From positions 1 through 34,406 of the forward strand of contig CALUPJ010000074.1 of assembly GCA_944322555.1 (NCBI GenBank): DNA of 34,406 nucleotides, read 5' to 3'. Under the pieces are notes generated by a model, which saw only the letters and a list, made by a program, of their open reading frames with translations, ran no database searches and had not been told where the DNA came from. Positions within the stretch are counted from its first letter, which is position 1; the number at the start of each line of letters is the position of its first letter. This document shows positions 1 to 34,406 of this stretch, piece by piece. The DNA comes from Candidatus Gastranaerophilales bacterium. Its GTDB lineage: Bacteria > Cyanobacteriota > Vampirovibrionia > Gastranaerophilales > Gastranaerophilaceae. A program made the position numbers and the translations under genes.

Positions 1-1
1 T

Positions 2-340
2 GAAATTAAACAGGAAACCGCAGACTTAATTAATAAAGCAAAAGCGGAAGGAAAAAAACTCGTCGCAGTGGGGACAACAACCGTCAGAACTTTAGAAAGT
101 GCTTATAAAATGTTCGGTGAGATAAAAGCCTGCCGCGGAGCTTCCGAATTATTTATTTACCCCCCGTATGAATTTAAAGTAGTTGATAAACTGATAACCA
201 ATTTTCATTTGCCGAAGTCAACGCTTTTAATGCTGGTAAGCGCCTTAGCCGGAAAAGATTTTATCTTTGAAGCTTATCACGAAGCTATAAAGGAAAAATA
301 CCGCTTTTACAGCTACGGAGATTGTATGTTTATAAATTAG
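2..340 (+). CDS. queA: S-adenosylmethionine:tRNA ribosyltransferase-isomerase, C-terminal part
   Basis: This is the 3' end of queA. The frame is open from the window edge and ends with TAG at 338-340, so only about 112 residues are visible. QueA moves the ribosyl group of S-adenosylmethionine onto preQ1 in tRNA, making epoxyqueuosine, the penultimate step of queuosine synthesis in the cytoplasm. The visible part carries the family's C-terminal signature: VGTTTVRTLES, then LFIYPPYEF, then TNFHLPKSTLLMLVSA and a closing RFYSYGDCMFI. These segments are strongly conserved in QueA, so the identification is firm although the N-terminal half lies outside the window. No clear terminator follows; the next gene converges from the other strand after an 87-base gap. 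Confidence 0.93.
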   Translation, partial: EIKQETADLINKAKAEGKKLVAVGTTTVRTLESAYKMFGEIKACRGASELFIYPPYEFKVVDKLITNFHLPKSTLLMLVSALAGKDFIFEAYHEAIKEKYRFYSYGDCMFIN

Positions 341-427
341 ATCAGAGGTCAATTTCATCTCAAATCGTAAATAATGTCTACGACTACATATAATATTGGT
401 TCATAGAAACCTTTTGTGTTAAATTTA

Positions 428-1462
428 TTACATGTATTTTTCAAACTTCTTACCTAATTCAAATATATTGAAACTATCTTCCAGAACAGAGACATCCATT
501 TCTTTCAGATTAGTTTTGTTTGGAATATTTAGATATTTTTGAGTATTAATAGGTTTGCCGGCAAAGAACATATTAAACATAGAAACCCCTGCAGCATCTT
601 GATAAACAGAGTTTTCTGATTTTAAAAGATCAATTCCATCTTGATTTCTCATACAACTCAAAATATTCATTTCTTTCTTTAGCATTTCATTGGCTTCTAC
701 AGGTGTTCTTGCTTTCTTTATAATACTTTTCAATTTATTCAAATCAAAATCACAACTGTAACCACTTTGTTTTGAGAGTTTTTTAATTGCATTAATAGCC
801 TTCAAATATTCTTTTTTATAATTAAAAATCATATCATCGCCGTATTTAATAAGCCAGCTCTTACCCAAACCATCTAAAAATTGCAGATGTGATATTAACA
901 TCTCTATTTTACCATTTGGTGTATATGTATGAAAGGAAGGTTTCATATTATGTTCTCTTAAAAACATATTAAATCTTTTAAATTCATTAAAAGATTTTTG
1001 ATTCTCTTTATTACCCCAAACGAAAGCATTCTTTGTATCTTTCAATTTATATCCCATTTTTTGTATTATTTTATCAACAATATTTTTTGTATTTGTATCT
1101 TCAGCTACTTCAACAACATAACACCCCTTCATGTCTTTAAATTCCTTAAATTTAGCAGCATTTTGCAGTTTATATTTTCCGGGCGGAATTTTACTGTTTT
1201 TTCTTACTATAACAGAACCTTCAGGAATCTTTACCGGACCTCTAGAATAAAAATCTCCTGCTACTCCGCCAAAAAAATTGTTACCTTTAATTTTCATAGT
1301 ATTAGCCCATGGCAGAATTAATGCAATCGGTTTTGTATCCCAGCTTCCCATAGCATGGGCTGTTACTGCATGATTTACTGCAAAATGTACACTATCACGC
1401 GGAGCTTTAATTGCAGAACGAGCAGTATCTATCACTCCATTTCTCGGCACAAAATCTGTCAA
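428..1462 (-). CDS. Unrecognised protein, N-terminus probably displaced by a frameshift
   Basis: I do not recognise this family. The first usable start in this frame is a TTG at 1462, giving 344 residues. The frame stays open upstream to 1678 and the extra residues look like real protein, for example LFPFAKRHPL and SRLAEDGLVLTH, so the true protein is probably longer. The body has a compact N-terminal region with HFAVNHAVTAHAMGSWD and an IPEGSVIV strand, then a lysine-rich helical C-terminal half. No signal peptide or membrane segment is evident. No ATG or GTG exists in frame between 1678 and 1462, so the gene is either damaged near its 5' end, starts at a rare codon such as ATT, or carries a sequencing error. 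It converges on queA and diverges from the gene at 1826. Confidence 0.6.
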   Translation of the reverse strand: MTDFVPRNGVIDTARSAIKAPRDSVHFAVNHAVTAHAMGSWDTKPIALILPWANTMKIKGNNFFGGVAGDFYSRGPVKIPEGSVIVRKNSKIPPGKYKLQNAAKFKEFKDMKGCYVVEVAEDTNTKNIVDKIIQKMGYKLKDTKNAFVWGNKENQKSFNEFKRFNMFLREHNMKPSFHTYTPNGKIEMLISHLQFLDGLGKSWLIKYGDDMIFNYKKEYLKAINAIKKLSKQSGYSCDFDLNKLKSIIKKARTPVEANEMLKKEMNILSCMRNQDGIDLLKSENSVYQDAAGVSMFNMFFAGKPINTQKYLNIPNKTNLKEMDVSVLEDSFNIFELGKKFEKYM

Positions 1463-1698
1463 ATGAGTTAATACTAATCCATCTTCTGCTAATCTGCTGC
1501 CAGAATCATTTAGAGGATGGCGCTTAGCAAACGGAAATAAAGACGTGTTATTATATTGCCTTGAAAGCTCTTCCCTTGCTTTATTTTTTGTACTATTCCT
1601 CTCTGTGTAATATATCTTGCTAATGTAACTTTTCCCATCTTTTGTAAATCTCTTATATAAAATTTCCCTATATCTATATTAATATAAAGTATTTTCAT
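1463..1698 (-). other. Probable out-of-frame 5' end of the preceding reverse-strand gene
   Basis: Reading the reverse strand from an ATG at 1698 gives MKILYINID. The frame that continues into the 344-residue gene opens only at 1678 (stop TAA at 1679-1681) and reads REILYKRFTKDGKSYISK from about 1669. Joining the two needs a one-base shift in the AT-rich stretch around 1665-1680. The simplest reading is a single-base indel, real or artefactual, that separates the natural ATG from its body. The alternative is an unusual initiation codon. No programmed-frameshift motif (slippery heptamer plus structure) is obvious. Confidence 0.45.
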
Positions 1699-1792
1699 AT
1701 TAAAAACTTGACTTAATATTAAGTTATGTAAATCTCTTAAATATATATAATTTTATCTGTAGTATGGAGTTTGCTCCTCATTAATGCTTTTA

Positions 1793-1801
1793 TGTTAAGA
1801 T
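1793..1801 (+). promoter_or_regulatory. Extended -10 promoter for the gene at 1826
   Basis: TG at 1793-1794, one base, then TAAGAT at 1796-1801 forms an extended -10 element. TTGCTC at 1771-1776 could serve as a -35, although its 19-base spacing is long. The predicted start is near 1808, leaving a leader of about 18 bases with only a weak Shine-Dalgarno. Confidence 0.45.
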
Positions 1802-1825
1802 TTAATAAAAAGCCGAGTTAAACAG

Positions 1826-2611
1826 ATGAAATACAATCCCGCACTTGACAAGTTCCTAAACTCTTCGTCCCTGTCTGCTTCTATATTCCTTTTGAGCGGA
1901 GCTTGTAAAACATACAAAGATTTTCAGGAAGCTGAACCAAAATATAAAAAGCGTTTTTTGATAAAAGATAGTGTTGTTCTTCTCGGAGCCGCTGCCGGTT
2001 TGTCTGCCAATTATTTAGCAGCCAAAAAAGTTTCTAAAAGTCATATATATGAAAATTTAATAACAAAGCTTTCAGGCAAGATAAATAATTTTAAATATAA
2101 TTCTTCTTTAAAATATACAAAATCAATAGTAAAAGAAATTGCTTCCGGAGTATTATCAACGGCTGCAGGCATAACAGGAGCCTTGGGAGCCGACTGTTTA
2201 TTATCAAAAACAAAATTTCGGCAGCCAAAAAGAAGTAATACAAATTCAGAGAAAAATAAATATGCGGTAATCATAGATGAAAAACTTGATAAAATAAGCA
2301 ATGCCAATACAAGAAATGTGATTTACTCAAGTATAACCGATATGCCTGCAATGCGGTTTGCTTCACCGGGGTTGTTGGGAGCACAGGCAATTGAGCTTGC
2401 AAAAGAGAGAGAGTTTGAATTAAGATTAAGGCATACAACCAAATATCTCATTAACGATACTCTTTTCCCGCTTTTTCTGCTGTCTTTATCAAGTGCCCTG
2501 ACTAAAAATTTAAAACCGAAAATCAGAATTCCGCTAATTTTCAGCTCTCTTGCAGGTGGTACACTTTTGCTAAATAAAACCCTCGATATAATATCTAAAA
2601 ATAAAAAATAA
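1826..2611 (+). CDS. Unknown membrane protein, lineage type
   Basis: A 261-residue protein of no family I recognise. Several hydrophobic stretches are visible: around residues 15-27, 48-66 (VVLLGAAAGLSANYLAA), 106-125 (GVLSTAAGITGALGADCLL), 212-227 (LFPLFLLSLSSAL) and 234-252. They suggest an inner-membrane protein with up to four or five helices. A hydrophilic Lys/Asn-rich section at about 128-175 separates the two membrane parts. There is no signal peptide with a cleavage site and no catalytic motif. The gene stands alone, divergent from the reverse gene to its left and followed by serS in the same direction after a 150-base gap. Gly/Ala-rich paired hairpins of this kind recur in the 700-residue protein at 18109, which may mean a lineage-specific membrane fold. 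Confidence 0.75.
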   Translation: MKYNPALDKFLNSSSLSASIFLLSGACKTYKDFQEAEPKYKKRFLIKDSVVLLGAAAGLSANYLAAKKVSKSHIYENLITKLSGKINNFKYNSSLKYTKSIVKEIASGVLSTAAGITGALGADCLLSKTKFRQPKRSNTNSEKNKYAVIIDEKLDKISNANTRNVIYSSITDMPAMRFASPGLLGAQAIELAKEREFELRLRHTTKYLINDTLFPLFLLSLSSALTKNLKPKIRIPLIFSSLAGGTLLLNKTLDIISKNKK

Positions 2612-2765
2612 TAACAAATATTGTATAGATTTTAATAAACTTTATATAATTCAAATTTTGCTGAGTAAACCCCACACTGCTTAAGGATACTGATATATGT
2701 TCGTATAATCTATACTTTTAATCTTTTTTGTGTTAAAAATGAAATCAGAAAAAGAGGTATTAAGA

Positions 2766-4028
2766 ATGTTAGACATTAAACTGATTAGAGAGAATCCCGA
2801 AAAAATTAATGAACTTTTAAAAAGAAGAAATCCCGAACTTTCTATTGATACAATTATTGCAATAGATGCAGACAGAAGAAAAGTTCAGGCTCAGGCCGAT
2901 GAATTGCGTGCAAAAAGGAAATCCGAATCACAAAAAATCGGTATGTTAAAAAAGAGCGGTGAAAATACGGACGCTATCCAGGAAGAAGTCAGAAAACTCG
3001 GGGATGAAATAAAAGCTCTTGAAGAAAAACAGCTTGATTTAGATAACATTCAGCGCGATATGCTTTTAAGAACACCCAACATACCGGATGAAACCACTCC
3101 TGTCGGAGAATCCGAAGATGATAATATTCCTGTTAAATTTTGGGGCGAACCTACAAAATTCTCATTCACACCCAAAGCACACTGGGATTTATGCGAAGAG
3201 AAAGGTATTGTAGATTTTGAACGCGGAGTAAAAATTTCTCAATCAAGATTTACTCTTTACAGAGGTAAAGGCGCAAGATTAGAACGTGCAATTATCCAAT
3301 TTTTCCTTGATTTGCATACGGAAGAACACGGTTATGAGGAAATTCTGCCGCCGTTTATGGCAAACGCTGCTACTATGACAGGTACAGGCCAGCTTCCTAA
3401 GTTCGCGGAAGATATGTATAAATGCGTTGACGAAGATTTATACTTAATTCCGACTGCCGAAGTTCCCGTAACAAATATATATTCGGGAGAAATATTATCG
3501 GAGGACGATTTGCCGAAATACATGACAGCCTATACCCCCTGCTTTAGACGCGAAGCCGGCTCTGCGGGAAAAGATACAAGAGGCTTAATAAGAGTTCACC
3601 AGTTTAACAAGGTGGAAATGGTCAAATTAACAACTCCGGAATCAAGCCCCGAAGAACATGAAAAATTAACCCGCGATGCGGAAGTTTGCCTTGAAAAACT
3701 GGGTCTTCCGTACAGAAAAGTTGCACTTTGTACAGCTGATATAGGTTTTAGTGCAAACAAATGTTTTGATTTGGAAGTTTGGCTTCCTTCATATAATACC
3801 TATAAAGAAATTTCAAGCTGCTCAAACTACGGCGATTATCAGGCAAGAAGAGCCAATATGCGCTATCGCACCAAAGATGGACAGGTAAGATTTGTTCACA
3901 CAATTAACGGTTCCGGTCTTGCTGTCGGAAGAACATTTGCCGCAATTATTGAAAACTACCAGCAGGAAGACGGTACAATCATAATACCGGAAGTTTTAAG
4001 GAAATATACAGGGTTTGATAAGATATAA
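2766..4028 (+). CDS. serS: Serine--tRNA ligase
   Basis: Seryl-tRNA synthetase, a class II enzyme that charges tRNA-Ser (and tRNA-Sec where present) in the cytoplasm. I start it at the ATG at 2766. The protein then begins [12 protein letters not shown] as the family does and has 420 residues, and an AGAGG at 2753-2757 sits 8 bases upstream; the earlier in-frame ATG at 2730 only adds an atypical tail. The N-terminal region, residues about 30-100, is the charged antiparallel coiled-coil arm that binds tRNA. Class II motif 2 is visible as [20 protein letters not shown], and motif 3 as [32 protein letters not shown] supplies the serine-pocket region. A TATAAT at 2704-2709 is a plausible promoter. 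I looked for a T-box leader in the 150 bases upstream and did not find one. Confidence 0.97.
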
Positions 4029-4054
4029 AAATAGAGGCTTAAGGCCTCTATTTT
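4028..4054. terminator. Bidirectional intrinsic terminator after serS
   Basis: An 11-base inverted repeat (4028-4038 with 4044-4054, core AGAGGC/GCCTCT) with a TTAAG loop is flanked by A-rich and T-rich ends. It starts at the serS stop and overlaps the stop codon of the convergent XRE gene, so it can serve both. Confidence 0.85.
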
Positions 4055-4272
4055 TTATAAACAAATAACTTATCAAAACTTATATCCAAAGCTTGTAAAA
4101 TAGCTATAATGGTTGTTAAAGAAGGATTAGTTTCGCCGCGCTCAATTGTACCGATGTGTTTTCCTGCACAAATTCCCATTTTTTCTGCAAGTGCATCCTG
4201 AGAGAGTCCGGCGCGATTTCGTTCTGCTCTCAAATTTTTACCAAATTCTATCAGAAATTTTTTCTTTTCCAT
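4048..4272 (-). CDS. XRE-family helix-turn-helix regulator
   Basis: A 74-residue, single-domain Cro/C1-type DNA-binding protein. Residues about 8-68 form the five-helix HTH_3 fold: FGKNLRAERNRAGLSQDALA, then IGTIERGETNPSL, then LQALDISFDKLF, the usual order of helix 1, recognition region and helices 4-5. The start is uncertain. ATG at 4272 gives a normal N-terminus but lacks a close Shine-Dalgarno. GTG at 4308 is possible in frame, but a strong GGAGG at 4302-4306 overlaps it. That GGAGG sits instead 12 bases before a four-codon reading frame (MQLY) ending TGA two bases before the ATG at 4272, which would fit translational coupling. The 5' region has two palindromes that could be its own operators. 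It ends inside the serS terminator. Function as a small autoregulated repressor is inferred from size and layout. Confidence 0.82.
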   Translation of the reverse strand: MEKKKFLIEFGKNLRAERNRAGLSQDALAEKMGICAGKHIGTIERGETNPSLTTIIAILQALDISFDKLFVYKK

Positions 4273-4327
4273 ACTCAATATAATTGCATATTGACACACC
4301 GCCTCCACCCGTTATAATTATTAATAT

Positions 4328-4364
4328 ACCAACTATAGCTGGTTTTATGGTAATTATAGCTATA
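4328..4364 (-). promoter_or_regulatory. Candidate operators of the XRE regulator
   Basis: Two palindromes lie in the 5' region of the regulator: ACCAACTATAGCTGGT at 4328-4343 (seven of eight pairs) and TATAGCTATA at 4355-4364 (perfect). They share the CTATAG core and are about 24 bases apart centre to centre, near two helical turns. This arrangement is typical of repressor operators, but binding is inferred. Confidence 0.4.
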
Positions 4365-4379
4365 GTCGGAAATGCGCAT

Positions 4380-4419
4380 AACCGCTTAGCACTCTTTTGC
4401 CTGTGAAAAAGCGGTTTTT
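4380..4419 (+). terminator. Weak forward-oriented hairpin upstream of the XRE gene
   Basis: AACCGCTT at 4380-4387 pairs with AAGCGGTT at 4409-4416 across a 21-base loop, followed by TTT C TTT. It would act on forward transcripts, yet no forward gene lies between here and serS, which has its own terminator. The long loop makes it a weak candidate. Confidence 0.3.
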
Positions 4420-4444
4420 CTTTAAAAACTCGCACGCCACGCTA

Positions 4445-4873
4445 TTAATACGCCCGAATCAAAAATATCTTTATCCCTTTATCAAGGCGTTCCAAACGCT
4501 TTACATATCTGTAATCCGTGATATTAGTCAAAATTAAAACAACAGCAGGAGCCTTTCCCGTCATTTTTGAATAATAGAGCGATTGTCCGACAGATTCTGC
4601 CCATTTTTTTGCAAAATCAAACTCAATTGCATAATCTTTGGCAAGACAATCAACCCGAGTTAAATCCCACAATACAGCTTCTTTACGTCCGAAGTCTGAT
4701 GTGCACCACTGGTTTACATAATATGATTCAATCTGATTCGGCATCATTTGCTGTGTTTCATACCATTTTTGCGGAACATAATTAAGCCCGAGATAATAAA
4801 TTCCTGTTGCCATCAGGAAAAATATTATTAAGAAATGAATAATTTTATTTGATTGTTTTTTCTTCCTTGCCAT
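4445..4873 (-). CDS. Membrane-anchored protein, possible PD-(D/E)XK nuclease-like fold
   Basis: A 142-residue protein starting at ATG 4873 (MARKKKQSNK); a TTG three codons upstream is an alternative. A basic N-terminus is followed by one hydrophobic segment at about residues 12-30 (IIHFLIIFFLMATGIYYLGL), so it is probably anchored in the inner membrane with the rest outside the cytoplasm. The soluble part contains RVDCLAKDYAIEFDFAKKW and then ESVGQSLYYSKMTGKAPAVV. The spacing D...E-x-D-x-x-K with following helix and strands resembles the PD-(D/E)XK nuclease superfamily, but I cannot confirm that the acidic residues form an active site, and an extracytoplasmic nuclease of this size would be unusual. 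The gene lies 66 bases downstream of the decarboxylase gene on the same strand and 172 bases before the XRE start. Confidence 0.6.
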   Translation of the reverse strand: MARKKKQSNKIIHFLIIFFLMATGIYYLGLNYVPQKWYETQQMMPNQIESYYVNQWCTSDFGRKEAVLWDLTRVDCLAKDYAIEFDFAKKWAESVGQSLYYSKMTGKAPAVVLILTNITDYRYVKRLERLDKGIKIFLIRAY

Positions 4874-4939
4874 AAAATTCAATTTTCCGATATAGTATAT
4901 TCCGGAAATATATACAAATGCCGTTAAGTTTTTGTTCGT

Positions 4940-6382
4940 TTATTTTACTACTTCCAACATCTCATAATCGTTCAAATACGGTAAATGTTCTTCCGTAATC
5001 AATTCTCCCGGAAGTAAGATTGAAATACCGGGCGGGCACTCGGCTACGACCTCCGCAGAAATTCTGCCGACAGCTTCCGCTTTGGGGATTCTTTCTTTTT
5101 CGGCATAAAAAGCATCTCTCAAGCTCATCATAATTTGCGGTTCCAGCATAGGCATATGCTTTCTGTTTTCAAGATAATAAATATCCTGATAATGTGTTGA
5201 AGCAATTTTTTCCAAAGAGTCCGCAAGATATTTGAAATCGGAATGCTTATTCCCGATATTGCAAAGTATCAGAACACCTATATCGGAAGCGGATTCAACT
5301 TCGATTCCGAAATCGATTTCCAAAATAGACTCAAGCCTCTTTCCGGAAAGTCCGTCTATTCTTATAAATATTTTTGTAACATCGGTTTTGTAGCCAAAAT
5401 CACCTTTAAGCTGATGCAGATTAGGAATTGCATCAAGCCTTTTTCTTAAAAATTTGGCATTTTTAATGGCATTTTCAAGTTGTTTTTGCCCGATTTTGGA
5501 CTGTAAATGTGCTCTTGCCGCATCAAGACTTGCAAGAAGCATCAAAGAAGGGCTTGTAGTATGCAATAATTTTAAAGCTTTTTCCACCGCAATTTCATCT
5601 ATAACAGAATCTTTTGCAATATGCAGCATAGAGCTCTGGCTCATGCTTCCGCCTGTTTTATGCAGTGAGTGTACAACAGCATCCGCACCCAGTTTAAGAG
5701 CCGTTTCCGGCAAATGCTTATTGAAATTCCAGAGGCAGCCGTGAGCTTCATCAACAATAAGCGGTACACCGTATTTTTTGCATACTTTACTTATAGATTT
5801 AATATCTGACACAACGCCTTCGTATGTCGGATTTGTAATCCAAACCATAGAAACATCTTTATTATTTTCCAGTAATTCTTCAATTTTTCCGGCGTTAATA
5901 TTACCCCATACAGACCAGTTTTCTATTTTTTCCGGACAAACCCATATCGGTTCTGCACCTGAAATCATTAATCCTGTAAGAATTGAACGGTGACAATTTC
6001 TGTTAACAATTATTTTTTGTCCTTTTTTAGTCAAAGCCATGGCTAAAGCAAGATTTCCGGCAGTTGAACCATTCAGCAGGAAAAATGTCTTTTTTGCCCC
6101 GAAAGCTTCCGCTGCAAGTTCCTGGGCTTCTTTAATCGGACCTGTTGCCGGATGCAAAGTTCCTAAATTATCAAATTCATCGGTGGTATCAATATTCAAA
6201 GCCTTTTCACCAATCAGATTTTTAAAATCTTTTAAGACTCCTTTTCCCTTTGTGTGTCCCGGAATATGAAATTGATACGTAGGATTTTCATATGCTTTTT
6301 TTAAAGCCTCTACTATGGGGGCTTTCACTCCTGCAGCTTCTTTTATTTCGGATTTAATTTTTATTTCAAAATCTTTTGTCAC
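4940..6382 (-). CDS. Orn/Lys/Arg decarboxylase, PLP-dependent
   Basis: A 480-residue fold-type I decarboxylase of the SpeA/YaaO class, the short Gram-positive and cyanobacterial form lacking the response-regulator-like wing domain. It would decarboxylate arginine, lysine or ornithine to agmatine, cadaverine or putrescine, feeding polyamine synthesis or acid resistance. Near the N-terminus are FHIPGHTKGKG (residues 38-48) and the acidic DTTDEFDNLGTLHPATGPI. FLLNGSTAGN (101-110) supplies the phosphate-binding loop and H131 probably stacks on the cofactor ring. DEAHG (211-215) contacts the pyridine nitrogen. SLHKTGG holds the Schiff-base lysine, K242. The C-terminal domain carries ECPPGISILLPGE. 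The start is a GTG at 6382 with AAGGA about 8 bases before it. Substrate preference cannot be read from the sequence. It is divergent from the TPR gene and shares its promoter region. Confidence 0.93.
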   Translation of the reverse strand: MTKDFEIKIKSEIKEAAGVKAPIVEALKKAYENPTYQFHIPGHTKGKGVLKDFKNLIGEKALNIDTTDEFDNLGTLHPATGPIKEAQELAAEAFGAKKTFFLLNGSTAGNLALAMALTKKGQKIIVNRNCHRSILTGLMISGAEPIWVCPEKIENWSVWGNINAGKIEELLENNKDVSMVWITNPTYEGVVSDIKSISKVCKKYGVPLIVDEAHGCLWNFNKHLPETALKLGADAVVHSLHKTGGSMSQSSMLHIAKDSVIDEIAVEKALKLLHTTSPSLMLLASLDAARAHLQSKIGQKQLENAIKNAKFLRKRLDAIPNLHQLKGDFGYKTDVTKIFIRIDGLSGKRLESILEIDFGIEVESASDIGVLILCNIGNKHSDFKYLADSLEKIASTHYQDIYYLENRKHMPMLEPQIMMSLRDAFYAEKERIPKAEAVGRISAEVVAECPPGISILLPGELITEEHLPYLNDYEMLEVVK

Positions 6383-6447
6383 TGTTTTTTCCTTTTTATT
6401 TAATATAGATAATACACGAAAATAATTTTTTTTGCCAGTTAAAAATC

Positions 6448-6482
6448 AATCCTTTGGTCTAAAACTTTTTAATCCTTTGGTC
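6448..6482. repeat. Direct repeat AATCCTTTGGTC, 23-base period
   Basis: AATCCTTTGGTC occurs at 6448-6459 and exactly again at 6471-6482, so the copies face the same side of the helix two turns apart. They sit between the divergent decarboxylase and TPR genes. This is the usual geometry of tandem activator or response-regulator sites, but no regulator is identified. Confidence 0.5.
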
Positions 6483-6529
6483 GTTAAAACATTTAGCCTG
6501 ATTGTGTAATATACAATAGGGAGAGAATT

Positions 6530-7312
6530 ATGCAAATTGATGCAGGGCTTGAGAGTATAGAAAAGAATCTGGCAAAATCGGTAGAAAAAGTTACCGTGCC
6601 CAAGCAGTCACGCTCTTACAATCTTTGTGTAAAAGCTGATGCATTAAGATTTGCCAAAATGTACAAAGAATCCGTTCAGGCATATTTACAGGCAATTATG
6701 ATGGATAGAACGGATCCGAAGGCTTATTTCGGTCTTGCAATGTCATATAAATATTTGAAAGAATATAAAAAAGCCATAAATACACTTCTGAAACTTATCA
6801 AACTTGATGACGGCAATGATGAGTATTTCTATGAAATAGGAGTATGTTACCTTTCTGACGGCCAGCCCAAAATGGCAATAGACCATTTGATTAAGGCAAT
6901 ACTTATTAATCGTGAAAATGTTGAAGCACAAATCCAGCTTGCAATAGCACATGAACTTGTAGATGAAGCGGATTTATCTTTAATGATTTATAACAAACTT
7001 ATTGAAACAAATCCGGAGTTTTTAAAAGCGTATTACAATAAAGCAGCCATGCTTATGGGAATGGGTGATTTTATGGAAGCATCAAGAACCTTTTTCAGGC
7101 TGATAAAGCGTAACCCGGATTATTACAAAGCATACCTCGGTATTGCAATGAGTTTTGACAAAATGGCAAAATATAAAGAAGCAATAAGATATTACAAAAA
7201 ATTCCTTGAACTTAAGCAATTTTCGGAAGATGCCGTTTTTGCAAGAAACAGGGTAGAGGAACTTAGAGAACAATATTTTTCAAAAGATAATAAATTTACT
7301 GTAATAAAATAG
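6530..7312 (+). CDS. Tetratricopeptide-repeat protein
   Basis: A 260-residue protein made almost wholly of TPR helical hairpins. After a short N-terminal stretch the repeats run from about residue 30 to 245, roughly six units, recognisable by A-x-x-x-G/A-x-x-Y and YxxAIxxLxKxIxLD patterns such as LKEYKKAINTLLKLIKLD, QPKMAIDHLIKAILIN and KYKEAIRYYKKFLEL. No signal peptide or membrane segment is seen, so it is probably a cytoplasmic scaffold or adaptor; its partner is unknown. The ATG at 6530 is preceded by GGGAGAG at the right distance, and TAATAT/TACAAT sequences just upstream could be the -10. It is divergent from the decarboxylase gene and shares with it the direct repeat at 6448-6482. Confidence 0.88.
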   Translation: MQIDAGLESIEKNLAKSVEKVTVPKQSRSYNLCVKADALRFAKMYKESVQAYLQAIMMDRTDPKAYFGLAMSYKYLKEYKKAINTLLKLIKLDDGNDEYFYEIGVCYLSDGQPKMAIDHLIKAILINRENVEAQIQLAIAHELVDEADLSLMIYNKLIETNPEFLKAYYNKAAMLMGMGDFMEASRTFFRLIKRNPDYYKAYLGIAMSFDKMAKYKEAIRYYKKFLELKQFSEDAVFARNRVEELREQYFSKDNKFTVIK

Positions 7313-7506
7313 AGTTACTTAAGCTTTATATTTGTAAATTACTTTCTTGCTATGTTTAATTTTTCTATATTATAAGAACGCAAGCAGATTATATATTATG
7401 CTAAGGGCTTAATGTAACAATTAATTTTTATTAAATATTTTCATACAATAACAAAGGACGAAGATTGTACAATGTGTATTCTGTTTTAATAGCTTCTTAA
7501 ATTTTA

Positions 7507-7515
7507 TGCTATAAT
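7507..7515 (+). promoter_or_regulatory. Extended -10 promoter giving a possibly leaderless mRNA
   Basis: TG at 7507-7508, C, then a perfect TATAAT at 7510-7515. Six bases later comes the ATG at 7522, so transcription starting 7 bases past the -10 would begin on the start codon. The 209-base gap upstream holds nothing else but a perfect ATTGTACAAT palindrome at 7464-7473. Confidence 0.6.
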
Positions 7516-7521
7516 CAGATT

Positions 7522-9417
7522 ATGAATATTAACCCGATTAAACGAATCAGTACGCGGAACGTAAGTACCAATAATCCACAGAATCCTGCTTTTAAAGCGG
7601 AAAATTGTCCTGATGAGAATAAATTAGTAAAGGAGCTTGATAAGATGAGTATAATTAACAATGTAAATATCAACAAAAAAGATTGTGAGCTTAACCTTTG
7701 CATGGAGGAATTGGAAAAAAGAACTCATAAAGACTATTTGACTACGAAGAAAATGCTTACGGCAGATGCACCTGAGTATCTGGCACTTGCTGACGGAGAC
7801 AAAGAGGCTCTCAAACATCTTGTCAAAGCGGCAGTTGTTTTAGACAAAATAAATATGCAGCTGGATAATCCCAATAATCTGCCTTTTAAAGAATATCTTG
7901 AAACAGAAACCGCCAAAGGCAACGAACAGGCAAAATTGACTAAGATTCTTTTTGATGCACAAAAAGGAGTATGTTCGCTTGACAGAGAAAGCAACATGAT
8001 AGAATTAATGAAAGGTGTTTCAATGCGTCCCGGGAAAGGCGTTTACCCGCAGGATTTAGAGAAAGAAGAATTTCACCAAATTTTGATTAATATGTTAAAA
8101 CAAGGCAAAGTTGATGAAGTAGCAAAAATTCTCAATCAGCGTTCCGTAGTTGAAAGAGTCGGAAACGAGCTTGTCGCAACGGATTATGTTGACAAATTTA
8201 AGGATGATTTTGCATATATGGCATCTGAACTCGAAAGAGCCGCAGAAACTTCTACCAATAAGGATTTTAATGAGTTTTTAAAATTGCAGGCTAAAGCCCT
8301 GAGAACGGCAGATCCGATGCTTGATGCATATGCCGATAAAAAGTGGGCTTCGCTTCAGGACACACCTCTGGAATTTACCATAACAAGAGAAAATTATTCG
8401 GATGAATTAACTGAAACGGTTGTTGAAAATCCGGAATTAAAGAAACTACTTGATGAAAACGGTATTGTACCCGTTGCAAAAGATTTTCTCGGCGGCAGAG
8501 TCGGAATTGTAAATAAAAAAGGTACTGAAGCTATATTAAATGTTAAAAAGTTTTTACCTCTTATGGCACAGAATATGCCGTTCAAAGATGATTATATACA
8601 GAACATAACTCCCGGCGGTCAGGATTCTAAACAAACAATGGTAGATGTTGATTTAGTTGCGGTTACCGGAGATGTCGGAGAATTCAGAGCCGGAATTACA
8701 CTTGCGGAAAATCTGCCTAATGATGATAAGCTTTCCATAAAAGAACTTGACGGCGGAAGGAGAAATGTTTACCACAGACAAATAAGACTTATAACAACAG
8801 ATGATGCCAGAGAAAAGATGAAAAAACGTCTGGAAGCCACTTTAAATCCGGAACTTCACAAATATTACAACGATGAAGCTGACCATTGGTTCACGGTAGG
8901 ACACGAAAACGGACACTCGCTGGGGCCGAAATCCGGTACGGAAGGACTTGGTAAATATAAATCAATTATTGAAGAAAACAAAGCCGACATGGTTTCACTT
9001 GCGATGCTTGATGTTTTGACGGAAGCCGGAATGTATACACCCGAACAGAGGAAACAGATTATAGTTACATATGCCGCCGATAATATGATGACATCAAAAC
9101 CTACAATGAGTCAAGCTCACAGGGTACGTTCGGTTATGCAAAATTATTACTTTATTAAAGAAGGAGCAATTGAAATTTCTAAAGACGGTATCTTAAATGT
9201 TAATATTGATAAAATGGTTCCGACTGCAAGAAAAATGCTTGAAGAAATTATTCAGGTTCAAATGAAAGGCGAATTTGCAAAAGCCGAGAAGTATGTTACG
9301 GATTATTTTGTATGGACACCTGAAATGGAAAAAATGGCTGAAAACCTCAAGAAAGTCTCCAAAACATTGAACGGAAAAGTAGAGTCTCCGCTCGCGGAAG
9401 AACTTCTTAAAGCTTAA
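7522..9417 (+). CDS. M49 (dipeptidyl-peptidase III)-like zinc metallopeptidase
   Basis: A 631-residue protein whose C-terminal half carries the two zinc motifs of peptidase family M49. The first is H461-E-N-G-H465 in VGHENGHSLGPKSG; classic family members have a longer HExxGH motif, so this is the shorter HExxH form. The second is E484-E485-N-K-A-D489, matching the EExRAD motif that supplies the third zinc ligand. GITLAENLPND at about residues 393-403 resembles the family's conserved substrate-strand region. DPP III enzymes remove dipeptides from the N-terminus of short peptides. The N-terminal third is helical and not recognised. No signal peptide is seen, so it is probably cytoplasmic. The start may be ATG 7522 (leaderless) or ATG 7645, which has an excellent AAAGGAG 9 bases upstream. 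It overlaps the next, convergent gene by 11 bases. Confidence 0.75.
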   Translation: MNINPIKRISTRNVSTNNPQNPAFKAENCPDENKLVKELDKMSIINNVNINKKDCELNLCMEELEKRTHKDYLTTKKMLTADAPEYLALADGDKEALKHLVKAAVVLDKINMQLDNPNNLPFKEYLETETAKGNEQAKLTKILFDAQKGVCSLDRESNMIELMKGVSMRPGKGVYPQDLEKEEFHQILINMLKQGKVDEVAKILNQRSVVERVGNELVATDYVDKFKDDFAYMASELERAAETSTNKDFNEFLKLQAKALRTADPMLDAYADKKWASLQDTPLEFTITRENYSDELTETVVENPELKKLLDENGIVPVAKDFLGGRVGIVNKKGTEAILNVKKFLPLMAQNMPFKDDYIQNITPGGQDSKQTMVDVDLVAVTGDVGEFRAGITLAENLPNDDKLSIKELDGGRRNVYHRQIRLITTDDAREKMKKRLEATLNPELHKYYNDEADHWFTVGHENGHSLGPKSGTEGLGKYKSIIEENKADMVSLAMLDVLTEAGMYTPEQRKQIIVTYAADNMMTSKPTMSQAHRVRSVMQNYYFIKEGAIEISKDGILNVNIDKMVPTARKMLEEIIQVQMKGEFAKAEKYVTDYFVWTPEMEKMAENLKKVSKTLNGKVESPLAEELLKA

Positions 9418-10183
9418 TTTCATTCAACTTTTGATAGATTGCGGAATTTAGAAGATAAATAAGGTCTAAGTTGATATTCAGATCAGACAGATCCGATGAT
9501 ATGCCGACATTATAGACCCTGCTTCCTGCAATGATAAGTTTTGAGGTCAGAAATCCGATAAATTCCATTTTTTCGGAAACAAGTAAATTTTGAAGTTTGT
9601 TTGAATATTCAAGAATTAAATCATTTGAGGTAAAACTCAAGAGATTTTTGCCGTCAAAAAGTGATATGAGATTCAAGCTTTCGCCTTGTATATATTCTTC
9701 CAAATAGACATTTCTTGCAATCTCTTCCGATTGATTTGCAATTTTATTTCTTATATCAATAATTTCATTCAGCGAATTACCGATTTCACAAATTCCGTCT
9801 GCTTTTACCGCAACAGGATATGCAGAGGGATAAGAAAGCTTTTTCGGTATTAAAATCCGATATTTATCAAACAGTTTTCTTGCATATTCGTTAGATAAAA
9901 TAAGATTATTTGCACGGGCGGTAAGTCCCATACAGTTAACAAAATTTTTTCTCAACACATCTGCAATTCCCTGCAAAATCCATTTTTCATTTTCAACAAT
10001 TACAATATCAATTTTTAAAGCTTTGCATTTTTCCGCAAGTTCCTGAAAAGTATTGAATTTAATCTCAACAGCTCCTTCCAAAGCTTCAGCGGCATAAAGC
10101 TTGTTAAGATATTTTGATTTTTTTACCGGCGCCAGAGTTTTGCTTACACCATCAGAAACAATCAGGATATTAAGTAATTGCAT
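9407..10183 (-). CDS. Shortened PurD-like (GAR synthetase/ATP-grasp) protein
   Basis: A 258-residue protein resembling the N-terminal and central parts of phosphoribosylamine--glycine ligase, which normally has about 420 residues. LNILIVSDGVSKT takes the place of the PurD opening strand but lacks the GGREHA motif. IDIVIVENE...LQGIADVLRKN follows the PurD N-domain, and LSNEYARKLFDKYRI matches the 'SK-x-FAK-x-x-M' helix. VAVKADG (125-130) is the ATP-grasp lysine strand, but the following glycine-rich loop is replaced. LEEYIQGESLNLISLFDG resembles the EEFLxGEE strand. The metal-binding and C-terminal parts are missing. It probably does not make GAR and may be a diverged paralogue with a binding role. 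ATG 10183 is chosen because GAAAGG lies 9 bases before it; the ATG at 10216 overlaps the promoter. Confidence 0.65.
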   Translation of the reverse strand: MQLLNILIVSDGVSKTLAPVKKSKYLNKLYAAEALEGAVEIKFNTFQELAEKCKALKIDIVIVENEKWILQGIADVLRKNFVNCMGLTARANNLILSNEYARKLFDKYRILIPKKLSYPSAYPVAVKADGICEIGNSLNEIIDIRNKIANQSEEIARNVYLEEYIQGESLNLISLFDGKNLLSFTSNDLILEYSNKLQNLLVSEKMEFIGFLTSKLIIAGSRVYNVGISSDLSDLNINLDLIYLLNSAIYQKLNEIKL

Positions 10184-10206
10184 TGCTGAAAACCTTTCCG
10201 ATAAAT

Positions 10207-10215
10207 ATTTTAGCA
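10207..10215 (-). promoter_or_regulatory. Extended -10 promoter for the PurD-like gene
   Basis: On the reverse strand TGC followed by TAAAAT (10207-10212) gives an extended -10. The predicted start near 10200 lies downstream of the first ATG (10216) and almost touches the GAAAGG at 10193-10198, which argues for translation from 10183. Confidence 0.5.
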
Positions 10216-10423
10216 TAATAAAAAAGAAATCACAGCCGGAGAGAACGCTTGAAAAGCAAGCGTCCGATTAACAGCAGGTCTTACAAGTTACATTACATGA
10301 ATCAGCGCCGGGGAACAGCAAAACTTTTGAGCTATTGAGTCTTTTATAGGTATAGAATCCGAAGCTATTGCAAGTAATAATCCGGATTTAGACTAAGAGT
10401 TTCTCACTTCATCCGCCCTTTAT

Positions 10424-10484
10424 TCCCCTCCCATTTCCCCCTCATTCCCCCCCTCTCATTTACCCCCCCCTCATTTACCCCCCT
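10424..10484. repeat. C-rich repeat tract, G-quadruplex-capable on the reverse strand
   Basis: Four or five imperfect copies of TCATT(TA)CCCCC give C-runs of about 4, 3, 5, 7, 8 and 6 bases. The last two copies share CTCATTTACCCCCC. The reverse strand therefore has six G-runs separated by short AT-rich loops. It starts about 105 bases upstream of the aspS start codon and contrasts sharply with the AT-rich surroundings. Confidence 0.85.
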
Positions 10485-10485
10485 C

Positions 10486-10519
10486 AAAAAAGAAAAAGAA
10501 ACAGACAAAGCGTGTCTGT
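10486..10519 (-). terminator. Intrinsic terminator pointing away from aspS
   Basis: ACAGACA (10501-10507) pairs with TGTCTGT (10513-10519) across a five-base loop. On the reverse strand the stem is followed directly by TTCTTTTTCTTTTTT, then the G-rich tract. The U-rich side faces the reverse direction although aspS downstream is forward. Confidence 0.6.
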
Positions 10520-10589
10520 GCTTTACATTTTTTCCCTTTTTTGTTACGATTTTATGGCAATAAAGAATTTTTATAGGGAGATAAATAAA

Positions 10590-12365
10590 TTGAAAACCAG
10601 AATGAAGTCAAACAATTGCGGTGAGTTAAATTTAAGCAATTTGAATCAGGAAGTTACTTTATCCGGCTGGGTTTCTACAGTAAGAGACCTTGGCGGGATT
10701 TTATTTATAGAATTAAGAGACAGGAGCGGATTTTTCCAACTTGTGGCCAATCCGCAGATTAACCCTGAAGTGCACAAAGCTTTTGAAAAAGTCAGAAGCG
10801 AATATGTAATTATGGTTAAAGGAAAAGTAACCAAACGTCCGGAAGAAACATATAACGAAAAATATCCGACGGGACAGGTAGAAATGTATCCCGAATTTGT
10901 GGAAATACTTGCTGAATCTAAAGTTTTACCGTTTGTTCTGGGAGATGAAAGTGTTTCGGAAGATATCAGACTCAAATACAGATACCTTGATATCAGAAAC
11001 GAAAGGATGCTTAATAACCTAAAAACAAGACACAATATAGTTCAGGCGGTAAGAAATTATTTAAATAATCAGGATTTTCTTGAAGTTGAAACCCCTGTAT
11101 TAATAAAAACGACTCCGGAAGGTGCCCGTGATTATCTTGTTCCTTCGCGTGTACAGCCGGGTAAATTCTTTGCACTTCCGCAATCACCTCAGATTTTCAA
11201 ACAGTTGTTAATGGTCGGCGGAATAGAAAAGTATTATCAAATTGCAAAGTGCTTCCGGGATGAAGACTTAAGAGCCGACAGACAGCCTGAATTTACTCAA
11301 ATAGATATGGAATTATCTTTTGTTGAACAGCAGGATGTAATAAATGTTGTAGAAGGTTTGCTGGTAGAAGCCTTTAAAGCAGCGGGAGTTGAAATAAAGC
11401 CCCCGTTTATTCAGATGCCCTGGCAGGAAGCCATGGACAGATACGGATCGGATAAGCCGGATACCAGATTCGGGCTGGAACTCTTTGACATAGGAGACAT
11501 TATCCTTGAATCTAACTTTGAAATCGTTAAAAACTCTCTTCAGAACGGTGGAATTGTACGCGGGATAAGAATTCCGGGCGGAGCTAAGTATTCAAGAAAA
11601 GATATTGATGATATTACAAAACTCGCAGTATCTTTCGGAGCAAAAGCTCTGGCTAATATTATTTACCTTGATGATGGTACGGCTAAATCTCCCGTATTGA
11701 AATTTGTGACGGAAGAACAGGCAAAGAGAATTCAGGAAAGAGCCGGAGCACAAGCCGGAGATATCATATTCTTCGTTGCGGATAAACCGAAACTTGTATA
11801 CGATATTATGGGCAGATTAAGACTGCATTTCGGCAAATCATTAAATCTTATTGATGAAAACAAACACAATCTGCTCTGGGTTGTAGACTTCCCGATGTTT
11901 GAATGGTCGGAAGAAGAAGGCAGATTTATGGCAATGCACCATCCGTTCACATCACCTAATTTAGCAGATTTGGACAAGCTGGACAGCGGAGATTTGGGAA
12001 ATGTTAAATCAATAGCATACGACATTGTTTACAATGGTACCGAACTTGGCGGCGGCTCTGTCAGAATACACTCTTCCGAAGTTCAAAAGAAGATATTTAA
12101 AGCATTAGGACTTACGGAAGAAGAAGCTGCGGAAAAATTCGGATTTATGGTTAATGCCCTTCAATACGGTACACCGCCTCATGCCGGTCTTGCCATTGGT
12201 TTGGACAGATTAGTTGCACTTCTTTGCAGAACCGATTCAATCTGTGATGTTATTGCATTCCCGAAAAATGCGAGCGCAAAAGATTTGATGAGTGATGCTC
12301 CCGGAGAAGCTTCATTACAGCAAATGAGAGAATTACATATCAAGAGTACGGTAAAGAACTCATAA
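10590..12365 (+). CDS. aspS: Aspartate--tRNA ligase, bacterial type
   Basis: Aspartyl-tRNA synthetase, a class II enzyme that charges tRNA-Asp. I start it at TTG 10590, because GGGAG at 10576-10580 lies 9 bases before it and the resulting 591 residues match the bacterial length; an upstream ATG at 10512 would add an unrelated hydrophobic tail that overlaps the terminator, and ATG 10602 is a nearby alternative. The N-terminal OB fold (CGELNLSNLNQEVTLSGWV) binds the anticodon. The catalytic core shows QSPQIFKQLLMVGG, then motif 2 FRDEDLRADRQPEFTQIDME, and motif 3 GLAIGLDRLVALL near the C-terminus. The stretch at about residues 290-400 is the GAD insertion found in bacterial AspRS. Whether it is discriminating or also charges tRNA-Asn cannot be read here. 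It ends 39 bases before the convergent flagellin gene. Confidence 0.97.
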   Translation: MKTRMKSNNCGELNLSNLNQEVTLSGWVSTVRDLGGILFIELRDRSGFFQLVANPQINPEVHKAFEKVRSEYVIMVKGKVTKRPEETYNEKYPTGQVEMYPEFVEILAESKVLPFVLGDESVSEDIRLKYRYLDIRNERMLNNLKTRHNIVQAVRNYLNNQDFLEVETPVLIKTTPEGARDYLVPSRVQPGKFFALPQSPQIFKQLLMVGGIEKYYQIAKCFRDEDLRADRQPEFTQIDMELSFVEQQDVINVVEGLLVEAFKAAGVEIKPPFIQMPWQEAMDRYGSDKPDTRFGLELFDIGDIILESNFEIVKNSLQNGGIVRGIRIPGGAKYSRKDIDDITKLAVSFGAKALANIIYLDDGTAKSPVLKFVTEEQAKRIQERAGAQAGDIIFFVADKPKLVYDIMGRLRLHFGKSLNLIDENKHNLLWVVDFPMFEWSEEEGRFMAMHHPFTSPNLADLDKLDSGDLGNVKSIAYDIVYNGTELGGGSVRIHSSEVQKKIFKALGLTEEEAAEKFGFMVNALQYGTPPHAGLAIGLDRLVALLCRTDSICDVIAFPKNASAKDLMSDAPGEASLQQMRELHIKSTVKNS

Positions 12366-12394
12366 AAAGGCGCATCAGGCTTTATTTGTTGTCT

Positions 12395-12408
12395 CTAAGA
12401 ATTCTTAG
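12395..12408. other. Perfect 14-base palindrome at the flagellin stop
   Basis: CTAAGAATTCTTAG covers the flagellin stop codon (12405-12407) between the two convergent genes. No U-run follows on either strand, so it is not a standard intrinsic terminator; it may be chance or a weak 3'-end structure. Confidence 0.4.
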
Positions 12409-15400
12409 CCTGCTATATTAATTCCTCTCAGCAGACCGAGAACATTTTCGGCCCGCAGGTTTCTTGAAGATGCCATTAGGACTGCACTTGCCTGCTGAAG
12501 AATTTGATAGCGGATAAAGCTTGACGATTCTTCCGCGATATCGGCGTCCCTAAGCGTTGAACGGCTTGAGATAAGATTATTTAATTTCAGACTTTGAGCT
12601 TCGGCTGCATTTTCCAGACGATTAATTGTGGTACCGATATTCAAAAGCTGTTCCTGAACGGTTTTAATCATATCGTCAATACTTTCGAGACTATCGAGAG
12701 CACCCTCCTGACTCATAAAATCAACGCTGAAATCAAAGAGATTAAAACTTATTTTCGTACTGATAAATTTGTCGTCTCCGCTTCCGATATCAACTTTTAT
12801 ATTAACCTCAAACGGGCGCGGTGTAATATCAACCGCATTAGTAAAAGATGTGGCGCTGCCGTTGTTTATAATAGTATTCCTGTCACCGCCTTCACCGTCT
12901 ATTGTGTTACCGGTACCGCCTGCAACCATTATGCTGTCATTGGCATCCCCGCCAAAAGCGGTATTATTATTTCCGTTAACACTGATATCATCTATACCGG
13001 CTCCGCCTTGAACGGAATTTCCGTCGCCGCGAACAGTTATTTCATTTTCGCCGGAAGCTGTTTCAATTTGGTTTCCGTCACCGCGAATTTCTATTTTATC
13101 ATTTCCGCTTCCGGTCAAAAGTTCGTTATTATTACCCGTAACGGAAATATCTTTATTCCCGAGGATTGTCGAATAGCTGTTACCGTCTCCGCGTATAACA
13201 ACATCATTTTCTCCGCGGGTATTCACAACGGTATTATTGTCTCCATAGATATTAATATTACCGGACAGATTGCCGAAATTAAGATTGTTACTGTCTCCCT
13301 GAACACCGAGAATATTGTCCCCGCTTCCTGCGCTAACGGTATTTTGCGAGCCGTTTATAACAAACCTGTTATTTCCGTCACCTGTCGTAACAGTATTGGA
13401 GGCGCTGTTAATCGTTATATTATTTGCGCCCTCACCGGCATGAACTATGTTTTGTGAGCCGGAAAGAGTTATCTTGTTGTTTCCGTCGCCCGTTTCAATG
13501 TTTGTATTATTACTGCTGCTGATATTAAACGTATTATTTCCCTCTCCGCCTGTTACCGCCAGATTTGTCGAAGCATTAAGCGTTATACTATCGTTCCCAG
13601 CGCCGCCTGAAAGAGAGTTGTTTTCGCTGTTCATAATGAGAGTATCATTTCCGCCGAGAGCATTAACCGTATTATTACTGCCCTGCTCTATGGTAATAAG
13701 ATCGGCTAAATCACTGCCCGAAATTACGTTATTATCTCCGCGGATATTTAATACGGCAGACTCGTTCAATTCTGCATCTATACCAAAATTTGAGCCGTTA
13801 ACGGTTATTACTCCGGTGTTTGGATTTAAGGAAAATTTAAGAGTATTGCTTCCGGCAATATTATTTGTAACAGTATATGTTTTACCGCCAAGAGTAAATG
13901 TCTGCTTTTCGCCCTGATAAGTAAAAGACAGTCCTCCGCTGTTCGGGTCGCTGTTTACGTTAGACATTGATGTTCCGGTACCGTTATCAATATAATAGTT
14001 ATTTCCAGTTCCGCCGTCTATTACATTATTTGCGCCGTCTATAACGAAATAATCATCACCCGCCGCGCCTGATACAGTATTGTTATCACCGGATATATAA
14101 AAAGTGTCATTTCCGCTTCCGCCCGTCACACTTGCATTATCGGTATTTATGTTATAAATATTATTTCCGCCGGTATCGGTAACTGTTACATTGGCATTGA
14201 TATTAAACACATCATCACCATCTCCGCCATCTATAGTATATATAGAACCTTTATTTATGGTTATAGTATCATTTCCGGCTTCACCATATATATATGCAGT
14301 GTCATTTGTTATTATTGTATCGTCTCCCTCCCCGCCATAAAAGCTTGAATCAGCCCCTGAAACTTGAGTAATAGTATCATTTCCTTTATTACCATATACT
14401 TTTACATAATAACCATTTGTAACAATATTATCCGCCAAATCACCACCATAAAAATACACACTTCTTCCACATAAATTAACATCATGCGCAACATCTTTCT
14501 GCCCTTCAATACTTGCATAAGAAGCCGCAAAAGAAACCGTCCCTGTAATATCATTATATCCATATAAAATACTCATACAGGGAATATTTGTCATTTGATC
14601 TATTGTGTACTCTTTATTTCCGACATTAATTGTATAAGAACCTGAGACCGATATTTTTTGATACTCCGCATTATTTATGCTATCATCAAAACCGGCAACC
14701 AGAGAATTCTCTATTGTTCCGTTAAGAGTATTATTATTTCCGCTTCCACCGTACACACCGCTGTTTTTCATGGTACCGGTTATATTGAGAGTATTAGTGC
14801 CCTCACCCATATCAATATAATTATTAAGTGATTCTTTATTTGTAGAAGTTATAATATCATTACCGGAACCCGTATATATAGTATTTCTATATGCACTCAT
14901 TGTTATAGTATTATTCCCATCGCCGGTTTGTACAAATGTGTATCCGGTAATAGTTATATTATTATCACCGCCGTAAGCATATATATAATTGTTTATAGCC
15001 TTTGAAATAATTGTATCGGATAAATTCCCTCCATAAAAAGACATATTTTGATTATTTAATATTACATTATGAGCTTTATTTTCATCACCTTTTATAGTCC
15101 AAGACCCTTTAATTGAGCCAAAAGTTACCTGACCTGTAACAGAATCTACAGAATATATCAAGCTTGCTTCAACGTTAGATTTATTTGTTACGGAATAGCT
15201 TATTCCATTTATAGTCAATTCCTTAGTTTCATATGCCAAGAAGACTGTAGAATAGTTTGTCGCTCCGGGAACATTTGTAGAAATAGTACCCGTACCGTTA
15301 TCAATTATTGAATTTGTACCGGCACCGCCGTTAACTGTATTCCCGGAACCCGACACAATATTGAAACTGTCTTCTCCGTCATCACCATTAAAAGTAGAAG

Positions 15401-16487
15401 TGCTTGTTTTTATTGTAAAACTATCATCCCCCGCACCGCCATAAAACGTATTAGCCGTACCACTTGCATTAAAAATATCATTTCCGGCTTCACCATATGC
15501 ATTAATTACCGATGCATTTGTTATAAATGTATCGTTTCCGTCTCCGCCGTATATATTTCCGTATCCTGCATTAACTATAAATGTATCGTCTCCCGCACCG
15601 CCGTACAAATCGTTATATCGCGATGAAGAGTCCAGAATCTGTATCTTGTCAGCCAAATCCCCGCCATATACGTCATTATAAGTACCGTTAATTATTAAAT
15701 TGTGTACAACATCCGACTGACCCTCAATCTTAAATTTGTTACCTATAAAAGTGAGTTCGCCCGAAGCTGTATCTTTGATATATGATAACGAAGCCGCGGT
15801 GCTTTGTAAATTTGTAACAGTATACTCAACACCGTCTATTGTAATAACACGCTTCTCATTTGCACGAAAATCTTCCGCTCCCTCTATAGTGCCTGCTGAC
15901 AGCAGACTCGGAGATGAATTTTTTAAAGAAAAATCCGGCACGGCATTACCCTGAAACTCCGTACCGGATTGGGGTTGGATATGTATGTTGTTTGTAATCT
16001 GTTTGTTATTAATCCTTGCAGTTGCAGCCATATTGTTTAAAGATGTCGTTACAACATTCTCCGGCTGCGGTGTTTCATAAAGATTCAGCCCGTTATATTC
16101 CATAGAATCTCTTATTTGCTCTATTTGGGCTATTATCTCATCCGCTTCAGCCTGCATAGCTTCGCGGGAAGTCTCTCCATACGCACCGTCAGAAGCCTGA
16201 ACCGCCAGACTGCGTAAACGCTGCAGCAATTCTTCTATCTCTTCCAATCCGCCCTCTGCGGTCTGAAGCATTGCTATACCGTCTCCGGCGTTTTGCTGAA
16301 CCTGCAGCATCGAACTTATTTGAGTGTTTAAATCCGTTATAATCGAAAACCCTGCCGCATTATCTTTTGCACGGTTTACCTTATAACCGCTTGTCATCCG
16401 CTCTATAGAGCTGTTCAAGCCAAGAGTGTTATCATATAAAGTCCGTTGTAATATTAAATCCGCAACATCAGTACCAAGAGTTATCAT
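12405..16487 (-). CDS. fliC: Giant flagellin with an RTX-like beta-roll insertion
   Basis: A 1360-residue flagellin, against a usual 270-600. Residues 1-138 are the N-terminal D0/D1 helices: LNSSIERMTSGYKVNRAKDN, AAGFSIITDLNTQI, NAGDGIAMLQTAEGGLEEI. Residues about 1263-1360 are the matching C-terminal D1/D0 helices: STLRDADIAEESSSFIRYQI, LQQASAVLMAS, and a hydrophobic end. These parts polymerise into the filament; flagellin leaves through the flagellar type III exporter without a signal peptide. Between them lie about 1,120 residues in the position of the exposed D2/D3 domains, built of four modules, each a small beta domain followed by GGxGxD/N repeats of about 18 residues, as in calcium-binding RTX beta-rolls. 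GGGAGG lies 8 bases before the ATG. I see no convincing sigma-28 promoter. The termini make the family certain; calcium binding is inferred. Confidence 0.93.
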   Translation of the reverse strand: MITLGTDVADLILQRTLYDNTLGLNSSIERMTSGYKVNRAKDNAAGFSIITDLNTQISSMLQVQQNAGDGIAMLQTAEGGLEEIEELLQRLRSLAVQASDGAYGETSREAMQAEADEIIAQIEQIRDSMEYNGLNLYETPQPENVVTTSLNNMAATARINNKQITNNIHIQPQSGTEFQGNAVPDFSLKNSSPSLLSAGTIEGAEDFRANEKRVITIDGVEYTVTNLQSTAASLSYIKDTASGELTFIGNKFKIEGQSDVVHNLIINGTYNDVYGGDLADKIQILDSSSRYNDLYGGAGDDTFIVNAGYGNIYGGDGNDTFITNASVINAYGEAGNDIFNASGTANTFYGGAGDDSFTIKTSTSTFNGDDGEDSFNIVSGSGNTVNGGAGTNSIIDNGTGTISTNVPGATNYSTVFLAYETKELTINGISYSVTNKSNVEASLIYSVDSVTGQVTFGSIKGSWTIKGDENKAHNVILNNQNMSFYGGNLSDTIISKAINNYIYAYGGDNNITITGYTFVQTGDGNNTITMSAYRNTIYTGSGNDIITSTNKESLNNYIDMGEGTNTLNITGTMKNSGVYGGSGNNNTLNGTIENSLVAGFDDSINNAEYQKISVSGSYTINVGNKEYTIDQMTNIPCMSILYGYNDITGTVSFAASYASIEGQKDVAHDVNLCGRSVYFYGGDLADNIVTNGYYVKVYGNKGNDTITQVSGADSSFYGGEGDDTIITNDTAYIYGEAGNDTITINKGSIYTIDGGDGDDVFNINANVTVTDTGGNNIYNINTDNASVTGGSGNDTFYISGDNNTVSGAAGDDYFVIDGANNVIDGGTGNNYYIDNGTGTSMSNVNSDPNSGGLSFTYQGEKQTFTLGGKTYTVTNNIAGSNTLKFSLNPNTGVITVNGSNFGIDAELNESAVLNIRGDNNVISGSDLADLITIEQGSNNTVNALGGNDTLIMNSENNSLSGGAGNDSITLNASTNLAVTGGEGNNTFNISSSNNTNIETGDGNNKITLSGSQNIVHAGEGANNITINSASNTVTTGDGNNRFVINGSQNTVSAGSGDNILGVQGDSNNLNFGNLSGNINIYGDNNTVVNTRGENDVVIRGDGNSYSTILGNKDISVTGNNNELLTGSGNDKIEIRGDGNQIETASGENEITVRGDGNSVQGGAGIDDISVNGNNNTAFGGDANDSIMVAGGTGNTIDGEGGDRNTIINNGSATSFTNAVDITPRPFEVNIKVDIGSGDDKFISTKISFNLFDFSVDFMSQEGALDSLESIDDMIKTVQEQLLNIGTTINRLENAAEAQSLKLNNLISSRSTLRDADIAEESSSFIRYQILQQASAVLMASSRNLRAENVLGLLRGINIAG
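12702..16073 (-). repeat. Four-module beta/RTX repeat region of the flagellin
   Basis: Residues about 139-1262. Each module opens with a strand pair of the type TIDGVEYTVTN (module 1, from about 215), LTINGISYSVTN (2, 424), INVGNKEYTID (3, 620) and FTLGGKTYTVTN (4, 864). A strand such as SGELTFIGNKF follows, and then GGDLADK, GGNLSDT, GGDLADN or GSDLADL at about 275, 486, 681 and 924. An RTX-like array follows, with turns such as YGGAGDDTFIVNAGYGNI recurring every 18 residues. Three arrays close with a related motif: IIDNGTGTIST, YIDNGTGTSMS and IINNGSATSFT. The Asp of GGxGxD is often Asn, most of all in module 4. Confidence 0.85.
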
Positions 16488-16680
16488 AAATTACGCCTCC
16501 CGATACCGGCAAAAAGCAGGCTAATAGAGGGTTTACCCCCCACCCCGAAATCTGGAACACAGGCAGGAGAAGAGCTCAAAGCCCTAACATGCATAAAGCA
16601 CGTAAAAAACGAACATTTTATATCCTTAAACAACATACGCTATATTAATAAATATGCCACATTTCAGGATTTAATAACAT

Positions 16681-16702
16681 ATTGTAAAGAATTTGTTACA
16701 AT
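16681..16702. promoter_or_regulatory. Inverted repeat upstream of the flagellin gene
   Basis: ATTGTAA (16681-16687) and TTACAAT (16696-16702) form a 7-base dyad with an 8-base spacer, about 195 bases upstream of the flagellin start. It could be a regulator site; the AT-rich context makes chance possible. Confidence 0.3.
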
Positions 16703-16813
16703 TAAACGATGCGTAAAAGAATATATTAAGTAATTTAGCCGGGTTCCACACGACCCACACTTCTGTAGTAATTTAACACAGCCTGCGGACTGAATTGCAA
16801 TCCGTAACCACAT

Positions 16814-16842
16814 AAAAAAACCTCTCTTAGAAAAAAGAGAGG
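16814..16842 (-). terminator. Strong reverse-oriented intrinsic terminator
   Basis: CCTCTCTT (16821-16828) pairs with AAGAGAGG (16835-16842) across a six-base loop. Read on the reverse strand, the stem is followed by seven T. It lies about 70 bases upstream of the forward promoter at 16909-16917 and points towards the flagellin gene. No reverse-strand gene precedes it, only the antisense of the radical SAM gene. Confidence 0.8.
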
Positions 16843-16908
16843 AAAGTTTGAGCGATGAGGATTCTTTATTATATTAACCTTGCTCTCTTATATATTCATT
16901 AAACTTTA

Positions 16909-16917
16909 TGTTAATAT
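16909..16917 (+). promoter_or_regulatory. Extended -10 promoter of the radical SAM gene
   Basis: TG at 16909-16910, T, then TAATAT at 16912-16917. The predicted start near 16924 excludes the in-frame ATG at 16880 and supports translation from 16943. Confidence 0.55.
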
Positions 16918-16942
16918 AAGTATTAGAGATTACGGGGGATTT

Positions 16943-18010
16943 ATGAACTGCTCTTTGTTATTCGATCGGGCAAGAAGCCTTTACACATCGCTTTCTTATA
17001 ATGACAAATACGGAAGGGCAAAAATTCCGTTCAGATATTTTCTTGAACTTACTTACAGATGCAACCTCAATTGCCCGTACTGCTATGTCGGCGATGAAAG
17101 AAAAAAGCAGGAACTCAGTACTGATGAGTGGAAAAATGTTATAGACCAGCTTCCTTTCTACTCCATTGCAACCCTCGTAGGCGGGGAACCCCTTGTAAGA
17201 AATGATTTTATCGATATCTTGGCATACACATCCAAAAAAATTATGAACAAAGTCCATGTTGTCTCAAACGGAGTTTTAATAAATGATGAAATTATTAAAG
17301 CATTTATAAGATATAAGCTTCTGCTTTTATCCGTTTCTCTGGACGGCTGGGGCAGAACTCACGACCAAAACAGAGGTAAAGAAGGGATTTTTGACAAAAT
17401 TGTTTCAAATCTTGAAAATCTTAAGTCACAAAAGAAAAACCAGATGATTGATATTAAAACAATTGTCTTGAAAAACAATCTTGATGATTTACCGAAGTTG
17501 TATAAATATTGTAATGATAAAGGTTTTGAGTTCTTTTCCGTATCATTTTTAAGAAACAACCACTGGAAACAAAACTCCGTTCTTCAAGATAGTTTCATAC
17601 CCGAATTTAATGAAAATTATCCTGTAGAACCGTATTTTGATATGGAACACTTTAAAGAAATCTACAAAGAGCTTGAGAATATACAAGGAAAAACAAAAAT
17701 CCGGTTTTCGCCCAAATTTGAATATTCCGAAAATCCGCTCGGAGCAATTGAGAGATTTTTTAACACCCCGAAAGACACTCCGCTCAGTGAAATTTATAAA
17801 CCTTGTATCTATCCGTATAATAACATGATGATTAATCCCGAAGGCTTTGTTTACCCATGCCTGTCTCAAAAAATCGGGAATGTAAAAGACAAAAGTCTGA
17901 AAGAATTATTTAATGCACCTCACTATTGCTGTTTTCGTAAAAATCTTAAGGCTTCAGGCGGAACGTTCGGAGCATGCCAGATGTGCTGCGAGCTGGAAGT
18001 TAAATATTAA
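16943..18010 (+). CDS. Radical SAM/SPASM-domain enzyme
   Basis: A 355-residue radical SAM protein. The cluster motif is CNLNCPYC (C40, C44, C47), which binds the 4Fe-4S cluster that cleaves S-adenosylmethionine. GGEP at 80-83 contacts the SAM amino group, and VSLDGW and HVVSNG are core barrel strands. The C-terminal part has more cysteines (C288, C306, C329-C330, C345, C348-C349), with INPEGFVYPCLSQKIGN typical of a SPASM domain, which carries auxiliary clusters in enzymes acting on peptides or proteins (anSME, PqqE, epimerases). The substrate is unknown. ATG 16943 is used because GGGGG lies just upstream and the ATG at 16880 precedes the predicted transcription start. It is divergent from the giant flagellin and upstream of the 700-residue membrane protein. 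A role in modifying a neighbour is possible but not shown. Confidence 0.88.
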   Translation: MNCSLLFDRARSLYTSLSYNDKYGRAKIPFRYFLELTYRCNLNCPYCYVGDERKKQELSTDEWKNVIDQLPFYSIATLVGGEPLVRNDFIDILAYTSKKIMNKVHVVSNGVLINDEIIKAFIRYKLLLLSVSLDGWGRTHDQNRGKEGIFDKIVSNLENLKSQKKNQMIDIKTIVLKNNLDDLPKLYKYCNDKGFEFFSVSFLRNNHWKQNSVLQDSFIPEFNENYPVEPYFDMEHFKEIYKELENIQGKTKIRFSPKFEYSENPLGAIERFFNTPKDTPLSEIYKPCIYPYNNMMINPEGFVYPCLSQKIGNVKDKSLKELFNAPHYCCFRKNLKASGGTFGACQMCCELEVKY

Positions 18011-18108
18011 GTTTTTTTACAAAAATAGCTAAAATCCATGAAAATTAGGCAATTTTTTGAGAAGAATTATCTTTATATATTTAGTTAGGTTTATAAAGGT
18101 TTATTGTC

Positions 18109-20211
18109 GTGACACAAATTAATCCGAATATTAATCCGAATTTATATAATAACTTACCCCGGGGTAACGCACCTCAGCCTGTTCGTATACCTAACTACTA
18201 CTATGTTCCGGATAACTTTGAGCCTAAAAGTGTCAAAGAGGTCATGGAAGAAAATCCTATGTATGACATGTTCCTTAAACCTTTTATTGAACATCCGGTT
18301 GCTGTTTTAGGCACCTGGCTCGGTTTAGGAGTCGGATTTGATGCTTATTCAAAAGCTTGCGGGGGTAAATATGAAACAAGCCTTGTCGGAAAAGCTGCAA
18401 AATTTGGAGATAGTATCCAACAATCAAAACTTATCCAGAGCAAGCCTGCTCAATCTGTTATCAAAGGGTTAGGCTCAATTAAAAGCGCAGGTGCAAAAGT
18501 CGTTCAAAACAGTGCTCTTTTAAGAGCCATGAAAAATACACCTACCATGCCGGAATGGAGTATGGTTAAGTCGCAGATGTTTAATCAGAAGCAGGAAGTA
18601 GTTCAGGATTTTATAAGAATAACTGATGCATTAAAACTCGGCAGTGCAGATGCACCGAAAATGAAAGAAATCGGTTTGAACTCCGCAGAAAAAAACATGC
18701 TTAAAAAAGTATTTAATGTAAATAATATCTCCAAAATACCTGAAACAAATGCGGTTAATCAGGTTTTGCTTCACAGATTAGGCAGAACTCCGGAACAGAT
18801 TAAGAAAATTCAGGCTTTAGGGGGGAGTGAAGCTACTGCTGCAGTGAAACGTGAAATCCTGAAAGAGATGGGATTAACAACGGATAAACTTAAATTTATT
18901 AAGGAAGATGTTTTTGGTAACAGCATTGATGATGTTATAAAAGCAACTCAAAAAGTTAAAGGCAAGGTCAGAATGGGAGCCGGTCATTACGGTTGGATGG
19001 GCCCCGGAACCAAGCTGTTTGAAAGAACCATCGGCTGTGACGAAATTTATAACAAACTTCACAGTATGTCCGGAGGTGCAAAAACCGCCACAGGCAGATT
19101 CACATCAAAACTTATGCAGATGATTCACAGAGGTCTGACATTCGGAGGCGGTAAACTCGGAGCTTTGATTTTTATCGCACCGCTTCTTGTTGAAGTCGGC
19201 ATGAATGTCAAAAAAGCCGATAAAGACCAGAAAGTCGGGACAATAGCAAACGGATTAATGGAAAATATCTCCTGGGTATTCACCTTCCCGCTTGCATTGA
19301 GAATGATGCACTCTCTGGGCGGTGTTAAATATGCCGGAATGACTAAAGACCAAGTAGAAAATTACAGAAAAGCTCTGGCAAACTTTAATAATAAAGCAAA
19401 AGCCGGAGAATTCAAAACAAAGCTTGAATATAATAAAGCCAAAACAAAAATTAAAGATATGCTGAAAGTTGATAAACAAAACATATTTACAAAAGGTATA
19501 AGAAAACTCGGAAGCTTCATGACAATGGACTTAGAAACATTTAAACCGTACAGAAGTTCAAATATTGCAGCAAACGGGTTTAGAAAACTCCCCAACATGT
19601 TTAGAAATATTGCAGGAATACCTATGAGATTCGGTATATGGGGTGCAATTTCAATGGGTGTATTGGGAGCCGCACTTACAAAATGTACTACCGCAATTTT
19701 CGGCAAGTCCTATGATTCAATGAAACAGGACGAAAGAAAAGAAGAAAAGAAGAAACAAAAGCAGTTTCTAAAAGATGATTTGAATGACAGATTGTATAAA
19801 ACTGCTCAAATGAAGGCTACATCCGCTGCTACAGCATCAACACCCAAACCGCAGCAAAACAGACAAGCCTACGCCTCAAGAGGTATCAATGAATACAGCA
19901 GTTTAACTCCTCAAATCCAAAAGGAAGAAACTACGGATAATTATACTTACATTCCGTCTCAGGAAAATATTATTCCGTCACCGATAAAACCGGACAAAAC
20001 AGATAATTATACATACATGCCTTCACAGGAATGCACCATAAAAACAGAAAACACAGACAGCAGTGCAAAAAGAAGATATATTCCTTCTCAGGCAGCAGCA
20101 AACATACAAAAGAATTTTGACAATTCCGGCTTACAGGCAGCTCTGGATAGAGCTCAAAGAGCAGAGGACAGAGCCTTAAGAGTTCTTGCCGGAAATTTTG
20201 ACGGAATATAA
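18109..20211 (+). CDS. Unknown large membrane protein with C-terminal YIPSQ repeats
   Basis: A 700-residue protein I do not recognise. It starts at GTG 18109, with AAAGG about 9 bases upstream. The N-terminus is rich in Asn/Pro and has no signal peptide. Hydrophobic segments appear at about 62-80 (HPVAVLGTWLGLGVGFDAYS), 344-365 (GGGKLGALIFIAPLLVEVGM), 386-404 and 507-531 (FGIWGAISMGVLGAALTKC). Between the first and second is a long mostly helical region, and a charged stretch of D/E/K/Q follows at 538-560. The last 140 residues are low-complexity, with a motif present three times: NYTYIPSQ (611-618), NYTYMPSQ (633-640) and RRYIPSQ (655-661). The gene lies between the radical SAM gene and motA on the same strand, with a 98-base gap before it and 119 after, so co-regulation with motility is possible but not shown. 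Confidence 0.8.
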   Translation: MTQINPNINPNLYNNLPRGNAPQPVRIPNYYYVPDNFEPKSVKEVMEENPMYDMFLKPFIEHPVAVLGTWLGLGVGFDAYSKACGGKYETSLVGKAAKFGDSIQQSKLIQSKPAQSVIKGLGSIKSAGAKVVQNSALLRAMKNTPTMPEWSMVKSQMFNQKQEVVQDFIRITDALKLGSADAPKMKEIGLNSAEKNMLKKVFNVNNISKIPETNAVNQVLLHRLGRTPEQIKKIQALGGSEATAAVKREILKEMGLTTDKLKFIKEDVFGNSIDDVIKATQKVKGKVRMGAGHYGWMGPGTKLFERTIGCDEIYNKLHSMSGGAKTATGRFTSKLMQMIHRGLTFGGGKLGALIFIAPLLVEVGMNVKKADKDQKVGTIANGLMENISWVFTFPLALRMMHSLGGVKYAGMTKDQVENYRKALANFNNKAKAGEFKTKLEYNKAKTKIKDMLKVDKQNIFTKGIRKLGSFMTMDLETFKPYRSSNIAANGFRKLPNMFRNIAGIPMRFGIWGAISMGVLGAALTKCTTAIFGKSYDSMKQDERKEEKKKQKQFLKDDLNDRLYKTAQMKATSAATASTPKPQQNRQAYASRGINEYSSLTPQIQKEETTDNYTYIPSQENIIPSPIKPDKTDNYTYMPSQECTIKTENTDSSAKRRYIPSQAAANIQKNFDNSGLQAALDRAQRAEDRALRVLAGNFDGI

Positions 20212-20330
20212 ACATAAATTTTACAAAAAATCCGATTAACCCAGTTAAAACTACTATATTTAAAGGATTTCAAAGAAAAAAAAATGTAGTTTAATATATC
20301 TAGGATACTAGTATATAATCGGAGATAATT

Positions 20331-21101
20331 ATGGATATATTTGCAGTCATAGGCCTGTTTTTCGGCATTACAATGATTTTAATCGGACAGGCTATGGAAG
20401 GCGGTAATATAGGTCAGCTTTTGCAGATTACGGCAGGTTTTATCGTTCTCGGCGGTACAACGGGTGCAGTTCTTTTGAGTTTTCCGCCCAAAACCCTCTT
20501 ATCTGCCATAAAAATGCTCAAAAATGTCTTTATGCCGCCAAAAATTGATTTTAATGCTTTGATTACGGAAATCGGCGGGTTTGCAACAAAAGCCAGAAAA
20601 GAAGGAATTATTTCACTTGAAAAAGAAGCTTATAACGCATCCGATTCTTTGTTGACACTCGGTCTCGGAGCTGTTGCCGACGGTACCGATCCGACATTAG
20701 TCAGAGAGATGATGGAAAATCAAATCGAACAGGAAGAAAATTATGTTAATAATGCCGCAAAAGTATTTGAATCATTCGGCGGTTATTCTCCGACATTAGG
20801 TATCATAGGTGCGGTAATGGGCTTAATTCAGGTTATGCAGAACCTGTCCGATCCGTCAAAACTCGGTGCTGGTATTGCAGTTGCTTTCGTTGCCACTATT
20901 TACGGTCTGTTTGCGGCAAACCTTGTTATGATTCCGATTAGTACAAGAATTAAGTTTATTTTTCAGGACGTATTTTTATATAAAAACATGATTCTCGAAG
21001 GAGTTTTGTCTATTCAGGCAGGAGAAAGCCCGGTATTAATCGAAAGAAAATTACGTTCATTTATACTTGAAGATAACAAGGACGAAAATACAAATGGCTA
21101 G
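20331..21101 (+). CDS. motA: Flagellar stator protein MotA
   Basis: A 256-residue MotA, the inner-membrane stator subunit that forms the ion channel with MotB and pushes on the rotor. Four membrane helices fit the family: about 2-20, 30-52, 150-172 and 180-204. The large cytoplasmic loop contains ARKEGIISLE at 88-97, with the conserved charged residues that interact with FliG. The pore-lining segment is GGYSPTLGIIGAVMGLI with the conserved proline P154, and FVATIYGLFAANLVMIPI is helix 4. The ATG at 20331 follows GGAG by six bases, and TATAAT at 20314-20319 or TAGGAT at 20301-20306 could be the -10. motB begins inside its last codons, so the two are translationally coupled. Whether the stator uses protons or sodium cannot be read with confidence. 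Confidence 0.95.
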   Translation: MDIFAVIGLFFGITMILIGQAMEGGNIGQLLQITAGFIVLGGTTGAVLLSFPPKTLLSAIKMLKNVFMPPKIDFNALITEIGGFATKARKEGIISLEKEAYNASDSLLTLGLGAVADGTDPTLVREMMENQIEQEENYVNNAAKVFESFGGYSPTLGIIGAVMGLIQVMQNLSDPSKLGAGIAVAFVATIYGLFAANLVMIPISTRIKFIFQDVFLYKNMILEGVLSIQAGESPVLIERKLRSFILEDNKDENTNG

Positions 21102-22158
21102 AAAAAAGAAACATCCCGAACATGAGAATCTTGAAAGGTGGCTGGTTTCTTATTCAGACTTCATAACTCTGCTGTTTGCAACTTTCGTTGTACTGTATGC
21201 ACTAGCACAGGTTGATGCAACGGATTTTGCCAAATTGGAAGAGTCTTTGAAACAAGCTTTCAGCCAGGGTGCCATGTTTGACGGCCAGCCTGCCGTATTG
21301 GACGGCAGCAGCTCTATTTTTGACCAACAGCAGGCAAATTCTTTCATACCGAGTCTTATGTTAGAATACATAAGCCCCAAATACGAGGAAGAATCTTTCA
21401 ACGAAATTGAAGAATCCATAAAAGAATTAACGGAAGCGGGTGAATTAGACGGTATTACAACTAAAATGACAGATAAAGGACTGCTTATTACCTTTGATGA
21501 TAAATATCTTTTTGCTCCCGCCTCAGCATATCTCGATTCAAGTGCAAGAAAGCTTTTGGATAAAGTCGGAGTACTTATTTGTAAGAAATTTGTACTGCAT
21601 TCTATGCGTATTGAAGGACATACGGACAGTGACCCGATAAGAAGCATACAGTACCCATCAAACTGGGAACTCTCTGCTGCCAGAGCTTCTTCCGTCGTAA
21701 GATACCTGATTGACAGATTTAAATTTTCACCTTCGCTCTTTTCCGCAATCGGATATGCGGATACAAGACCTTTAGAAACGGCTATTTCACCTAAAGATCC
21801 GGCAAACAGAAGAGTAGAAATTTTAATTGTTAAAAATAAATATAAAAGAATGTTTGAAACAAGAAATGATAATACGCTTAAACTTACCAAAGCGCAGCAG
21901 GATGCAATTCAAAAACAACGGCGCCAGGTTATTGCACAGGTGGAAGGCGACTCTATTTCTCCCGCTGCAAGAAAACTGCTTGAAGATAATCAGGCAAGAA
22001 TTAAAAAACAAAAAAGCGAAAAACTCTCAAAAAGTAATATGGAATTATACGTAAATATTGATAAAGAAACTAATGAGGATGATATGATGCCCTCGATTGA
22101 AAGACGCGTTATAAAACTTGATTCAAATATCCCTGAGGATGAGGATTTTGGATTATGA
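21094..22158 (+). CDS. motB: Flagellar stator protein MotB with a long C-terminal tail
   Basis: A 354-residue MotB, started at ATG 21094, which overlaps the motA stop by 8 bases (ATGGCTAG); a TTG at 21067 is less likely. RWLVSYSDFITLLFATFVVLYA is the single membrane helix, and D22 is the conserved ion-carrying aspartate. Residues 40-140 are the plug and linker. The OmpA-like peptidoglycan-binding domain follows at about 140-248, with RIEGHTDSDPI, WELSAARASSVVRYL and ANRRVEILI, which anchors the stator to the wall. About 105 further residues, rich in K, Q, R, D and E, extend past the usual end and have no recognised fold. The gene overlaps the next one by four bases, so motA, motB and the following unknown gene form one unit. 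Confidence 0.95.
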   Translation: MARKKKHPEHENLERWLVSYSDFITLLFATFVVLYALAQVDATDFAKLEESLKQAFSQGAMFDGQPAVLDGSSSIFDQQQANSFIPSLMLEYISPKYEEESFNEIEESIKELTEAGELDGITTKMTDKGLLITFDDKYLFAPASAYLDSSARKLLDKVGVLICKKFVLHSMRIEGHTDSDPIRSIQYPSNWELSAARASSVVRYLIDRFKFSPSLFSAIGYADTRPLETAISPKDPANRRVEILIVKNKYKRMFETRNDNTLKLTKAQQDAIQKQRRQVIAQVEGDSISPAARKLLEDNQARIKKQKSEKLSKSNMELYVNIDKETNEDDMMPSIERRVIKLDSNIPEDEDFGL

Positions 22159-22754
22159 TACAATACGCCGTCGGCATGTCACTCGGGCCAACATCTTCCG
22201 TGGAAAGCGGAATCGCAGTCTTAGAACTTTCAACCAAAAAACTGATTTATGTCGATAAATTGTTTTCGATGAATGATGTGCAGTTATTTTTTGATAACTA
22301 TACTTCTCTTAAAGATTCCGTAATATGTGTATCTATTCCCTGGGATAACACCATGCTGGAAGGCAAGTGGCGGGTGCTTTCCAAACCTTACCAACTTATA
22401 CATTCACACAAAGATGAATTTGTAAACAAAGATAATTGGATGCAAAGATTTTCAACAAGAGGCAGCGAGCTGTTTCTAAATCTAAAAAATGAAGGTATTG
22501 ATATTTCCAGATTTGAAGTTTATTTGACAAGACAAAAATTTAACCTGTATTCCAATTTCAAAGAACGCTCATCTGCAGACTGCAAATTTTTACAATCAGC
22601 ATTAAAATTTGAATACGGATTTGAAATGCCTGCAAATATGATGCCTGTTGCACAATTGGAAGCTATTGTCGGTACCTTGCTGGCACAGGAAAAACTTAAT
22701 GGAAACACCAAAGAAATATTTGAATTCCGGGGTTTATCCGTTCTGAATATTTAA
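22155..22754 (+). CDS. Unknown third gene of the motAB operon, possible RNase H-like fold
   Basis: A 199-residue protein started at ATG 22155, which overlaps the motB stop (ATGA) and follows a GAGG. The N-terminus AVGMSLGPTSSVESGIAVLEL followed by KKLIYVDKL reads as the first two strands of an RNase H-like/actin-like fold, and VICVSIPWDN as a later strand with a terminal acidic residue. The middle is helical, and PVAQLEAIVGTLLAQEKL resembles the helix near the end of such folds. Resemblance to RuvX or DUF429 proteins is only in pattern, and the catalytic carboxylates are not clearly conserved, so nuclease activity is not claimed. The four-base overlap ties its translation to motB and hints at a job linked to the stator. 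No membrane segment or signal peptide is seen. Confidence 0.75.
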   Translation: MIQYAVGMSLGPTSSVESGIAVLELSTKKLIYVDKLFSMNDVQLFFDNYTSLKDSVICVSIPWDNTMLEGKWRVLSKPYQLIHSHKDEFVNKDNWMQRFSTRGSELFLNLKNEGIDISRFEVYLTRQKFNLYSNFKERSSADCKFLQSALKFEYGFEMPANMMPVAQLEAIVGTLLAQEKLNGNTKEIFEFRGLSVLNI

Positions 22755-22790
22755 AGCTTTTTGTTTTACTGTTTTCTTTATCTGAATCCG

Positions 22791-22812
22791 CGGAAAAATT
22801 AAAATTTTTCCG
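22791..22812. terminator. Hairpin after the motAB operon
   Basis: CGGAAAAAT (22791-22799) pairs with ATTTTTCCG (22804-22812) across a TAAA loop. The T-run lies inside the stem rather than after it, so termination would be weak. The rest of the gap to 23042 shows no gene and no known RNA; a smaller imperfect stem (TGTGTGC/GTACACA) lies just downstream. Confidence 0.4.
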
Positions 22813-23042
22813 GTAAACACTTGGAAACGGTTTCACATCAGATTGTGTGCTATCCCGTACACAGCTCGATATTCACGCACCAGACATCGGATCTGAAAAA
22901 GTTCGGGAATTTGCCATTCTTCAAGTTTTCCGCTGCCTCATCTTCTTGTAAACATTTGTAAAAATATCTTAATAATAAAGCAATTTTTTTTATTTAGCTG
23001 TATTAATAATATATGAGTGTAGATGTCGAAAGGAAGTAATTT

Positions 23043-24347
23043 ATGGTTCAATCAGTCGATAATAATGTTAACAAGCCCAACTATAACGCAGTAAGAATTA
23101 ACATAAAAAAGCCTGAATTAAATGTTGGTGATAACACGGTAACAAATGATAAAGGTATTTTTAACGCGGTTGATATAAATATTGATAATCCTACAGTCAA
23201 TACAGAACCTAAAAAAATATATGATTATCCCGAAGCACAAGAGCTTGTAACTTATGATAACATCAGACAAGTTCCGCTGCCGCAAGGTTTTCATTTTGCA
23301 TACCAGACAACAAACGTTATTCTTCCCAAGATTGAAAACGAATTAGAAGTGGAAGTTCCGGAAGCTGAAGAAGCAGAGAACACAGAAGAAGAACAAGAAG
23401 CAGTTCTGCCGGATGAAGTTGAAGAATTTCTCATGACGGCAGAAACAGAATACCCGCAGGACTTGGCACCTGCTGCGGAAACAACAATTCTGCCGGAAGA
23501 TGAAGCTGCAAAGACTGTAACTGAAGAAAAAAATATTGCAGAAACCGAAGCTGCCGCTCAAAAAACAGAAACATCCGCTTTGGAAGAAAAAAAAAATAAC
23601 GACGAAATAAAAGTTCCTTCCCCATCATTTACAAGTTTGGAAGCAGAAAAAAGTGTTCAGCCGAAAAGACCTGAAATTATTCCGGGCGAAGAAATAAAAC
23701 CGGAAGTGGATATTCCGCTTGTTATATCTAATCTTACAAATAAAGACTTTGATGTCCAGGCTCAACAAATGGAAGAAATTGCAAGAATATCTTTGGATAA
23801 TCCCCAAAATGCAGTTCCTTATATTGTCAAAGAAGTTTTTGCAAGTTTGATTGATATAACAAAGAAAGACACGAAAGACCTTCCTGCCCCGACAAATGAA
23901 CAAATAGAAGCAAGGAAGAAAATTATCGCAAACTTTATTGCAATGGAAACGGCTAATTCTCCGCAAACAAAACTCCCGTATAACATAACAGAAAAAGAAA
24001 TAGCTATCGCGAGCGAAATTTCACCCATGGAACAAGCCGAACGCAACAAAGAATATGCCCTCTATACAATGGCTATTCTGGCAAAAGTTTACACTGATGA
24101 AGTTGAAAGACACACAGGAAACATTGTCCCGATGACGGATATTCCGGGAGTATCCGCAACAGTAGATGCATTAAGATATAATCCTAATTCAGGTGTAAAA
24201 ATAGCCGCAATTGATGCTCTTAGACATATACAAAGACCTGAATACAAAGAAGAATTAACAACACTCTATACTCTTGCACAGGCAGATACAAACCCGCAGG
24301 TATCATTATCTGCATCAAGAGCATTACAAGGAATACAACAACAATAA
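23043..24347 (+). CDS. Acidic protein with a HEAT-like C-terminus
   Basis: A 434-residue protein of unknown function. The ATG at 23043 follows AAAGGAAG at a good distance. Residues about 1-60 contain two related stretches, YNAVRINIKKPELNV and FNAVDINIDNPTVNT, a short internal repeat. Residues about 95-220 are low-complexity and very acidic (E, A, T, P), probably disordered. From about 225 it becomes helical: LVISNLTNKDFDVQAQQMEE, then ALYTMAILAKVYTDEV. The end, VKIAAIDALRHI and VSLSASRALQGIQ, has the pattern of HEAT-repeat helices (short antiparallel pairs used as protein-binding scaffolds). There is no signal peptide or membrane segment. It stands alone, closed by a strong terminator shared with the convergent operon. 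Confidence 0.78.
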   Translation: MVQSVDNNVNKPNYNAVRINIKKPELNVGDNTVTNDKGIFNAVDINIDNPTVNTEPKKIYDYPEAQELVTYDNIRQVPLPQGFHFAYQTTNVILPKIENELEVEVPEAEEAENTEEEQEAVLPDEVEEFLMTAETEYPQDLAPAAETTILPEDEAAKTVTEEKNIAETEAAAQKTETSALEEKKNNDEIKVPSPSFTSLEAEKSVQPKRPEIIPGEEIKPEVDIPLVISNLTNKDFDVQAQQMEEIARISLDNPQNAVPYIVKEVFASLIDITKKDTKDLPAPTNEQIEARKKIIANFIAMETANSPQTKLPYNITEKEIAIASEISPMEQAERNKEYALYTMAILAKVYTDEVERHTGNIVPMTDIPGVSATVDALRYNPNSGVKIAAIDALRHIQRPEYKEELTTLYTLAQADTNPQVSLSASRALQGIQQQ

Positions 24348-24367
24348 CAATTATTACTACACACAAA

Positions 24368-24400
24368 AATGCGGGTGACTTTAAAAAAGTCACCCGCATT
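24368..24400. terminator. Strong bidirectional terminator
   Basis: A perfect 15-base inverted repeat (24368-24382 with 24386-24400, core GCGGGTGACTTT) has a three-base AAA loop, with A-rich sequence on one side and TTTATTT on the other. It serves both the forward HEAT-like gene and the reverse LTxxQ gene, which converge here. Confidence 0.92.
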
Positions 24401-24412
24401 TATTTACACAAT

Positions 24413-24982
24413 TTATTCTGAAACAGGCTGAATACATTTTTTCTCTGCACATTCTTTTTTTCTTTGTTCAAAACGCTGGCGCCCTTCTTTCTTCATTTGT
24501 TTCAGGATTTTTTTCTGATCACGCGTTAATATGGATTCAAATTCTTTCATATTTTTCTTTCTTATCACTCCGGCTTGCTTTTCCAAATCCTGAATTTCTT
24601 TGTCTAAAACCGCCAGTTTTTCTTCCTGTGCCCATGTCGCCAAACGTGAGCGTTTTACCATTTCAGCCTCTTGTTTTTTAGCCATAAGCTGTTCCATTAT
24701 CGGTTTCATCTGCTGATGCGCTTTTAAACGAAGCTCTCTTGCTTCTGTCTTTTGAGCTTCCGTAAGCCCGAGCTTCTGTTCAAAAGCAGCTTCTCTTGCT
24801 TTGCGAAGCTTTATCATTTCTTCTTTAGAAGGTCTTTCTCTCTTTATACCCTCATTTGCAGGAACAGTAGACTCTACCGCCTTATTATCTTCATTAACCG
24901 CTTTTGCGTTATCTACCGCTGCCGCATATGATACGGAGGATAACAAGCATAAACCACACATTAAAATTGCTAATTTTTTCAT
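24413..24982 (-). CDS. Periplasmic LTxxQ-motif protein, Spy/CpxP-like
   Basis: A 189-residue secreted protein. Residues 1-21 are a clear Sec signal peptide (MKKLAILMCGLCLLSSVSYA), with cleavage likely after an Ala near 20-22. The mature part is long, charged and helical, with two LTxxQ motifs: LTEAQ at 73-77 and LTRDQ at 152-156. This is the signature of the Spy/CpxP group, cradle-shaped periplasmic chaperones and stress sensors. CnrX-type metal sensors share the fold, but only one histidine is visible here, so a CnrX-like metal site is not supported. Two cysteines near the end (C178, C183) might form a disulfide. GAGG precedes the ATG. It begins 14 bases after the ECF sigma gene and is surely co-transcribed with it, so it is either the sensor of the system or its effector. 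Confidence 0.82.
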   Translation of the reverse strand: MKKLAILMCGLCLLSSVSYAAAVDNAKAVNEDNKAVESTVPANEGIKRERPSKEEMIKLRKAREAAFEQKLGLTEAQKTEARELRLKAHQQMKPIMEQLMAKKQEAEMVKRSRLATWAQEEKLAVLDKEIQDLEKQAGVIRKKNMKEFESILTRDQKKILKQMKKEGRQRFEQRKKECAEKKCIQPVSE

Positions 24983-24996
24983 AAATATTACCTCAC

Positions 24997-25494
24997 TTAC
25001 AATAAATCTTCTAATACTGATGCTAATTCCTTTTTTGCATTATAAATCCTGGATTTAATTGTGCCTACAGGACATTTCAAACGTCCCGCAGCTTCTTCGT
25101 ACGTACATCCGTATATTTCACATAACATAATTGTTTCTTTTAATTTCGGTTTTAAATTATCAATTGCATTAATAATCCTTCTTTGTCTTTCAATACCGGA
25201 AGCCTTATCTTCCGGAGTCATTTTATTATCTTTAATTGTATTCATTACAACTTCATCACTGACAGATGTTTGGCTGTGCTTAAATGCAGAAGATTTCAGA
25301 AAATCTTTTGATGTGTTTTTTGCAATTGTATTTACCCAGCTTTTGAAACTCCCGCGTTCTTCATATTTATCACGGTTCTTCCAGAGTTTTATAAAAACTT
25401 CCTGTTCCAAATCTTCGTTTTCTTGTTTTGTTATTAAACGTATTATATTTTTTACGTTTTGTTTGTTTGCTTTAATAATTTCGTTAAAATCCAT
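24997..25494 (-). CDS. ECF-type RNA polymerase sigma factor
   Basis: A 165-residue sigma-70 family factor of the extracytoplasmic-function group, with only regions 2 and 4. Region 2 shows DLEQEVFIKLWKNRDKYEE followed by FKSWVNTIAKNTSKDFLK, which binds core polymerase and melts the -10. Region 4 is LKPKLKETIMLCEIYGCTYE then AAGRLKCPVGTIKSRIYNAK, the helix-turn-helix that reads the -35. The ATG overlaps the anti-sigma stop by one base (TAATG), and GGTGG lies just upstream. The order anti-sigma, sigma, LTxxQ protein on one transcript suggests a self-contained envelope-response unit. Its likely promoter is described at 25861-25889. Confidence 0.92.
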   Translation of the reverse strand: MDFNEIIKANKQNVKNIIRLITKQENEDLEQEVFIKLWKNRDKYEERGSFKSWVNTIAKNTSKDFLKSSAFKHSQTSVSDEVVMNTIKDNKMTPEDKASGIERQRRIINAIDNLKPKLKETIMLCEIYGCTYEEAAGRLKCPVGTIKSRIYNAKKELASVLEDLL

Positions 25495-25844
25495 TAATCC
25501 ACCATTAACAGTCCGTAAGAATCAACGGGGAATCCCAAATCCTCCGCAGATAAACTTTCACCATAGCGCAAAGTATCCATTAAATCATCATTATTTGCGG
25601 CAACACCGAATGTTAATGTTGAAAATACCAACAGCATTAAAACACAGGCTGCTTTAAAAGCCTTTCTACGCTGCTTGTTTCTTTTTGCCAGATAATGGAA
25701 TTTTACTTCACCTATAAGTTCAGAAACTTTTTGCATTTTTTCGTGTTCCTGACGGCACTCTTCACATTCTTCAAGATGCTTTTCCAAAGAGTCGGCATTC
25801 GAAAATACAAACAGTCCTTCATATTTTGAGCATTTATTTTCCAT
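25494..25844 (-). CDS. Membrane-bound zinc-finger anti-sigma factor
   Basis: A 116-residue anti-sigma factor. The cytoplasmic N-terminal part has C5 and the motif H23-LEE-C27-EE-C30, the HxxxCxxC pattern of ZAS anti-sigma domains, which bind region 2/4 of their sigma factor. One membrane helix lies at about 63-82 (FKAACVLMLLVFSTLTFGVA). The remaining 34 residues would lie in the periplasm, too few for a full sensor domain, so the signal may come through another protein such as the LTxxQ product. The gene is the first of its operon; GAGGT precedes the ATG. It is directly upstream of the ECF sigma gene, which is the usual partner arrangement, although in most systems the sigma gene comes first. 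Confidence 0.85.
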   Translation of the reverse strand: MENKCSKYEGLFVFSNADSLEKHLEECEECRQEHEKMQKVSELIGEVKFHYLAKRNKQRRKAFKAACVLMLLVFSTLTFGVAANNDDLMDTLRYGESLSAEDLGFPVDSYGLLMVD

Positions 25845-25860
25845 GATTTACCTCTATATT

Positions 25861-25889
25861 AGTATAACGAAAAATAAAAAATTTTGTTC
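25861..25889 (-). promoter_or_regulatory. Candidate ECF-type promoter of the anti-sigma/sigma operon
   Basis: On the reverse strand GAAC (25886-25889) is followed after 16 bases by CGTT (25866-25869), close to the GGAAC-N16-CGT pattern of many ECF promoters and placed right before the operon. A housekeeping -10 (TATACT, 25861-25866) overlaps it with a poor -35. Autoregulation is inferred. Confidence 0.45.
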
Positions 25890-26011
25890 AATTAAAAATA
25901 GCTTATTCATAAATATTAAGTTTTGTAAAAATTTTTCTTAAAAATAACAAAAAAAAAATTTTACAGGTTTTAAAAACAGTATAAAGCTCTCTCTTCTTAT
26001 TTAAACGGACA

Positions 26012-26039
26012 GGCCTTGATTTTACAAGGTCTTTTTTTT
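26012..26039 (+). terminator. Forward-oriented intrinsic terminator in a reverse-strand region
   Basis: GGCCTTG (26012-26018) pairs with CAAGGTC (26025-26031, one G-U), followed by eight T at 26032-26039. Both neighbouring genes, proB and the anti-sigma gene, are on the reverse strand, so it ends a forward transcript that would start in the 25850-26000 region. It cannot serve proB. Confidence 0.75.
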
Positions 26040-26045
26040 ATGTAC

Positions 26046-27191
26046 TTATACCAATCCTGTAATATTATCCCTTGTGATTACTGCATCGTAATTTTTGTAA
26101 CCTAAAATATGCTCAATATTATTTGAATGAGAGCCGACAATAAGTCTGCATTCCTGTGAGTTATAATTCACCATGCCTCTGGCAAATTCTACATTGTTTT
26201 CATCCATAATAGATACGACTTCTCCTTGTTTAAAGTCGTTTATGACACTTAAAATTCCGATTGGCAAAAGACTTGAGCATTGCTCAAGTATTGCTTTTTT
26301 AGCACCTTCATTTACAACAAGACCGCCTATAATATTTGTTGCATAACCAATCCAACGTTTTTTGTCAGGCAAATTTTCATTGGTAGGCAGAAACATCGTA
26401 CCGATTTCTTCTTTATTAAAAATTTTATCAAGGACATAAGGTATTTTGCCGTTTGCAATGAGAACTTTTCCTCCGAAACGTGTAACGAGTTTTGCGGCCT
26501 CAAGTTTTGTTCTCATACCGCCACGGCCGCCTTCAGAAGCATCAGCACCCAATGACATAATTTCATCGGTTACACCGTTTACTTCCTTGATAAATTCGGC
26601 ATTAGGATTTTCTTTCGGATTAGCAGTATACAGGCCTTCAACATCCGATAAGAGTATGAGTAAATCCGCATCCAATTCGCTTGCAACAAGTGCAGAAAGC
26701 TTATCATTATCGGAAAAACATACTTTCATTCCAGACATTATGGCATTCATCTTAATTGTAGATACAGTATCATTTTGGTTAATAATAGGAACAACACCGA
26801 ATTCCAAAATCTTATTCAGAGTGGTTCGAAGACTCAAATACCTGTATCTTAAAGAAAAATCATCTTCTGTTAATAGAATTTGGGCAATGGGTATGTCATA
26901 AATCCCGAAACCGTTTTCATAAAAAGACATCAACCTGCTTTGACCAACTGCCGCACAAGCCTGCTTCACTCCATCCTCTGCCGTAGAATCAAGATTAAGT
27001 TTCTTTTTCCCGAGACCGACCGCTCCGGAGGTCACAAGAATGACTTCTTTTCCGCTTTTTACTAGCTTGGACATATCCTCAATAAACGAATAAATACGGG
27101 AAATTGCAACTTCACCGTCCTCATTTCGTAAAACATTTGTCCCGAGTTTTATTACAATTCTTTTTACGTCAATAAATTCATCTCTGTTCAT
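26046..27191 (-). CDS. proB: Glutamate 5-kinase
   Basis: A 381-residue glutamate 5-kinase, which phosphorylates glutamate to gamma-glutamyl phosphate, the first and feedback-controlled step of proline synthesis. The amino-acid kinase domain covers about residues 1-255: IVIKLGTNVL binds phosphate, VILVTSGAVGLGKKKL is the glutamate loop, and NQNDTVS and FSDNDKLSALVA follow. GGRGGMRTKLEAAKLVTRFG is the conserved late motif. The C-terminal 100 residues, including VVNEGAKKAILEQCSSLLPIGI and GEVVSIMDENNVEFARGMVNY, form the PUA domain found in the long bacterial form. The ATG follows the thrC stop after one base with only a weak ribosome site, so translation is probably coupled. proA is not in the window. 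Confidence 0.96.
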   Translation of the reverse strand: MNRDEFIDVKRIVIKLGTNVLRNEDGEVAISRIYSFIEDMSKLVKSGKEVILVTSGAVGLGKKKLNLDSTAEDGVKQACAAVGQSRLMSFYENGFGIYDIPIAQILLTEDDFSLRYRYLSLRTTLNKILEFGVVPIINQNDTVSTIKMNAIMSGMKVCFSDNDKLSALVASELDADLLILLSDVEGLYTANPKENPNAEFIKEVNGVTDEIMSLGADASEGGRGGMRTKLEAAKLVTRFGGKVLIANGKIPYVLDKIFNKEEIGTMFLPTNENLPDKKRWIGYATNIIGGLVVNEGAKKAILEQCSSLLPIGILSVINDFKQGEVVSIMDENNVEFARGMVNYNSQECRLIVGSHSNNIEHILGYKNYDAVITRDNITGLV

Positions 27192-27192
27192 T

Positions 27193-28251
27193 TTATATAC
27201 CCATAGCTTTTAAAACATCACTTAATTCAGCGGAAGTCTTTTTTACATCCGAATTAGAAAATTTAATTGCGTTATCGGGATCCTTTAGTCCGTTACCCGT
27301 AAGTATACAAACTATATCTGCACCTTCTTGCAACAGCCCTTGCGAATGAGCCTGAATAAGCCCCGCAACCGATGCCGCACTGGCGGGTTCACAAAGAATT
27401 CCCTCCGTTGCTGCAAGCATCTTATAAGCTTCCACAATTTTTTCATCGGAAACACAGCCTATTTTACCTTTACTTTCATCTCTGGCGGTTTCTGCCTGCT
27501 TCCAGCTTGCGGGATTTCCGATACGAATTGCGGTCGCCAGAGTTTCGGGATTTGGTATTCTTTCCCCACGTACGATTGCGGCAGAGCCTTCAGCCTCATA
27601 TCCCATCATTTTAGGTAAATTTTTGATTGTACCTTCCGAAAAATATTCTTTATAACCTTTCCAGTATGCTGTAATATTTCCGGCATTTCCTACCGGAATA
27701 AAATGATATTCCGGAGCTTTGCCCAGAGCATCGCAAATTTCGAAAGCTCCGGTTTTTTGTCCTTCAATTCTGTACGGGTTAACCGAGTTTACAAGTGTAA
27801 TAGGATAGTTTGCGGAAATCTCTCTGACACAATCCAGTGCCCTATCAAAATTCCCTTGTATTGCAATTATTTCTGCTCCGTACATCATTGCCTGCGAAAG
27901 TTTTCCCAGAGCAATGTATCCGTCCGGTATAAGTACAAAGGTCTTAAGTCCTGCTTTTGCACCGTATGCAGCTGCAGAAGCCGAGGTATTTCCAGTCGAT
28001 GCACAAATAATAGCTTTGGCTCCGTCTTCTTTCGCTTTGGTAACAGCCATTGTCATACCGCGGTCTTTAAAACTGCCCGTAGGGTTGCAGCCTTCAAACT
28101 TTAAATAAATATTAGCTTCCAGACCGATTTTTTTTGCAAGATTATCTGCTTTTATAAGAGGGGTATTGCCTTCATTCAAAGTAACAACAGGTGTTGAATC
28201 AGATACCGGCAAATATTTTCTGTATTTATTAATTAATCCCTGATAATACAT
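27193..28251 (-). CDS. thrC: Threonine synthase
   Basis: A 352-residue PLP enzyme that converts O-phosphohomoserine to threonine, the last step of the pathway. Its length and opening [16 protein letters not shown] match the short cyanobacterial and Gram-positive class. [19 protein letters not shown] precedes the cofactor lysine in [12 protein letters not shown] (K62). [14 protein letters not shown] binds the cofactor phosphate, and [15 protein letters not shown] is a second conserved loop. [12 protein letters not shown] lies near the C-terminus. ATG 28251 is chosen because GGGAGG sits 5 bases before it; a TTG at 28269 would only add six residues and overlap hom. It starts one base after the hom stop and is followed by proB after one base. 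No thrB is present between or beside them. Confidence 0.96.
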
Positions 28252-28252
28252 T

Positions 28253-29515
28253 TTATCCTCCCTCTGCAACTCTTATTATACTGTTTACCGTACAATCATT
28301 TAATTCTTCCACAGCTTCGCGTATAAGTTTTTCACGACAGCGTTCCGTAATAACCGTAATATCGGCGGTATTATCTGCAGAGACACCTTTCTGCACAATA
28401 CTTGAAAGACTTATATTTTTATTTGCGCAAATAGTTCCGATTTTGGCAATGACACCTATGGCATTGGGGGCGGTAATTGAAATATAATATTTGTTATAAG
28501 TATCTTCAATCTTAACGGGATTAGCCTTAGAATGGTGATTGCATCTCATCATAGGCAGCATGTAGTCCGTATGCCCAAATTCAGAATGTATTGCCAGAAT
28601 ATCACCTACAACCGAACTCGCAGTTGGAAACTCACCGGCACCCGGACCTGACAAAACTATATCACCTATCGGATGTCCGCTCATTTCTACAGCATTAGTT
28701 ACATAATCAATATGAGCCAGCATACTGTTTTTTGATACCAGCATAGGATGAACTCTCACATCGGCATTATTATTTTCATCAATTTCAGCGCTTGCAATAA
28801 GCTTAATTTTATAGCCAAGCTCGTTGGCTTTTGCCATATCTTCTTTTCTTACTTTTGTTATTCCTTCTCTATAAACATTTTCAAGCTTTATTCTTGTTTT
28901 AAATGCAATGGTAGAAAGGGTTGTAATTTTATATGCCGCATCAAAACCTTCCACATCACCCGTCGGATCTGTTTCAGCATAACCCAGAGCCTGCGCTTCT
29001 TTCAAAACATCTTCATAAGATGCGCCATCTACATCCATTTTTGTAAGAATATAGTTTGTCGTTCCATTCAATATTGCCTGAATTTTTGTAATCTTGTTAC
29101 CTGCAAGAATTGTTTTAATAGGCATAATAATCGGTATACCGCCCGCAATTGCAGCTTCATAAAGAATAACGCGGTTATGTTCTTCCGCAAAGTTAAACAG
29201 TTCTTCGCCATGTTTAGCTAAAAGTTCTTTATTTGCGGTAACAATATGTTTACCGCTCTTAATTGCCGCTTCTATATAATCAAGGGCAGGATGAATACCT
29301 CCGATAAGCTCGACAATTACGTCAATTGAAGAATCGTTAACTAATTCATACGGATTATCCGTAAGCATTGAAACCGGAACATCCGCTTTACGCGGTTTAT
29401 TTAGATTTTTTACCGCAATTGTTACAATTTCAACACTGTCAATCTTTTGAAGAGTTTTATAAACTCCTGTACCGACAGTGCCAAAGCCGATTATACCTAT
29501 TCGCAATTTCTTCAT
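28253..29515 (-). CDS. hom: Homoserine dehydrogenase with ACT domain
   Basis: A 420-residue NAD(P)-dependent homoserine dehydrogenase, which reduces aspartate semialdehyde to homoserine, the branch point to threonine and methionine. The Rossmann motif is [15 protein letters not shown] (G10, G12, G15). [12 protein letters not shown] and [11 protein letters not shown] are core motifs. The catalytic part shows [12 protein letters not shown] and [19 protein letters not shown], with the conserved acidic and lysine residues. The last 80 residues, [18 protein letters not shown] and onwards, form an ACT domain, which usually gives threonine feedback. ATG 29515 follows AGGAG by about 7 bases and starts MKKLRIG; the ATG at 29530 overlaps that ribosome site. 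It is the first gene of hom-thrC-proB. Confidence 0.96.
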
Positions 29516-29582
29516 ACAATTCTCCTTCATCGGGTTTTATTATATCATAGATATACGTTGATAGGAAATTAGTTTTATATCA

Positions 29583-30257
29583 TTAGTCCAAATCCAAAAC
29601 TTTTTGCAAATCGTACTCTACTTTATCAATTGAATTCTTAATTTTTGAATTTTTATCATTCCTTAGCATGTTCGCACATTTAACAATCGACATTCGGGAA
29701 TTTATTATATAATAATTTTCAGCCCCGTTAGAAAGTTGGATACCGGTATTGCCGATAAAATCCGCAACTTTTTGATTGCAGCCCCGTTTATTTATTATCA
29801 GATTATTTCTTTTAGATACTGCTCTTAAAATAGAATACATTAAGCTATTTTCTACCGTAGATGCGGAATCATCTCTCAAAATCATACAATTGGTAACTCT
29901 TGCCGGATGAGTTCCAACGAAAACACCGGCAACCCCATCTATTTTTTCATTATTCCGTATAGCTATAAATGCCTGTTCTCTGTCATCAAAACCGGATTTT
30001 AAAATATTTTTAAAAAAATCAGAGAAAGCTTTTTTCGGCTCACCGTCATATATTCCATGAACATCATTCGGAAGAATTCTGTCTTTTCCGTTTATTACAT
30101 TAATACTTCTTCTTATAAAAGGAGCATCCCTGCGGGTTAGTTTATAAATTTCCACCAAATCTTGCTTGTCTTTAGATATTGCAGTTACCGCATATGCAAA
30201 TTTTGATGCTCTAAAAGCAGTCGGAACAAACCTTGCTCCCGAATTTTCTACACGCAT
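29583..30257 (-). CDS. Unknown protein, possibly GNAT-like
   Basis: A 224-residue protein I do not recognise. The ATG at 30257 follows AAAGGAG at 6-7 bases, so the gene is real and well translated. The N-terminus is RFVPTAFRASKFAYAV. DLVEIYKLTRRDAPFIRRSI, then FIAIRNNEKIDGVAGVFVG and VENSLMYSILRAVSKRNNLI are spaced like strands and helices of an acetyltransferase (GNAT) fold, but the acetyl-CoA loop (Q/RxxGxG/A) is not visible, so catalysis is doubtful. The C-terminus is charged and helical. No signal peptide or membrane helix is seen. It lies just upstream of hom in the same direction (67-base gap) and is divergent from the SulP gene. Confidence 0.72.
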   Translation of the reverse strand: MRVENSGARFVPTAFRASKFAYAVTAISKDKQDLVEIYKLTRRDAPFIRRSINVINGKDRILPNDVHGIYDGEPKKAFSDFFKNILKSGFDDREQAFIAIRNNEKIDGVAGVFVGTHPARVTNCMILRDDSASTVENSLMYSILRAVSKRNNLIINKRGCNQKVADFIGNTGIQLSNGAENYYIINSRMSIVKCANMLRNDKNSKIKNSIDKVEYDLQKVLDLD

Positions 30258-30311
30258 TCTTTTCTCCTTTTCTTATATTAAAACGCTGACAAAAATATTT
30301 TTGCTATTTTG

Positions 30312-30320
30312 TGCTAGGAT
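30312..30320 (+). promoter_or_regulatory. Extended -10 promoter giving a possibly leaderless sulP mRNA
   Basis: TG at 30312-30313, C, TAGGAT at 30315-30320, then six bases and the ATG at 30327. This is the same geometry as at 7507-7522. No Shine-Dalgarno can be placed between. Confidence 0.6.
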
Positions 30321-30326
30321 TAATTT

Positions 30327-31964
30327 ATGATAAAAACAAGATTAAAAATATTTGCGGGAGACATTTTAGGAGCATTAAATTCTGCAATTGTTGCACTTCC
30401 GCAGGCTCTGGCTTTTGGGGTTGCAACAGGTTTCGGCGCGAGTGCCGGTGTCTGGGGAGCAATAATTTTATGCTTCGTTGCAGGTATTATCGGCGCCAAA
30501 ATCCCGTTAGTATCAGGCATTACAGGGCCTGTTACAATTGTTGTTGCCTCTGTTATGCATGCTCTTAATGCCGACATTTCTTCCGTAATTCTTGTTATCT
30601 TTATGGCAGGTATTTTACAGATTATATTGAGCCTTACATCACTTCCGGCCATCGTAAAATATGTTCCCTATCCCGTAATTTCGGGATTTATGAACGGAGT
30701 CGGGATTATCATTATAATAATGCAGATAAATCCTCTTCTCGGCTGCCCGATTATGTCCAATACCATAAACAGTATAACGGCAGTTTTTCAAAATCTTGAT
30801 AATATTAACTGCCATGCACTTTTTATAGGATTACTTACACTCTTAATAGTATTTGCCGTTCCAAAAAAATTTAATAAAATTATTCCGTCGCAAGCAATTG
30901 CCCTTGTTATTTGTACATTTTTATCCGTAAAGTTAGGACTGAACGTTGACAGAATTTCCGAAGTTTCAGTTAATTTGCCGGCATTAACACTGCCAAAAGC
31001 CCATTTGCATGAAGTAATAACATATTTTCACTATGCCGTAATGCTCGCAATTGTTTTATCAGCAGAGAGTTTACTTACAGTTCTTGTAGGAGATTCTTTA
31101 TTAAAAACCAAAACTTCGTCTAAAACTATGCTTTTAGGGCAGGGACTGGGCAATATGGTTTGCGCCCTTACGGGTTCGCTTCCTGGTTCTGCAGCAACAA
31201 TGCGGACGGTTGCAGCAATTAATACCGGTTCAACAACAAGACTAACCGCCGTAATAAACCCGGTTATATTAATAATTTTGTTATTTAAACTTTCCGATTT
31301 TGTTGCACAAATTCCTCTTGCCGTTCTTGCGGGAATTTTGATAAAAATCGGATACGATATTATTGATGTAAAACTTCTTAAGGTTATTAAGTTTGCTCCG
31401 AAAGACGATTTGTATGTTCTCGCGGTTGTATTTATTCTGACCGTTTTTTACAACCTTATTGTTGCCGTAGGAGCAGGTATTACCTGTGCCGCCCTTCTTT
31501 ATGCGAAACGCACGGCTGACAGCACAAAGCTTGTGCAGAAAACCGTATATGATAAAGATATTGAAAAGATTGAAAAATTACTTGATAAAGATTACAAACA
31601 CAAAATCAGAGTTGTACATATAGACGGACAATTCTTTTTTGGTTCTGCAACACAATTAATTTCGCAATTTGAAGAAATCTGGGGAACTAAAATTTTAATC
31701 CTGGATTATTCTTCTGATGCCTTGCTTGATATTTCAGCCATTTTTGCGCTTGAAGATATTATTATAAGACTTCTTGCCCAAAAAGTCAGAATACAGCTGG
31801 TTCTTAAAAACGAGAATGTAAAAAAACAACTTGAAACTCACGGTATTATAAGCCAGATAGGTGAGGATAAAATCTTCTACTCGGAAGTAGAAGCCATAGA
31901 TTACGCGAAGAATCGATTGAAAGACAAAGCGGAAACACGCAAAAAACATTTCTGGCAATCATAA
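30327..31964 (+). CDS. SulP-family anion transporter with STAS domain
   Basis: A 545-residue inner-membrane transporter of the SulP/SLC26 family, which carry sulfate, bicarbonate or other anions. The opening KTRLKIFAGDILGALNSAIV then ALPQALAFGVATGFGASAGV is the family's first-helix signature, and GLWxx-type SGITGPVTIVVASVM follows. The membrane part has at least ten hydrophobic helices up to about residue 415, with SGFMNGVGIIIIIMQINPLL, LSAESLLTVLVGDSLLKTK and GSLPGSAATMRTVAAINTGS. The final part, from about 430, is a STAS domain (VVHIDGQFFFGSATQL, ILDYSSDALLDISAIFALED), which in related proteins controls transport. The substrate cannot be read from sequence, although the short N-terminus and AES motif resemble BicA-like bicarbonate or sulfate carriers. 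The gene overlaps the next convergent one by six bases. Confidence 0.93.
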   Translation: MIKTRLKIFAGDILGALNSAIVALPQALAFGVATGFGASAGVWGAIILCFVAGIIGAKIPLVSGITGPVTIVVASVMHALNADISSVILVIFMAGILQIILSLTSLPAIVKYVPYPVISGFMNGVGIIIIIMQINPLLGCPIMSNTINSITAVFQNLDNINCHALFIGLLTLLIVFAVPKKFNKIIPSQAIALVICTFLSVKLGLNVDRISEVSVNLPALTLPKAHLHEVITYFHYAVMLAIVLSAESLLTVLVGDSLLKTKTSSKTMLLGQGLGNMVCALTGSLPGSAATMRTVAAINTGSTTRLTAVINPVILIILLFKLSDFVAQIPLAVLAGILIKIGYDIIDVKLLKVIKFAPKDDLYVLAVVFILTVFYNLIVAVGAGITCAALLYAKRTADSTKLVQKTVYDKDIEKIEKLLDKDYKHKIRVVHIDGQFFFGSATQLISQFEEIWGTKILILDYSSDALLDISAIFALEDIIIRLLAQKVRIQLVLKNENVKKQLETHGIISQIGEDKIFYSEVEAIDYAKNRLKDKAETRKKHFWQS

Positions 31965-32765
31965 GTAGCACTTTGGCTCTTCACCTTCAACACCGGCATA
32001 CAATTCTACATATTTTTTTGCCGGACTGGCATCAATCTTAGCAAACAAAACTTCTTCAATCTGGAAAAATCCGACATCAGCACTCATCTCTACGGAGATT
32101 TTAATGGGTTTCTTTTCTCCGTGTTGTATTCTTATACGGTTGATTGCATTGGCGGAATATTTATGAATATCTCCCACACGCGGAGTCGTATTAATAGAAA
32201 GCGGTATTCTGGCACGTCCCTTTGTCATATCGCAGCCGTCAGCTATAAGAATTATTCCTGCCTCCGTGGAATGAATTTTTCTGGAAGACATATGTCCGAT
32301 TATTGATTCAATAACGATTGATCTTATAACTACACGTCTGTGTAAGTCCTCCGGAAATACGTGCAGCAACGCTCTTTCTATAAGCGGTTTGGCAAGAATG
32401 ACGGACATTTCTTCGTGTCCCTGACGTCCTATCATCATTCCCAAATCATGCATTAAACCTGCAAGAATAACCGCACACATACTGTCCTCAAAAGTTCCTA
32501 TTTCTTCTGTTTCAAGCGATGTTTTTATACCGCATTCATGCAGAATATTAAGCATTTTTATGGCGTTTGCACATACCTGCCTCATATGTACCGGGCCATG
32601 GTCATTGTAGCCTAAACGCTTAATAGAAACATTGTTTGCATAGTCCTGCATCTCCTGCAATTCTTCATCATCAAATAAGTAATGAACAAGCTTTAAGCAG
32701 TTAGGGCGGTTCTGCAAACGTTTTAATATCTTTGATTCAACTGAAACTTCTTTTACTGATTTCAT
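31959..32765 (-). CDS. HD-domain phosphohydrolase
   Basis: A 268-residue cytoplasmic protein with a metal-dependent HD domain, which in relatives hydrolyses phosphate esters such as nucleotides or cyclic dinucleotides. The metal ligands are visible in order: H56/H60 in NDHGPVHMRQV, H106-D107 in GLMHDLGMMIGRQGH with H117 following, H158 in IIGHMSS, and D176/D179 in ADGCDMTKGRAR. The N-terminal 50 residues are helical; the last 60 form a beta-rich domain (IKISVEMSADVGFFQ, EEVLFAKIDASPAKK). No output or sensor domain is present. ATG 32765 is used because the longer start at 32834 lies upstream of the predicted promoter. Its stop codon is tail to tail with sulP (31959-31964). The substrate is unknown. 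Confidence 0.85.
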   Translation of the reverse strand: MKSVKEVSVESKILKRLQNRPNCLKLVHYLFDDEELQEMQDYANNVSIKRLGYNDHGPVHMRQVCANAIKMLNILHECGIKTSLETEEIGTFEDSMCAVILAGLMHDLGMMIGRQGHEEMSVILAKPLIERALLHVFPEDLHRRVVIRSIVIESIIGHMSSRKIHSTEAGIILIADGCDMTKGRARIPLSINTTPRVGDIHKYSANAINRIRIQHGEKKPIKISVEMSADVGFFQIEEVLFAKIDASPAKKYVELYAGVEGEEPKCYL

Positions 32766-32777
32766 AGCTCTATATAT

Positions 32778-32786
32778 ATTGTAACA
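32778..32786 (-). promoter_or_regulatory. Extended -10 promoter of the HD-domain gene
   Basis: On the reverse strand TGT followed by TACAAT (32778-32783). The predicted start near 32771 leaves a leader of only about six bases (AGAGCT) before ATG 32765, too short for normal ribosome binding. Confidence 0.5.
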
Positions 32787-32979
32787 TGTCTTGAAAAGAA
32801 AATAAACTCCAAATACCCGGGATTTACATCGCAATTTATACTAAAGTAACCCGGAAGCCGTTTCGGACTCTTATCACCGGCAAAATTCCGAAACAAATTT
32901 CACGACTGTCCCGAATAATTTTTATAAACCCTGTCATTCTGAAAGTGCAAAAAAGTTAGTTTTTTCATTTTGTTTTACT

Positions 32980-32996
32980 TATAATATCAAAAGAGG
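32980..32996 (+). promoter_or_regulatory. -10 element and ribosome site of the MATE gene
   Basis: TATAAT at 32980-32985 with no strong -35, followed by AAGAGG at 32991-32996, nine bases before ATG 33006. The remaining gap from 32835 to 32980 shows no feature. Confidence 0.5.
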
Positions 32997-33005
32997 CCAG
33001 TCGAA

Positions 33006-34406
33006 ATGATAAACGATTTAACAAAGGGAGCTCCGGTAAAGCTGATGCTGCTATTTTCTATTCCTCTTTTGATAGGGAATATTTTTCAGCAGTTCTATAA
33101 CATAGCAGATATTATTATTGTAGGCAGAACTCTCGGAATGAAAGCTCTTGCCTCCGTCGGAGCAGTATCACCCTTGTTCTTTCTTATAATGTTTATTGTT
33201 GTCGGCTTAACAAGCGGTTTTTCCGTTATTACGGGGCAAAGATTCGGCGCAAAGGATTATTACGGTGTAAGACGTTCCGTAACAATGTCTGCAATATTAA
33301 GTTTCGCTTTTACGGCTGTATTCACGTTATTTTGTGCATTGTTTATGAATCAGCTTTTATTTCTTATGAATGTTCCCAAAGAAATCTATCATGATGCTTT
33401 CTGGTATACAGAAATAGTTGTTCTGGGGCTCTTTGTCGCCAATTTTTATAACCTGCTTGCAAATATTATCCGTGCACTGGGTGACAGCATGACACCTTTA
33501 TACTGCCTTATAATTGCTTCCGTTCTTAATATAATACTGGCTCTTATTTTTATTCAGGAATTTCATTGGGGAGTTCCGGGCTCTGCATTTGCACTTGTTT
33601 TATCACAGGCAGTGTCGGGTTTGTTGTGTGTGTGGTATGTAAAAAACCATTTTCCTATCTTGCATCTTAGAAAAAACGATTGGATTTTTGACTGGAAAAA
33701 TGAGTATAATTTTGCCCTGGAACACATAAAAGTCGGAGTTCCAATGGCAGTTCAGTTTGCAATATTAGGTCTCAGCATATTGATTATCCAGAGTGTCTGC
33801 AACAGCTTCGGTCCTGACGTAATTGCCGCTTTTACGGCCGCACTGAGAATTGAACAAATTGCGACTTTACCTATGATATCTTTCGGAGTCGCATTGGCAT
33901 CTTTTGTTGCACAAAATTTCGGAGCGAAGCATTTTTCAAGAATAAGATACGGTGTAAAAAAAGCCTCATTGATAAATGTCGGATTAAGTTTATTTATGGC
34001 AGTTATAATGCATTTTTGGGGCGGAGATTTAGTCAGAATATTTATAGGACGCGGAAATGAACATATTGTAGATATTGCTCACGATTATTTGTTCAGAAGT
34101 TCTTTATTCTACTTCTTTTTAGCACAAATATTTATTTACAGAAACGCTCTCCAAGGACTCGGCCGAGCTGTAATTCCTATGTTTGCATCAATCGGTGAAT
34201 TGATGATGCGCTCTTTTGCAGCAGTATTTCTGGCCGTAAGAATCGGATATTTCGGAGTTTTTTATGCGGGGCCGATTGCCTGGGTAACGGCTTCTCTTGT
34301 ACTTGCAATCGGGTATTATTCAACAATAAAATCTTTTATATATAAAACCCAGCAAAAGCTTCGTCAAAACAAGAACCAAAAAAAAAAAAAATGGTATAAT
34401 AGTAAT
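33006..34406 (+). CDS. MATE-family multidrug/cation exporter, 3' end at window edge
   Basis: A forward open frame of 467 codons running from ATG 33006 to the window edge without a stop. It starts MINDLTKGAPVKLMLLFSIP, and AAGAGG lies nine bases upstream. NIFQQFYNIADIIIVGRTLG is the family's conserved first-helix motif, and hydrophobic segments recur over the full length, matching the twelve helices of MATE proteins, which export drugs or cations in exchange for sodium or protons. IRALGDSMTPL is in the N-half, and RIEQIATLPMISFGVALASF then VAQNFGAKHFSRIRYG in the C-half. The usual length is about 450, so the end must be near 34,400. There a 14-base A run (34378-34391) codes for lysines, and a one-base error in it could hide the stop. 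The substrate is not readable. Confidence 0.9.
   Translation, partial: MINDLTKGAPVKLMLLFSIPLLIGNIFQQFYNIADIIIVGRTLGMKALASVGAVSPLFFLIMFIVVGLTSGFSVITGQRFGAKDYYGVRRSVTMSAILSFAFTAVFTLFCALFMNQLLFLMNVPKEIYHDAFWYTEIVVLGLFVANFYNLLANIIRALGDSMTPLYCLIIASVLNIILALIFIQEFHWGVPGSAFALVLSQAVSGLLCVWYVKNHFPILHLRKNDWIFDWKNEYNFALEHIKVGVPMAVQFAILGLSILIIQSVCNSFGPDVIAAFTAALRIEQIATLPMISFGVALASFVAQNFGAKHFSRIRYGVKKASLINVGLSLFMAVIMHFWGGDLVRIFIGRGNEHIVDIAHDYLFRSSLFYFFLAQIFIYRNALQGLGRAVIPMFASIGELMMRSFAAVFLAVRIGYFGVFYAGPIAWVTASLVLAIGYYSTIKSFIYKTQQKLRQNKNQKKKKWYNSN
34392..34400 (+). promoter_or_regulatory. Possible extended -10 at the window edge
   Basis: TG, G, TATAAT (34395-34400) right after the A run resembles the other extended -10 elements here and may drive the next gene outside the window. 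It is also in the open MATE frame. Confidence 0.35.

Follow-up and report, generated by a model that had tools for sequence, protein, structure and literature searches.

How does a gene begin its translation when the ATG of its reading frame lies only six bases behind a -10 hexamer, and when a second ATG, preceded by a Shine-Dalgarno (SD) motif, follows in the same frame? This question is raised by the gene for an M49-like protein in the 34,406-nucleotide stretch of DNA analyzed here (the window). In leaderless mRNAs, the 5'-terminal AUG is bound by 70S ribosomes, and starts of this kind are known in several phyla. The initial annotation of the window had proposed them for the M49-like gene, the sulP gene and a gene for an HD-domain protein, and had taken the three as a sign that leaderless translation is common in this genome. 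Leaderless starts with such a geometry are already well described, and it is the M49-like gene with its two modes that is the interesting part. From the comparative sequence data presented below, we consider it very probable that the ATGs at 7522 and 30327 are leaderless starts, that the M49-like gene gives a long form from a leaderless start and a short form from an SD-led one, and that two start modes are used across the genome.

The window belongs to an assembly of 1.79 Mb in 142 contigs. As to the M49-like protein, the closest contigs that encode it come from Candidatus Gastranaerophilales, which are non-photosynthetic gut relatives of the cyanobacteria. A gene for the photosystem II reaction center (PF00124) was not found in this assembly. 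A search of the same contigs for 16S rRNA gave 0 matches, and the SD motifs are thus read independently of the organism's own anti-SD sequence.

Start geometry in the window

The site of the M49-like gene (TGCTATAATCAGATTATG, 7507-7524, forward strand) consists of TGC (7507-7509), TATAAT (7510-7515), a six-base gap (7516-7521) and the ATG at 7522, at which transcription is predicted to begin. The site of sulP (TGCTAGGATTAATTTATG, 30312-30329, forward strand) has TGC at 30312-30314, TAGGAT at 30315-30320, six bases and the ATG at 30327. The identical arrangement claimed for the two genes is hence exact, each having its -10 hexamer at the 6-7 nt distance from the start codon. Position and orthologs mark 7507-7515 and 30312-30320 as the probable extended -10 elements, and the hexamer of the M49-like gene is a consensus match. 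No SD precedes the ATG at 7522; upstream of sulP, the single four-letter SD match (AGGA) is part of the -10 element itself.

The reading frame that opens at 30327 (30327-31964, forward strand; predicted leaderless start) encodes a transporter of the SulP family with Sulfate_transp and STAS domains. Two NCBIfam models, sulP and BicA, match it at scores short of their cut-offs; its best score is against the model of the bicarbonate transporter BicA, well below that cut-off. Elsewhere in the window, 12405-16487 encodes a 1360-residue flagellin with N- and C-terminal flagellin domains and a weak match to calcium-binding repeats in the middle of the protein.

One alternative is that the adjacency of -10 hexamer and ATG is a coincidence in an AT-rich genome (GC 36%), and that the real transcripts start further upstream. 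Taken by itself, the window does not exclude chance as the source of the pattern: TGNTANNNT-N6-ATG is found 4 times against 1.6 expected, and 8 of 100 shuffles reach 4. Two of these matches, at 417 and 16694, were rejected as leaderless starts, neither lying at a gene start. A general promoter scan of 7250-7700 likewise gave sites no more numerous than in shuffles. Three genes of one window could not have carried the claim that leaderless translation is common, and the decision between geometry and coincidence falls to the rest of the genome and to its relatives.

Spacing between -10 elements and start codons across the genome

The scan of the genome for TGnTANNNT-N6-ATG that the initial annotation had proposed gave 139 matches to TGNTANNNT-N6-ATG against 28 for the reversed pattern, well beyond chance, in a count that takes in non-gene sites such as 417 and 16694. 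For a test confined to gene starts, genes were identified from their hexamer usage in about 370 kb of the genome (20 stretches), with or without the window, and those with TGNTANNNT before any candidate in-frame ATG were counted at every spacing from 0 to 30. With the window left out, the motif precedes a candidate ATG at spacing 6 in 15 genes and at spacing 7 in 10, of 342, against a background of 1.52 per other spacing (Poisson 4e-15); with the window included, the counts are 17 and 10 of 369 genes and the background is 1.81. The hexamer TANAAT peaks at the same place, with 22, 12 and 6 genes at spacings 6, 7 and 8 over a background of 3.31. Such a sharp peak speaks against coincidence.

Corrected for background, the leaderless share comes to 6.4% and 8.8% of genes. 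These figures are used in preference to a mechanical list of 42 candidates among 365 genes, which is an over-count and was discarded because hom (see below) had passed it wrongly. We infer that some 6-9% of the called genes are leaderless, a minority beside the SD starts; the latter dominate, since five-letter SD motifs, which peak at spacings 5-9 in the same genes, reach up to 39 genes at one spacing. The notion that leaderless translation is common needs to be qualified by this number, SD starts being far more frequent.

The promoters themselves carry further information. The bases before the TG are T-rich in the 26 TGN-bearing candidates, with T at 81% at two positions. When the pattern TTTRTGnTAnnnT was sought (47 sites, from which 13 inside coding sequence and nine with no gene near were set aside), the first in-frame ATG lay at 6-7 nt in 12 of the 25 remaining sites, two of these 12 being the window's own cases, and at 20-47 nt in the other 13; at 8-19 nt there was none among these 25 non-coding, gene-near sites. 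In other genera of the family, the distance is 6 nt at 5 of 22 sites, and the next distances are 14 and then 19 or more. A split between 6-7 and 20-47 nt is what would be expected if a leader is either absent or long enough to hold an SD.

The HD-domain gene and hom

The third gene named in the initial annotation has a different geometry. The putative HD-domain gene (31959-32765, reverse strand; the open reading frame 31959-32834 matches Pfam HD weakly and falls short of the curated cut-off) is preceded by TGTTACAAT at 32786-32778 on the reverse strand, 12 bases from the ATG at 32765. The leader of about six bases ascribed to it agrees with the 5-6 nt predicted here, and it is just this leader that sets the gene apart from the M49-like and sulP genes. 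We do not count it as a third leaderless case, because a spacing of 12 falls within the range of 8-19 nt that the TTTRTGnTAnnnT promoters of the sample avoid; nor is the geometry conserved, TGNTANNNT standing at spacing 6 in 2 of the 28 orthologous loci and at spacing 12 in one, that of the window. In one relative with 90% identity (L229), the arrangement is TGTTATAAT-N6-ATG, and the promoter-to-ATG segment of the window (32765-32786) has six extra AT-rich bases in comparison. The HD-domain gene may thus have switched its mode, having once been leaderless and then drifted away, or the reverse.

The gene hom (28253-29547) was also rejected. Its upstream element TGATATAAT (29539-29547, reverse strand) has a first ATG at spacing 8, yet AAGGAG precedes the ATG at 29515, five codons further on. 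The first ATG looks like a decoy, and the transcript likely opens with a short 5' leader that carries the SD close to the 5' terminus.

Distribution across the phylum

Across the phylum, matches to TGNTANAAT-N6-ATG and to a control pattern were compared in 292 genomes. All 130 genomes of the organism's own family (f1) reach at least three times the control (6498 versus 641 matches in total). The single genome of family f2 has 33 versus 8, the five of family f3 have 89 versus 23, and the remainder of the phylum shows a weaker excess (1813 versus 881 in 156 genomes). Gene-start peaks were sought as well: the other genera of f1 show one that is less pronounced than in the genome studied here (spacing 6 in 10 of 359 genes, spacing 7 in 1; background 1.96), and f3, which belongs to the same class, has 6 of 225 genes at spacing 6 (background 1.0); the f2 sample amounts to one genome with 63 genes. 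Family f6 of the same phylum, which also has no PF00124, exceeds its control about tenfold in whole genomes (119 versus 12 in five genomes: G119, G123, G129, G140, G145), and 2 of 209 genes from its sampled stretches have the motif at spacing 6. Among 254 genes from 17 photosynthetic genomes, defined by PF00124, none has the motif at spacing 6 or 7, and no peak is seen that would correspond to the weaker excess in the remainder of the phylum. An AT-rich sequence that produced the adjacency by chance is hard to reconcile with this absence from the sampled photosynthetic relatives.

Conservation of the upstream starts

Relatives back the leaderless geometry at both genes of the window. Of the 30 sulP loci, 21 have TGNTANNNT six or seven bases before the ATG, always in frame and down to 53% protein identity, and these loci have no SD at spacings 1-15. 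At any other spacing the motif occurs in 0-2 of the sulP loci, and strict SD motifs appear at two odd spacings only. The nine loci without TGN at spacing 6-7 comprise four with TANNNT lacking the TG and five with neither.

A relative of the M49-like protein is encoded in 102 of 117 genomes of the family, and 110 loci, 98 of them distinct, were examined. When TGNTATAAT-N6-ATG was sought upstream of the 98 in any frame, 26 were found, and in all 26 the ATG is in the frame of the gene, with no stop between. In 38 loci chosen by their start peptide alone, 24 have TGNTATAAT-N6-ATG and 11 have an SD, none of the 24 carrying both; three (L074, L071, L078) have neither. Such mutual exclusion would have a probability of 3e-7 under independence, whereas these orthologs are related and cannot be counted as separate events. 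Among the 11 SD matches, some (L079 and L088, for example) fall inside a longer open frame, where they may be coding sequence. The most conserved bases over the 38 loci are those of the T run, the -10 element and position -1, with little conservation elsewhere. In L045 and L046 the promoter TGCTATAAT is kept, but between it and the same ATG lies an inserted leader bearing AAGGAG, in place of the six bases of L052; to judge from these sequences, the same promoter and start peptide are found in two modes. Given the spacing peak, the exclusion of SD motifs and the persistence of the arrangement down to 53-64% protein identity, we regard a chance origin as highly improbable, and continue with leaderless starts at 7522 and 30327.

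The M49-like protein and its N-terminal extension

The frame that begins at 7522 (7522-9417, forward strand) would encode a long form of 631 amino acids with a dipeptidyl peptidase III fold. Zinc motifs of M49 peptidases read HExxH or HExxGH plus EExxAD/E; the M49-like sequence has HENGH at 461-465 and EENKAD at 484-489, and all of these residues but G464 are invariant in 22 sequences. Searched against 6eom, the protein gives an E-value of 5.6e-26 (phmmer), and its predicted structure one of 3.1e-25 (Foldseek; TM 0.73/0.87). The curated models of Pfam (M49) and NCBIfam gave no match, and for this reason the protein is named only M49-like. The dipeptidyl peptidases III (M49) of Caldithrix abyssi and Corallococcus (PDB 6eom, 5zum; PMC5805324, PMC9820243) are similar to it in sequence and predicted fold and share the five-residue zinc motif HExxH, at about 23% and 20% identity in structural alignment. 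In comparison with these enzymes, the disordered extension and the two candidate starts are features of the M49-like gene, and its peptidase activity is putative.

The first 41 codons (7522-7644, forward strand) form an N-terminal extension with a short conserved start peptide, M-N-I-N-P-I, that is kept whether the start is leaderless or SD-led. Beyond its first six or seven residues, the extension is hypervariable and yet remains open and in frame. In the predicted structure, residues 1-52 have a pLDDT under 50 and are taken as disordered; with the remainder matching dipeptidyl peptidase III (6eom), a 631-residue and a 590-residue form should both hold the whole peptidase fold.

A probable second start inside the M49-like gene

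The shorter of these forms would begin at Met42. AAAGGAG (7629-7635, forward strand) is followed, after a spacer of 9 nt (among the longest within the SD spacing peak), by an ATG at 7645 (the whole arrangement spanning 7629-7647), which is in frame with and 41 codons downstream of the ATG at 7522; the predicted short form runs from 7645 to 9417 on the forward strand. A survey of 96 orthologous reading frames, 60 of which have Met at position 42, brought to light a constraint on synonymous codons. At codon 38 (Glu), GAG is used by 58 of 62 orthologs, as compared with 873 of 5138 Glu codons (17%) gene-wide and 40 of 94 in the next highest of the 50 Glu columns. Codon 39 (Leu) is CTT in 58 of 62, the highest of 58 Leu columns, and codon 37 is AAG in 30 of 30 cases of Lys among the 60 orthologs with Met42; codon 41, also Lys, is AAG in only 25 of 59. 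Where residue 37 is changed, GGAG or GAGGAG is still written. Ranked by rare-codon constraint, the gene's four best five-codon windows are those that open at codons 35, 37, 36 and 34. By plain codon identity, which leaves codon rarity aside, codons 37 and 39 are within the first four of 547, and codon 38 (0.71) is outside the 14 best. An SD motif at working distance before an internal in-frame start is, by these counts, conserved beyond the demands of the protein.

These data bear on two alternatives. The first holds that the M49-like gene has a single real start, the SD-led ATG at 7645, so that the -10 element belongs to an ordinary promoter and the 123 bases behind it are an open 5' leader. 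It would accommodate the constrained internal SD, the predicted disorder of the extension and the many orthologs of the family that align only from about residue 50, where they have an SD-led start. It leaves unexplained, however, why the ATG next to the promoter shares the gene's frame, with no intervening stop, in all 26 loci that have it, despite a linker that varies in length and sequence, why M-N-I-N-P-I is conserved in both modes, and why 11 of 38 orthologs place an SD at the upstream ATG. We therefore judge it very unlikely.

The second alternative is that only the long form is made, the constrained codons AAGGAGCTT having some other role, for instance in translational pausing, as an RNA-binding site or simply in the protein sequence. 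The peptide around AAGGAGCTT is indeed conserved itself, and internal SD-led ATGs show no genome-wide excess over the gene sample (2 of 84 genes have one in frame at codons 10-60). On the other hand, it is the synonymous choice that is constrained (GAG, AAG and CTT, 9 nt before a Met), and the RNA folds computed for both leaderless starts and for the internal SD showed nothing beyond shuffles (z 0.79 at the SD), which argues against a stable structure there. This explanation appears rather unlikely, though it is the stronger of the two. The absence of a genome-wide excess makes the two forms a feature of the M49-like gene, not of the genome. With the SD codons constrained and the extension in frame, the initial suggestion that AAAGGAG before 7645 could give two forms finds support, and the gene most likely has two products, a long one from the leaderless start and a short one from the SD-led start.

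Comparison with known leaderless systems

Zheng et al. (2011; PMC3160421) described TA-led leaderless genes in which the SD is replaced by a -10-like signal located some 10 bp ahead of the start codon; in low-GC genomes a TG precedes the -10, and orthologs switch between TA-led and SD-led starts. The present genome shares all three traits, the -10-like signal in place of an SD, the TG and the switching of orthologs. In the sections of that paper covered here, Cyanobacteria are not named among the groups with leaderless genes, and Gastranaerophilales are absent. In Deinococcus-Thermus, according to the sections considered of PMC12340547, TANNNT lies mostly 6-7 bp before the open reading frame in nearly a third of the genes, with TACACT the most frequent hexamer, and is taken as leaderless expression; the genome studied here differs in its share of about 6-9% and in its TATAAT-like hexamer with a TG and T-rich extension.

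Within the same phylum, 19 gene transcription start sites of Synechococcus elongatus UTEX 2973 are considered leaderless in the part of PMC6091082 consulted, and passages of other papers also mention leaderless transcripts in photosynthetic cyanobacteria. Seen against the 254 photosynthetic genes with no -10 peak at spacings 6-8, such cases would be rare or differently built. For Gastranaerophilales, Melainabacteria and Vampirovibrio, we found no report of leaderless starts in the open-licence literature, and among the titles listed from that literature for translation initiation in Gastranaerophilales, none is on leaderless starts.

Proposed mechanism and significance

What is read from the sequence is the geometry, the spacing peak, the conservation, the exclusion of SD motifs, the in-frame extension and the constrained internal SD codons; a mechanism that would join them runs as follows. 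A sigma-70-type promoter with an extended -10 (TTTATGNTATAAT-like), for which no strong -35 would be needed, would start RNA synthesis on the A of the ATG at 7522 and 30327, and the 5'-terminal AUG would be read without an SD, presumably by the assembled 70S ribosome. The remaining genes would mostly have leaders long enough for an SD. On the M49-like transcript, the leaderless AUG would give the 631-residue form with its disordered 41-residue extension, and the internal AAAGGAG-N9-AUG, used by 30S subunits, would give the 590-residue form with the whole peptidase fold.

Going one step further, the M49-like mRNA might act as a sensor of the state of the ribosomes, with the long form made by 70S particles at the leaderless AUG, the short one by 30S subunits at the internal SD of the same RNA, and read-in transcripts giving the short form only. 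We regard such a role as unlikely; if it existed, promoter and ribosome pool would set the ratio of long to short form and, via the conserved N-terminal peptide, also where the peptidase is located or how active it is.

Gastranaerophilales form an order of uncultured gut bacteria that is widespread and stands at the base of the cyanobacteria. With the geometry supported across the whole family and found in none of the sampled photosynthetic sisters, this order may show how leaderless and SD-led starts are interconverted. Programs that seek an SD when calling start codons may pick the wrong N-terminus in Gastranaerophilales genomes, and the M49-like gene would offer one small locus at which both start modes can be compared on a single reading frame.
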